A DNA stretch of 64,000 nt. It comes from Flectonema sp. DT1601. Lineage: Eukaryota; Euglenozoa; Diplonemea; Diplonemida; Diplonemidae. The position numbers and the translations under genes are program-made. The notes under the pieces were generated by a model. It was not told the DNA's origin and did not search any database. It saw only the letters and a program-made list of their open reading frames with translations. The stretch's first letter is position 1; each line of letters opens with the position of its first letter. The DNA is taken from contig OZ025793.1 of NCBI GenBank assembly GCA_964019425.1, forward strand, positions 620,001-684,000, written 5' to 3'. Positions 1 to 64,000 of this stretch are shown here, piece by piece.

Positions 1-155
1 ACCGCTGAGCTGTTTATTTTTTTATTTTTATTTTTATTCAATTTAATCCCTCTATAAGAATATCGTTCGCTGTGAACCTCACCCCTTTCTTTTATGTTAT
101 ATGCTGTTAGAAGTTGTTTTGGTTTTTTTTTTTATTAAATTTTTCTACAAGTGCG

Positions 156-193
<38 letters not shown>

Positions 194-1625
194 GCAGAAT
201 CGCTAAAAGACCTTCCTTGACGATTCGCATGGAGATCGCTTACGTAATTTCGTATACTCATCACCACTGCTGTTTAATTAGTAGCTGAGTGTTTTCTTTG
301 ATTTTTCCTGCTTGAATGCGGAGTGCGTCTCTATACGTGGCCAGTTGTTTTATATGTTTCTTTTTTTTTTTTTTTTTTTTTTTTTTCCCCCTTCTTTTCT
401 GTATCAAAAAACAGCAGTTAAACAATCGTAACAGGTTTGCTCAACATTCGAATTTTCTACATTCGAATTCTCAAAATATGTTTAATAGAATAGCATTGAA
501 TTTATCTTCTGAACACACCCGTGCGAAATTTATGTTCTTCATTCGGATCAGTACGTTACGGAATTGAGTTTCTGCATTATTTGCACAGGTAAGATTATTT
601 ATACTGCTTGTTGTAATTATCTGTTTTCGTTTTCTTTTCCTTGTTGTTTGTTGAGTCTTCAATAGAGACGTTAGGGGCCTGGATGTCAGCAACCCTTATT
701 ACCAAACGGGAAAAAAAAATAAAAAAAATAAAAAAGAAAAACGATCGAACGCACAATTTGTTGCGATGCCTCTGTTTATCCTTTTTTTTTAAACAAACTT
801 GTTGTAATTACCATACTCAGTGATTGGGTCCTACTAAGGTTACCCAGACCCCCCCCGCAGTCATCATTTCTGGATTTGCTAACTACAACATCAACATATT
901 ATATCTTCAGTTCTGTGGTTACAAGTCTTCGAAGAGAATACAAAAAAAAAAAAAAAAAAAACGCGTCTGAATGCCAACGCTTAGTCTAACTGCCTCTTTA
1001 GGTAGCCAAGTCCCTCGTTTTTTTTTTAATTTTAAGACACGCATGAATGGATCAAGAGGTTTAGCAATAAGCATTCCTTGCTTAGTAGTTGGTTTATATA
1101 GCTTGGCATCAGCATTACGTACGTGGTATCACCCCTTCACTTTCCCCCCCCATTCCCTCTTCAAACCGAACACCTTATTGTAAGTGTTAGAAGAAAAAAA
1201 AACAATCAATCAAGACAAACAAAAAAAAAAAAAAATAATAAAAAAGAAATCATTGGCGTATGCCTTCTTTCCCAGTCACAGATAGTATTCGCAAAGTGAT
1301 AGAAATATGGACCTGTGTTCATTCTGGCTCTTGTGAATTAACGAAAACCAATAAATAAGAGAAGTAAGACAGACTACGAATAGTCCTCTTCTCCACAAAA
1401 TCCGTTCCGATTTTCTAATACAAGTTCCCCTTTTCTTTTCTTGATTCTTGACTACGAGTAATAATATTTAGTTTACATTTAACATCCTTCTTAACAGCTA
1501 CAGTAACTGTTTAATGAAATAGAACTGCGCGGAACTAATCAAAAAGAAGGCAAACGTTCTGTTGTACAAAAAACAAACAAACTCATTCCTCCTACAGGAT
1601 ATTTCTCTAATCTCTGTATAATAAT
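1..1625. other. Intergenic, AT- and homopolymer-rich
   Basis: No supported gene. The stretch is dominated by poly(A) and poly(T) runs; short open frames here are mostly Phe/Lys homopolymer translations. The last 30 bases contain a pyrimidine-rich stretch ending in CAG at 1595-1597, 28 bases before the GrpE start, which could be a splice acceptor for a 5'-UTR intron or a spliced leader. Confidence 0.7.
156..191. repeat. Poly(A) run, 36 bases
   Basis: Uninterrupted A run, the longest homopolymer in the window. A 26-base T run follows at 361-386. Run lengths of this kind are error-prone in any assembly. Confidence 0.9.
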
Positions 1626-2288
1626 ATGACTGGGGTACTCCGTATCATGAGAAGCAGCCTTGCGCGTCAATCCTTCGGAGGATTTCAAACCGCGCGTGTG
1701 AATATGCAGCCTATGCGATTTCAGCAGGTGAGATGGAACACTGAAAAAGCCGAGAAGGAGTCCGAACAAGATACCAACAAGAATGCGGCAGAGGCAGAAA
1801 CTGAGGAAGTTGATGCCGAGAAGGACCCTAACTTGGTAAAGATTGAACAATTGCAGAAGGACTTGGCGTACGCCCTGGCTGAGGGTGACAACGCGAGAAA
1901 AATTGCAAAGAAGGACATTGAAGCCGCACGTAAATTTGCGCTTCAGAAGTTTGCGAAGGACCTTCTTGAGGTATCTGACAACATGGACCGTGCGATTTCT
2001 TCTGTCAATGAAGAACAGCGTTCCGAAAGCAAAGAAGTTCAAACTCTTTTCAAGGGAATTGAACTGACTAAGCACTCATTGGCAAAGGCACTTCAGTCCC
2101 ATGGTGTTGAAGCTCAGGAAGTACAGGTTGGTGACGCTTTCGATCCAAATATCCACGAGGCACTATTTAACATTCCCCTCGCTGAGGGAAAAGAACCAAA
2201 CACCATTGGAAACATTATTAAAGTTGGTTACAACTACCGTGAGCGTGTTCTCCGTGCCTCCCAAGTAGGAGTGTTCAACGATGCGTAA
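1626..2288 (+). CDS. Mitochondrial GrpE, nucleotide exchange factor of mtHsp70
   Basis: A 220-residue single-exon gene. GrpE proteins dimerise and release ADP from DnaK/Hsp70; the mitochondrial form (Mge1 type) works with mtHsp70 in matrix protein import and folding. The first ~40 residues are rich in Arg, Ser and Ala and nearly free of acidic residues, as expected for a matrix-targeting presequence. Residues ~45-110 are charged and helical (the long coiled-coil stalk). The C-terminal beta domain is clear: FDPNIHEALF followed by GYNYRERVLRASQVGVFN, the GrpE signature. Length fits the family. A second Met at residue 9 could also serve as start. A CAG acceptor-like site ends at 1597. No oddities in the frame. 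Confidence 0.93.
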   Translation: MTGVLRIMRSSLARQSFGGFQTARVNMQPMRFQQVRWNTEKAEKESEQDTNKNAAEAETEEVDAEKDPNLVKIEQLQKDLAYALAEGDNARKIAKKDIEAARKFALQKFAKDLLEVSDNMDRAISSVNEEQRSESKEVQTLFKGIELTKHSLAKALQSHGVEAQEVQVGDAFDPNIHEALFNIPLAEGKEPNTIGNIIKVGYNYRERVLRASQVGVFNDA

Positions 2289-3162
2289 GCAGACTTTAAG
2301 AAGGTTAGTTTGTTTTACTTTCCAATATAATATACTTTTATTTTGTTTCCCCGTTCTATCCTTTGCTGCCGTCCCTTCTGTTGAAGATTTGCAAATTATC
2401 AGCTTTTTTATTTATTTTTATTTTTTTTTTTGTTTCCCCTGTTTAAGGAATAAAAAAAAACAACTTGCTGGGTTACCTGTTTTTTTTTCTTCTTCTGCTC
2501 TTTTTTGTTTTTCTTTTCTTGAAAAAAGCGAACACACGGTCGCTCTATTTTTCGCTTTTGGAATTTTAGTTAATAGTACAGAACAGTGAGCGCGAAAGGA
2601 AAAAAAAACGAAAAAACAAAAAAGAAATGTCTGAGAAAAAAAAGTGAAAAAAAAAAAAAGAGGAACGCAGGTGGCTTGTGTTTTTTTAATTTTTTTTTTT
2701 TTTTTTTTTTTTAAAACTTTTCCCCCGTTTTCTTGGTTTTTTTTAATTTTTTTAAAAATAGTTTATATTCCCATTTCCTCGCATCATGCTCTATCAACCA
2801 GTGTTAGAAAATGCGGCGTTTCCCTGCGCTTCTTGCTTTCTTTAGTGCCCCACTCAAGGACTCTTGGCTGAGGTCAAGCATCAATTTAGTCCTATTTAAG
2901 TCGTGCATCATTACGTGTAGTCTCCTTCGAATTGTATTTCAATCTGGTGATGTAGTGATGATACGTTTCCGATTAGTTTGACGATTTAATGATTTCTGCT
3001 ACTCACTTTTAAGAAGTAACTTGTTATTATCATGGGCAGAATGCTACACATTAAAATGAGCTTTTTATCGTAAGAACTTTAACTTCTAATGGCTAGTAAA
3101 TAGTAAATATCAAAAGTGTAGTAACCAATACTTTAATACAGAACTACTACAGGTCAACAAGA
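2289..3162. other. Intergenic, T- and A-run rich
   Basis: Contains long T runs (for example around 2692-2712) and A runs. No gene seen. A CAG at 3150-3152 lies 10 bases before the next start codon. Confidence 0.65.
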
Positions 3163-5428
3163 ATGGAGGAGTTGGAAGAACTACTTCACGACATCCGAAG
3201 TGAACTAACCGCCAATGGGAGTGACGCGTTACAAGACAGAGTGACTGCACTCAGAAATATTTTAATAGATGAAGGAGTTTTTGTGGGAAGATCAATGTCG
3301 GCTTCTCCATCATCTCCGAAGAGTTTTCAAATCAGAAGAAGGAACACAATGCCATTCCACATTCACAGAAACGCTCCATTCGTCGAAGAAGTAACCCTTA
3401 GTGCTAGGAATTGGGTTCACTTTCACCATTTATGTAAATATGGACATTGGCATGGTCTTGTTCATAAAGCTAATGAGTGTCACCAATGTGTATCAGGCTG
3501 TGGTGGTGGAGCTTGGTCTCGGGTAAAACAGAGAGGAGAAAATGGAGAAATGGTTGAATCAGAAAAGAAGAGATTATCATCTCTCCTTAACCAAGCAATG
3601 TTTCTGGTAATTGCGAGGAATGCGAAGACTAAAATTGAGATAAATGAAGCAGGATTTCAAGGTACTGCTAAAAAGATAACCTACTCATTTGAAACGGATC
3701 AGTGGTACAAAGCAAACGTAGACATTACGATAGAAAAAACCGCCTTTGCCCATGGAGCAATGCGTGAATGCTGGATGATGAAAGAAGCTTCAGGAGAATC
3801 ATCTGGAGTATCAGCATGTGTTGCAAAAAAGTACATCGACCCAACATCAGCATCCATAGTAACCCCGTGGATTGAAGTACAAATGCAAGCAGTGTCGAAG
3901 TATTATGCTATGAAGTTCTCTCTTCACCCAAAGTGTTGGGACACAATTGATTTTATAGAGGCCTATTTAATTAATAACGCTCCAGACACTGATCCTATGA
4001 ATATTTATGCGGTCGAAAGATACTTGACCGGGACGTATCTCAAATATAATAATAACAGCGGGTATTGTAATTCAAAGAAGACGACTCCTCAAGCATTCTC
4101 TCACTACACGTGGTGTCAATCAAAAGGAAAATTAATGATAGTAGACATACAAGGCGTTGGTGATCTTTACACCGATCCTCAGGTTCATACATCTGACGGA
4201 ATAGCTTTTGGAGAAGGCAATCTCGGAGCAACAGGAATGGCGCTATTCTTTAAAACACACACTTGTAATCATATTTGCAAGTCTCTCGGACTTATGGAAG
4301 TTGAAATCTACAAAGGCGGTTGGTGTGAATCCCACTTGACACAAAACAACTTCGAACACGGCACCAGAACCCTGAGAGAATTGGCTGCTAAACTGAATGA
4401 AGTACAACTCCAGGTTTGTTTACATTACTCTTTTAATGTTAAGCTTTAACAATTGATTATAACAAACTACTCACACAGGGACGCTCACATTTATCTTATT
4501 CTGATCTACAGAGGGATGTAATAATTCCAAGTTCTATGATATTAAATAATCCTCAAAAAGACAATTGGATGGATACTTCTGACGTTCCTGAAGATGGACC
4601 TGCTCGTGCTCCTGACAGCAGTTTTTGGGAAGTTCAAACCCCTCCAGAAGGTGTTCATGGAGCCAAATTCGGGGAAGGAACCGACATTGGAGCCATTCAC
4701 ATGAAAATCTCAGAACTTCATTTGAATGGTAGATTCACTAACGGTCTCCCTCAGTTAGAAGAAGCTTTTTATCACAATCAATTGGCAGCCCGTTACAGGT
4801 ATGTAGTCTGTTTGTATTGTTGCATAACTAAAATAAAAAAAATATACGGTTTTTTACTTCTCTTAAACTAATCTTTCTGATTTTATATTTTAAAAAATAG
4901 TAATTACTAAAATACTTCAGGGATTTGAGTGGGCTCCTGTCCCTTGCAAGACTGTTTTCTGGACTTGACCACGACTGGTTAAGAGATCTGGTTGACGTAC
5001 CAGAAAAGAGAGACCTTTGTGTTATTTTACTCGAGATCGCGTTTGATGAAAAGAACTCGGCTGACGCTGCTCACGCCTTAGCATCTCTGCTTTGTGAAGG
5101 GCACTACGTTGGGAAGGATCCCGAGCTAGCTGTGAAATATCTTAAAGCTGTAGCACCAGATAATATTAGTAATTTAAAAACATTACTTCCAGAAGATACT
5201 TATGGTTGGGCGTCTTACACGCTACCAGAGGTAAAACGACTTGTTCTTCTTGGGGAAATGTCCAGCCGACTAAAACAACCAGACTACCAAACAGCATATG
5301 ATTCCTACTCTGAGGCTGCAGAGTTACACATGTGTAGTGGTAACGGTTCTGCGTCAGCTAAGATGTACGTACTGGCGGAAGCTATGTCGGAATACCTTGA
5401 TAATGAGGAAGAAGAAGAAGAAAACTAA
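3163..5428 (+). CDS. eEF2-kinase-like alpha-kinase, three exons
   Basis: Exons 3163-4413, 4479-4798 and 4921-5428 join in frame to 692 codons; introns are 65 and 122 bases (GTTTGT...ACACAG, GTATGT...TTCAG). The alpha-kinase (MHCK/EF2K) domain spans about residues 165-400. It carries the ATP-binding lysine in CVAKKY (K222), YLKYNNNSGY, TPQAFSHYTW, the catalytic block DIQGVGDLYTDPQVHT (from D328) and the glycine-rich GEGNLGATGMALFF. The C-terminal ~200 residues resemble the Sel1-like helical repeats of eEF2K (GAIHMKISELHLNGRF; AHALASLLCEGHYVGKDPELAVKYL). In the family this kinase phosphorylates elongation factor 2 and slows translation under Ca/calmodulin control. An ARNWVHFHH stretch near residue 86 may be the calmodulin-binding part, but a Cys/His-containing insert (CHQCVSGCGGG) follows it. 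It ends in an acidic tail. The AATAAA at 5494-5499 is a likely poly(A) signal. Confidence 0.9.
4414..4478 (+). other. Intron 1 of the eEF2-kinase-like gene
   Basis: 65 bases, phase 0, GTTTGT donor and ACACAG acceptor. Removing it restores an open frame that continues the eEF2K family sequence. Confidence 0.85.
4799..4920 (+). other. Intron 2 of the eEF2-kinase-like gene
   Basis: 122 bases, phase 2, GTATGT donor and TTCAG acceptor. A TACTAAA-like branch-point candidate lies shortly before the acceptor. Confidence 0.85.
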
Positions 5429-6292
5429 TTTCAGCTGGTTGACTCCAGTCTCCTTACATACTTCGTGTTTATTATCCTCGTCTCTAACTTTTAAATAAAG
5501 AATAAAAAGAAATACTCAGTTCAGTGCCGTTCGAATCCACTACATCAGATATTTAATATCGTCCCTTAAAATGCATAGGTTTGATCTATCAATGTGTGCA
5601 AGTGATGTGCTTTCTTCTCAAGCACAATCCCGGTTATAATTAAGTTGCAATAACCGACTATTTCTATCTATTCTTTTGTTTCACGTAATGCAGTTGTTGC
5701 TGATAACTTGGAGTGAGCCTTTCGCGCATGCAGGTGGTCACCACCTGGAATGACGATAGGTGATGCTTCCTTCAAGGGGTGGAACAGCTCTGGTTTTTCT
5801 TTTTTTTATTTAAAATAAAACACCTGCACACTCCTGTCCGAAAAGCTATATTAGCAGTGACCAGGCAGTGACCTACCTAATTTCATGCACTTTCGCTGAG
5901 GCGGCTACCTGCTTCCTTGACCAGATGGAGAGAGTAACAATAATAGAACGTAACTTTTCCTACTATTTGATAGTCGAAAATGTTGTACATTGTGATACAT
6001 GTTTTCGCTGTAGGAAAGAATCCGTGTTGCTCTTTCCCAAGATTGCGAGGCAGCAACTTACTACTATATTCAACGAATTTGTTTGGTGATTTTTACGTCC
6101 AGTGCCTCCATACGCGACGACCTACAGGATCTTCTTATCAAATTATTTCATTTTATTCTTTCAGGTCTTATCTGTTATATTATCGTGGTGGAAGCAGAAA
6201 AATAAATATACTCTGGAGTGTGTTATTATAATATTTAATTTCATCCATAAAAAGGCCTCCAACATCAATGAGTAATGTTGTGGGAGATATAA
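5429..6292. other. Intergenic with a short perfect palindrome
   Basis: No supported gene. Holds the eEF2K poly(A) signal at 5494-5499, the palindrome at 5731-5747, and a pyrimidine tract ending in TTTCAG at 6159-6164 that may be an acceptor for the next gene's 5' UTR. Confidence 0.65.
5731..5747. repeat. Perfect 8-1-8 palindrome
   Basis: CAGGTGGT-C-ACCACCTG. Perfect inverted repeat with one central base; suggests either a homodimer binding site or a small RNA hairpin. Function unknown. Confidence 0.8.
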
Positions 6293-9200
6293 ATGTGGAA
6301 GTGCTCCCGGGATGGCTTTCCCCTATGGGCCCTGCTTGGGTTCTTAGTCCTGTTTTTGGCGGGTTCACAAGCAGGTGTATGGCTACTAGGTAAAATAATT
6401 TCTGAAGAAGGCGTCCAAAGCCTGCAGGAAACATCTTTACAGCAGATTGTCGTGTCAACCAAAGCTGCTGTCGAAGCGGAGTTAGTCGCACCATTTACAT
6501 ATTTAAAAATAGTAGAGGGACTAGTTTCTATTCCCTTTGAACCAGTTTCTATTCAGAATGGAACAAGTGATTTCTTCCCTAAACTAACATGGCATTTGCG
6601 TCACTTGTGCAATACGAGACGGAGTACTGCCGTGTCAGGATTTTATTTGGGAACAAGTGAAAGTTTGTTCAGTGGAGCAACCTGTTCTAGTAATCAAAAT
6701 GAACAGACGGTCATGTCTTACAGAGTAAATGCTACTGACGGAAGGAGGTATTTTACTGCTGATGACATCATCTCTCAAGAGAGTGTTACATATAGTCCAA
6801 TTAATGTAGCTGCTTTAATGTATGATCCAGTCTTGAGACCTTGGTACAATGTAGCTCTTGTATCTGGTCTAAATTCATTATCGTTTACTGATATTTATAC
6901 TTGTTTTACATCAGCTCAGGGTTGTGTTTCTGGTGTTGTTCCTTTAGTTGATCGCAACAGTAATCAGATTATTGGTGTCGTTGAATTTGACTATCTGTTG
7001 ACAGCTTTGAATGATGTGCTTGATTCAATTGGTCAAAAGGAAGGTGGTTCATTTATTCTTGGTCAAGACGGTAGAACAATGCTTGCTAGATCAAGCCTAG
7101 TCAACCCATCAGATGTCAATGGAATATTAAACTATTTATTATCTAAACTAAACCTCGGAACTAATTCTGAAACCTTCTCAGGGAGACACGAGTCCTTTTA
7201 CATTGAACTTGTCCCTATATCACCACACTATCGTAATAACTCTTTGAAAGTAGTAGTAGACGGCAATTCCGTTGATATAAATTGGAATTTAGTGATATTC
7301 ATTCATCACTCATACTTCTATGGTACAATTGATCATTGGAATCAAGTATCACTACTCGTATTCATGAGTAGCTTAGTCTTCGCTCTGTTAGTTGTGTCAG
7401 CATTGGTAACGGTTGGGTTGATATTACCAATCAGGCAGTTGATTGCTGGTATGGATGAGGTCTCGAAAATAAATTTGAAATCTCACGAAGTAGATAAAAT
7501 AACAAAGAACCCTGATGCTATGGTCACTGAGGTAGGAAGGCTGAACAGATGCTTTTCAACGATGGTTGGTTTACTTGAAGAATGGGAAACCTATCTCCCT
7601 GAAGCTGTCGCAGGTAGATTTCCTGGTTCCAACCCACTCGGGACACCAGGTAGAGATTTCCGCCATGACGACGTCTCTGTTTCTATACTTCGAAAGCTAC
7701 GTGATTGGGGTTCATTAAAACGACGATTCGGAACTGTTTTAGTTGTCGAACTCGTTGACTTATTCGCAACCTGCGATGACACTGCCGACTTCACAATCCA
7801 AACAATAGTATCTCTCGTTCTTGAGAAGGCTCGTATTGCTGGTGGTGTCGCTCTTTCAATGTCAGCTTCTCGGTTTATTGCTACTTGGAATACACAAATT
7901 CCACACGTCTTACACGCTGAAGCTGCTTGTAGATGCGCTATTGTATCCCACACTGAGATTCAAAATGGTAGTAATTGGGTATCGTTTAGCGTTGCTTCAT
8001 CTCAACTGTGGGTAGGAAACCTTGGTGATGAGAGTCATAGAGCACCTGTTGTTGATGGTGATGCTATGGTACAAGCTATAACACTTGTACCCTTGAGTAG
8101 AATGATTCAGGTTCCTATCTTAGCAACAGATAAAGTTCATGAACAAGTTCAAGGTTTCATTCCTTGCAAACCTGTCGAGTCGATTGGAATTCCTGGGAAG
8201 ACACTTCAAACAATTAACATCTTTCAAATCTGTTCTGATCCCCTACCAGCTGATCTAAAGGCTACATACGTAACAGCATTTCATTACTTTAAATCCATGC
8301 AACTTGATAAGGCTCGAGATAGTTGGATTAGATTCTTTAACGATGGAGGTGATGATCCACAAGCACTCCGACTTCTTCGGTTGACATGCTACCTGATGTC
8401 AAAGGAGAAATCTGGAAAGAGAGAATTCAAAGACAGGTACTACAGATTATGTCCAACGTGGGTTGATCTCGAAGGTAAGGCAGCTAAAAGTAGACTTCCT
8501 GAAGTAGTACGAAATGTGATATCAAAATTGAAAGACGCCGGAAGTTACGAATACAACGACATGGAAGGTAGCGGAACCCTCACAGACGGAAAACCAGATC
8601 ATCTAGCGCCAGCACAAACTGATGACTGTAGGAGTATGGGATCATCAAAGAGTGGTGGGATTAATACTCCGAGAACTTCTTTTATTGGAGGCGCATCGAT
8701 TACTAGTTTACTCGACACACTTTCTACTGCAGGAAGTAAACACTTCTCTGCTTCTTTTGTATCTGATGCCAGGGAATCAACAAAAGTTCCTCAAACATTC
8801 ACTGATGCAAACAGACGACGATTCCATCGCAGCAACAGACTCCTTGGTAGAGGTGCCTATGGAGAAGTTTGGTTATGTATGGTAGGTGATGGTATGCTTG
8901 TAGCTCTTAAGAGTATTAAATTACCTCATCCTGAGACAACAGAACTTCATGATCGTACGAAATCAGTTCCTGGAGTTCAAAACTTGAATGAAATCGTTAA
9001 CGAAGTTGATCTCCTCTCTCGGATGAGACACGACAATATTGTGTCATACGTCTCCAACAGTGTTTGTGATGGATTCCTTCTTATCGTTATGGAATACGTC
9101 AGTGGTGGTAATCTAGGGACTATATTACAGGCCTTCCGTCAGAAGAACGCCGGGTTGCCTGAAAATAGCGTTCGACGATACGCATCTGACGCCCTCTGCG

Positions 9201-9664
9201 GATTAGAATTCCTCCACCAGTCTTCAATAATACACAGAGATGTCAAACCTGAGAACATCCTACTTAGCGCTGATGGTATATGTAAACTCGCTGATTTTGG
9301 AGCTGCGACGATAATCGGATCTTTTAGTTTAGAAAGTGCATCTCATAAACCGACTGGAACACCAATCTACATGGCACCTGAAGCTTGTCGTCATCAAGCA
9401 TGTAAAGGATCTGATATTTGGTCAATGGGTGTTACATTGTGTCAGCTTCTCACTGGTGAACATCCTTGGAGATTTGCTGACCCTGTAGATCTAAATCAAG
9501 ACAGGATATTATATTTAATGTCTTTGGAGGAGAACCCGATGGTTCCTCAAATACCTCCGTCGTGTCCAGCATTATCATTAATAATGAGATGTCTTAATCG
9601 AAAAGCTGAAGAGCGTCCAACAGCAACAGAGCTACTTAGTGATCCGTACTTACTTCAGGTTTAG
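6293..9664 (+). CDS. Receptor-type Ser/Thr kinase: Cache, HAMP, cyclase-like and kinase domains
   Basis: Single exon, 1123 residues. A membrane helix near residues 12-30 is followed by an extracellular Cache-type sensor (~35-340; the block RPWYNVALVSGLNSLSFTDI is typical). A second helix (~352-378) leads into a HAMP-like linker (PIRQLIAGMDEVSKIN). Residues ~470-660 look like a class III nucleotidyl cyclase fold without its catalytic residues (FGTVLVVELVDLFATC; no metal Asp). The kinase domain (~842-1122) is complete: LGRGAYGEVW, VALKSIK (K873), HRDVKPEN (D983), DFGAA (D1001), a GTPIYMAPE activation segment and a DIWSMGVTL block. It is closest in style to STE/MEKK kinases. Likely role: plasma-membrane sensing of a small ligand that controls kinase activity. 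The ligand is unknown. The stop is TAG. Confidence 0.85.
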   Translation: MWKCSRDGFPLWALLGFLVLFLAGSQAGVWLLGKIISEEGVQSLQETSLQQIVVSTKAAVEAELVAPFTYLKIVEGLVSIPFEPVSIQNGTSDFFPKLTWHLRHLCNTRRSTAVSGFYLGTSESLFSGATCSSNQNEQTVMSYRVNATDGRRYFTADDIISQESVTYSPINVAALMYDPVLRPWYNVALVSGLNSLSFTDIYTCFTSAQGCVSGVVPLVDRNSNQIIGVVEFDYLLTALNDVLDSIGQKEGGSFILGQDGRTMLARSSLVNPSDVNGILNYLLSKLNLGTNSETFSGRHESFYIELVPISPHYRNNSLKVVVDGNSVDINWNLVIFIHHSYFYGTIDHWNQVSLLVFMSSLVFALLVVSALVTVGLILPIRQLIAGMDEVSKINLKSHEVDKITKNPDAMVTEVGRLNRCFSTMVGLLEEWETYLPEAVAGRFPGSNPLGTPGRDFRHDDVSVSILRKLRDWGSLKRRFGTVLVVELVDLFATCDDTADFTIQTIVSLVLEKARIAGGVALSMSASRFIATWNTQIPHVLHAEAACRCAIVSHTEIQNGSNWVSFSVASSQLWVGNLGDESHRAPVVDGDAMVQAITLVPLSRMIQVPILATDKVHEQVQGFIPCKPVESIGIPGKTLQTINIFQICSDPLPADLKATYVTAFHYFKSMQLDKARDSWIRFFNDGGDDPQALRLLRLTCYLMSKEKSGKREFKDRYYRLCPTWVDLEGKAAKSRLPEVVRNVISKLKDAGSYEYNDMEGSGTLTDGKPDHLAPAQTDDCRSMGSSKSGGINTPRTSFIGGASITSLLDTLSTAGSKHFSASFVSDARESTKVPQTFTDANRRRFHRSNRLLGRGAYGEVWLCMVGDGMLVALKSIKLPHPETTELHDRTKSVPGVQNLNEIVNEVDLLSRMRHDNIVSYVSNSVCDGFLLIVMEYVSGGNLGTILQAFRQKNAGLPENSVRRYASDALCGLEFLHQSSIIHRDVKPENILLSADGICKLADFGAATIIGSFSLESASHKPTGTPIYMAPEACRHQACKGSDIWSMGVTLCQLLTGEHPWRFADPVDLNQDRILYLMSLEENPMVPQIPPSCPALSLIMRCLNRKAEERPTATELLSDPYLLQV

Positions 9665-12030
9665 ATGTTTATTTATGAAAGTAATCGATAATTAGATTCT
9701 ACATCTGGCAGTCAAGGAAGGGTTGAGAAGTAGGGAAAGTTTTTATTAAGCAACCCTTTTGTGAGACACACCCAACCTTACTTATAGAACCTATCCGTTT
9801 TAAGGCAGCTGATTAGTTTAAATCCTCTGAAATGAGGAACAATTGAAGAGAGCGGATTTAGAGAGCGGATTTGGCTTGACCCAACCGCGGGTATTTGTAA
9901 TTTTTTTCTCTCTTGGTCTCTTGTTTACCTTGTTTAGCAGGGCAATCTTAGTGGCAGCGGAGTGCAGCATGAATTTCTCCTCTTACTCCCCATGGCGCAT
10001 CACCCTTAGTCACTGTATCTAAATTGTGTTTTTATGATACAACACACGTAATTTTTACAAAATCGAACATACATCCCCATGGCCACATGTTGTGGATATA
10101 TCTTTTTTTTTTTTTTTTAAAGGTTGCGGAAGATGCCGTACAACGTTATAATTTATTAGTAGTTTTATGTATTTAGGTTAAGTGAGTGTGCTTGCTGTAT
10201 TTGGTTATTATTAGTTCGAGCAGTTTATAAATAATAAGTTAGTTTGCGCACGGGCGATAGCATTGTTGAAATTTCTTGTCTATCTAATTCGTTTTTCCTT
10301 CTTCCAAGCCCTTCTTCTTTTTCCCCCTCATTTTCTTTTGTGTCAAATAGACACTTGTTAGTAGTAAGCGAAAGGTTCTCCCCAAACTGTTGGTTTTCTC
10401 ACATAGCAAACAGATGTTGTGTTTTCAAAGTTGCGTTGTAAGGTCCAGTATTAAGTTAAGCCCTCTTCCCCGCAAATAGTTACTTCTCCTAAGTATTGTT
10501 CGTTTTGTCATGCTTCCATTTTTTTTATATATTTTTTTTTTTATTATTGTTGTGAGTATGTACATTGCAAATTGGCTTCGTTTTTTGGCTGCTGTGAGAG
10601 CTTGGGGTTTTTTCTTCTTTTTGGTTGGATGTAGAAAACAAGTGTACGAGATCATCTACAAACTAAAAAAAATCCAAAAAAAAAAAAAAAAAAAACTTTT
10701 TTTTTAATTTCTTTTTATTAAATGATAGTTTTCTTTTTTTTTTTTTTTTTTGGCAGAAGGGGTGGAAAGCTGATTTTTCAATCGCGTTCGGCTGTGAATA
10801 CGATTACTTAACAAGTCGGTAAAGGGAATGAACTTTCTGTCTTATCTGAAACTGTATTCTCAGTCGTCGATCTTAGCGATTGAGATCCATACCCCCACTC
10901 AAGCAGTTACGGTGTTACTCGTTACCCGATGTGTGAAATGCTAAAAAAGCCTTCGCATGTGCGAAAAAATAAAAAAAAAACTCTCCTCCCACTGTCCCTT
11001 ATTTTTTTCTATTCTTATTTATTTATGTAGGAATTATTTGTTTAAAAACTCGTCTTTTATTACAGCTGTCTTCGTTGCGGTAGCAAATTAGTAACGACAT
11101 AGACTAAGGAGGGGGAATTCTATAAAATACGAACAAGTTTTTCTTTTTTTTTGCATCTACTCAGGAGTCTTAGCGAGGACTATGGCTTACGTCTTTTTTT
11201 TTTTTTTTTTTTTTTCCCCTTTGACTACTCGCTGTGCTGGTTGATGTACGTCAATAACAAAATGCGAATAACAAGGGAGAAGAATGATGATGGGGAAAAA
11301 AAAAAAAAAAAAAAAAGAGAAAAACGAATCCGAGCCTCTTTCCCTGTTTCTTTATTATTATTTATTTTGTGCTGTTGTTGTTGTTTTTTTCAATTTAATT
11401 ACGTATAACCTACCAAATATAAAAAGAAGAAAGGTTTAATGTCACATTCCATAGATGCTTAGCTTATTCAGTTTGTGTTTATTTATCCTATTTTAGCCTG
11501 TAACAGTTATGAATTTTTTTTTTCTTTTTTAGTTAATTCACGTCTCTTCTCGACTGTGAGACTGACAACTCGTGAGCTTCTCCAGCGGTTTGACTTTCCG
11601 ACTTTGATAAATAAATAAAAAATAATTTAAAAAAAAAAAAAAAAGCGCAGAAAAGACCTATTATTGTAGGATAATTTTTTTTTTTTTTTTTTTTTTTTTA
11701 AAGGTGTACTGTGAGAAGAGGAATTCTTGTTAATTTACTTGGTAGCCTCTCTTATTATTTGCACTTTTTACAGGAAAATTTAGAATAAGGCATTCACTCA
11801 TGCTATTGGTGAGAGAAAAAAGAATTTTATCCCATAAGTAGTTTGCACCATTCATGACATGCTGTGTTTTCGGAAAACATTGAATAGAAATCAGAACGTT
11901 CCCTGTTTTGACCTACGAGCAATAATTCCTGCTTGGGGTATCTTTATTGACATTATTATTTTTTTTTTTATGTTTGATTTTTTTTTTTTATAAAACTTTT
12001 TAATTGGCTGACTTAGAAAGAACTGGAAGG

Positions 12031-12061
<31 letters not shown>
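12031..12061. repeat. Poly(A) run, 31 bases
   Basis: Uninterrupted A run in the gene-poor region; a second A run lies at about 12119-12134. Confidence 0.85.
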
Positions 12062-12063
<2 letters not shown>

Positions 12064-12881
12064 GAACAACGTATAATGTTCAATGATACACTGAGCCATG
12101 AAAAGTGGCTTTGGAACAAAAAAAAAAAAAAAAACGTTGGCCCTCTCAGACCATAAAACTTGTGTCAGGCACGTAGGGGATGCTGACCTGCCGCATTTTA
12201 TATTATTCGGTTCTAACAACTACAACGACTGTAGCTACTCCTTGTGAACGCTGATGCTGATCGGAACCTCGATAGTCTTGCGATGAATGAATTGACATTT
12301 GGTCATCTTTAGTTGATTTCTAGCACATATTGTGATATGCTTGCTTCAGCTTTGAATCTCCCTTTGTCTGCTACCCTCCTTTCTATGGCTGCATCGAAGT
12401 CGTCAAAAATATTCAGCTTAGTTACCTTAAAGTTGTTTTTTTTTTTCTTTTTTTTTTCAGATCGCTGTTTAGGTACTAAGAAAAAGATATTCTCTTTATG
12501 TTTTTTTTTGTGATTTATCTTTTTTTTCTTTCTTAGTGCCTTGAAGTTATAAAAATACTTACCAGCGAACATAAATAAAAACTGAACGTCGCCTGAAGAC
12601 GGGTCAAATGATCAACTCTTCAGTTTTGACATTTTTTTTTTGAATTGCGTTTTCATAAGGATAAAGTTACCGTTCCGAGTTCGGTAGACAACAAGGTGAG
12701 GTAACTTATTCGATTCTCTGTAGTAAACCAAAGACTGTCAGATTAGTGGAAACGTTTTTATTCATTTCCCCCGCCGACTAACAAGGCGTTGGCGATAGCT
12801 TAATCAAATTCTTTCTTGATGCATACCCCCTTTTTAATATTATTTTTGACACATGTCATCACTTTTGTGAGAATCTTCTAC

Positions 12882-13105
12882 AGCAAGCTTTGGAAGAGCA
12901 GCTGGCTATGCTTGGTCTCGGTGCGGAGCCGCTGAAGAACCTCAGGGATCATTTTGGCTATGCTGAGGACAGTCACGGTAGTGGTCTGAAGACTACTCAT
13001 CGTGCATGGTTTCATTACACCCGGCCTTGTGCTAGTGCATTAGAACCATCGAGGACAAATCTCTTTACGGATTCGTTCCAGGCAGTAGTTATCAGACTTG
13101 TCTGA
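12882..13105 (+). pseudogene. Possible coding relic or unrecognised exon
   Basis: A patch of higher GC than its surroundings, beginning right after a TTCTACAG acceptor-like site (to 12881) and open for about 74 codons to a TGA. The start of its translation (QALEEQLAMLGLGAEPLKNL) looks protein-like and amphipathic, but no ATG opens it and no family is recognised. It could be a terminal exon of an unseen gene, an old gene fragment or chance. Confidence 0.25.
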
Positions 13106-13294
13106 GCCTCACACGCAAAGCAAAATACGTGAACGTTGGTACCGATATAAATTTGATACTTTAGTTCGGTATGATACATGTCTGTGCTACATTCGCTGTG
13201 TTGTTCACGTTTAGTGTTGTCTTTGATGAAGGCTGGCTCGAAACGTTATTTCCCCCAGGCATGTATTCATCGCACCCTCTATTATTTACATAAC

Positions 13295-13296
<2 letters not shown>

Positions 13297-13325
<29 letters not shown>
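13297..13325. repeat. Poly(T) run, 29 bases
   Basis: T run followed by CCCC, a pattern also seen after the T runs at 361-386 and near 11191-11215. Confidence 0.85.
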
Positions 13326-13470
13326 CCCCGTTCTTGTTACTGAAACCCGTTTTTCCCTTTCCTCCTTTGCCACGGGTAGACCGCAACGTTTGATTAACTT
13401 CCACAACTACTTGCAGGAAATTGTTACTATATTGTAATATTTAACTGCTGTATATGAAACACAAAAATCA

Positions 13471-13493
13471 CTGATGCGCGGTGTCGGCATCAG
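13471..13493. repeat. Short stem-loop
   Basis: CTGATGC and GCATCAG form a 7-bp perfect stem around a 9-base GC-rich loop, in otherwise AT-rich DNA. Function unknown. Confidence 0.5.
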
Positions 13494-13890
13494 CGAGGTT
13501 TAGAATAAAGAACTAGTCTTTTTGAAAAGACAATTTGGTGTTTATTTTTTTGTTTTATTAGTCATTTCCTCTATTTGTTTGTCACAGGTAGACGTTCTGA
13601 ATAGCTTTGTAGCAATTAAACAAGGATGAAACCTTTGTGAAAGCAGCTCTTGAGATAGGGCATGGTACTGGAAAAAAAAAAAAAAAAAAAAAAACCTAAC
13701 GAACGCAAGGCAAGCAGAAATCAAAAAAAAATAAATAAATAAATAAATAAGAAAAACAGGTGCTTTCAGAAAATATTTTTGTTTTTTCCTTCGTTCCCAA
13801 CACTCCCATCTAAATTCTCTTGCATACGTTTTTCTTTTATTTTGTTTTCTCTTTTATTTCTCCTAATTTTCTTTCGCTCTTTCGCTTCAT

Positions 13891-13925
13891 ATTCTTCTTC
13901 TTCTTCTTCTTATTCTTCTTCTTCT
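13891..13925. repeat. TTC microsatellite
   Basis: About eleven TTC units, interrupted once by TTA, leading into a T run about 200 bases before the O-fucosyltransferase-like gene. Confidence 0.85.
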
Positions 13926-14124
13926 TTTTTTTTTTTTTTTTGCGCAATATAAAAAAAAAGGGATTATGCGTGTATAATAATTCCTGTCAAATGATCATTA
14001 AACTACCAGAAACAAAACTAAATATTATGGATGAATGGAGTGAAGGTGGCTAAAAGTTCAATAAAACTGTGTCATTGATTCTAAAAAAGCAGTAATTTCT
14101 TTACCTTCCTTTCTCTGTCACCTA

Positions 14125-15633
14125 ATGGATAAACGCAAACTTCTCACATTGCTGTTGTGTTGGACTGCTTTGGGTGTTCTTTGGATGGTCCAGAAAGGTT
14201 TTGAGGTTGACTCCAACAACAACAAGTCTACTCCTCTTTATAAGTACAAACGTGATTTGAATGGACAGCTGACAAGGCAAAACATAAGTCCTAGAACATT
14301 GCGAAATGGACAGTCAGCTGTTACGTGTGTAAACACGACCGTACCTGAATTCGACGACCTCTTAAAACATAAAAACACATCACTACCGGAAGTATTACGA
14401 AGAGTAACAAAACGACACCCTAAGGCGATCCACCGTTGGGGACCATCAACAACAGGACCTGTAATAGTTATGACATATAGTGCTTGTCATGGATCTCTAA
14501 GTCAACACTTTGGTCATTTATCAGCACTCACTATTGCTAAAGGTTTACAGCCGGATGTGGTTGTGTTACCGCATGCTAGAACTCGTAAGACATTCGAATC
14601 TCGTAACTTACTAGGTGATCGAGATGTTAATAAAACCAATACCTGGACTGAAGTCCCTCTCACAGCTGTTTACGAAATAGAGTCTTTTAAAAATTATTTA
14701 TCAACCCTAAGCATTGAATCTATGACGTTTCCGTCTTCTCCTGGACCAGTTGTGTTACCCGAAAGCTACAAGGCTTTTGAAACCCATTGGCACACGCAAG
14801 TTGCAAAGAAGTTTGGTCTTCCAAGTGACACACCAGTTGTTGGACTCCGTTACAAGCGTCGACGACCTCTGTTTATGTGGTTGCAAATACTTAATAGGCA
14901 AATTGCGAAATATCACAGAGAGAAGTTAATTATCGTAGACTTGGGTTGTACTGATATATTAATCGGTGCAAATCCTAATTATACTGCAATTGATACTGAT
15001 ATAAATACACTAAGAGAGGTTCATCAGTCACTACACATTGCAAATTATCTACAAGAAACTGCACACCGTGTGATTGATCAATTACCCACTAACTACACCA
15101 GCATACATCTAAGAATTGAGAGAGATATGATTGCCGACAGTGCTGTTGGTCGTTGGTGGAAGGCTCATTTGAGGGCAAAGGCTGCTTTCTTAGATCCCAT
15201 TAGGGAAGTTCCTGCCTTTGTTGCATCTGGCATATTTGAATACATGTCAGAAAAAGAACAAAGATCACTTCTAGCACCTTACATTGCAACACATAAACTT
15301 TATCGTGCATGTGGAGTGTCTCACATTCCCAATGATATTAGACCGTGGGTTGATTTCTTTATACTTGCTGGTGGTCGTCATTTCCAAGGGCATGAATTTT
15401 CTGTTTTAACATGGATTGTCATCCAGCAGAGGCTATTATATGGTCGCGGTCTTGATCAGCATTCTTTGGTCAAGAAAAAAGGACCTCCACGAAATCCACG
15501 ATGCTGCGAAAATGATCGATGCCTAACATACCAATGCGCTCTAACTGATGATGGTAACTTAATTGACTTTCGGGTTGGGAATGCAACGGTTGAAGACATT
15601 CTGGCCCCGATAACTTTTGACGGTGCTTACTAA
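14125..15633 (+). CDS. O-fucosyltransferase-like type II membrane protein
   Basis: Single exon, 502 residues. A signal-anchor helix (~residues 5-22) after a short basic N-terminus, then a Ser/Thr/Asn-rich stem with several N-glycosylation sequons, give the type II topology of Golgi glycosyltransferases. The motif HLRIERDM (328-335) matches the HLR.E.DM block of the GDP-fucose protein O-fucosyltransferase-like superfamily, and FILAGGRHFQGHEFSVLTW resembles its last conserved block. The expected role is to transfer a sugar, possibly fucose, to proteins in the secretory pathway; the acceptor is unknown. It stands immediately upstream of a tandem array of Pro/Thr-rich surface proteins that could be acceptors (inference). 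Its last ~120 bases (from 15512) are the left end of the array's duplication unit, so fragments of its 3' end recur downstream. No CAG acceptor sits close to its ATG, unlike most neighbours. Confidence 0.68.
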   Translation: MDKRKLLTLLLCWTALGVLWMVQKGFEVDSNNNKSTPLYKYKRDLNGQLTRQNISPRTLRNGQSAVTCVNTTVPEFDDLLKHKNTSLPEVLRRVTKRHPKAIHRWGPSTTGPVIVMTYSACHGSLSQHFGHLSALTIAKGLQPDVVVLPHARTRKTFESRNLLGDRDVNKTNTWTEVPLTAVYEIESFKNYLSTLSIESMTFPSSPGPVVLPESYKAFETHWHTQVAKKFGLPSDTPVVGLRYKRRRPLFMWLQILNRQIAKYHREKLIIVDLGCTDILIGANPNYTAIDTDINTLREVHQSLHIANYLQETAHRVIDQLPTNYTSIHLRIERDMIADSAVGRWWKAHLRAKAAFLDPIREVPAFVASGIFEYMSEKEQRSLLAPYIATHKLYRACGVSHIPNDIRPWVDFFILAGGRHFQGHEFSVLTWIVIQQRLLYGRGLDQHSLVKKKGPPRNPRCCENDRCLTYQCALTDDGNLIDFRVGNATVEDILAPITFDGAY

Positions 15634-16129
15634 TAACATTAGCTAACACTCTGTCTTCTTATTCTTATTCTAATTCTTAGATGGCTAATCATTAGCTGCT
15701 ACGTTGCAACTTATTTTTATATCTTTATCAGGGTATCGTTAAAAGTATGCGAGAAAGGAGGAGAAATGATTTTAACTTTTTTCAAAACTAGTTTTTCGAT
15801 TGGGGAAGAAAAAAAAAAAAAAAAACGGAACTCTAAATGGAGACTCTGGAAGCGAAACATACATATCAGAGATAACCTAAGCCGGAGTTGAGAAGGTCGT
15901 CAACGGAAGGAATGAAAGTAATGGAAAGTTTGTACCAGTACGGCAGCAGATCTGGTTTCTGGAGACTACGTTCATTTATTTAAAACTACTAAAACACTTT
16001 TGACAGTATTTGCTGTCACTGTATTCGATACTTACATTACGATATGTTGATTGGAATATTATTGGTGAATTCCCTTGTTGCTTTCCCTTATTATTTTCAC
16101 TAAACAGTTTGCTTCTTAAAACACGAAAC
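15634..16129 (+). promoter_or_regulatory. Upstream spacer of the array gene (unit 1)
   Basis: 496 bases between the fucosyltransferase stop and the first array start; the same sequence precedes every array gene. It contains an ATTCTT-type microsatellite near 15658-15678, an A run near 15808-15825 and a CACTAAACAG acceptor-like site ending at 16107, 22 bases before the ATG. No promoter motif is recognised with confidence. Confidence 0.45.
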
Positions 16130-19100
16130 ATGATTAAGGAAGGAATTCCACTGTTGCTGCTGTCACTCGCTCGTGGAGCTGATTGTTTTCAGAATCCCAC
16201 CAGTGCTGCGTATGTCGAGAACTGGAAAACCTGCCCGACTGCTGATCAGACCGACGGGTTCAAGACGCTGTTGATCTCCTCTGCGGTAACTTATGACGGA
16301 TCACCGGGTATGAACAGCTGTAACACTCAATGTGAGATCGGGAGTCCGGTTCCGGTTTGCGACAACCAAGCAAACGCAATGCTGGTATCGCAGTGGCAGT
16401 CAGATGGAAAGAAAGTCATCTTGGAGTTCGGTGATGGCGGAATGGACGGTTCCGGTTCGCAACGGAACGGTGGCGGCAGCAGCACCACTGGCAACGACTG
16501 CTGGGAATATTGTTTTGGAAAGGAAGGGTTTGTAGCCAAGCAACTTATTGATATCGTACTCAATCAGGGATTTGATGGAATTGACGTCGACTTCAATTAC
16601 CAGTCGTCGGATCCCCGAAAAAATGCGAAGGGACAGTTTTTCCTGCACGGCCTGACGCAGAAGCTTCTGCAACAGCTTCCTGCGGACAAGGAGCTCTCAC
16701 ACGGCATGTTGGCGAAGCCGTTCCCTGCACCGACCAATCCGACGACACCGTCTGGGCCTTCGATTAATCGTTGGAGAAGACCTCCTTCACGGAGAACCCC
16801 TCCTTCACGGAGAACCCGACCTGGTAAGCCCGGCTGCGTGCCGACTCCGCCGCCACCATGCACACCTCGCCCGCCATACACACCTCGCCCGCCATACACA
16901 CCACCACCTCAGCCTCCAAAGCCAACAGCTGTGCCGACATCCGTACCAACAGCTGTGCCGACATCTGTGCCAATTGTACCGACATCCGTGCCAACAGCTG
17001 TACCAACTTCTGTGCCAATTGTACCGACATCCGTACCGACAGCTGTGCCAACATCTGTGCCAATTGTACCGACATCCGTACCGACAGCTGTGCCAACATC
17101 TGTGCCAATTGTACCGACATCCGTACCGACAGCTGTGCCAACATCTGTGCCAATTGTACCGACATCCGTACCGACAGCTGTGCCAACATCCGTACCAATT
17201 GTACCGACATCCGTGCCAACAGCTGTGCCAACATCTGTGCCAATTGTACCAACAGCTGTGCCAACTGTACCAACACCGCAGCCGGAAGGAGAAACGCCAA
17301 CTCCACAACCCAGCCAGCCAACGCCAACTCCACCCGGCCAGCCAACGCCAACTCCACCCGGCCAGTCAACGCCAACTCCACCCGGCCAGTCAACACCAAC
17401 TCCACCCGGCCAGCCAACTCCAACTCCACCCGGCCAGCCAACGCCAACTCCACCCGGCCAGTCAACACCAACTCCACCCGGCCAGCCAACACCAACTCCA
17501 CCCGGCCAGCCAACGCCAACTCCACCCGGCCAGTCAACACCAACTCCACCCGGCCAGCCAACTCCAACTCCACCCGGCCAGCCAACGCCAACTCCACAAC
17601 CTGAAGATGGCAGTCAGCCAACGCCAACACCGCAGCCAGAAGGAGAAACGCCAACTCCACCCGGCCAGCCAACACCACAACCTGAAGAAGGCAGCCAGCC
17701 AACGCCAACACCGCAGCCAGAAGGAGAAACGCCAACTCCACCCGGCCAGCCAACACCACAACCTGAAGATGGCAGCCAGCCAACGCCAACACCGCAGCCG
17801 GAAGGAGAATCACCAACACCGCAGCCTGAAGAAGGAGGTGGACCAACTCCCCAGCCAGAAGGCGAATCACCAACACCGCAGCCTGAAGAAGGAGGTGGAC
17901 CAACTCCCCAGCCAGAAGGCGAATCACCAACACCGCAACCTGAAGAAGGAGGTGGGCCAACTCCCCAGCCAGAAGGTGAATCACCAACACCGCAGCCTGA
18001 AGAAGGAGGTGGGCCAACTCCCCAGCCAGAAGGCGAATCACCAACTCCGCAACCCGAAGAAGGAGGTGGGCCAACTCCGCAGCCTGAAGGAGAAGAAGGT
18101 GGCGAACCTACTCCACAACCTGAAGGAGAAGAAGGTGGCGGACCAACTCCACAACCTGAAGGAGAAGAAGGTGGCGGACCAACTCCACAACCTGAAGGAG
18201 AAGAAGGTGGCGGACCAACTCCACAACCTGAAGGAGAAGAAGGTGGCGGACCAACTCCACAACCTGAAGGAGAAGAAGGTGGCGGACCAACTCCACAACC
18301 TGAAGGAGAAGAAGGTGGCGGACCAACTCCACAACCTGAAGGAGAAGAAGGTGGCGGACCAACTCCACAACCTGAAGGAGAAGAGGGTGGTGAATCACCA
18401 ACACCGCAGCCTGAAGGAGAAGAAGGTGGCGGCGAACCTACCCCCCAACCTGATGAAGAAGGCGAAGAAGGTGGACCGACTCCGCAACCAGAAGAGGGAG
18501 GGGAAGGACCAGGAGAAGGGGGGGAAGGACCATTTCCGGGAGAAGGGGGCGAAGGAGAACAAATCAACGCCTGCGGTGAGACTATCTCGGAGTGGGGAAG
18601 TTGCATTGCCGCACCGCACTGCTGTTCTGACGGTCTGAAGTGTTTTCAGAGAAGCGCGGGATCGGCTAGATGTGCAAAAGCTTGTGAAGGCGAGGCTTGC
18701 AGGGAATTCGGAAGTAGCGAGCCTCCAGTGTCGGGGGGAGAGCTGGGGGAGAAGGCACCTGTTTGCGGAAATTGCGAAAGCGGGAAGAAGGGAGGTGTGT
18801 ACTGTACGAGTAGGGGAAAGGGTGCAAAGAACACGTGCAGTGCGATCCCGAAGTCGGGTACCTGTCCTGCTGGGAAGACGAAATGCTTTGGTAGTGCGAG
18901 CGAGGCGTCTAGAGCGAGAAAGTTGGTGCGGTTGGTGTTGAGAAGGGGAATTGATTCCTTTGCGAAGACGCAATTCGGAAACATGCTGCAGGGGTTATTT
19001 AATCCTGAGGTTCAGATATCGTTCAAATTCATCTGCCCGAGCAGCGCCTGTCCACAAGGGAGCTGTGGTGGTGCTTCGGTTGGAGATTCTTCGACGTGCT

Positions 19101-19558
19101 TGAAGCTTGACGGCACGGATTCGAGGAGGGCTGCTGCTCTGGAAAACGATGGGAAGGAGGAAGGAAGTGTTGTGGCTTTTGAAATCGAAGGGGGAAGCGC
19201 TGTGGGACTGGTGCGCGCTTTCAACAAGAAGCAACTTCCCGGAGTTGTAGCCATGCACGAAGAGTGGGAGATGCAGAGAGGAGCTGCAGATGATGATGAA
19301 ACTGCGGTAGAAGAAGAGAAGAGCAAGAAGGAAGATGAGAGCAGCAAGGGTTTTCTTCCTATCTTGATAACAGCTGTGTCGGTGGTTGCCGGATGTGTGT
19401 TGGTGGCTGTTGCTACCGTGTTCTACAGACGGTCGAAGGCGGCTGACGATTTCGCTGCTAGTCACCAAGGTATCGACATGACCTCTCTGACAACGATGAG
19501 CCATCCTGCGGTCAACAACGAGGAGAAGAAAGACTTCGTTTCTGAGTTGCGCATTTGA
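16130..19558 (+). CDS. Array copy 1: GH18-like, Pro/Thr/Glu-stalk, Cys-rich membrane protein
   Basis: 1142 residues from the ATG at 16130; the open frame extends upstream only from a TTG, so this ATG with its signal peptide (MIKEGIPLLLLSLARGADC) is preferred. Residues ~20-205 resemble the first half of a GH18 chitinase barrel: AAYVENWKTC, KKVILEFGDGGM and DGIDVDFN (149-156). N156 stands where GH18 enzymes have the catalytic Glu, and the second half of the barrel is missing, so a binding rather than enzymatic role is likely. Residues ~265-810 are a stalk of 15-residue PTAVPTSVPIVPTSV units (seven PIVP), 8-residue PTPTPPGQ units, 19-residue and 12-residue (PTPQPEGEEGGG, seven) units. A Cys-rich ectodomain (~811-1070) begins with a knottin-like CGETISEWGSC...CC...C pattern. 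A membrane helix (~1075-1098) is followed by FYRRSK and a ~40-residue tail. AATAAA at 19574-19579. Confidence 0.8.
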   Translation: MIKEGIPLLLLSLARGADCFQNPTSAAYVENWKTCPTADQTDGFKTLLISSAVTYDGSPGMNSCNTQCEIGSPVPVCDNQANAMLVSQWQSDGKKVILEFGDGGMDGSGSQRNGGGSSTTGNDCWEYCFGKEGFVAKQLIDIVLNQGFDGIDVDFNYQSSDPRKNAKGQFFLHGLTQKLLQQLPADKELSHGMLAKPFPAPTNPTTPSGPSINRWRRPPSRRTPPSRRTRPGKPGCVPTPPPPCTPRPPYTPRPPYTPPPQPPKPTAVPTSVPTAVPTSVPIVPTSVPTAVPTSVPIVPTSVPTAVPTSVPIVPTSVPTAVPTSVPIVPTSVPTAVPTSVPIVPTSVPTAVPTSVPIVPTSVPTAVPTSVPIVPTAVPTVPTPQPEGETPTPQPSQPTPTPPGQPTPTPPGQSTPTPPGQSTPTPPGQPTPTPPGQPTPTPPGQSTPTPPGQPTPTPPGQPTPTPPGQSTPTPPGQPTPTPPGQPTPTPQPEDGSQPTPTPQPEGETPTPPGQPTPQPEEGSQPTPTPQPEGETPTPPGQPTPQPEDGSQPTPTPQPEGESPTPQPEEGGGPTPQPEGESPTPQPEEGGGPTPQPEGESPTPQPEEGGGPTPQPEGESPTPQPEEGGGPTPQPEGESPTPQPEEGGGPTPQPEGEEGGEPTPQPEGEEGGGPTPQPEGEEGGGPTPQPEGEEGGGPTPQPEGEEGGGPTPQPEGEEGGGPTPQPEGEEGGGPTPQPEGEEGGGPTPQPEGEEGGESPTPQPEGEEGGGEPTPQPDEEGEEGGPTPQPEEGGEGPGEGGEGPFPGEGGEGEQINACGETISEWGSCIAAPHCCSDGLKCFQRSAGSARCAKACEGEACREFGSSEPPVSGGELGEKAPVCGNCESGKKGGVYCTSRGKGAKNTCSAIPKSGTCPAGKTKCFGSASEASRARKLVRLVLRRGIDSFAKTQFGNMLQGLFNPEVQISFKFICPSSACPQGSCGGASVGDSSTCLKLDGTDSRRAAALENDGKEEGSVVAFEIEGGSAVGLVRAFNKKQLPGVVAMHEEWEMQRGAADDDETAVEEEKSKKEDESSKGFLPILITAVSVVAGCVLVAVATVFYRRSKAADDFAASHQGIDMTSLTTMSHPAVNNEEKKDFVSELRI

Positions 19559-19948
19559 GCAAAGCGGGACTCTAATAAAATAACTAGCAGTTTTTGAAGA
19601 TGATGCGACTTTCAGGTTAGAATTCGCTAGAAAATAGAGTTCCCTTTGTTGGACAATTCCTTTTTCAACGAGTATCTTCATGCAATCAAATCAAGAAAAA
19701 AAAGAAGAAAAAAAAAGAATGTTTTATATAAAATGATGTGTTTTAATTATGATTTCCTCTCCAGTATTATATTACTAGCGGATTGCAGAAGGCCCGCTTG
19801 GCTCATTTTGCTTCCTCTTTCGTTAATCCCTTTATAAAATTATATACCCTGAAAAGAACAGGGGAGGAATATTAGCCTGCAAGGTTTTATTTCTCAAACT
19901 CACTTCCTCACTTCCTCACCCCCTCTTACTGATGTATTGCTCTGTTAG

Positions 19949-19965
19949 GGTGACCGACGATCACC
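19949..19965. repeat. Near-palindrome GGTGACCGACGATCACC
   Basis: 17 bases, an 8-1-8 inverted repeat with one mismatch. Recurs in every array unit, 115 bases upstream of the perfect version. Confidence 0.75.
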
Positions 19966-20063
19966 ATGCAACCCTTTTAGTTAAATGGAAAAAGGGGAGG
20001 CCTGTCAAGCTTAATTTGTTCCCTTGCAAGGCCACTCACTCACTCGATCTTACTGACTGTTGG

Positions 20064-20080
20064 GGTGATCGACGATCACC
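20064..20080. repeat. Perfect palindrome GGTGATCGACGATCACC
   Basis: Perfect 8-1-8 inverted repeat, present in units 1-4 and altered at its last position in unit 5 (region 38540-38556). Candidate dimeric protein-binding site or RNA hairpin. Confidence 0.8.
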
Positions 20081-20213
20081 TGTTTGCCTGTCCCACTATT
20101 GTGTTGGTGACGTAGTGCTTCAAAGTGACGCACCTTTTTAATTTTCTTTTCAATCACCGTGCACCCAACTGCACGATGGTGCCTCACTCTACACCACTTT
20201 ACCCAATATATCG

Positions 20214-20337
20214 ATGATCGATGCCTAACATACCAATGCGCTCTAACTGATGATGGTAACTTAATTGACTTTCGGGTTGGGAATGCAACGGTTGAAGACA
20301 TTCTGGCTCCGATATCCTTTTTGACGGTGCCTGCTAA
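20214..20337 (+). pseudogene. Copied 3' fragment of the O-fucosyltransferase-like gene (unit 2)
   Basis: Matches 15512-15633, the last ~40 codons of the O-fucosyltransferase-like gene. A 2-base length difference near the end shifts the frame, so the tail reads ISFLTVPANNIS instead of ITFDGAY. The same altered form occurs in units 2-5, while the intact gene has the other form. There is no promoter or start: a duplication passenger. Confidence 0.9.
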
Positions 20338-20833
20338 TAACATTAGCTAACACTCTGTCTTCTTATTCTTATTCTTATTCTTAGATGGCTAATCATTAGC
20401 TGCTACGTTGCAACTTATTTTTATATCTTTATCAGGGTATCGTTAAAAGTATGCGAGAAAGGAGGAGAAATGATTTTAACTTTTTTCAAAACTAGTTTTT
20501 CGATTGGGGAAGAAAAAAAAAAAAAAAAACGGAACTCTAAATGGAGACTCTGGAAGCGAAACATACATATCAGAGATAACCTAAGCCGGAGTTGAGAAGG
20601 TCGTCAACGGAAGGAATGAAAGTAATGGAAAGTTTGTACCAGTACGGCAGCAGATCTGGTTTCTGGAGACTACGTTCATTTATTTAAAACTACTAAAACA
20701 CTTTTGACAGTATTTGCTGTCACTGTATTCGATACTTACATTACGATATGTTGATTGGAATATTATTGGTGAATTCCCTTGTTGCTTTCCCTTATTATTT
20801 TCACTAAACAGTTTGCTTCTTAAAACACGAAAC

Positions 20834-23800
20834 ATGATTAAGGAAGGAATTCCACTGTTGCTGCTGTCACTCGCTCGTGGAGCTGATTGTTTTCAGAATC
20901 CCACCAGTGCTGCGTATGTCGAGAACTGGAAAACCTGCCCGACTGCTGATCAGACCGACGGGTTCAAGACGCTGTTGATCTCCTCTGCGGTAACTTATGA
21001 CGGATCACCGGGTATGAACAGCTGTAACACTCAATGTGAGATCGGGAGTCCGGTTCCGGTTTGCGACAACCAAGCAAACGCAATGCTGGTATCGCAGTGG
21101 CAGTCAGATGGAAAGAAAGTCATCTTGGAGTTCGGTGATGGCGGAATGGACGGTTCCGGTTCGCAACGGAACGGTGGCGGCAGCAGCACCACTGGCAACG
21201 ACTGCTGGGAATATTGTTTTGGAAAGGAAGGGTTTGTAGCCAAGCAACTTATTGATATCGTACTCAATCAGGGATTTGATGGAATTGACGTCGACTTCAA
21301 TTACCAGTCGTCGGATCCCCGAAAAAATGCGAAGGGACAGTTTTTCCTGCACGGCCTGACGCAGAAGCTTCTGCAACAGCTTCCTGCGGACAAGGAGCTC
21401 TCACACGGCATGTTGGCGAAGCCGTTCCCTGCACCGACCAATCCGACGACACCGTCTGGGCCTTCGATTAATCGTTGGAGAAGACCTCCTTCACGGAGAA
21501 CCCCTCCTTCACGGAGAACCCGACCTGGTAAGCCCGGCTGCGTGCCGACTCCGCCGCCACCATGCACACCTCGCCCGCCATACACACCTCGCCCGCCATA
21601 CACACCACCACCTCAGCCTCCAAAGCCAACAGCTGTGCCGACATCCGTACCAACAGCTGTGCCGACATCTGTGCCAATTGTACCGACATCCGTGCCAACA
21701 GCTGTACCAACTTCTGTGCCAATTGTACCGACATCCGTACCGACAGCTGTGCCAACATCTGTGCCAATTGTACCGACATCCGTACCGACAGCTGTGCCAA
21801 CATCTGTGCCAATTGTACCGACATCCGTACCGACAGCTGTGCCAACATCCGTACCAATTGTACCGACATCCGTGCCAACAGCTGTGCCAACATCTGTGCC
21901 AATTGTACCAACAGCTGTGCCAACTGTACCAACACCGCAGCCGGAAGGAGAAACGCCAACTCCACAACCCAGCCAGCCAACGCCAACTCCACCCGGCCAG
22001 CCAACGCCAACTCCACCCGGCCAGTCAACGCCAACTCCACCCGGCCAGTCAACACCAACTCCACCCGGCCAGCCAACTCCAACTCCACCCGGCCAGCCAA
22101 CGCCAACTCCACCCGGCCAGTCAACACCAACTCCACCCGGCCAGCCAACACCAACTCCACCCGGCCAGCCAACGCCAACTCCACCCGGCCAGTCAACACC
22201 AACTCCACCCGGCCAGCCAACTCCAACTCCACCCGGCCAGCCAACGCCAACTCCACAACCTGAAGATGGCAGTCAGCCAACGCCAACACCGCAGCCAGAA
22301 GGAGAAACGCCAACTCCACCCGGCCAGCCAACACCACAACCTGAAGAAGGCAGCCAGCCAACGCCAACACCGCAGCCAGAAGGAGAAACGCCAACTCCAC
22401 CCGGCCAGCCAACACCACAACCTGAAGATGGCAGCCAGCCAACGCCAACACCGCAGCCGGAAGGAGAATCACCAACACCGCAGCCTGAAGAAGGAGGTGG
22501 ACCAACTCCCCAGCCAGAAGGCGAATCACCAACACCGCAGCCTGAAGAAGGAGGTGGACCAACTCCCCAGCCAGAAGGCGAATCACCAACACCGCAACCT
22601 GAAGAAGGAGGTGGGCCAACTCCCCAGCCAGAAGGTGAATCACCAACACCGCAGCCTGAAGAAGGAGGTGGGCCAACTCCCCAGCCAGAAGGCGAATCAC
22701 CAACTCCGCAACCCGAAGAAGGAGGTGGGCCAACTCCGCAGCCTGAAGGAGAAGAAGGTGGCGAACCTACTCCACAACCTGAAGGAGAAGAAGGTGGCGG
22801 ACCAACTCCACAACCTGAAGGAGAAGAAGGTGGCGGACCAACTCCACAACCTGAAGGAGAAGAAGGTGGCGGACCAACTCCACAACCTGAAGGAGAAGAA
22901 GGTGGCGGACCAACTCCACAACCTGAAGGAGAAGAAGGTGGCGGACCAACTCCACAACCTGAAGGAGAAGAAGGTGGCGGACCAACTCCACAACCTGAAG
23001 GAGAAGAAGGTGGCGGACCAACTCCACAACCTGAAGGAGAAGAAGGTGGCGGACCAACTCCACAACCTGAAGGAGAAGAGGGTGGTGAATCACCAACACC
23101 GCAGCCTGAAGGAGAAGAAGGTGGCGGCGAACCTACCCCCCAACCTGATGAAGAAGGCGAAGAAGGTGGACCGACTCCGCAACCAGAAGAGGGAGGGGAA
23201 GGACCAGGAGAAGGGGGGGAAGGACCATTTCCGGGAGAAGGGGGCGAAGGAGAACAAATCAACGCCTGCGGTGAGACTATCTCGGAGTGGGGAAGTTGCA
23301 TTGCCGCACCGCACTGCTGTTCTGACGGTCTGAAGTGTTTTCAGAGAAGCGCGGGATCGGCTAGATGTGCAAAAGCTTGTGAAGGCGAGGCTTGCAGGGA
23401 ATTCGGAAGTAGCGAGCCTCCAGTGTCGGGGGGAGAGCTGGGGGAGAAGGCACCTGTTTGCGGAAATTGCGAAAGCGGGAAGAAGGGAGGTGTGTACTGT
23501 ACGAGTAGGGGAAAGGGTGCAAAGAACACGTGCAGTGCGATCCCGAAGTCGGGTACCTGTCCTGCTGGGAAGACGAAATGCTTTGGTAGTGCGAGCGAGG
23601 CGTCTAGAGCGAGAAAGTTGGTGCGGTTGGTGTTGAGAAGGGGAATTGATTCCTTTGCGAAGACGCAATTCGGAAACATGCTGCAGGGGTTATTTAATCC
23701 TGAGGTTCAGATATCGTTCAAATTCATCTGCCCGAGCAGCGCCTGTCCACAAGGGAGCTGTGGTGGTGCTTCGGTTGGAGATTCTTCGACGTGCTTGAAG

Positions 23801-24253
23801 CTTGACGGCACGGATTCGAGGAGGGCTGCTGCTCTGGAAAACGATGGGAAGGAGGAAGGAAGTGTTGTGGCTTTTGAAATCGAAGGGGGAAGCGCTGTGG
23901 GACTGGTGCGCGCTTTCAACAAGAAGCAACTTCCCGGAGTTGTAGCCATGCACGAAGAGTGGGAGATGCAGAGAGGAGCTGCAGATGATGATGAAACTGC
24001 GGTAGAAGAAGAGAAGAGCAAGAAGGAAGATGAGAGCAGCAAGGGTTTTCTTCCTATCTTGATAACAGCTGTGTCGGTGGTTGCCGGATGTGTGTTGGTG
24101 GCTGTTGCTACCGTGTTCTACAGACGGTCGAAGGCGGCTGACGATTTCGCTGCTAGTCACCAAGGTATCGACATGACCTCTCTGACAACGATGAGCCATC
24201 CTGCGGTCAACAACGAGGAGAAGAAAGACTTCGTTTCTGAGTTGCGCATTTGA
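20834..24253 (+). CDS. Array copy 2: GH18-like stalked membrane protein
   Basis: 1139 residues, ATG at 20834. Same domain order as copy 1: signal peptide, half-GH18 domain with Asn in place of the catalytic Glu, stalk, Cys-rich ectodomain, membrane helix, short tail. Outside the stalk I see no amino-acid difference from copy 1. The stalk differs by one fewer PTAVPTSVPIVPTSV unit (six PIVP) and one more PTPQPEGEEGGG unit (eight). This pattern is what recent duplication plus slippage or unequal exchange inside the minisatellite would give. Confidence 0.8.
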   Translation: MIKEGIPLLLLSLARGADCFQNPTSAAYVENWKTCPTADQTDGFKTLLISSAVTYDGSPGMNSCNTQCEIGSPVPVCDNQANAMLVSQWQSDGKKVILEFGDGGMDGSGSQRNGGGSSTTGNDCWEYCFGKEGFVAKQLIDIVLNQGFDGIDVDFNYQSSDPRKNAKGQFFLHGLTQKLLQQLPADKELSHGMLAKPFPAPTNPTTPSGPSINRWRRPPSRRTPPSRRTRPGKPGCVPTPPPPCTPRPPYTPRPPYTPPPQPPKPTAVPTSVPTAVPTSVPIVPTSVPTAVPTSVPIVPTSVPTAVPTSVPIVPTSVPTAVPTSVPIVPTSVPTAVPTSVPIVPTSVPTAVPTSVPIVPTAVPTVPTPQPEGETPTPQPSQPTPTPPGQPTPTPPGQSTPTPPGQSTPTPPGQPTPTPPGQPTPTPPGQSTPTPPGQPTPTPPGQPTPTPPGQSTPTPPGQPTPTPPGQPTPTPQPEDGSQPTPTPQPEGETPTPPGQPTPQPEEGSQPTPTPQPEGETPTPPGQPTPQPEDGSQPTPTPQPEGESPTPQPEEGGGPTPQPEGESPTPQPEEGGGPTPQPEGESPTPQPEEGGGPTPQPEGESPTPQPEEGGGPTPQPEGESPTPQPEEGGGPTPQPEGEEGGEPTPQPEGEEGGGPTPQPEGEEGGGPTPQPEGEEGGGPTPQPEGEEGGGPTPQPEGEEGGGPTPQPEGEEGGGPTPQPEGEEGGGPTPQPEGEEGGGPTPQPEGEEGGESPTPQPEGEEGGGEPTPQPDEEGEEGGPTPQPEEGGEGPGEGGEGPFPGEGGEGEQINACGETISEWGSCIAAPHCCSDGLKCFQRSAGSARCAKACEGEACREFGSSEPPVSGGELGEKAPVCGNCESGKKGGVYCTSRGKGAKNTCSAIPKSGTCPAGKTKCFGSASEASRARKLVRLVLRRGIDSFAKTQFGNMLQGLFNPEVQISFKFICPSSACPQGSCGGASVGDSSTCLKLDGTDSRRAAALENDGKEEGSVVAFEIEGGSAVGLVRAFNKKQLPGVVAMHEEWEMQRGAADDDETAVEEEKSKKEDESSKGFLPILITAVSVVAGCVLVAVATVFYRRSKAADDFAASHQGIDMTSLTTMSHPAVNNEEKKDFVSELRI

Positions 24254-25528
24254 GCAAAGCGGGACTCTAATAAAATAACTAGCAGTTTTTGAAGATGATG
24301 CGACTTTCAGGTTAGAATTCGCTAGAAAATAGAGTTCCCTTTGTTGGACAATTCCTTTTTCAACGAGTATCTTCATGCAATCAAATCAAGAAAAAAAAGA
24401 AGAAAAAAAAAGAATGTTTTATATAAAATGATGTGTTTTAATTATGATTTCCTCTCCAGTATTATATTACTAGCGGATTGCAGAAGGCCCGCTTGGCTCA
24501 TTTTGCTTCCTCTTTCGTTAATCCCTTTATAAAATTATATACCCTGAAAAGAACAGGGGAGGAATATTAGCCTGCAAGGTTTTATTTCTCAAACTCACTT
24601 CCTCACTTCCTCACCCCCTCTTACTGATGTATTGCTCTGTTAGGGTGACCGACGATCACCATGCAACCCTTTTAGTTAAATGGAAAAAGGGGAGGCCTGT
24701 CAAGCTTAATTTGTTCCCTTGCAAGGCCACTCACTCACTCGATCTTACTGACTGTTGGGGTGATCGACGATCACCTGTTTGCCTGTCCCACTATTGTGTT
24801 GGTGACGTAGTGCTTCAAAGTGACGCACCTTTTTAATTTTCTTTTCAATCACCGTGCACCCAACTGCACGATGGTGCCTCACTCTACACCACTTTACCCA
24901 ATATATCGATGATCGATGCCTAACATACCAATGCGCTCTAACTGATGATGGTAACTTAATTGACTTTCGGGTTGGGAATGCAACGGTTGAAGACATTCTG
25001 GCTCCGATATCCTTTTTGACGGTGCCTGCTAATAACATTAGCTAACACTCTGTCTTCTTATTCTTATTCTTATTCTTAGATGGCTAATCATTAGCTGCTA
25101 CGTTGCAACTTATTTTTATATCTTTATCAGGGTATCGTTAAAAGTATGCGAGAAAGGAGGAGAAATGATTTTAACTTTTTTCAAAACTAGTTTTTCGATT
25201 GGGGAAGAAAAAAAAAAAAAAAAACGGAACTCTAAATGGAGACTCTGGAAGCGAAACATACATATCAGAGATAACCTAAGCCGAAGTTGAGAAGGTCGTC
25301 AACGGAAGGAATGAAAGTAATGGAAAGTTTGTACCAGTACGGCAGCAGATCTGGTTTCTGGAGACTACGTTCATTTATTTAAAACTACTAAAACACTTTT
25401 GACAGTATTTGCTGTCACTGTATTCGATACTTACATTACGATATGTTGATTGGAATATTATTGGTGAATTCCCTTGTTGCTTTCCCTTATTATTTTCACT
25501 AAACAGTTTGCTTCTTAAAACACGAAAC
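24254..25528. other. Spacer between array copies 2 and 3
   Basis: Same content as the unit 1 spacers: AATAAA just after the stop, two palindromes, the duplication junction at about 24897-24908, the fucosyltransferase tail fragment, then the shared upstream spacer. Before copy 3 it reads CCGAAGTTG near 25281 where copies 1, 2 and 4 have CCGGAGTTG. Confidence 0.7.
24909..25032 (+). pseudogene. Copied 3' fragment of the O-fucosyltransferase-like gene (unit 3)
   Basis: Same frame-shifted fragment as in unit 2; non-functional duplication passenger. Confidence 0.9.
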
Positions 25529-28500
25529 ATGATTAAGGAAGGAATTCCACTGTTGCTGCTGTCACTCGCTCGTGGAGCTGATTGTTTTCAGAATCCCACC
25601 AGTGCTGCGTATGTCGAGAACTGGAAAACCTGCCCGACTGCTGATCAGACCGACGGGTTCAAGACGCTGTTGATCTCCTCTGCGGTAACTTATGACGGAT
25701 CACCGGGTATGAACAGCTGTAACACTCAATGTGAGATCGGGAGTCCGGTTCCGGTTTGCGACAACCAAGCAAACGCAATGCTGGTATCGCAGTGGCAGTC
25801 AGATGGAAAGAAAGTCATCTTGGAGTTCGGTGATGGCGGAATGGACGGTTCCGGTTCGCAACGGAACGGTGGCGGCAGCAGCACCACTGGCAACGACTGC
25901 TGGGAATATTGTTTTGGAAAGGAAGGGTTTGTAGCCAAGCAACTTATTGATATCGTACTCAATCAGGGATTTGATGGAATTGACGTCGACTTCAATTACC
26001 AGTCGTCGGATCCCCGAAAAAATGCGAAGGGACAGTTTTTCCTGCACGGCCTGACGCAGAAGCTTCTGCAACAGCTTCCTGCGGACAAGGAGCTCTCACA
26101 CGGCATGTTGGCGAAGCCGTTCCCTGCACCGACCAATCCGACGACACCGTCTGGGCCTTCGATTAATCGTTGGAGAAGACCTCCTTCACGGAGAACCCCT
26201 CCTTCACGGAGAACCCGACCTGGTAAGCCCGGCTGCGTGCCGACTCCGCCGCCACCATGCACACCTCGCCCGCCATACACACCTCGCCCGCCATACACAC
26301 CACCACCTCAGCCTCCAAAGCCAACAGCTGTGCCGACATCTGTGCCAATTGTACCGACATCCGTGCCAACAGCTGTACCAACTTCTGTGCCAATTGTACC
26401 GACATCCGTACCGACAGCTGTGCCAACATCTGTGCCAATTGTACCGACATCCGTACCGACAGCTGTGCCAACATCTGTGCCAATTGTACCGACATCCGTA
26501 CCGACAGCTGTGCCAACATCCGTACCAATTGTACCGACATCCGTGCCAACAGCTGTGCCAACATCTGTGCCAATTGTACCAACAGCTGTGCCAACTGTAC
26601 CAACACCGCAGCCGGAAGGAGAAACGCCAACTCCACAACCCAGCCAGCCAACGCCAACTCCACCCGGCCAGCCAACGCCAACTCCACCCGGCCAGTCAAC
26701 GCCAACTCCACCCGGCCAGTCAACACCAACTCCACCCGGCCAGCCAACTCCAACTCCACCCGGCCAGCCAACGCCAACTCCACCCGGCCAGTCAACACCA
26801 ACTCCACCCGGCCAGCCAACACCAACTCCACCCGGCCAGCCAACGCCAACTCCACCCGGCCAGTCAACACCAACTCCACCCGGCCAGCCAACGCCAACTC
26901 CACAACCTGAAGATGGCAGTCAGCCAACGCCAACACCGCAGCCAGAAGGAGAAACGCCAACTCCACCCGGCCAGCCAACACCACAACCTGAAGATGGCAG
27001 CCAGCCAACGCCAACACCGCAGCCGGAAGGAGAATCACCAACACCGCAGCCTGAAGAAGGAGGTGGACCAACTCCCCAGCCAGAAGGCGAATCACCAACA
27101 CCGCAGCCTGAAGAAGGAGGTGGACCAACTCCCCAGCCAGAAGGCGAATCACCAACACCGCAACCTGAAGAAGGAGGTGGGCCAACTCCCCAGCCAGAAG
27201 GTGAATCACCAACACCGCAGCCTGAAGAAGGAGGTGGGCCAACTCCCCAGCCAGAAGGCGAATCACCAACTCCGCAACCCGAAGAAGGAGGTAGGCCAAC
27301 TCCGCAGCCTGAAGGAGAAGAAGGTGGCGAACCTACTCCACAACCTGAAGGAGAAGAAGGTGGCGGACCAACTCCACAACCTGAAGGAGAAGAAGGTGGC
27401 GGACCAACTCCACAACCTGAAGGAGAAGAAGGTGGCGGACCAACTCCACAACCTGAAGGAGAAGAAGGTGGCGGACCAACTCCACAACCTGAAGGAGAAG
27501 AAGGTGGCGGACCAACTCCACAACCTGAAGGAGAAGAGGGTGGTGAATCACCAACACCGCAGCCTGAAGGAGAAGAAGGTGGCGGCGAACCTACCCCCCA
27601 ACCTGATGAAGAAGGCGAAGAAGGTGGACCGACTCCGCAACCAGAAGAGGGAGGGGAAGGACCAGGAGAAGGGGGGGAAGGACCATTTCCGGGAGAAGGG
27701 GGCGAAGGAGAACAAATCAACGCCTGCGGTGAGACTATCTCGGAGTGGGGAAGTTGCATTGCCGCACCGCACTGCTGTTCTGACGGTCTGAAGTGTTTTC
27801 AGAGAAGCGCGGGATCGGCTAGATGTGCAAAAGCTTGTGAAGGCGAGGCTTGCAGGGAATTCGGAAGTAGCGAGCCTCCAGTGTCGGGGGGAGAGCTGGG
27901 GGAGAAGGCACCTGTTTGCGGAAATTGCGAAAGCGGGAAGAAGGGAGGTGTGTACTGTACGAGTAGGGGAAAGGGTGCAAAGAACACGTGCAGTGCGATC
28001 CCGAAGTCGGGTACCTGTCCTGCTGGGAAGACGAAATGCTTTGGTAGTGCGAGCGAGGCGTCTAGAGCGAGAAAGTTGGTGCGGTTGGTGTTGAGAAGGG
28101 GAATTGATTCCTTTGCGAAGACGCAATTCGGAAACATGCTGCAGGGGTTATTTAATCCTGAGGTTCAGATATCGTTCAAATTCATCTGCCCGAGCAGCGC
28201 CTGTCCACAAGGGAGCTGTGGTGGTGCTTCGGTTGGAGATTCTTCGACGTGCTTGAAGCTTGACGGCACGGATTCGAGGAGGGCTGCTGCTCTGGAAAAC
28301 GATGGGAAGGAGGAAGGAAGTGTTGTGGCTTTTGAAATCGAAGGGGGAAGCGCTGTGGGACTGGTGCGCGCTTTCAACAAGAAGCAACTTCCCGGAGTTG
28401 TAGCCATGCACGAAGAGTGGGAGATGCAGAGAGGAGCTGCAGATGATGATGAAACTGCGGTAGAAGAAGAGAAGAGCAAGAAGGAAGATGAGAGCAGCAA

Positions 28501-28711
28501 GGGTTTTCTTCCTATCTTGATAACAGCTGTGTCGGTGGTTGCCGGATGTGTGTTGGTGGCTGTTGCTACCGTGTTCTACAGACGGTCGAAGGCGGCTGAC
28601 GATTTCGCTGCTAGTCACCAAGGTATCGACATGACCTCTCTGACAACGATGAGCCATCCTGCGGTCAACAACGAGGAGAAGAAAGACTTCGTTTCTGAGT
28701 TGCGCATTTGA
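25529..28711 (+). CDS. Array copy 3: GH18-like stalked membrane protein, shortest stalk
   Basis: 1060 residues, ATG at 25529. Domain order as in copy 1. The stalk is the shortest of the five: it lacks the extra leading PTAVPTSV, has six PIVP, one fewer pair of PTPTPPGQ units, one fewer PTPQPEGETPTPPGQ block, and only five PTPQPEGEEGGG units. One stalk residue differs (EEGGRPTPQ where other copies have EEGGGPTPQ). N-terminal and Cys-rich domains match copies 1 and 2. Confidence 0.8.
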   Translation: MIKEGIPLLLLSLARGADCFQNPTSAAYVENWKTCPTADQTDGFKTLLISSAVTYDGSPGMNSCNTQCEIGSPVPVCDNQANAMLVSQWQSDGKKVILEFGDGGMDGSGSQRNGGGSSTTGNDCWEYCFGKEGFVAKQLIDIVLNQGFDGIDVDFNYQSSDPRKNAKGQFFLHGLTQKLLQQLPADKELSHGMLAKPFPAPTNPTTPSGPSINRWRRPPSRRTPPSRRTRPGKPGCVPTPPPPCTPRPPYTPRPPYTPPPQPPKPTAVPTSVPIVPTSVPTAVPTSVPIVPTSVPTAVPTSVPIVPTSVPTAVPTSVPIVPTSVPTAVPTSVPIVPTSVPTAVPTSVPIVPTAVPTVPTPQPEGETPTPQPSQPTPTPPGQPTPTPPGQSTPTPPGQSTPTPPGQPTPTPPGQPTPTPPGQSTPTPPGQPTPTPPGQPTPTPPGQSTPTPPGQPTPTPQPEDGSQPTPTPQPEGETPTPPGQPTPQPEDGSQPTPTPQPEGESPTPQPEEGGGPTPQPEGESPTPQPEEGGGPTPQPEGESPTPQPEEGGGPTPQPEGESPTPQPEEGGGPTPQPEGESPTPQPEEGGRPTPQPEGEEGGEPTPQPEGEEGGGPTPQPEGEEGGGPTPQPEGEEGGGPTPQPEGEEGGGPTPQPEGEEGGGPTPQPEGEEGGESPTPQPEGEEGGGEPTPQPDEEGEEGGPTPQPEEGGEGPGEGGEGPFPGEGGEGEQINACGETISEWGSCIAAPHCCSDGLKCFQRSAGSARCAKACEGEACREFGSSEPPVSGGELGEKAPVCGNCESGKKGGVYCTSRGKGAKNTCSAIPKSGTCPAGKTKCFGSASEASRARKLVRLVLRRGIDSFAKTQFGNMLQGLFNPEVQISFKFICPSSACPQGSCGGASVGDSSTCLKLDGTDSRRAAALENDGKEEGSVVAFEIEGGSAVGLVRAFNKKQLPGVVAMHEEWEMQRGAADDDETAVEEEKSKKEDESSKGFLPILITAVSVVAGCVLVAVATVFYRRSKAADDFAASHQGIDMTSLTTMSHPAVNNEEKKDFVSELRI

Positions 28712-29992
28712 GCAAAGCGGGACTCTAATAAAATAACTAGCAGTTTTTGAAGATGATGCGACTTTCAGGTTAGAATTCGCTAGAAAATAGAGTTCCCTTT
28801 GTTGGACAATTCCTTTTTCAACGAGTATCTTCATGCAATCAAATCAAGAAAAAAAAGAAGAAAAAAAAAGAATGTTTTATATAAAATGATGTGTTTTAAT
28901 TATGATTTCCTCTCCAGTATTATATTACTAGCGGATTGCAGAAGGCCCGCTTGGCTCATTTTGCTTCCTCTTTCGTTAATCCCTTTATAAAATTATATAC
29001 CCTGAAAAGAACAGGGGAGGAATATTAGCCTGCAAGGTTTTATTTCTCAAACTCACTTCCTCACTTCCTCACCCCCTCTTACTGATGTATTGCTCTGTTA
29101 GGGTGACCGACGATCACCATGCAACCCTTTTAGTTAAATGGAAAAAGGGGAGGCCTGTCAAGCTTAATTTGTTCCCTTGCAAGGCCACTCACTCACTCGA
29201 TCTTACTGACTGTTGGGGTGATCGACGATCACCTGTTTGCCTGTCCCACTATTGTGTTGGTGACGTAGTGCTTCAAAGTGACGCACCTTTTTAATTTTCT
29301 TTTCAATCACCGTGCACCCAACTGCACGATGGTGCCTCACTCTACACCACTTTACCCAATATATCGATGATCGATGCCTAACATACCAATGCGCTCTAAC
29401 TGATGATGGTAACTTAATTGACTTTCGGGTTGGGAATGCAACGGTTGAAGACATTCTGGCTCCGATATCCTTTTTGACGGTGCCTGCTAATAACATTAGC
29501 TAACACTCTGTCTTCTTATTCTTATTCTTATTCTTATTCTTAGATGGCTAATCATTAGCTGCTACGTTGCAACTTATTTTTATATCTTTATCAGGGTATC
29601 GTTAAAAGTATGCGAGAAAGGAGGAGAAATGATTTTAACTTTTTTCAAAACTAGTTTTTCGATTGGGGAAGAAAAAAAAAAAAAAAAACGGAACTCTAAA
29701 TGGAGACTCTGGAAGCGAAACATACATATCAGAGATAACCTAAGCCGGAGTTGAGAAGGTCGTCAACGGAAGGAATGAAAGTAATGGAAAGTTTGTACCA
29801 GTACGGCAGCAGATCTGGTTTCTGGAGACTACGTTCATTTATTTAAAACTACTAAAACACTTTTGACAGTATTTGCTGTCACTGTATTCGATACTTACAT
29901 TACGATATGTTGATTGGAATATTATTGGTGAATTCCCTTGTTGCTTTCCCTTATTATTTTCACTAAACAGTTTGCTTCTTAAAACACGAAAC
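28712..29992. other. Spacer between array copies 3 and 4
   Basis: As in the other units, with one extra TTATTC unit in the microsatellite before the upstream spacer (near 29513-29541), a length shared with the spacer before copy 5. Confidence 0.7.
29367..29490 (+). pseudogene. Copied 3' fragment of the O-fucosyltransferase-like gene (unit 4)
   Basis: Same frame-shifted fragment as in unit 2. Confidence 0.9.
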
Positions 29993-32900
29993 ATGATTAA
30001 GGAAGGAATTCCACTGTTGCTGCTGTCACTCGCTCGTGGAGCTGATTGTTTTCAGAACCCCACCAGTGCTGCGTATGTCGAGAACTGGAAAACCTGCCCG
30101 ACTGCTGATCAGACCGACGGGTTCAAGACGCTGTTGATCTCCTCTGCGGTAACTTATGACGGATCACCCGGTATGAACAGCTGTAACACTCAATGTGAGA
30201 TCGGGAGTCCGGTTCCGGTTTGCGACAACCAAGCAAACGCAATGCTGGTATCGCAGTGGCAGTCAGATGGAAAGAAAGTCATCTTGGAGTTCGGTGATGG
30301 CGGAATGGACGGTTCCGGTTCGCAACGGAACGGTGGCGGCAGCAGCACCACTGGCAACGACTGCTGGGAATATTGTTTTGGAAAGGAAGGGTTTGTAGCC
30401 AAGCAACTTATTGATATCGTACTCAATCAGGGATTTGATGGAATTGACGTCGACTTCAATTACCAGTCGTCGGATCCCCGAAAAAATGCGAAGGGACAGT
30501 TTTTCCTGCACGGCCTGACGCAGAAGCTTCTGCAACAGCTTCCTGCGGACAAGGAGCTCTCACACGGCATGTTGGCGAAGCCGTTCCCTGCACCGACCAA
30601 TCCGACGACACCGTCTGGGCCTTCGATTAATCGTTGGAGAAGACCTCCTTCACGGAGAACCCCTCCTTCACGGAGAACCCGACCTGGTAAGCCCGGCTGC
30701 AAGCCGACTCCGCCGCCATGCACACCTCGCCCGCCATACACACCTCGCCCGCCATACACACCACCACCTCAGCCTCCAAAGCCAACAGCTGTGCCGACAT
30801 CCGTACCAACAGCTGTGCCGACATCTGTGCCAATTGTACCGACATCCGTGCCAACAGCTGTACCAACTTCTGTGCCAATTGTACCGACATCCGTACCGAC
30901 AGCTGTTCCAACTTCTGTGCCAATTGTACCGACATCCGTACCGACAGCTGTGCCAACATCCGTGCCAATTGTACCGACATCCGTGCCAACAGCTGTACCA
31001 ACATCTGTGCCAATTGTACCGACATCCGTGCCAACAGCTGTGCCGACATCTGTGCCAATTGTACCAACAGCTGTGCCAACTGTACCAACACCGCAGCCGG
31101 AAGGAGAAACGCCAACTCCACAACCCAGCCAGCCAACGCCAACTCCACCCGGCCAGCCAACGCCAACTCCACCAGGCCAATCAACGCCAACTCCACCCGG
31201 CCAGTCAACACCAACTCCACCCGGCCAGCCAACACCAACTCCACCCGGCCAGCCAACGCCAACTCCACCCGGCCAGTCAACACCAACTCCACCCGGCCAG
31301 CCAACTCCAACTCCACCCGGCCAGCCAACGCCAACTCCACAACCTGAAGATGGCAGTCAGCCAACGCCAACACCGCAGCCAGAAGGAGAAACGCCAACTC
31401 CACCCGGCCAGCCAACACCACAACCTGAAGAAGGCAGCCAGCCAACGCCAACACCGCAGCCAGAAGGAGAAACGCCAACTCCACCCGGCCAGCCAACACC
31501 ACAACCTGAAGATGGCAGCCAGCCAACGCCAACACCGCAGCCGGAAGGAGAATCACCAACACCGCAGCCTGAAGAAGGAGGTGGACCAACTCCCCAGCCA
31601 GAAGGCGAATCACCAACACCGCAACCTGAAGAAGGAGGTGGGCCAACTCCCCAGCCAGAAGGTGAATCACCAACACCGCAGCCTGAAGAAGGAGGTGGGC
31701 CAACTCCCCAGCCAGAAGGCGAATCACCAACTCCGCAACCCGAAGAAGGAGGTGGGCCAACTCCGCAGCCTGAAGGAGAAGAAGGTGGCGAACCTACTCC
31801 ACAACCTGAAGGAGAAGAAGGTGGCGGACCAACTCCACAACCTGAAGGAGAAGAAGGTGGCGGACCAACTCCACAACCTGAAGGAGAAGAAGGTGGCGGA
31901 CCAACTCCACAACCTGAAGGAGAAGAAGGTGGCGGACCAACTCCACAACCTGAAGGAGAAGAAGGTGGCGGACCAACTCCACAACCTGAAGGAGAAGAAG
32001 GTGGCGGACCAACTCCACAACCTGAAGGAGAAGAAGGTGGCGGACCAACTCCACAACCTGAAGGAGAAGAAGGTGGCGGACCAACTCCACAACCTGAAGG
32101 AGAAGAGGGTGGTGAATCACCAACACCGCAGCCTGAAGGAGAAGAAGGTGGCGGCGAACCTACCCCCCAACCTGATGAAGAAGGCGAAGAAGGTGGACCG
32201 ACTCCGCAACCAGAAGAGGGAGGGGAAGGACCAGGAAAAGGGGGGGAAGGACCATTTCCGGGAGAAGGGGGCGAAGGAGAACAAATCAACGCCTGCGGTG
32301 AGACTATCTCGGAGTGGGGAAGTTGCATTGCCGCACCGCACTGCTGCTCTGACGGTCTGAAGTGTTTTCAGAGAAGCGCGGGATCGGCTAGATGTGCAAA
32401 AGCTTGTGAAGGCGAGGCTTGCAGGGAATTCGGAAGTAGCGAGCCTCCAGTGTCGGGGGGAGAGCTGGGGGAGAAGGCACCTGTTTGCGGAAATTGCGAA
32501 AGCGGGAAGAAGGGAGGTGTGTACTGTACGAGTAGGGGAAAGGGTGCAAAGAACACGTGCAGTGCGATCCCGAAGTCGGGTACCTGTCCTGCTGGGAAGA
32601 CGAAATGCTTTGGTAGTGCGAGCGAGGCGTCTAGAGCGAGAAAGTTGGTGCGGTTGGTGTTGAGAAGGGGAATTGATTCCTTTGCGAAGACGCAATTCGG
32701 AAACATGCTGCAGGGGTTATTTAATCCTGAGGTTCAGATATCGTTCAAATTCATCTGCCCGAGCAGCGCCTGTCCACAAGGGAGCTGTGGTGGTGCTTCG
32801 GTTGGAGATTCTTCGACGTGCTTGAAGCTTGACGGCACGGATTCGAGGAGGGCTGCTGCTCTGGAAAACGATGGGAAGGAGGAAGGAAGTGTTGTGGCTT

Positions 32901-33280
32901 TTGAAATCGAAGGGGGAAGCGCTGTGGGACTGGTGCGCGCTTTCAACAAGAAGCAACTTCCCGGAGTTGTAGCCATGCACGAAGAGTGGGAGATGCAGAG
33001 AGGAGCTGCAGATGATGATGAAACTGCGGTAGAAGAAGAGAAGAGCAAGAAGGAAGATGAGAGCAGCAAGGGTTTTCTTCCTATCTTGATAGCAGCTGTG
33101 TCGGTGGTTGCCGGATGTGTGTTGGTGGCTGTTGCTACCGTGTTCTACAGACGGTCGAAGGCGGCTGACGATTTCGCTGCTAGTCACCAAGGTATCGACA
33201 TGACCTCTCTGACAACGATGAGCCATCCTGCGGTCAACAACGAGGAGAAGAAAGACTTCGTTTCTGAGTTGCGCATTTGA
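29993..33280 (+). CDS. Array copy 4: GH18-like stalked membrane protein
   Basis: 1095 residues, ATG at 29993. Domain order as in copy 1. It shares variants with copy 5 that copies 1-3 lack: PGCKPTPPPCTP instead of PGCVPTPPPPCTP before the stalk, and ILIAAVSVV instead of ILITAVSVV in the membrane helix. The stalk has six PIVP, fewer PTPTPPGQ units, four rather than five PTPQPEGESPTPQPEEGGG units and eight PTPQPEGEEGGG units. One private change (GEGPGKGGEG) lies just before the Cys-rich part. Confidence 0.8.
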   Translation: MIKEGIPLLLLSLARGADCFQNPTSAAYVENWKTCPTADQTDGFKTLLISSAVTYDGSPGMNSCNTQCEIGSPVPVCDNQANAMLVSQWQSDGKKVILEFGDGGMDGSGSQRNGGGSSTTGNDCWEYCFGKEGFVAKQLIDIVLNQGFDGIDVDFNYQSSDPRKNAKGQFFLHGLTQKLLQQLPADKELSHGMLAKPFPAPTNPTTPSGPSINRWRRPPSRRTPPSRRTRPGKPGCKPTPPPCTPRPPYTPRPPYTPPPQPPKPTAVPTSVPTAVPTSVPIVPTSVPTAVPTSVPIVPTSVPTAVPTSVPIVPTSVPTAVPTSVPIVPTSVPTAVPTSVPIVPTSVPTAVPTSVPIVPTAVPTVPTPQPEGETPTPQPSQPTPTPPGQPTPTPPGQSTPTPPGQSTPTPPGQPTPTPPGQPTPTPPGQSTPTPPGQPTPTPPGQPTPTPQPEDGSQPTPTPQPEGETPTPPGQPTPQPEEGSQPTPTPQPEGETPTPPGQPTPQPEDGSQPTPTPQPEGESPTPQPEEGGGPTPQPEGESPTPQPEEGGGPTPQPEGESPTPQPEEGGGPTPQPEGESPTPQPEEGGGPTPQPEGEEGGEPTPQPEGEEGGGPTPQPEGEEGGGPTPQPEGEEGGGPTPQPEGEEGGGPTPQPEGEEGGGPTPQPEGEEGGGPTPQPEGEEGGGPTPQPEGEEGGGPTPQPEGEEGGESPTPQPEGEEGGGEPTPQPDEEGEEGGPTPQPEEGGEGPGKGGEGPFPGEGGEGEQINACGETISEWGSCIAAPHCCSDGLKCFQRSAGSARCAKACEGEACREFGSSEPPVSGGELGEKAPVCGNCESGKKGGVYCTSRGKGAKNTCSAIPKSGTCPAGKTKCFGSASEASRARKLVRLVLRRGIDSFAKTQFGNMLQGLFNPEVQISFKFICPSSACPQGSCGGASVGDSSTCLKLDGTDSRRAAALENDGKEEGSVVAFEIEGGSAVGLVRAFNKKQLPGVVAMHEEWEMQRGAADDDETAVEEEKSKKEDESSKGFLPILIAAVSVVAGCVLVAVATVFYRRSKAADDFAASHQGIDMTSLTTMSHPAVNNEEKKDFVSELRI

Positions 33281-34561
33281 GCAAAGCGGGACTCTAATAA
33301 AATAACTAGCAGTTTTTGAAGATGATGCGACTTTCAGGTGAGAATTCGCTAGAAAATAGAGTTCCCTTTGTTGGACAATTCCTTTTTCAACGAGTATCTT
33401 CATGCAATCAAATCAAGAAAAAAAAGAAGAAAAAAAAAGAATGTTTTATATAAAATGATGTGTTTTAATTATGATTTCCTCTCCAGTATTATATTACTAG
33501 CGGATTGCAGAAGGCCCGCTTGGCTCATTTTGCTTCCTCTTTCGTTAATCCCTTTATAAAATTATATACCCTGAAAAGAACAGGGGAGGAATATTAGCCT
33601 GCAAGGTTTTATTTCTCAAACTCACTTCCTCACTTCCTCACCCCCTCTTACTGATGTATTGCTCTGTTAGGGTGACCGACGATCACCATGCAACCCTTTT
33701 AGTTAAATGGAAAAAGGGGAGGCCTGTCAAGCTTAATTTGTTCCCTTGCAAGGCCACTCACTCACTCGATCTTACTGACTGTTGGGGTGATCGACGATCA
33801 CCTGTTTGCCTGTCCCACTATTGTGTTGGTGACGTAGTGCTTCAAAGTGACGCACCTTTTTAATTTTCTTTTCAATCACCGTGCACCCAACTGCACGATG
33901 GTGCCTCACTCTACACCACTTTACCCAATATATCGATGATCGATGCCTAACATACCAATGCGCTCTAACTGATGATGGTAACTTAATTGACTTTCGGGTT
34001 GGGAATGCAACGGTTGAAGACATTCTGGCTCCGATATCCTTTTTGACGGTGCCTGCTAATAACATTAGCTAACACTCTGTCTTCTTATTCTTATTCTTAT
34101 TCTTATTCTTAGATGGCTAATCATTAGCTGCTACGTTGCAACTTATTTTTATTTCTTTATCAGGGTATCGTTAAAAGTATGCGAGAAAGGAGGAGAAATG
34201 ATTTTAACTTTTTTCAAAACTAGTTTTTCGATTGGGGAAGAAAAAAAAAAAAAAAAACGGAACTCTAAATGGAGACTCTGGAAGCGAAACATACATATCA
34301 GAGATAACCTAAGCCGAAGTTGAGAAGGTCGTCAACGGAAGGAATGAAAGTAATGGAAAGTTTGTACCAGTACGGCAGCAGATCTGGTTTCTGGAGACTA
34401 CGTTCATTTATTTAAAACTACTAAAACACTTTTGACAGTATTTGCTGTCACTGTATTCGATACTTACATTACGATATGTTGATTGGAATATTATTGGTGA
34501 ATTCCCTTGTTGCTTTCCCTTATTATTTTCACTAAACAGTTTGCTTCTTAAAACACGAAAC
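33281..34561. other. Spacer between array copies 4 and 5
   Basis: Same content as the other spacers. It carries the long microsatellite allele and the CCGAAGTTG variant (near 34313), the latter shared with the spacer before copy 3 but not with the one before copy 4. Confidence 0.7.
33936..34059 (+). pseudogene. Copied 3' fragment of the O-fucosyltransferase-like gene (unit 5)
   Basis: Same frame-shifted fragment as in unit 2. Confidence 0.9.
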
Positions 34562-37500
34562 ATGATTAAGGAAGGAATTCCACTGTTGCTGCTGTCACTC
34601 GCTCGTGGAGCTGATTGTTTTCAGAACCCCACCAGTGCTGCGTATGTCGAGAACTGGAAAACCTGCCCGACTGCTGATCAGACCGACGGGTTCAAGACGC
34701 TGTTGATCTCCTCTGCGGTAACTTATGACGGATCACCGGGTATGAACAGCTGTAACACTCAATGTGAGATCGGGAGTCCGGTTCCGGTTTGCGACAACCA
34801 AGCAAACGCAATGCTGGTATCGCAGTGGCAGTCAGATGGAAAGAAAGTCATCTTGGAGTTCGGTGATGGCGGAATGGACGGTTCCGGTTCGCAACGGAAC
34901 GGTGGCGGCAGCAGCACCACTGGCAACGACTGCTGGGAATATTGTTTTGGAAAGGAAGGGTTTGTAGCCAAGCAACTTATTGATATCGTACTCAATCAGG
35001 GATTTGATGGAATTGACGTCGACTTCAATTACCAGTCGTCGGATCCCCGAAAAAATGCGAAGGGACAGTTTTTCCTGCACGGCCTGACGCAGAAGCTTCT
35101 GCAACAGCTTCCTGCGGACAAGGAGCTCTCACACGGCATGTTGGCGAAGCCGTTCCCTGCACCGACCAATCCGACGACACCGTCTGGGCCTTCGATTAAT
35201 CGTTGGAGAAGACCTCCTTCACGGAGAACCCCTCCTTCACGGAGAACCCGACCTGGTAAGCCCGGCTGCAAGCCGACTCCGCCGCCATGCACACCTCGCC
35301 CGCCATACACACCTCGCCCGCCATACACACCACCACCTCAGCCTCCAAAGCCAACAGCTGTGCCGACATCCGTACCAACAGCTGTGCCGACATCCGTACC
35401 AACAGCTGTGCCGACATCTGTGCCAATTGTACCGACATCCGTGCCAACAGCTGTACCAACTTCTGTGCCAATTGTACCGACATCCGTACCGACAGCTGTT
35501 CCAACTTCTGTGCCAATTGTACCGACATCCGTACCGACAGCTGTGCCAACATCCGTGCCAATTGTACCGACATCCGTGCCAACAGCTGTACCAACATCTG
35601 TGCCAATTGTACCGACATCCGTGCCAACAGCTGTGCCAACATCTGTGCCAATTGTACCGACATCCGTGCCAACAGCTGTGCCGACATCTGTGCCAATTGT
35701 ACCAACAGCTGTGCCAACTGTACCAACACCGCAGCCGGAAGGAGAAACGCCAACTCCACAACCCAGCCAGCCAACGCCAACTCCACCCGGCCAGCCAACG
35801 CCAACTCCACCAGGCCAATCAACGCCAACTCCACCCGGCCAGCCGACGCCAACTCCACCTGGCCAGTCAACGCCAACTCCACCCGGCCAGCCAACTCCAA
35901 CTCCACCCGGCCAGCCAACGCCAACTCCACCAGGCCAATCAACGCCAACTCCACCCGGCCAGCCGACGCCAACTCCACCTGGCCAGTCAACGCCAACTCC
36001 ACCCGGCCAGCCAACTCCAACTCCACCCGGCCAGCCAACGCCAACTCCACAACCTGAAGATGGCAGTCAGCCAACGCCAACACCGCAGCCAGAAGGAGAA
36101 ACGCCAACTCCACCCGGCCAGCCAACACCACAACCTGAAGAAGGCAGCCAGCCAACGCCAACACCGCAGCCAGAAGGAGAAACGCCAACTCCACCCGGCC
36201 AGCCAACACCACAACCTGAAGAAGGCAGCCAGCCAACGCCAACACCGCAGCCAGAAGGAGAAACGCCAACTCCACCCGGCCAGCCAACACCACAACCTGA
36301 AGATGGCAGCCAGCCAACGCCAACACCGCAGCCGGAAGGAGAATCACCAACACCGCAGCCTGAAGAAGGAGGTGGACCAACTCCCCAGCCAGAAGGCGAA
36401 TCACCAACACCGCAACCTGAAGAAGGAGGTGGGCCAACTCCCCAGCCAGAAGGTGAATCACCAACACCGCAGCCTGAAGAAGGAGGTGGGCCAACTCCCC
36501 AGCCAGAAGGCGAATCACCAACTCCGCAACCCGAAGAAGGAGGTGGGCCAACTCCGCAGCCTGAAGGAGAAGAAGGTGGCGAACCTACTCCACAACCTGA
36601 AGGAGAAGAAGGTGGCGGACCAACTCCACAACCTGAAGGAGAAGAAGGTGGCGGACCAACTCCACAACCTGAAGGAGAAGAAGGTGGCGGACCAACTCCA
36701 CAACCTGAAGGAGAAGAAGGTGGCGGACCAACTCCACAACCTGAAGGAGAAGAAGGTGGCGGACCAACTCCACAACCTGAAGGAGAAGAAGGTGGCGGAC
36801 CAACTCCACAACCTGAAGGAGAAGAAGGTGGCGGACCAACTCCACAACCTGAAGGAGAAGAGGGTGGTGAATCACCAACACCGCAGCCTGAAGGAGAAGA
36901 AGGTGGCGGCGAACCTACCCCCCAACCTGATGAAGAAGGCGAAGAAGGTGGACCGACTCCGCAACCAGAAGAGGGAGGGGAAGGACCAGGAGAAGGGGGG
37001 GAAGGACCATTTCCGGGAGAAGGGGGCGAAGGAGAACAAATCAACGCCTGCGGTGAGACTATCTCGGAGTGGGGAAGTTGCATTGCCGCACCGCACTGCT
37101 GCTCTGACGGTCTGAAGTGTTTTCAGAGAAGCGCGGGATCGGCTAGATGTGCAAAAGCTTGTGAAGGCGAGGCTTGCAGGGAATTCGGAAGTAGCGAGCC
37201 TCCAGTGTCGGGGGGAGAGCTGGGGGAGAAGGCACCTGTTTGCGGAAATTGCGAAAGCGGGAAGAAGGGAGGTGTGTACTGTACGAGTAGGGGAAAGGGT
37301 GCAAAGAACACGTGCAGTGCGATCCCGAAGTCGGGTACCTGTCCTGCTGGGAAGACGAAATGCTTTGGTAGTGCGAGCGAGGCGTCTAGAGCGAGAAAGT
37401 TGGTGCGGTTGGTGTTGAGAAGGGGAATTGATTCCTTTGCGAAGACGCAATTCGGAAACATGCTGCAGGGGTTATTTAATCCTGAGGTTCAGATATCGTT

Positions 37501-38035
37501 CAAATTCATCTGCCCGAGCAGCGCCTGTCCACAAGGGAGCTGTGGTGGTGCTTCGGTTGGAGATTCTTCGACGTGCTTGAAGCTTGACGGCACGGATTCG
37601 AGGAGGGCTGCTGCTCTGGAAAACGATGGGAAGGAGGAAGGAAGTGTTGTGGCTTTTGAAATCGAAGGGGGAAGCGCTGTGGGACTGGTGCGCGCTTTCA
37701 ACAAGAAGCAACTTCCCGGAGTTGTAGCCATGCACGAAGAGTGGGAGATGCAGAGAGGAGCTGCAGATGATGATGAAACTGCGGTAGAAGAAGAGAAGAG
37801 CAAGAAGGAAGATGAGAGCGGCAAGGGTTTTCTTCCTATCTTGATAGCAGCTGTGTCGGTGGTTGCCGGATGTGTGTTGGTGGCTGTTGCTACCGTGTTC
37901 TACAGACGGTCGAAGGCGGCTGACGATTTCGCTGCTAGTCACCAAGGTATCGACATGACCTCTCTGACAACGATGAGCCATCCTGCGGTCAACAACGAGG
38001 AGAAGAAAGACTTCGTTTCTGAGTTGCGCATTTGA
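34562..38035 (+). CDS. Array copy 5: GH18-like stalked membrane protein, longest stalk
   Basis: 1157 residues, ATG at 34562. Domain order as in copy 1; variants before the stalk and in the membrane helix are those of copy 4. The stalk is the longest: two extra leading PTAVPTSV units with seven PIVP, an extra PTPQPEGETPTPPGQ block, a partly duplicated PTPTPPGQ/S stretch, and seven PTPQPEGEEGGG units. A private change, DESGKGFLP instead of DESSKGFLP, lies just before the membrane helix. Confidence 0.8.
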   Translation: MIKEGIPLLLLSLARGADCFQNPTSAAYVENWKTCPTADQTDGFKTLLISSAVTYDGSPGMNSCNTQCEIGSPVPVCDNQANAMLVSQWQSDGKKVILEFGDGGMDGSGSQRNGGGSSTTGNDCWEYCFGKEGFVAKQLIDIVLNQGFDGIDVDFNYQSSDPRKNAKGQFFLHGLTQKLLQQLPADKELSHGMLAKPFPAPTNPTTPSGPSINRWRRPPSRRTPPSRRTRPGKPGCKPTPPPCTPRPPYTPRPPYTPPPQPPKPTAVPTSVPTAVPTSVPTAVPTSVPIVPTSVPTAVPTSVPIVPTSVPTAVPTSVPIVPTSVPTAVPTSVPIVPTSVPTAVPTSVPIVPTSVPTAVPTSVPIVPTSVPTAVPTSVPIVPTAVPTVPTPQPEGETPTPQPSQPTPTPPGQPTPTPPGQSTPTPPGQPTPTPPGQSTPTPPGQPTPTPPGQPTPTPPGQSTPTPPGQPTPTPPGQSTPTPPGQPTPTPPGQPTPTPQPEDGSQPTPTPQPEGETPTPPGQPTPQPEEGSQPTPTPQPEGETPTPPGQPTPQPEEGSQPTPTPQPEGETPTPPGQPTPQPEDGSQPTPTPQPEGESPTPQPEEGGGPTPQPEGESPTPQPEEGGGPTPQPEGESPTPQPEEGGGPTPQPEGESPTPQPEEGGGPTPQPEGEEGGEPTPQPEGEEGGGPTPQPEGEEGGGPTPQPEGEEGGGPTPQPEGEEGGGPTPQPEGEEGGGPTPQPEGEEGGGPTPQPEGEEGGGPTPQPEGEEGGESPTPQPEGEEGGGEPTPQPDEEGEEGGPTPQPEEGGEGPGEGGEGPFPGEGGEGEQINACGETISEWGSCIAAPHCCSDGLKCFQRSAGSARCAKACEGEACREFGSSEPPVSGGELGEKAPVCGNCESGKKGGVYCTSRGKGAKNTCSAIPKSGTCPAGKTKCFGSASEASRARKLVRLVLRRGIDSFAKTQFGNMLQGLFNPEVQISFKFICPSSACPQGSCGGASVGDSSTCLKLDGTDSRRAAALENDGKEEGSVVAFEIEGGSAVGLVRAFNKKQLPGVVAMHEEWEMQRGAADDDETAVEEEKSKKEDESGKGFLPILIAAVSVVAGCVLVAVATVFYRRSKAADDFAASHQGIDMTSLTTMSHPAVNNEEKKDFVSELRI

Positions 38036-38982
38036 GCAAAGCGGGACTCTAATAAAATAACTAGCAGTTTTTGAAGATGATGCGACTTTCAGGTGAGAAT
38101 TCGCTAGAAAATAGAGTTCCCTTTGTTGGACAATTCCTTTTTCAACGAGTATCTTCATGCAATCAAATCAAGAAAAAAAAGAAGAAAAAAAAAGAATGTT
38201 TTATATAAAATGATGTGTTTTAATTATGATTTCCTCTCCAGTATTATATTACTAGCGGATTGCAGAAGGCCCGCTTGGCTCATTTTGCTTCCTCTTTCGT
38301 TAATCCCTTTATAAAATTATATACCCTGAAAAGAACAGGGGAGGAATATTATCCTGCAAGGTTTTATTTCTCAAACTCACTTCCTCACTTCCTCACCCCC
38401 TCTTACTGATGTATTGCTCTGTTAGGGTGACCGACGATCACCATGCAACCCTTTTAGTTAAATGGAAAAAGGGGAGGCCTGTCAAGCTTAATTTGTTCCC
38501 TTGCAAGGCCACTCACTCACTCGATCTTACTGACTGTTGGGGTGATCGACGATCACTTGTTTGCCTGTCCCACTATTGTGTTGGTGACGTAGTGCTTCAA
38601 AGTGACGCACCTTTTTAATTTTCTTTTCAATCACCGTGCACCCAACTGCACGATGGTCCTCACTCTACACCACTTTACCCATTACCAACACTCAGAGGAC
38701 GGACAGTATTTACTGAAAGAACAGATCCCCTCTTATTCCTCTCCCTTTCAATATTATGGCAATTTTTTGTCAACGTCTTCTTCTGTGATGCTAAAGTAGC
38801 TTTATATGGTTTGTAATTTTATGTTTTTTCAACTCTAATTTTTCTGGACAGAATTACACAATTTGTAGGTTTGAAAGTCGTTTCTCTCCACTAAGAAGCC
38901 TAGAGTTGTGCTTAGCTAAAAACTGGCTGCATTGTTTTTTAATGTGAGATTTTATATCTTATATTGTTATTGTTTTATTCAG
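38036..38982. other. Right end of the array and unique spacer
   Basis: Array sequence continues to about 38681 with private changes (ATTATCC at 38348, altered second palindrome, one base lost near 38656), then unique sequence begins. A TTTTATTCAG acceptor-like site ends at 38982, directly against the next gene's ATG. Confidence 0.7.
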
Positions 38983-41900
38983 ATGGGACATCACAAGATG
39001 GATCCCAAACTAGCCGCGCTGTTTGCGATGGTTGTGTCGATGTCGAGCAGTGGAGCTGTTTGGGGAATGACTCAGATTGTTGACGGCGCTGTTGTTGCCG
39101 CAGTACTAGCTGGAGTAGGTTTTCTTTGGGGAGGCATAACAATTCTATTTTCATATTGGATGGATAAGTCAGCAGTAGAGACAAGAGTAACAACTATCGA
39201 TATTGAACAAGGCCCAACTGTAGCTAGGGCAGACTACAAAGAAGGTTTCCTCAAGCAAGGACTCATTGACATGAATGAAGAACTAGCAGCCAGTACCAGT
39301 GATATAATTAAGGGTCAAAGAAGTACTACCGTATCAACAGAAGAGACATCAAGCTTGCTGCAACAGGTAAGTAAACAAAATTCAATCATTCCTCCAGATG
39401 GTGTTGTTACTGTTGTCTTTACCGACATAGAAGAATCTTCAACAATCTGGAGAAGAAGACCAGAGGCAATGAAAATTGCAATGCGCATCCACAATAAAAT
39501 AATGCGAGACTCCTACGCAGCATTTGATGGATATGAAGTGAAAACTATCGGAGATGCCTTTATGATTGCATTCACATCAGCTAGTTCTGCAGTGAATTGT
39601 TGTCTAAAAGCTCAATTAGACTTACTAAAGGCTGATTGGCCTGAAGGTATTCTCACGGACACTCTCTGCTCACCTGAAAACAACGAAAACGGGGTATTAA
39701 TTCATAGAGGGCTGAATATCAGAATGGGAATCCACACTGGACCAGCTACGAGAGAAATCGATCCAATAACAGAGAGATCTGACTACTTTGGACACACAGT
39801 TAACATGGCTGCTAGAATTGAAGCAGCATCTGCAGGAGGTGCTATTGCCTGCAGTAACGAAGTTCTTCGTGCCCTTGATGCATCGCATGTTGATTGCGAT
39901 ATCACTCCAGCTGGTAAGAAGAAACTCAAAGGAGTTGGTATGATAGAGCTTTCGATATTAAAGCCAAAGTCTCTGCCTAGAAAATGTGGACTTGGCGTAT
40001 CCACGAAAAAGTTAAATGCCACCCCCTCCCCCACACCAATGACACTTCAGGCCCTGTCCCCTGGGGAAGGTGGAAGTGCTAACGAAGCTGATAGAAGAAG
40101 AACTAAAAGATTTCTTCATAAGTTGTATGGAGAGAATCTGATGAGCGACAACAAGATACGTTCTATTGCTACCAGACTTCTCGACTCAGGGGAATTACAA
40201 ATGGTGACAGCGACTGTTGTTCATGTTCGTATTATAAACACGGAATCTGAACCCCTTCGACAGCAAATATCCTTCATGGAAATGTTAGCAGAGCGTACCT
40301 TTGGAATTGTAATGACCTCAGCATGTCCTAATGTCGTAATTGTATGGATGTGTGAACAACATGCTATGCAAGCAGCGTCATTTGCAGGTCTAATGGCAGG
40401 TGAACACGAATTATCTGAAAAGCGATGCACTCTAGGTATGGCTTCCGGAGGTGTTGCTTTTGGAGTTTCGACCACATCGACAGAGCAATACGTTACCTGT
40501 TTGGGAACACCTGTTGATTTTGCCTCTTCATTAGCTGAGGCAGCAGAAATATTTGAGGTGCAGTGTTTAACATTAGCTTCTATTGCTGTTGCTGCCCCAG
40601 CACTTCACAAGCTGATCAGACCTGTTGACTTTTGGCCTATTTATGGTGAATCTGAAACTCACTTAGAAATCTGTGAAATAAATGTTGCGGGACTTATGAA
40701 CGCAAGTAAATGGGAAGTATTCTATGGGGGAGGTGAAGAAACACGTTGGTTTGACATTGATTATATCCCAGCATTTCAAGCAGCTAAGGAAGGAGATATC
40801 ACTCTTATGCGAGAGATCTTAGCAAAGAATCCTGACGATCACATTGCAAAGCTCATCGTCGATGCTGAAGGCAAACAGATGTCTCGCAAAATGGTAAAGA
40901 TAGGAAAAGTTATGTCAGTAAAGGCAGTCGGACAAGAAGCTCTTGAAGAAGCCTGGGTAGCCGCATCCAAAGCTGCAGTACAAAAAGCCAGAAGCCACAA
41001 GGCGGAATTCATTTATATTAATGACCAGGCATATGAAGTTCACGCATTCATGAAGACTCATCCTGGAGGAAAGTCTGTTATTCAAAAGATGATTGGAAAG
41101 GATGCAACGGCAGAGTTCAACCTACACCACGACCACAACAGCAAGGCTCGCATTATAATGAAATCTTTACGAGTAAAGACTGAAGACAAAATGCACAGAG
41201 AACTAACCGTTGTCATGAACACAACAAGTATGTATTTGTTATTAAATTTTAAAAGACGTTGATGGAGAAATGCAAATAAAAAAATAAAACAAAAAAACAG
41301 AAGCACCAGACGTCGTCCTCGAAAGTTGGGAGAACTGCAAGGCCTTGGGTCTCGAAAGTTTTGGTATATTGCTGTACAGAAATTTATTTGAGACAAATCC
41401 TTCTCTTCTCGATCTCTTTCCATTTTCTGGAGTAAAATATTTATATGAAAGTAAACAACTCAAAGCTCACGCAATACAAGTAATGGCTGCGATTGATAAA
41501 AGCTTGAAAGGAATGGAAGAGGCTGCTGAAGTCGTACAAGTATTACACTCTTTAGGAGCATCTCATGCGAGGTGGGGAGTAAAAGAGAATATGTTTGACA
41601 CGTTTCACTTCGCGTTTGATAAAACTCTCAGAATGGCACTCCAAGAAAAATATACTGCTTCTGTAAGGGCAGCTTGGCTTGAAACAGCGCAACTTATAAC
41701 AGATGCGGCAAAGGTTGGTATTAGCCATCATGACATATCTAGTAATCTTCCTGTTGAGTTTAAATTTATTCGTCGTGAAACTCGTAATCACAATGTTTCT
41801 CTGATTGTAATTAGAAGTAATGAAGACTTGAGTACTATATTCGTTCCACCCGGATCTCACATCAGTCTGAAGGTTGGAAATGAACTCGCTAAACAATACA

Positions 41901-42448
41901 GCATTTCAAGAATTATTGGAAACGAATTACATCTCCTAGTAAAGCTATACCCAGAGAAGAAGAGTAGTATTGCATTGAAGAGTCTTGAGCACGGAGATTG
42001 TGTTGTTGTTAGAGGACCGTTTTTATCAGAATATCAAAACCACCATGATAATAAATCATTAGGATTTATTGGTGGTGGTACTGGTGTAGTTCCATTGATA
42101 TCGTTAGCAGCTGATGCGTTGATTGACCCAACAGTTCATGTGACGATTATGTCAGCAAACAGTACTCCTGCTGAGATATTCTTTAATGAGGAGATTGAAC
42201 ATTTAAAATCATTACCTGGAACTTGTACAATCATTCACTTCTTCACAAGGTCAGAAGTTATTGAAGAAACTCCGAAATTTGCTGATGAATGCATCGTCGG
42301 AAGTGATCGCCTCAGACCTGATATTATTGATAAGCATTTCCCTGAGTCACTAACACATTTCGTAGTTTGTGGTCCGGCTACTTTCAACAAATCTGTTTCT
42401 GAAACACTTCGATGTGCTCTTAAACAGTTCACTGTTCTTGGAGACTAA
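38983..42448 (+). CDS. Adenylate cyclase - cytochrome b5 - globin - FAD/NAD(P) reductase fusion protein
   Basis: Exons 38983-41227 and 41301-42448 join in frame to 1131 codons (1130 residues). Two membrane helices (~10-53) precede a class III cyclase (~135-330) with every key residue: metal Asp D148 (FTDIEESS) and D191 (KTIGDAF), purine-selecting K187 and D267 (DYFGHTVNMAARIE), and N274 and R278. Lys/Asp predicts ATP as substrate. A second cyclase-like fold (~400-600) lacks these residues. A cytochrome b5 domain (~675-730) keeps both heme ligands, H693 (HPGG) and H718. A globin (~750-880) has H805 (distal E7 position) and H837 (proximal F8). The C-terminus is a ferredoxin-reductase module: KQYSIS for FAD, GFIGGGTGVVPL and VVCGPATF for NAD(P)H. 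Likely membrane-bound sensor of oxygen, NO or redox state making cAMP; alternatively an NO dioxygenase with a cyclase attached. The start is chosen because the upstream frame opens only with TTG. Confidence 0.87.
41228..41300 (+). other. Intron joining the cyclase/b5 exon to the globin/reductase exon
   Basis: 73 bases, phase 1, GTATGT donor and AACAG acceptor. Removing it makes a Lys codon across the junction and continues directly into the globin A helix (APDVVLESWENC). Without splicing the first frame ends 35 bases later. Confidence 0.88.
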
Positions 42449-43918
42449 TCCGCTACTCTAAAACGGATCGATTCTCTGATAAACAACTAATGCGACAGAT
42501 TTACTGAGTAGTCTGACTGCAGCAGTGGCAACAGCCTAACTGCTTTCATTTTTTTTTTTTTTTTTTGACAACAGCTTTTTTCACGATTCGGTTCTTAAAA
42601 ATATCTGGAACTTGCTTTCTTTGTTTTCAGACATTAGATATGGCTGTTGTAAATATTCTACCTTTATGTAGACAACAATCTGGATAGAATCGCAGCTTTA
42701 AAGGCTGTGTCCTAATATAATTTTTTTTTAGACCACAAGCCTGCGCGTTATCGCTTGGAGAGTTTTGTTTTGTGAAAAGAAAAAAAAAAAAGAATACAAC
42801 AGGAAATAAAAGAATGAAACAGAATTTAGCCGCAGACGCTTTTTTTTTTATACGCTGCGGTGAAGTAGCTTCAGGTTAAAAGATAAGTGTTCCGACAACA
42901 GGGGAACAGAGCAAGTATGTCACCCACGCAATCAGACTCTAAGCATAAATATCTCTTTTCTTTGCACACAACTATCAGTGAGGAAAAATTGCTTTTTCAA
43001 TTTATGTTCACCTTGATGAATGTTTCTAAATAAAATTGAGTTGTGGATGCACGAGAAACAACGAGAAATATTTATGCAAAAACTAAAAAAATATTTCAAT
43101 CCTGTTTCACGTATATTGAATTATTGTTTTACCAAGTTCGATTCCGGGTGCGTGATTGTTTTTCGTCCAGTTGCGTGGCTAACTGTGTCGTCTTTGTTCT
43201 TTTTGTTGAAAGTAAGTTCCTCCCTCCACCCGCTTTGCTTTGCTTTGTATTGTTGAATGATAATAATTACTGTACTTTCGCAGTAAAAAAAAAAAGGAAC
43301 CCAATGCCTCTCCCCAAGTCATTTTCCTCTCCTTTTCTGTTTTTTTTAAAAATGTGTACTTCTCACTGTGTAAGCCGTCGCACACCTCAATAATGCAGTT
43401 GTACTAGTGCGCTTCCTTAAGAAATTTTCCTTGTAAAAGTAAATAAGAAATATTTTAAAAAAAGACAAGGGAATAAACGGAGACTGAGATACTGGAATAG
43501 CAATTAAGTTATTTCGGTGGTTGTTTTCTTACCCAATGCAGAATGCCACGTTGTTAAAACTGATAGGTGGTATGTCTTTTTTGTTTTCCTCACTCTTTCT
43601 ACTGAACAATTGAAATTGTGAGTAAAAATGAGATTAGAATCGCAAAGTAGAATATTGATTGGAAAACATTCATTTTTTATGTCGTTTATAATTTTATTCC
43701 GCGTGCGGACAGATGCACCAAAAAAAAAGAAAACTGAAAACTTGGGTCATCTCTTCTCTCTCTTTACAAATGATATCGGAAATTTTACATTCTTGAAGAA
43801 GGGTATTGCAACGCACACTTTACACTTTTGGTGTCAGGTTTTAAAGTTGTGTTGTTGCTTTTGTTTTGCCTTTTCATTATTCACAGTTGTTCCCACAACA
43901 CACTTCTTTAAACTAATA

Positions 43919-43946
43919 AGAACTACTACTTAGTAGTAGTAGTTCT
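43919..43946. repeat. Perfect 12-bp inverted repeat with 4-base loop
   Basis: AGAACTACTACT, loop TAGT, then AGTAGTAGTTCT, followed by a T-rich stretch. Could be an RNA hairpin or a chance product of a TAG/TAC microsatellite. Confidence 0.8.
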
Positions 43947-44227
43947 AATTTTATCCCTTTTTAAAAGTATCAAATTACGCCTTTGTAACCAACGGCGAGG
44001 AGAAGGAATTTGTTTACTTTTTGTTTATCGGAATCGTATCGGAGAATATCATTTAGGATGTATTTCTTCACGCCTGTCTCCTTTGTGTTGGTGAAGCAAA
44101 CTGAAGAGACTTTATAACGTCTCGCGGCGGAATTTTCCCTCAGTTTCTTAAACTACTAATATAAAATGAATTTTTTTTTTTTAAAAAAAACGATGTACTG
44201 TGTTTAGCTTGTTTTTGGATTTCAAAA

Positions 44228-44246
44228 TGTCTCCCAGTGGGAGACA
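44228..44246. repeat. Perfect 9-1-9 palindrome
   Basis: TGTCTCCCA-G-TGGGAGACA, GC-richer than its surroundings. Same one-base-centre geometry as the palindromes at 5731 and 20064. Confidence 0.8.
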
Positions 44247-45326
44247 CTGCTTATTTTGCGAAATTTGTCATTAGCTGTTAGTTCGCAACAGCAAATCACT
44301 TTCCCTTTTTTTTTTTTTTCTTCTCGAAAAAGCAACGCTCGCTCTCCTACAGCGGCTGAATTTGCTTTTCGTAATTATTAGTTTTGTATTCTGAGCAAGG
44401 TTTTGTTAACTGATAAGCATTGCTCGCTCACTTGATAGGCAGCAGGGCTTGGATTACTTCAATTGTTTTCGACGTTTCGTTTTTTTTCTTTTTTCGATGT
44501 TCGTTTGGTTCACCTCTAAGCCTGCTTTTTGTTTTTGTTTTTTGTTGCAATTTCCGAGGTTTTTGTTTTGTTTTAGAAAAAAAAGAAAAAATAATAAATT
44601 CTCTCAAAGACAGAAGACAGAACTTTTGTTATTCAGAAGAAAGGGAAAAAAAAAAAAAGGGGAGGAAAGCTGTTTTTACTGCTCTGCATTATTTTCTGCT
44701 TTTTTCTTTGAAATTTAAAACAAGAAACTAAGCATGTGTATTTATGAACGAAAACCCTTTTTCCCATCGACAATTATTCCATTGTTCGTGGAACGGGTCA
44801 AACACCATAGTTGTTTTACAACTATTGTTTTCTTTTTTTATTATATTATTTATTATGAGATTCATTCAGGTCTCTTTTTTGCAGACTTTGAGTTGATTAA
44901 GGAAATCAGCAAAAAAAAAAAATGGAAAAGAAAAAAAGTGAATTGCGAGATCGTAAGAGTTATGCATACGGAGCGCAATATGTTTCTCATTGATCTAACT
45001 AGTAATGTTGATTTGAATGAGCAGCGAGTTCTCTTACCCAAATACTTTAATAAAGTTATGACTGCAACAGTACTGAGATTGCTGTAATTGCAGATTGCAA
45101 ATTTGAAAAAAAAAAAAAAAAAAAAAACTTGTTATTGTCAAAACGATTTTATTTTGTTTACTACATAGTTTGGCAAGTAAGGTAATCTAAAAATTATTTT
45201 TTTTATTTTTTAAGATTTCGTATCAAAGGCTTCAACAGGCTTTATTTTAAGAGTCCGTTGTTGATTTCTTTTTAAACCCTAGTTTGGTGTGTGGATTGTT
45301 TTTTTTTCTTTTTCGTTTTATTTAAT

Positions 45327-45348
45327 GAAATTCCCTTAAGGGAATTTC
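45327..45348. repeat. Perfect 22-bp palindrome
   Basis: Self-complementary without a spacer, centred on CCCTTAAGGG. Function unknown. Confidence 0.8.
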
Positions 45349-46030
45349 TCACCAAGCAAAAAAGTGTGATTTCTTTATTCGCACACATCTACCATACCTC
45401 TGATGACATGGGACTGGTATTTAGCACCATTTCTATTATTTTTAGCCATCAATTCGTACAACACTTTTGTTGCTGTCGTTGCCAATTTTGGGGATCGACT
45501 ATTCATCAGTTTGTTAGCTGTTTTTTTTCTTTTTCTTTTTTTTTTTTTAATTCTTAGCTTTGAAACGATTTGTGTGGTTAGAATTCAGTGGTAGTGGTGA
45601 ACCTGTTTCAGCAAAGGAGAAAAGCAAAAAAAAAAAAAAAAAAAACCTACCTTGTGTTATTGTTAGGGTTGTGTGTGCGCCCTCATTAATGGAATTGAAA
45701 TATTCTGGTGGCAACCGACTAGAAGAAATTCAGATTATGGCAACTAAAACATTCAACCTCTGAAAGGACTTACCACTGTGTGAAAGTGTAATCAGGTACA
45801 ATGTTCAGAGTATACTACAAGATGTGCAGTAGAACTGCTCATCAAGGTGTACTTGCACCATAATAGCATTCTGTTCCTTTGTACCGAAATTCACTAAATC
45901 AAAATTAAGCATCACAATCCTTAGTTACGATCGCTGTGTGGTAGGTATGTTCATCTTCCTTTCTTGTTTTTTTTTTTTTTTTTTTTTTTACATTGTCAAA
46001 GCATCGCTCCCCTCCTCTTTGTTGTTTTTT

Positions 46031-46056
46031 TCTTTCTTTCTTTCTTTCTTTCTTTC
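46031..46056. repeat. CTTT microsatellite
   Basis: About six TCTT/TTTC units in a T-rich stretch. Confidence 0.85.
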
Positions 46057-46824
46057 CTCTCTGCAAAAAGTTTTTTTTTTTTTGCATTTAACAAGTATTG
46101 TAAGAACGAAAAAGAATGTTGTTGGCAGCACACGTAAACCTCCTTTAGCTTTATCAGTTTAAGTCGGTTCACGGTTTCGTGCACGAACAAAAAATCACAT
46201 TGTTATATCATTATTTTCTGTATAGTTGAAGATAAAGCCAATTCTTTTTTAAATATTTTTTTATCTAAACTCTGAATTGACTTGTAGCGGCGTGCTGTGA
46301 AATCGTCCCGTTTTTTCCCTATCTTGATTGTCAATATTTTATACTATACTTTTTACTTCTGTTCCCACTCCTTATCAGATATGTAAATTTTTAATTAGTG
46401 AAATTATTTTAAAACACCCTAAAATATAATTTCTTATGAACAAACACTTCTTTCTTATGTATTTCTTTTTATGATTTGTCGTCGTGTAATTTCAATTGTA
46501 TGCATTTAATTATTGGAGAGTAGAGGCATCTGATATTGCTGTGGCATTCAGGTGTCATGATGCACCCAAAGTAAGTGTGTACCCAACTAGTTCCGTACAG
46601 ATGTTTATTATTATATCGTGGAGTTTTATAATTACTTTATTAATGGTGTCCCAATTCTCAGAGAGTTGATGAATTACCTTTAACGATCTCGGGACTTTTT
46701 TGTTACCTTTTTTTTTTTCCATTTTTCTTTTTTTTTTTTTTTACCAACGTAGTCGGAGAATAAACTAAAGCAGTTATTTCTCTTATAGTTATGATTTGTT
46801 TTCCCTCATGCGACGGGATTCTGC

Positions 46825-46952
46825 CTGCGTTCAACGAAAAACTGTGCCAGGAGTCGACCCGAACACCGTGCTGCGCTTTGTGCGGTTGGAGCCGTAAGCG
46901 GACAACCAGCACCCCAGCAGGCAGTGGACAGCACGGGCTGCGTTCAACGAAA
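46825..46952. repeat. GC-rich island bounded by a 15-bp direct repeat
   Basis: CTGCGTTCAACGAAA occurs at 46825-46839 and again at 46938-46952. The 98 bases between are clearly GC-richer than the surrounding DNA and contain a hairpin (46884-46907: GGTTG, inner CCG-TAAG-CGG, CAACC). It could be an inserted sequence flanked by a target-site duplication, or an RNA gene. No family is recognised. Confidence 0.4.
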
Positions 46953-49187
46953 TATAAGGATAATCTGAATAGTTTTTTTAAATTTTATTGACTAACGCTA
47001 AGCCAGGTGACATACTCTTCTTTTCATTTTCTGAGTTGCAGCCCTTGTCTCGAAAAGCCAAGAAGGAAAAAAAAACTCTTTCTCAAATTACTTATTTTCT
47101 TGGGGGGGAAAACCCGCCTAAAAGCTTGTGCGACGCGAAGGCTGTTCGTATTCTGGTAATAAAGAAGGCAGTTTTGCGAAAGTCTGAAATGTGTTTTTTT
47201 TTTCATTGCCCCTCATCTAATCCTAAAGGAAGAACTAACTAACAAACCGACAAAGCTGTGTTGCATCTCTCAACTTTTTTAGGTAAATGACATAAGCTCT
47301 CACCAGAAGCGATTGTGCAATGCACGGAGAATTTTTCTTCCAGCTTTTGTCACTTGCGACACACTTCAGGATTGCGTTAGTGGTGGTGGTTAAAAACAGT
47401 AAACTGAATGAATGGGAAGAAATATAAAAAAAAAAATAAAAAAAAAGAATCGGCACCTCACTAAATAATTCTCACACTTTGTTTTTGTTTGTGCGCAACC
47501 GGATGAATAAGGGGGAAAAAAAGACACTAATAAGCTGTGCGACTCTTTTTTTGAGTGTTGATTTTTCAGTAAAAATACTTTTTAAAAATAACATCCCTTT
47601 TGAATAGTCGGTGAGAAGCACGTGAATTAATTGTATTTGGGATTTCGTTCAATTCAGTCGCTGCGTGATGGAAATATCCTCAGTGACTCATATGCACCAC
47701 TTTATGAGTGATGTCATCCCCTAGACCTTGTGTTTGCCTGCTTCTTAGAGTGATTTCTCAGGAGGTTTCTTGCGCTATTGTTTTTCCTAAAGACAAAAAA
47801 AAAAAAAAAAAAAAAAATTTATCAATGGCTTTTTGGTTTTATTAGCCTGAAAGAATAAATTATGTTTCCTGAATCTTTTTATTTATCTAATTGTTCTTGT
47901 TGTTCTTGTCCTCGTATCGATATATCCTCTCTTTTCATGCACATTGTTGGATGTTTAGTGCGAATTTTACTTTCCAGTCCTCTCTGTAGAGATCCCTTTA
48001 GGTTCAAACATGTTCGCATCGATAAATTTTGTTTTATCATTTTTTTTTTTTTTTTTTTTTTTTGATAGTATTCAATGCAATGCTAACAGGAAACTTTCGT
48101 AACGCGGAGCCCCGTTTGTTGAACAGAGCACTTATAGGGTGAGGAAGGTTAAAAGAATGTTGCAGGCTAGAGCTAGCAGGCTAGTTTGAGCGACGGTTTA
48201 AACTTTTTTTTTTTCTTTGCAAAGCAGACAATATATTTCTCGCTGTTTGACCTCCTGTTGCCACGACAGTTCTAGTTCGCTCAGTAGAGGTCTTCAGCTG
48301 CTGATGTTTCAACACTTCGATTATTCTCATTTATTGTGTACGAGACATAGTGATGCTTTATATCAACAAGTGATAGAGACGGAGCGCCTTACCCAGCATG
48401 TGAACATACATGGTGTTTACATTTAGAGGGGACCCAACTCTTCTGTTTTTTCTATTAAAATTGTTTTCGTCTTGCCAAGGGTTGTGACTGCCAACCGTTC
48501 CTCGTTTCTATAATCCGAAAGTATTTTTTTTTTTGCTTACCATTTCCTGTTGTCTTATCCCAGGGGTGTTTGCAATCACAATCTGTAATTAGTGTTGGTG
48601 CTCTCAAGGTTCGATTCTTTGGTGAAACACTGCATCAACAAAGTGTATGTCAGACTAGTTAATTGGTAGAGTCTACTGTAGCTGCCTGACTATACCTCCC
48701 GATGATATTATCGCCCGAGTAATTCTATTGTGAGGGTGAAATGAACCTGACCTATTTATTTATTGAAGAACCAAGGACCCGGAAGGGAACAAAAAAAAAA
48801 AAAAAAAAAAAAAGTTAAAATTTATGCTCTCAATTAACAAATGAAAAACAAAAGACGAAGTTCCTGTTTCTTTTTATGTTTTTCTTTTTTTTTTTTTTTA
48901 AAAAAAAAAAAACCCTCTCTCACCACCTTTACCGTTCTTTTGTTCGTCTTCTTTATACCAACATAGTTGAAGAGATGTCTTCCGATGTCAGCATTCTTTA
49001 GCTTTTCTTGGTTGGTTGTATCTGCTGACTACTATGAATGTTATTATATATATGTATGAACCCACACATTCTTACCACAGGAATATAAGCAATTCATCGT
49101 GCCTGCTGATTTTCAATAAATACAAGTATTGTCACTGAGTTTTTTATCTTTTTTTTCACAGGTGACCGCAGGGGGTCGTCAGTTAAA

Positions 49188-52145
49188 ATGACTGACTCGG
49201 GACTCGGGTCAGAAACACCTTCCGGAACAGATAAGAGGACAAGAAGTACTCCTCGTAAGAGTGGGGATGAGGCATATTCTCAAGCTAGAAAGTTGGAAGA
49301 AAAAGTAGCCAGGAGGGATAGCAGGATATCACTACTTCGAAACCAACTGGACCAAGTAAAAAAGAGAGAGATAATGCTCGTAAAGGAAGTCCAGCGGACC
49401 AGAGAACTCGCAGCTGACAGTGCGAGTGCAACGAGTAATCAGTTTGAGAAAATGAAGGCCTCATTATCAGCGACTCACGACCGTGAAAGAGTCTTACGAG
49501 ATCAGTTAGAAGTCGCAAGGAGTATGGCTTCTTTATCTTGTGCTTCATCCATCGCACCATCACCTGATCCTCACAAGCAAAGTCCGATGGTCTCTTTCAG
49601 AGACAGAGAGATTGATCATGATAAAATAAGAAATTTGGAATCACAACTGGCCAATCAAAAACAAAAGACCAAAGAAGTTGAGGTCAAGCTGCAACAACGA
49701 ACCGCTCCTATTACACCACCAGTTACGGCTGCTAACCCTCCGATTGCAGGAGTCGTTTCAAAAAGTGAGTTTTTCAATAACCTTAACAAACACTCTTGTC
49801 CATCTCAAAATGGTGTCGACTATCTGAAAAGTGTTACGGAAGGGGATTCGGATGAAGCTCCTCTTGAGTATGAAACGATCTTAACAGATGTCGCAAATAA
49901 TTGGGACTTATTACACCCTAAAACAACAGAAAGTGATAGTAAGAATGTCATACTCGAATCCCTTGCAGAACAAGGTGTTTCTCAAGAACTTATTAACTCG
50001 GCTGCTAACTGTGGAACGGTTTCAGAAGTTCTACAACTGTTAATGAACAACTCTCGTCAATCCCAACAGCAACTTGACACTTCTTCGATAATAAGAAATT
50101 TTACGTCTAATGGTGTTCCACAAGAGCATATTAATTCGTTGTCAAACCTTTCTGGAAATGAATTTCTCGCTACTTTAGCAGGTTTGCTATCAAGTACGAC
50201 TGTAAGCAATTCACAAGCAACTCCCCAAAGCAAGGCAGCTATTATAGAAACAGCACGTTGCAGTGGTGTATCAGAAAGTCTACTCAGAGCAATAGAACAA
50301 GGTAGTCAGAATGATGAATTCGATGTAAATCAAGTCTTGTTAAATCTCTCAACTGATCATCCACCAGCAGTGGATGCTTGCATTGCTTCTCTAACTGAAA
50401 GTAAAGTATCAGAGTTGGTTATTAATGCTGTTCAAAGTAAGGATACGAATGTTATTGACATTCATCAGACTTTAATAAAGATTTCAACAGTTACTAATGA
50501 ATTACAATCAGGAACAACTGAATACGTAAACAAAGATATTCTCATTCAGAAAGCCAGAGAACAGGGACTCAGCGATGACTGCATCGCTGGAATGGAAGAA
50601 GCAACAGGCGATGTAATTAGTGCTGTTGACTTAGTTGCGAAGATGTCAAAGAGGTGTAGCAAGAGTGAACTGCAAAACAACCTTCAAGGAAAGGTTAGTG
50701 ACGGAGTACTTGCAGAGATCGATCAACTACAAGACACTTTATCATACGAAGACGTTATTATTAAATTAGGTACTCTTGTTGATACATCCTGGCCTGTACC
50801 AGAGCATAACAACGTTCAGGACAACCCTCCAGAAGCTTCTAAAACATCTCTTGAACACGACACCCGTAACCTCGTTGACGGAAATTGGGTCCGCGCCTAC
50901 GATCCTTCTTCATCTATGTTTTACTTCATGTGTGCTGATGGCAGCCAAGAGAATACTTGGTACTGCCCACCGGAATTTGACATCACACGTGCCATTCCTC
51001 AAGAAGAACTCACCGGACAAGATGGTGATGTTGAGTTCGTAGGAATTAGTGACGGTAATGACCAGGTTGATAATGGTAATCAACTTGAACATCGTACTGA
51101 CGAGGACGACCCAGAGATTCAACAAGAACCTCACCAGACAGAGTACGAGCAAGGTCACCAGGAACCTCTGCCAGCTGACGACGCTACATTTGAATCGACT
51201 GCTCCACAACAGACGATGGAAAATGACGTGTCAGATGACAAAACGATTGAATCAACTGCTCCAGAACAGACGATGGAAAATGACGTGTCAGATGACAAAA
51301 CGATTGAATCGACTGCTCCACAACAGACGATGGAAAATGACGTGTCAGATGACAAAACGATTGAATCAACTGCTCCACAACAGACAACAGAAGATGAGGG
51401 AAATAATTATGACGCAGTAACAAATTCTATTATCCCTGATGAGAATACTCAACCACCTCCAGTCTTTGATACTCCTGGAGATTCTGCTGTTGACAACTCT
51501 GTTTGTAGTGGAAGTCAGGATGAAGTTACCTGGCCGGTTGGAACTAAAGCCCGTCTTGAGGCCGTACAGGTATGTTTAATCATTCATTAATAAAATGGTT
51601 ATCGGACAAAACAACAAACATTCCAAACAGGAAACAGTGAGAAAGCTCCTCCCACCTGGTGTAACTGAATTAGAGTTTTTTGGAAAACCTCCTGAGACCA
51701 TCGAATCAATCGAGGCTAGACTGATGGGTATGCTTTATATTTATTCTTTAAAATATGCTTACAGTCCTGTAAGACATTCACCAACTAGTCGAGACTCAGC
51801 ATGGGTGCCACGGAAGGCCTCTTCTTTAGCGAGAGTGATAATCTTCCTCCAGTCCTACTGCGAGATTCCTTTTCTGTTCCTTTTTTTTGTACACACCAGC
51901 CGTGGTCTAGTCTTAAATTTAGTGACACGAAAATAAATAAATAAAACAAAACAATAACAGCCTCCAGCCCTGAGGCACGGAAATCAGCACCGACGATCTC
52001 ACAAGATGCGCTTGTAAGTGGCGAGGTATGTCATTTAGCTAAAGTTTTATTGAGATGACGTCTTTGTTACATAATGTAAGTTAACAATGAATAACAATCA
52101 CAGGCGGCACTCAGCATCCCTGCGGGTGTCTTCTCTTTTGATTAA
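49188..52145 (+). CDS. Coiled-coil, helical-repeat and WW-like domain protein, four exons
   Basis: Exons 49188-51569, 51631-51727, 51961-52025 and 52104-52145 join in frame to 862 codons (861 residues); introns are 61, 233 and 78 bases, all GTATG(T/C)...CAG. Residues ~27-112 and ~140-170 are coiled coil. Residues ~255-535 hold six degenerate helical repeats of 42-56 residues built on a pattern like QGVSQELINSAANCGTVSEV, resembling UBA-type three-helix bundles (inference). Residues ~560-600 fit a WW domain with a long first loop: NWVRAYDPSSSMFYF...NTWYCPP. Then come four 19-residue repeats (type DDKTIESTAPQQTMENDVS). Probably a cytoplasmic scaffold; I recognise no ortholog. The last two small exons are the least certain part. 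Confidence 0.68.
51178..51405 (+). repeat. Four 57-bp coding tandem repeats
   Basis: Each encodes 19 residues of the type DDKTIESTAPQQTMENDVS; the first and last units are diverged. Ser/Thr/Asp/Glu-rich, probably disordered and phosphorylatable. Confidence 0.85.
51570..51630 (+). other. Intron 1 of the WW-domain protein gene
   Basis: 61 bases, phase 0, GTATGT...AACAG; the frame continues with ETVRKLLPPG. Confidence 0.75.
51728..51960 (+). other. Intron 2 of the WW-domain protein gene
   Basis: 233 bases, phase 1, GTATGC...AACAG. Confidence 0.6.
52026..52103 (+). other. Intron 3 of the WW-domain protein gene
   Basis: 78 bases, phase 0, GTATGT...CACAG. The alternative is that translation reads on without splicing and stops shortly inside this stretch. 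Confidence 0.55.
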
Positions 52146-52839
52146 ATCGACTGAAGCATTGCTTTGAGTAGTCTCCGATTGCGGTTCGTAATTTGTGGTG
52201 CTTAAGCTGCATCACCAATGAATGAACGGATTCACCCTTAGACTTTATGACTGAGAATTGTCACGCATTTTGTTAAGTTGGAGTTTTAAGAAGACGACCA
52301 CAAACGATGGTTTCCTACCTTCCTGCTGAGTCTGTTTTTAAACTGATATTTAGACTCGTGTAAGTCAGGTGCATGCTATGGTAGAAATTAGTAAAAAAAA
52401 AAAAAAAAAAAAACTGATGGAAAAAGATTATAGAAAAAGCCTTTTAACAAGAAGCACGGTGAAACAATAAAAAAAAAAAATAAAAAAAACGAAAAGAGAG
52501 AGAAAAAGTAAGAAAAGGAAAAAGAATAGAAGGAGAGAAAAAAAAAAAGAAGAAGTAAAACAAAAAAGCCGAAACAGTCTTTCTTCACTCACCACAATCC
52601 GCAAGTGTATCAAAGGCCTAGTGTGACAGCAGGCAACAGAGCAGTTCCTGCGCCATGAAAAATCTGTTTTGTCTTGATTGTTATATTATTGTGTGTAGGA
52701 AGATAAGTAAAAAATTCTACGCACAGAAGAATCAAAAAAACATGTGATATCGCTTGTTAATATAACAATAGTTTTTCTTCAACAAATAGTGTAACGAAGA
52801 ACCAAATCCATTATAATTAACTCTCTTCCATCAGGTCTC
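52146..52839. other. Intergenic
   Basis: Purine-rich A/G stretch at about 52480-52560 and A runs; no gene. A CTCTTCCATCAG acceptor-like site ends at 52834, 5 bases before the next ATG. Confidence 0.6.
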
Positions 52840-54408
52840 ATGACGGATAACCCAATAGCATCGCAATATGCCCCCCCACTAACACAAAAGTATGCAGTCC
52901 AGAGTATTTTTGATGAAATCGATGGTCTGGTACAAGAAGTAGAAAATCGTGAGGCACTATGTGATGGAAAATTGTCGAGAAAAGCATCTATAGTTTCGAA
53001 AACAAGGAGCAGAGGTGGAAGTAGCAAAGCAGGCAGCAGAGCACCTTCATTTGTGGATGATGCGCTTACTCAAAACAACAACAGCAAACGAAGAAATCGA
53101 CTGACTTCCCGACCTGACATTGATAAGAGACACCGCTTATCATTATCAGATAGACGAGTATTATCAAAAGTCGAAGGAATGACCGAAGAAGATAAAGATG
53201 AACTAGAACAACGATACCAAGAATACAAAAGACAAGATCGAGAGAAACAACAAGCACTAAAAGTACTTAACGATGAAGATATTAAAAAACCTGAAAAGCG
53301 AATATCAGACTTAAAAAGACGCTTCGAAGACGAAGCCTCACATGGAGACAACGTACAGCAGCAACGTCGCGAGCGGCAAGAAGCATCTGAAAAAACAATG
53401 CAACTAGAAATAGCCCTCCGACAAGAAGACCGAGACCTTACTACTCGCCGCAATAAAAGGCTTTTGGTAATAATAACTCAGACGATATTCGCTAAAAAAC
53501 TACTAACAGCACTCTCAGACCGCGATGAACGACAACGGAAAATCCATTATTTTCGAACTGTGTGGCAACCCAGAGTTTGGGCTGCCCTCGCCATGATTAA
53601 ACTCCGCGCTGCCCTTCGAAGAAACATGTTCATGCGTTACTTTGTGAAGAAAATGAGATATAGACGTAAAACAACCAGCGTTAAACTCATCGTTTTAGCA
53701 TTAAGAGACAGAAAGAAAAGACTCTCCGTAAGAGTTCTATACAGGGCAGCTATTAAAGTCCAGAGATGGTGGAGATGGGCGAATAGTGAGAGGAAATCAA
53801 GAGCACTGTTACTGAGCTTGCAATGGGATCTAATGTGGGATTCATTTTATGAAAAGAAACTAGCAGAAGGAAATGATGTAATAAGCATCCCTGGTGAAAT
53901 AAAATATCGAGTCCTACGTAACGTAATTAGACGAAAGGCTATCAACCACGCTGATACTTTAGTAGAATTGGAGGTACTTCGAACAGAAACAAAGAAGGCT
54001 GTTGAGAGTGGAAAAACTCGCATAGAAGACTTGGATCCGACTACACGAATGCTACTTCACTCGGACCATGTTCCTCGATTAAAATATTTAATGAGAGCTG
54101 ATGAAGTACAAATGGCTATAGAAGCAGCATACGCACACACTAAAAAGGCAATGAAAGAAAATAAATGGCATTCAAAACGTGAAGACGGCTCTCGCAGTGA
54201 AATTGAACAACAAGAAGAATCTGCCTGGGAATGGATCATTGGATATTATGACAAGACTCGGAAATCTATTGTTCAAGTGGCAGAAGACCGAAAGGTTGCT
54301 GAAGAAGAAGAACAAATGAAAGTTGAGAAGACAGTTGGCTACGATGTGAAGACGGGAAGAAAGATAATTAAATTGTCTCGTAAATCTGACGCTTCTTCAA
54401 CAAGTTGA
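52840..54408 (+). CDS. Basic coiled-coil protein with an IQ-like helix, unknown function
   Basis: Single exon, 522 residues, Arg/Lys-rich. Residues ~30-105 are Ser/Arg-rich and probably disordered. Residues ~110-215 form a highly charged helix/coiled coil (EEDKDELEQRYQEYKRQDRE). A long basic helical region follows, with AAIKVQRWWRWANSERKSR (~residues 308-326) resembling an IQ calmodulin-binding motif. The C-terminal third contains RKAINHADTLVELEVL and an acidic coiled coil before the tail. Proteins of this make-up are common among ciliary and cytoskeletal components, but no family is recognised here. It follows another coiled-coil protein and precedes a small EF-hand-like protein, all on the same strand. 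Confidence 0.75.
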   Translation: MTDNPIASQYAPPLTQKYAVQSIFDEIDGLVQEVENREALCDGKLSRKASIVSKTRSRGGSSKAGSRAPSFVDDALTQNNNSKRRNRLTSRPDIDKRHRLSLSDRRVLSKVEGMTEEDKDELEQRYQEYKRQDREKQQALKVLNDEDIKKPEKRISDLKRRFEDEASHGDNVQQQRRERQEASEKTMQLEIALRQEDRDLTTRRNKRLLVIITQTIFAKKLLTALSDRDERQRKIHYFRTVWQPRVWAALAMIKLRAALRRNMFMRYFVKKMRYRRKTTSVKLIVLALRDRKKRLSVRVLYRAAIKVQRWWRWANSERKSRALLLSLQWDLMWDSFYEKKLAEGNDVISIPGEIKYRVLRNVIRRKAINHADTLVELEVLRTETKKAVESGKTRIEDLDPTTRMLLHSDHVPRLKYLMRADEVQMAIEAAYAHTKKAMKENKWHSKREDGSRSEIEQQEESAWEWIIGYYDKTRKSIVQVAEDRKVAEEEEQMKVEKTVGYDVKTGRKIIKLSRKSDASSTS

Positions 54409-54777
54409 AGCTTTGAATTCCTTCTCTGGATGCGAACATTCCGCAACCTGAAAGCAGAGAACCGAAGTGACGACATTTTTCTTTTTTTTTTTTTTTATTA
54501 GTTGTGAGTTATATTGCTTTTTCCCACACTGCTTCCCAGCAGTGTTTTCACTTTTCCACTTACACCTTCTGTTCTTGTTATTGTTTTCAAAAAAAAAAAA
54601 AAAAAAAGAAGAAAACCTGAAATCTACGCAACCCTATATTTGTTTTCCTTTCTCGTTTTTGAACTCAACTCAAGAGGATCACCAATCGAGGAAGACTTTG
54701 CTTATTTATTAGATTTTTATAATAATAATAAAAAAACACAATTTGAGAATATTATTTTTTTCAGCTCTGTAAATAAA
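54409..54777. other. Intergenic
   Basis: T- and A-run rich. An open frame runs through it into the next gene, but its first codon is TTG and a T-run ending in TTTTTTCAG at 54764 lies 13 bases before the next ATG, so the upstream part is treated as non-coding. Confidence 0.6.
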
Positions 54778-55194
54778 ATGGACGACCGAGGAGGGTGGGG
54801 AAAGCAAAATGATCGCCCGAGCACGACTTCAAGTTGCGACTCTCTGGCTGCATGTGAAATGAATGAATTTGTGTCTGATATTAAAGTAGAGTTGGTTGAG
54901 AAGTTCGGGGCAGCAGGGAGGATAACTACAACAGAATTGAGTTGTGCCTTAACAATTATGGGACTGGAATCCAATGAAAATCTAGTCAACAGTATTTGGA
55001 AGGAAACAAGTCAACCAGACACAGCAAGACTTCCCATACAGGATATATTACTTCATATTGATAAGTGTTTGAGAGCGGCAACTCCATCTGACTGCTCGAC
55101 CCCTTCCACTTCTCAGTCTCGGCGATCTAAGAAATCAGAAGCCCCGTCAATCCTGTGGTGGGGAATTCAACAACCAATAGCGGATTCTGTTTGA
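54778..55194 (+). CDS. Small EF-hand-like protein
   Basis: 138 residues from the ATG at 54778. Residues ~25-100 (MNEFVSDIKVELVEKFG, ITTTELSCALTIMGLESN, LPIQDILLHIDKCLR) have the helix-loop-helix rhythm of one calmodulin/centrin lobe, with the ELSCALTIMGL block characteristic of such proteins. The loops lack the acidic residues of a working calcium site, so it probably binds a partner rather than calcium. Disordered Ser/Thr-rich ends. Family assignment is tentative. Confidence 0.58.
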   Translation: MDDRGGWGKQNDRPSTTSSCDSLAACEMNEFVSDIKVELVEKFGAAGRITTTELSCALTIMGLESNENLVNSIWKETSQPDTARLPIQDILLHIDKCLRAATPSDCSTPSTSQSRRSKKSEAPSILWWGIQQPIADSV

Positions 55195-56251
55195 TATCAT
55201 CCTCTCTTTTCTATTCTGATGAGGTTGTTGAGCCAGTGACTGATTCACTTCTTCCCATCTCTTATCACTAATCCCCCTTAGCATTAGTTACTGAAAGAAG
55301 GTACGTCTTGACGGTTCCTTTCTGGGTTTCCGTCTTTTGTTTTCTAATCATTCATGTAATACGTACACGAGAGTTGTCTTTCATTTATTCTTTCTTTCCT
55401 TTTCTTAATCTGATCCTGCTGAGGTTGAGATTAGTGGTTGGCTGACTTTATTAGTGTTTCGAAAGGAAGATAACTATCAACTCTGAAAATTCAATTATTG
55501 TTGTTACCTTTTGAAAGGTTTTTACATAAATTGAAAAAAAAAAAAAAAGTGACCTGTCCTTGCCACGCGAATCGCTAAAAGAACGATTTTATTAAAGCAG
55601 TGTGGACCTCGTGTGTTTTCATTTCCAAAAAGTGTAGTCGCAAACTCGTTTTGGTAGCTACACTTAACTAGCTTCTGGTCTGCACTTTTCTTTTAGCCTG
55701 ACTGAATGAACCAGATGATTATTGTGAACCCAGTTAGTTGATTTTGTTATCTTTTTGATATTGAAGGGGAGGAACCTGTTCTTGCGGCTTTCCTTTTCAG
55801 GTTGTCGTAATATCAACAAGTTTATTGTTAGAGAGAAATGAATATTAAAATACTCGAAACTGATTACTCAATACGTTCTTAATTAAAGGTGAAGTACTTT
55901 AGTGATTGTTAACTGTTTAGTAATAATTACTTAGAGATCCCTTTCAACTATTTCTTCCTCTCTCTTAGTCAAGCGCGAAGACAGGCATCCCGTTTGTTTA
56001 GTAGCTTGCGCACTTTTTTTCTTCTTCTTTTTTTTTCCTTTTTCACATTTACAAAGTACCATTCCTGTCCCTTTATTTTAATTGCCATCATCCTTGCTGG
56101 TTTATCCCAATAGTACAGTTGTGGTTGTTTTGGGAGAGTTGGAAATGTTATTTATTTTACAGTCTCGGTGATGACACAGATCCTTTACCTCTCGTTGTGT
56201 ATTGTGTTTTAAATTTAGTTTTATTGCACCCAAACAGCCCCAACAGAAAGT
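55195..56251. other. Intergenic
   Basis: About 1 kb without a gene. TTATTTTACAG ends at 56162, and CCAAACAG and CCAACAG end at 56237 and 56246, just before the next ATG; any could be an acceptor for its 5' UTR. Confidence 0.6.
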
Positions 56252-59200
56252 ATGGGGTGCGCAGATTCGAAACCGGCACGTCCTCCTCGTCAGCCAGTGA
56301 CAAAGAGGAAACCGCCGCCAACTGTGAAGCCTCCAACAAAGGCAGCACCTCCAAAAGCAGCACCGGTAAAGAGTGAGACTCCAAGAAAACAAATTGAAGT
56401 GTCGGATGAGAACAGCCCGCCACCGCAACCGGCAAAGGTAGTTCCTGAACCGTACAGAGAGACTCCAATAAAAGAAGTAGAAGTTGAACCTTTCGTAGAA
56501 GAAGAGGAAGAAGAAGAACACGATGATATGACAGGAAGCACATCTTCTGAAGACAGTGAAGGTATTCGTACGATGGGTACCGCTGATGATGACGAAGACT
56601 CATTCTCTGAAGAACTTGCCCCTCCTGCTAATGAAGATTTGATCCACGCAGTCGAACATGGAAAGGCTGACGCAGTTGAAGAACTTCTCTTAAAGGGTAT
56701 TTCCCCAAATGGTATGAATCACGGAATGACTCCTCTTCATAGAGCAGCATTTAGAGTTGAGAAAGCAACTTATCCAATTATACGACTCTTAGTTAAATAT
56801 GATGCTAACGTTAATGGAAAAGATTCATCAGGAGGAAGACCACTACACTCAGCTGCAAGACAAAAGAATCCAGACGCTGTGAAAGCATTGTTAACAGGTC
56901 CTACTATTGCTGATCCATTAGCAAAGAATCGAAATGGTGAAACACCAATTCACACTGCTGCTTCTACTGATAATATAGATACTTTAAGTCGTCTAATTGA
57001 TGCTTGTCATAATACAAAGGATGCAGTCACTTCAACAACATCTTCTGGAAATACTCCTCTACATCTCGCAGCACACCGCGGACGACTCAACTCCGTGTCT
57101 GTGTTAATTGAGCTTCATCGTCAACATCAAGTGACACTCGATCCATTAAATAACGGAGGCTATACTCCAATTCAGGAAGCAGCTCTCGAGGGTCACACGG
57201 CTATCGTTAAGACTTTGAAAGAAGCTGGGGCAACATACGACGTTGTAACCCGTGAAGCTTGCGCCAGAAACAATAGTTCATCGTACCAAATTATTCCAAA
57301 AACATCAAATAATATAAAGAATGGTAAGAAAAAGGCAAGTAAAGCCAACAGTGGTAGTGGCAAGCGATTCAGTGCCGCTGCCAAGAAAAACAGTGAAGTC
57401 GGAATAAAGAAGAAGACTTCTGGAATTACTAAAGCGAACAGCGGAAGTGGAAAACAAAGTGGAACTGGTTTGAAAAAGAAAGCGAAAAAGACAACGAGTG
57501 GCAGGACACCACCACCTCCCAAACTCCAGGAAGTTAGACAGCAATCGAACCAGAATAGTGTTCGGGCTGTTGCTGCATCTCCTGTTATTCCGACTACTCC
57601 TCAACTTTCTAAAACAAACTACAGCAGCCACTCACTAAAGCAGTGGCAGAAGGGACGTACCCTTGGAAAAGGAGCTTTTGGATCAGTCTGCGAGGCTCTT
57701 CTTCGGTATGAAATACATCACAACATTTGTAATAATATTTAATAAGTAAGTTCTAAGGACTAAAATAATAATAAAACAGAGATGGATCCCTTCTGGCTGT
57801 AAAACTCATTCAATTCGATGTCGAAGATAAAAAGGAAACCGAACTCGTAACTCAAGAGTTTGAATTAATTAAAAACTTAAATCATATAAACATCCTTCAG
57901 GTATGTATTTCCCTTATCCAATATCTATAAAGCCTTGCTTTCCTTCCTCCCAAATATGATGATCTACATAAGCAGTCTCCCTCTTCCGAATGGTTTTGAC
58001 GAATACCTGCTTTATCGAACCTAATTACTAAGCCCTGATTGTGTCTTTTATTCTCGTTTTCTCTCTGATTCTATCCGATGAAGATAAAAAAGCACCCTCT
58101 CCGGTCTCAAGGAAACCATGCGAGACACTTGTACAGCTTTTAAAACCCCGTTACCCGTCTGAGGATTTGTTTTGAATTCCCGTCTGTTGTTATCGTTCTC
58201 AACGACAACCTGTATTACGATATGATGATCTACATAAGCAGTCTCCCTCTTCCGAATGGTTTTGACGAATACCTGCTTTATCGAACCTAATTACTAAGCC
58301 CTGATTGTGTCTTTTATTCTCGTTTTCTCTCTGATTCTATCCGATGAAGATAAAAAAGCACCCTCTCCGGTCTCAAGGAAACCATGCGAGACACTTGTAC
58401 AGCTTTTAAAACCCCGTTACCCGTCTGAGGATTTGTTTTGAATTCCCGTCTGTTGTTATCGTTCTCAACGACAACCTGTATTACGATATGATGATCTACA
58501 TAAGCAGTCTCCCTCTTCCGAATGGTTTTGACGAATACCTGCTTTATCGAACCTAATAACTAAGCCCTGATTGACCTTTGAAATCTTTTGTTTTGCCCTT
58601 TTTCATTCACTCCTTTTAACCACTTCCTAGTGTCCTTGTTATCCGATGAAGATAAAAAAGCACCCTCTCCGGTCTCAAGGAAATCATGCGAGACACTTGT
58701 ACAGCTTTTAAAACCCCGTTACCCGTCTGAGGATGAGTTGCTTTCCTGCCTGGTGTTTTTTTCATTTAGTGAATTTAAACTAACTAAACAACAACACCAA
58801 CAGTATTATGGAATTAATATTGATCACAAAAATAGTCAGCTTCAGATATTCATGGAAATGGCTCCAAAGGGTTCTGTTGCATCTCTCGTGAAAAGTATCG
58901 GAGATGCGCTCTCGGTATGTTAGCTTGCTTATTAAACATTCACTCTTAATATTAAAGAAAAAATAAATATGAATTCACAACGCAGGTAAATGTAATTCGA
59001 AACTTCACAATTCAAATTCTTCAAGGCTGCCATTACCTCCACGAGAGAGGTATTATTCACAGAGATATTAAGGGTGATAATTTACTCATAGGTGAGGGTA
59101 ACGTAATAAAGCTCGCCGACTTCGGAAGTAGCAGACAGTTCGACAACTTAGTCACTGCAGGTAAATGCAATACTCTAATCGGGACACCACTGTGGATGGC

Positions 59201-59519
59201 ACCAGAAGTCATAAATCTGGATGGCTCTCAGGGATACAACACGAAAGCTGATATTTGGTCTGTCGGTATCACTCAAATAGAAATGTTAAATTGTGTTCCT
59301 TGGAAGAACGCTGATAAAGAAACCCCTTGGGGGATGTTATTTCAAATTGGTTCTTCAAACAGCGCTCCGAATGGAATTCCTTCTGACTGTCATCCAAAGC
59401 TTCACGCATTCATGATGAGGTGTTTTATTAGAAAACCAGATCTTCGACCTGATGCTGGTGAGCTTCTTTCTGATCCGTTTCTAACATGCCCTGAGAAAGA
59501 CTTAGAATGGTGTTGTTAG
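56252..59519 (+). CDS. Ankyrin-repeat MEKK-like protein kinase with N-terminal lipidation signal, four exons
   Basis: Exons 56252-57705, 57780-57900, 58804-58914 and 58986-59519 join in frame to 740 codons (739 residues). It begins MGCADSK: Gly2 is a myristoylation candidate and Cys3 a palmitoylation candidate. A Pro/Lys-rich then acidic disordered stretch follows (to ~125). Ankyrin repeats span ~128-330 (NGMTPLHRAAF-type units: PLHSAARQKN, TPIHTAASTDN, TPLHLAAHRGR, TPIQEAALEGH). A basic Lys/Ser/Gly linker precedes a complete kinase domain (~465-735): LGKGAFGSVCEA, AVKLI (K493), HRDIKGDN (D589), DFGSS (D607), GTPLWMAPE, and an ADIWSVGITQIEM block. HRDIKGDN and the overall sequence fit the STE11/MEKK class, MAP3Ks acting on MAP2Ks. 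Probably acts at a membrane. The stop is TAG. Confidence 0.87.
57706..57779 (+). other. Intron 1 of the ankyrin-kinase gene
   Basis: 74 bases, phase 2, GTATGA...AACAG; splits the kinase between the glycine loop and the ATP-binding lysine. Confidence 0.85.
57901..58803 (+). other. Intron 2 of the ankyrin-kinase gene, enlarged by tandem repeats
   Basis: 903 bases, phase 0, GTATGT...AACAG, against 61-233 for the other introns. The flanking exons join as LNHINILQ/YYGINIDHKN, the normal helix C to beta 4 connection of MEKKs, so the 266-bp repeats inside are not needed for the kinase. Confidence 0.85.
57955..58734 (+). repeat. 266-bp tandem repeat, two full copies and a diverged third
   Basis: Copies start at 57955, 58221 and 58487. 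The first two are essentially identical. The third matches to about 58573, has a different 66-base middle (58574-58639) in place of 30 bases, resumes to 58734 and has a few substitutions. Confidence 0.93.
58915..58985 (+). other. Intron 3 of the ankyrin-kinase gene
   Basis: 71 bases, phase 0, GTATGT...CGCAG. Confidence 0.85.
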
Positions 59520-62359
59520 GTGTTAATCTTATTGGGATTCGAAACGTTTTTCGGTACCCTGACCGACAATACAGGACGAATAGCTGTGTCCTTTCTTTCT
59601 ATTTGTTATGTTGATTGACACAGTCGGCTACTATCTTTGCGATTCTTTTTAAGTGCTTAGAAAAACAAGATGCGGACCGGTCGGTACAAAAATTTAAAAA
59701 AAAAAAAAAGATACATTTTTGTTGTAATTTAAATTTAATTCAATTTGATTTCCCTTTTTTTTTTTTTTTTTCAATTCCGTTATTTTTGTTCTTGTCTTAT
59801 GATCTTCTCAGACTCCCTACTAAACAGAAAGGTAACACAATAGTAGCAACCGCACCTACCAACAATATATAAATGACCTTTCTCGCTTATTATTTTGTGT
59901 TTTTCATTTTTAGTTGGCATAGAATCTATCTTTTTTTTTTTTTTTTTTTTTTTGTTAGTTTAGTTTTAGTGGAAAGATTTGTGACATTTTAAAATACCGT
60001 TGAGATTGGTAATTCTTAGATGAACGTATGCATGCCTTCCTCTTATGGTTATTTGAGATGTCAAAGTCTTTGCCTTCCGAGTGTTGCCGTTCTGCAACGT
60101 ATGTTTTCCCCTTTTTTTTTTGCTAGACGAACATGAAACAAAGATCTATATGCCAGTTTTTTACTTTCTTAAAAAAGAAAATTTAAAGTTCATTGTAGAC
60201 AGTCAAGAATATCATTCTTGTTTAAGCGGATTTCATTAACCCTGTAAGGCAATTACAACCTGAGAAGAAGTTAATTTGTCTTTACACTTTTATGTTTTTA
60301 ACCTAACCTAAATGGTCGGATTCATCAGTTAAGAAAGAGTGAATACCTAATATTTTTGTGTGCTATATTTGCAAGATATTACGAACTAACAAAGGATGCT
60401 GTTTTGTCATTCAGTACCCTGGTGATAGTTTCAAACGTCATGTCTTTACTGAGTGCCACGCAAGGTTCAGAAAGTTACTTATCTATGAGCATGTTGTGTG
60501 AGCCCAGAAAGTTTGACAATAGTTTAGTTTTTTTTTTCTCTTTTTTTTTCTGCGAATATAGCATGTTCAGAGAAGAGGAATTTTGCGTTTTTTTTTTTTT
60601 TTTTTTTTTTTTTTTATTGCTGCATTGTCGAAACAGTACTCTTGATAAGATAAAAACGGAAGATACAAAAACATTCTCGAACCGAGAGAAAATGGGTTTT
60701 ACCTTATTGATAAATTGCTTTTTTCGACACAAAAGAAAAAAAAAAAAAAAAAAAGAAAAGAAAATTGTTTTTTTCTCTTTGTTTCTGTTTCTATTAGGAT
60801 GTGAGGAAATAAATACGATCAAGTAAGGATTAGAAATTCCGAGGTAGTATGTTCTCGCTTTTCATTTCAAAAATAAATTTTAAAAAAAATTAAAAAAAGG
60901 GGCTAATCGATTTCGATTATTTTTACCGATTCACTTTAACATATCAGCTACTGAGATGAGAAGGCCAATGTCGGGGTTGGTTGAAATTGGTAGCACCTGC
61001 GTTTTAAAAAAAAAAAATAAAAAAAATGAACTGAACTGAAAAATAAAATAAAATAAAAATAACAAAGAAAATCGCGCTGCTGGGAAGAAGAAAAAAAAAA
61101 AAAAAAAAAAAAAAAAGAGACGTCTCTTTTACCGTGAATAATCTTGGCAGGTCGCCGACCCCATCATTTTAGTAGTACGTTATGTATCTAAATTGCTCTC
61201 GCATCTGCGTGCGTTTTTTTTTCTTTCTTTCTTTTATTCGTCTAACTGCTTTTTTTTTTACATGGTTTGGAGCTCCAGCCAAATCTTATCTTTGTAATAC
61301 GTTTGTTTAAAAAAACTAATTCTACTTTTTTGCAGAAGAGAGAGAAACGCGTCTACTTTAAAAAGAGAGACTGTTCCTGTAAGCGTCTTCGTTGATACGG
61401 AAACTTGATGAGTATCTACATACTTATCTGCTGCGAAAGTTTCCACTATCGAAAAAGATAATTCCACGGGTTGCCTTTCACCATAGACTCTCTGGTGTTG
61501 GTAATCGTTTTTTTTTTTCTTCTGAATTTTTCTTAACTTCTCTTTTTTTTTTCCCCCGCTCAAAAGACTATCACTACCTTTGTTTATGAGCTTGTTACAA
61601 GAAATCAGAGTACGATAAACAAAGATGTACTCTTTTTTTTTTTTTTTTTTTTTTCATTCCCTTTCATTTTCTTTTTTCCCCCCTTTCAACTCTTGCTTTG
61701 GTATTTTTTTTAATTATTTGCATGTAAAAATTTTCCGTTACGTAGTCGACGAGTAGTAACAAGGTTTAAAATAGCAAACTAGTCAATAGTGCTTAATAAT
61801 AGTGTGAAGGCACCCTCTGTTGGTTAGGAAACCCTTTGACGTGGCTTAACGTAACACTTAATAAAAAAACAATCAATCAATTTAGAAAAAAACTCAGCAA
61901 GTAGTAGATAGCAGCGGGAAACACAGATTCTGAAATCTGGGAAGGTAGTTTAGGTTTTAGTTGTAAGTAAATTGCCCGTATGAAAAAAAAGAGAAGTCTT
62001 CAAAAAAAAAAAGAAAACAAAAGAGACGAAATAGAACCCTGCTGGAAATGTTTCCTTTTCCTCCCCTACCCCTCCCCCTTACCCCCTCCCACATCGGTTT
62101 GTGTAATTAATTTGATATTTTGCGTCGATTTGGAAAATACAAGCGAAGCAGTGAAGGAATAAAAGGTTAAGTTTGGGCATCACGAATGCCTGTCAGTGAT
62201 ACCCGTAGATATCATAGTTAAACGTTCTTCTAAGTTACGAATTACTCACAACAGACATATAAAATGGTTTTGGATAAGTGGCCACTCTCTTACAGGCAGT
62301 AGATAGTAGTAGCTGTAAACCTATATCGTCTAACAGGTTATCAAAAAATATTTAAAAAT
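59520..62359. other. Intergenic, homopolymer-rich
   Basis: 2.8 kb without a supported gene. T run at 60588-60615, A run at 61091-61116, further T runs near 59755-59771 and 61630-61654. ATCGTCTAACAG ends at 62336, 23 bases before the next ATG. Confidence 0.6.
60588..60615. repeat. Poly(T) run, 28 bases
   Basis: Uninterrupted T run. Confidence 0.85.
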
Positions 62360-64000
62360 ATGAAAGGAACAACAGCAATCCTATTCTTCACAACAATATT
62401 AACACCAGTCATTGGAGGATGGAACACAGACTACACAGGAGTAGAAGTTAATCATCCAAATGGAGGTGATGCTAATGGACAGTATAGTTTCGCTGGTGGA
62501 ATTCCGCCTTACAAGCAGGTAGGAAATAGTAACTACGCGATGGACTTTACTTCAGGTGGAGTAAGGACCTACTGGGGCATTTATTTCAAAGACGGTAACC
62601 GACCTGTATTGCGACAGAGTTGTAATGATGCAGCGAGTGCAGGTCCATTTAGTTATGCTCTCGGTGATCTCTGTCAGTGTTCTTGGGATTCCTCGGGGAG
62701 TACTGCAGTTGTTTATGGTATTAAAGGAACTGTTGTTGAAAGAGTTGATAAGTGTGGGACTCCTACAACTTTAGCACCAACAGAAATACCAACGGTGGCT
62801 CCAACAGAAACCCCAACAGTGGCACCAACAGAGGTGCCGACAGTGGCACCAACAAAAATACCAACAGTGGCACCAACAGAAATACCAACAGTGGCACCAA
62901 CAGAGGTGCCGACAGTGGGTCCAACAGAGGTGCCAACAATTGCTCCAACAGAAATGCCAACAGTAGTCCCAACGATGGCTCCAACAGAGATACCGACTGG
63001 AACTCCAACGAACACTCCGACAGGAAACTCTTCTATTTCACCTTCTGATGTACCGACATCCGTTCCTACATTCGTTCCAACATCTGTTCCAACGACTCAA
63101 CCACCAAGTTCTGAGTGCTCTTTAATATTTCTCTCTGACACTATCTCCTGCCCTGTGAATTCATCCCTCGTAGGCGGAGGTATTATTAGAAATTGTAAGA
63201 CTGACGTCTGCAAGTTGCTGTCGGAGATCGACTTTTCAAAGAAACCTGCCGGAATAACAGGAATCAATGGAAAAGACGTTGTCGTACAATATAACGAAAA
63301 CAAGACTTGTGTTGTGAAAGACTACGACGGTGACTGGTCCAGTGAGAATGCAATTTGTAGGAAAATGAGTGACCCGATATGTGGATCCATAACATTAGAG
63401 AATATACAAACCTCAACAGATTCAGAGTGTGTATCAAGGAAGGGAAGTGTTAGTAAGAATCAATTAGATACTTGTGGTGTTGATATTTGTTGGGCTCTTG
63501 ATACTCAGGCAATTCGATCACCAATTGATAAAAAGACTATTTACGAGTGTGCTGGTCTTGATCTCAACTATCACACAGAAACCACAACCGAAGTAGGAAA
63601 GCTATTCCCAATGCTATGTGATCCCTGTTCCGCCATTGCGATTCATGTTAAAGGATGCCCTGATGGTTTTATCCAGGCAGACATTTCTCTTCTTAGAAAA
63701 TGCACTTCCTTAATGTGTTCAACTATCGGAAGCGCTGGTTTTTTGATCGGAAATTCCGCAACTGTAGAAAAAGATTCCCTCAGCTGTCAAGTTTTAAATT
63801 ATCAAAAAACTCCTCTCTCAGACACAACCTATGCCTGTGTGAAGGGAGCTGCAGAAGGTAATTCAAGTTCGGACTCAGTCCTCATCATTGTTATAATTAT
63901 CGCAGGAGTGTGTTGTCTTATTGTTATTGTTGCTGCATTAGTCTATCGTAGAAGGACAAAAGTAGCGTTTTCAGAAAAGCAGAGACATGAGATACTGATT
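62360..64000 (+). CDS. PT-stalk, Cys-rich type I membrane protein, cut by the window edge
   Basis: Open from the ATG at 62360 to the last base: 547 codons with no stop, so the C-terminus lies outside. A signal peptide (MKGTTAILFFTTILTPVIGG) leads to an N-terminal domain (~20-130) with NYAMDFTSGGVRTYWGIYFKD and a few Cys. Then comes a stalk (~135-250) of PTEVPTVA-type repeats, a large Cys-rich ectodomain (~252-500), a strong membrane helix (VLIIVIIIAGVCCLIVIVAALV, described in two parts: VLIIVIIIAG and VCCLIVIVAALV) and the basic stop-transfer YRRRTK, with a short tail beginning. This is the plan of the array proteins at 16-38 kb, whose helix ends FYRRSK. The N-terminal domain is not recognised; it is not obviously GH18-like. 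Probably a surface glycoprotein. Confidence 0.8.
   Translation, partial: MKGTTAILFFTTILTPVIGGWNTDYTGVEVNHPNGGDANGQYSFAGGIPPYKQVGNSNYAMDFTSGGVRTYWGIYFKDGNRPVLRQSCNDAASAGPFSYALGDLCQCSWDSSGSTAVVYGIKGTVVERVDKCGTPTTLAPTEIPTVAPTETPTVAPTEVPTVAPTKIPTVAPTEIPTVAPTEVPTVGPTEVPTIAPTEMPTVVPTMAPTEIPTGTPTNTPTGNSSISPSDVPTSVPTFVPTSVPTTQPPSSECSLIFLSDTISCPVNSSLVGGGIIRNCKTDVCKLLSEIDFSKKPAGITGINGKDVVVQYNENKTCVVKDYDGDWSSENAICRKMSDPICGSITLENIQTSTDSECVSRKGSVSKNQLDTCGVDICWALDTQAIRSPIDKKTIYECAGLDLNYHTETTTEVGKLFPMLCDPCSAIAIHVKGCPDGFIQADISLLRKCTSLMCSTIGSAGFLIGNSATVEKDSLSCQVLNYQKTPLSDTTYACVKGAAEGNSSSDSVLIIVIIIAGVCCLIVIVAALVYRRRTKVAFSEKQRHEILI

Follow-up and report, generated by a model that had tools for sequence, protein, structure and literature searches.

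A Flectonema adenylate cyclase predicted to carry a pseudo-cyclase domain and its own cytochrome b5, globin and flavin reductase

Within the 64,000-nucleotide stretch of DNA analysed here (the window; contig C14:620001-684000 of an 89.5 Mb genome in 92 contigs, eukaryotic by its spliced genes), a cyclase gene of two exons (38983-42448, + strand) reads through a class III cyclase, a cytochrome b5, a globin and an FAD/NAD(P)H reductase. This raises the question of whether a single polypeptide holds all of these parts and, if so, whether the heme and flavin domains control the cyclase or serve an enzymatic purpose of their own.

Joining exon 1 (38983..41227, +; residues 1-748 and the first base of codon 749) to exon 2 (41301..42448, +; residues 749-1130 and the stop codon) gave a CDS of 3393 nt without an internal stop that encodes 1,130 residues, and thereby reproduced the two in-frame exons and the intron that the first-pass annotation had read at these same positions. 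Exon 1 is an open frame from the ATG at 38983, and the alignment with the homologue P0034, described below, runs from its first methionine. The predicted intron (41228..41300, +; 73 nt, phase 1) has the borders GTATGT...AACAG, which resemble those in a kinase gene elsewhere in the window. Specifically, the three kinase introns (gene at 56252-59519), which measure 74, 903 and 71 bases, begin with GTATGA or GTATGT and end with AACAG or CGCAG, and the joined kinase product matches the Pfam Pkinase profile over positions 2-263 of 263 (E 5.3e-56). Because removal of introns with such borders restores a complete kinase domain, we consider the cyclase intron credible. If the intron were retained, a stop at 41260-41262 would give a 759-aa cyclase-b5 protein, and mechanical gene callers do treat the two parts as separate, with P0001 at 759 aa and P0033 at 321 aa. 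Exon 2 starts just upstream of the globin; its first ATG is M810 in the middle of this domain, and it is at M810 that the mechanical database call P0033 begins. Because exon 2 lacks an ATG before mid-globin, the intron borders resemble those of the kinase gene, and P0034 is a single transcript ORF through the same boundary, the prediction that cyclase, b5, globin and reductase form one gene once the intron is removed is supported. The single gene initially proposed thus finds a counterpart in an independent, transcript-derived protein.

The 1,130-residue translation contains five Pfam domains, all above the Pfam cut-offs, and these are the five families that the first-pass annotation had expected from a domain search (Guanylate_cyc, Cyt-b5, Globin, FAD_binding_6 and NAD_binding_1). 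Likewise, the ten residues it had named, six in the cyclase together with H693, H718, H805 and H837, are all where it had placed them. At the N-terminus lies a predicted membrane part (39010..39147, +; about residues 10-55) with a weak helix at residues 10-28 and a clear one at 37-55, for which the 19-residue Kyte-Doolittle means are 1.53 and 2.22, respectively, while values elsewhere in the protein, inside soluble domains, reach 1.74. Of the two membrane helices originally described, the second is therefore clear, whereas the first falls under the soluble maximum; P0034, however, has two N-terminal hydrophobic stretches (means 2.12 and 1.95; elsewhere up to 1.57). The membrane part is poorly conserved between the two proteins (13/60 positions identical). 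The protein is probably membrane-anchored.

The catalytic domain, C1 (39403..39951, +; residues 141-323; PF00211, E 5.7e-31), contains D148 and D191 as the predicted metal-binding Asp, K187 and D267 as the substrate Lys/Asp pair, and N274 and R278 as the Asn/Arg pair. Among solved sequences it comes closest to GRESAG 4.3 and 4.1, two cyclases of trypanosomes (best E 2.8e-28), and by its Guanylate_cyc domain and catalytic residues the protein classifies as a predicted class III adenylate cyclase. Further downstream, the cytochrome b5 domain (40972..41175, +; residues 664-731; PF00173, E 1.3e-12) has its two heme histidines, H693 and H718, and its nearest solved sequence is a cytochrome b5. The globin core (41372..41704, +; residues 773-883; PF00042, E 8.2e-17) was aligned with human neuroglobin, from which we take H805 to be E7, H837 to be F8, F788 to be CD1 and Y774 to be B10; its closest solved sequences are neuroglobin and plant non-symbiotic hemoglobins. 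The reductase, for which the closest solved sequences are NADH-cytochrome b5 reductases, consists of an FAD-binding domain (41762..42022, +; residues 903-989; PF00970, FAD_binding_6, E 6.8e-8) and an NAD(P)H-binding domain (42065..42400, +; residues 1004-1115; PF00175, NAD_binding_1, E 1.5e-8). As for the FAD and NAD(P)H motifs reported in the first reading, the latter (GGGTG at 1006-1010 and CG at 1105-1106) are shared with P0034, whereas the FAD motif has Lys in place of Arg (K-Q-Y-S at 946-949 versus R-P-Y-S in P0034).

P0034 is a EukProt protein of 1,186 aa named as the complete ORF of a Trinity transcript. It was found with residues 650-1130 as the query in a search limited to lengths between 0.55 and 1.75 times that of the complete window protein, and matched across the whole of this region with 34% identity (E 8.9e-64). 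Its Pfam families and their order are identical to those of the window protein, with FAD_binding_6 just below the cut-off (20.4 versus 21.1 bits), and the two proteins align at 37% identity over the entire length of the window protein, starting with the first methionine. Identity over ungapped positions is highest in C1 (54%), followed by the globin (45%), b5 (41%), the region after C2 (40%) and C2 itself (37%), and is lower in the NAD domain (34%), the FAD domain (26%), the membrane part (25%) and the linkers (11 to 31%, with 11% between b5 and globin). Both proteins have all six of the C1 catalytic residues, the b5 histidines H693 and H718 (and also H716), and H805, H837 and F788 of the globin; they differ at B10, which is Tyr (Y774) in the window protein and Phe in P0034, and at FAD-motif residue 946. 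The presence of the same arrangement in a second eukaryote at 37% identity suggests long-standing conservation. Searches of 5.77 billion proteins gave no other example of this architecture among the approximately 8,000 candidates with the most shared words that were scored per search, and more members may exist beyond these scored candidates. An AlphaFold model of P0034, built from a 3-row alignment, has a mean pLDDT of 36 and carries no weight.

Between C1 and b5 the first-pass annotation had placed a degenerate cyclase-like domain, C2, which Pfam does not detect. As a test of this assignment we used a family alignment of 24 rows, of which 22 are other family members of the same genome and the remaining two are the window exon and P0034. 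Over 171 columns, a C2 profile built from these rows could be aligned with a C1 profile that had been broadened to 64 sequences, with a score of 29.7 (E 0.0007), which none of 60 column-shuffled versions reached (mean 12.3, maximum 21.2), so that the degenerate domain stands by this control, though at an HHalign probability of 26%; with a narrow C1 profile, the alignment to C2 was limited to 31 columns (probability 1.8%, E 0.027). In the profile alignment, D148, K187, D191, D267, N274 and R278 of C1 face R416, T445, P449, T505, D512 and S516. We take C2 (40168..40782, +; about residues 396-600; present in the family alignment) to be a C1 homologue and putative pseudo-cyclase with six of six catalytic positions replaced. 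The C1 residues, for their part, are nearly invariant in the family alignment: D148, K187, D191 and D267 are present in 24/24 rows, and N274 and R278 in 23/24, the row without them being L030, in which an ammonium transporter is fused to the cyclase. A mammalian-type pseudo-heterodimer of C1 and C2 is a poor match, as C2 has T445, T505, D512 and S516 at the substrate and transition-state positions.

The remaining cyclases of the genome bear on how the C-terminal domains are to be read. A search with the cyclase part listed 66 matches (60 of 217 candidates scored), among which are about 59 loci after merging of same-frame pieces and with the window locus included. For 19/24 rows of the family alignment, some of which are cut at locus ends, the cyclase is the sole domain that Pfam sees. 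Cyt-b5 is found in four rows (the window, P0034 and two others), Cytochrom_B561 in two, and Ammonium_transp, Desulfoferrodox and DOMON in one each; the window row consists of exon 1 alone, so globin and reductase are seen only in P0034. Added modules are thus present in 3 of the 22 other members examined, in each case upstream of the cyclase: DOMON-b561-b5 in P0035 (contig C57; DOMON at 26.4 bits versus a cut-off of 32.7), superoxide-reductase-b561-b5 in P0036 (contig C63; 1,947 residues read of a 2,416-aa frame), and the ammonium transporter of L030. P0036 has three superoxide-reductase matches in its frame, an assignment based on Pfam PF01880; the NCBIfam match lies under its cut-off (46.4 versus 61.9 bits), and 800 residues of the repeat part had no match among solved structures at E 0.01. 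The b5 domain precedes the cyclase in P0035 and P0036 and follows it in the window gene, and overall the genome has 49 b5 matches, three of which lie in the same frame as a cyclase match. The genome search gave at least four globin matches, one of them with a cyclase, and a direct Pfam scan of locus L023 showed further globin stretches absent from these matches. Exon 2 has no second copy in the genome, where five weak reductase matches lie in frames without a Pfam globin. Scans with two short patterns, which say little, gave a single weak globin-only match in a prokaryote collection (a gammaproteobacterial MAG; 24% identity over query residues 105-238 of 482) and no confirmed relative among viral contigs.

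How does this protein compare with known systems? HemAC-Lm of Leishmania major similarly joins a heme globin and a class III adenylate cyclase in one protist protein, and by this likeness a heme ligand would be expected to affect cAMP. The globin of HemAC-Lm is of the sensor type and lies N-terminal to the cyclase, whereas in the window protein it follows C1, C2 and b5. Thus, the predicted protein is a globin-coupled adenylate cyclase in the wide sense and, by its domain order, is not a HemAC. It also differs in its predicted membrane part, pseudo-cyclase, b5, reductase and C-terminal, neuroglobin-like globin; HemAC-Lm is described as soluble (PMC4534343). Of the two hydrophobic stretches at the N-terminus here, one is clear and the other weak; P0034 has two. 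The trypanosome receptor-type cyclases GRESAG 4.1 and 4.3 provide the closest solved catalytic domain, with the same catalytic residues in the alignment. In the passages of PMC6027212 considered, such cyclases combine an extensive extracellular region with a single membrane helix and a single catalytic domain, and no heme module is mentioned there, whereas the window protein has one. With flavohemoglobins the protein shares the globin-FAD-NAD order and a weak collinear match to the family model, but it falls far under the family cut-off (53.3 versus 432 bits) and adds b5 and cyclase. Judged by that cut-off it is not a flavohemoglobin, nor, by the residues compared above, does it qualify as a mammalian-type C1-C2 cyclase. 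Ncb5or consists of a b5, a CS domain and a b5 reductase in that order. The window protein resembles it in that a b5-reductase-like FAD/NAD part lies downstream of a b5, but has the globin between the two and the cyclase ahead of both, and a Pfam scan reaching to E 1 showed no CS domain. Finally, chimeric globins of Guillardia theta also combine b5 and globin in a protist protein, with a putative N-terminal b5 and three globin domains each; the available text of PMC4101818 mentions neither a cyclase nor a reductase, and the window protein has both. In open-licence PubMed Central we recognised no description of a cyclase with b5, globin and reductase, in agreement with the first-pass annotation, which knew of no protein combining all these domains. 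Nor did this literature yield a globin-coupled cyclase equipped with a reductase and an electron carrier of its own.

Based on these comparisons, our working hypothesis, to which we assign a probability of roughly 55%, is that the protein is an adenylate cyclase controlled by a C-terminal, self-reducing b5-globin module that would act as a sensor of O2, NO or redox state. NAD(P)H would reduce the FAD, and the b5-reductase-like domain would pass electrons through b5 to the globin, which, with two candidate axial histidines as in neuroglobin, would bind O2 or NO and then be re-reduced. The ligand and redox state of the globin could in this way report O2, NO or the supply of NAD(P)H, and the state of the whole b5-globin-reductase module would control C1. 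A class III active site draws its residues from two domains. Since C2 contributes none, an intrachain C1-C2 pair is expected to be silent; we therefore picture an off state in which C1 is capped by C2, from which a change of state in the b5-globin module, adjoining C2, would free C1 to form active C1-C1 homodimers. Several precedents favor this sensor reading: trypanosome cyclases are activated through dimerisation of their catalytic domains (PMC6027212), the NO dioxygenase activity of cytoglobin can be supported by cytochrome b5 in vitro (PMC3820574), and oxygen binding by the Leishmania heme adenylate cyclase HemAC-Lm leads to cAMP (PMC4534343). It is favored further by the domain matches, by the end-to-end homologue with its six cyclase residues and four heme histidines, and by the catalytically empty C2. 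Because three sister cyclases bear other redox or transport modules, we read the b5-globin-reductase part as an input and not as an enzyme regulated by the cyclase. Against the sensor reading, the capping idea has no interface support from the AlphaFold model, the C1-C2 relationship has the modest HHalign probabilities given above, a single homologue was found, most family rows show the cyclase only, and conservation is lowest in the reductase, the membrane part and the linkers, with the FAD-motif Arg replaced by Lys.

Alternatively, the C-terminal part could act mainly as an enzyme, in the manner of a flavohemoglobin that, assisted by b5, would destroy NO or reduce nitrite, with the cyclase as its regulated partner or as a user of NO clearance near the membrane, in which case the signal would run from cyclase to globin or the two would only be co-localised. 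Flavohemoglobins have Tyr at B10, as the window protein does, and exon 2 is collinear with the NO-inducible flavohemoprotein model over residues 24-370 of 381 (E 2.1e-14), in keeping with the shared domain order; globin NO dioxygenation supported by b5 in vitro (PMC3820574) also fits. The score against that model nevertheless remains far below its cut-off, the nearest solved globins and reductases belong to other families (neuroglobin and plant non-symbiotic hemoglobins, and b5 reductases), P0034 has Phe at B10, and the three sister cyclases have their added part before the cyclase, resembling an input. We regard this enzymatic alternative as unlikely, and an NO dioxygenase under cyclase feedback as less likely than the heme sensor. 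Ranked after it, and likewise improbable in our view, is a sensor of NAD(P)H or redox balance in which b5 and globin would serve above all to store or pass on electrons, cAMP would track reduced b5 beside C2, and gas binding would be incidental. The position of b5 next to C2, the conservation of both b5 histidines in P0034 and the two other cyclases with b5 and b561 but no Pfam globin speak for such a sensor; the globin, however, is the best conserved of the C-terminal domains (45%) and keeps its E7 and F8 histidines, suggesting that ligand chemistry matters. Last, the notion that the cyclase-b5 part ends at 41262 and the globin-reductase belongs to another gene, or that the join is an assembly or gene-model artefact, has the two separate mechanical calls on its side but is very improbable and was rejected on the strength of P0034, a single transcript ORF of identical domain order, and of the kinase intron control, next to the missing ATG upstream of mid-globin.

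Returning to the globin-based sensor, its heme could be reset after each event, so that turnover of O2 or NO could be reported rather than simple binding. More broadly, the b561, superoxide-reductase and ammonium-transporter parts on other cyclases of the source organism suggest a coupling there of cAMP to electron transport and to nutrient uptake. We tentatively extend this to a possible, if doubtful, generalisation: the lineage may have evolved electron-flow-driven cyclases in which built-in chains set cAMP, running NAD(P)H-FAD-b5-globin within the cell in the window protein and through a transmembrane b561-b5 pair preceded by DOMON or superoxide-reductase domains in two sisters, with the empty C2 as a cap lifted by the redox domain. 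Such wiring of cAMP to electron transport and nutrient uptake would add a new theme to what is known of protist sensing, and redox-gated cyclase tools could be drawn from it.

Class III cyclases form a greatly expanded family in the Flectonema sp. DT1601 assembly, where 66 matches in the genome search correspond to about 59 loci, and a degenerate second cyclase domain like C2, the non-catalytic cyclase-like domain of the window gene, is common to many of them. One member of this family is joined to an ammonium transporter (PF00909, E 5.5e-43 in Pfam; L030, contig C20:457000-466000, frame 1236-4163, minus strand). In the family alignment of 24 rows, which comprises the window exon, its EukProt homologue P0034 and 22 further cyclases of the genome, this is the only row in which the catalytic Asn and Arg positions are occupied by Thr and Tyr.

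Within the window, a protein encoded at 6293-9661 has a protein kinase domain at residues 848-1120 (Pfam, E 7.1e-54) and a weak, below-cut-off match to dCache_1 at residues 165-267; by eye, the stretch between the two looks like C2. Directly upstream of the cyclase gene lie five open frames in tandem (16004-38035; starts at 16004, 20708, 25403, 29867 and 34436), which are much alike, encode 1,102-1,199 residues each and carry long PTPQPEG and PTSVPTAVPTSVP repeats that vary in number among the copies. For the last of these frames, Pfam returned no domain match.

Elsewhere in the assembly, an exact pattern scan placed the end motif of the small-subunit rRNA at 30 sites, some of which form tandem arrays (about 6.9 kb, contig C92) and others of which are single. 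Judged by eye, L042 (C6:307652-310669) looks like a small-subunit 3' piece fused to an apparent large-subunit piece within low-complexity DNA, so dispersed rDNA fragments seem to be present in the genome.

At L023 (C17:886000-895000, minus strand), two adjacent, overlapping frames (4091-6304 and 2647-4125) each contain two globin stretches and a b5 domain terminates the second (Pfam), which resembles the chimeric Guillardia theta proteins that join a putative b5 to three globin domains (PMC4101818). At L024 (C5:71500-80000, frame 1158-4763, minus strand), a single frame of 1,202 residues combines a class 3 lipase with a globin (Pfam).

Two further cyclases carry redox domains. P0035 (L021, C57:166500-174500, frame 2460-6251, minus strand) is a single open frame of 1,264 residues in the Pfam order DOMON (below cut-off), cytochrome b561, cytochrome b5 and adenylate cyclase, such that a predicted membrane electron-transfer module immediately precedes the cyclase. 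In the 2,416-residue frame of P0036 (L022, C63:68000-77500, frame 3659-9499, minus strand), superoxide-reductase (desulfoferrodoxin) domains, with three Pfam matches over cut-off, cytochrome b561 and b5 all lie ahead of the cyclase catalytic domain. By eye, three repeats keep the His/His/His/Cys/His pattern of the superoxide-reductase iron site, and its retention makes it possible that P0036 would convert extracellular superoxide into a cAMP signal.
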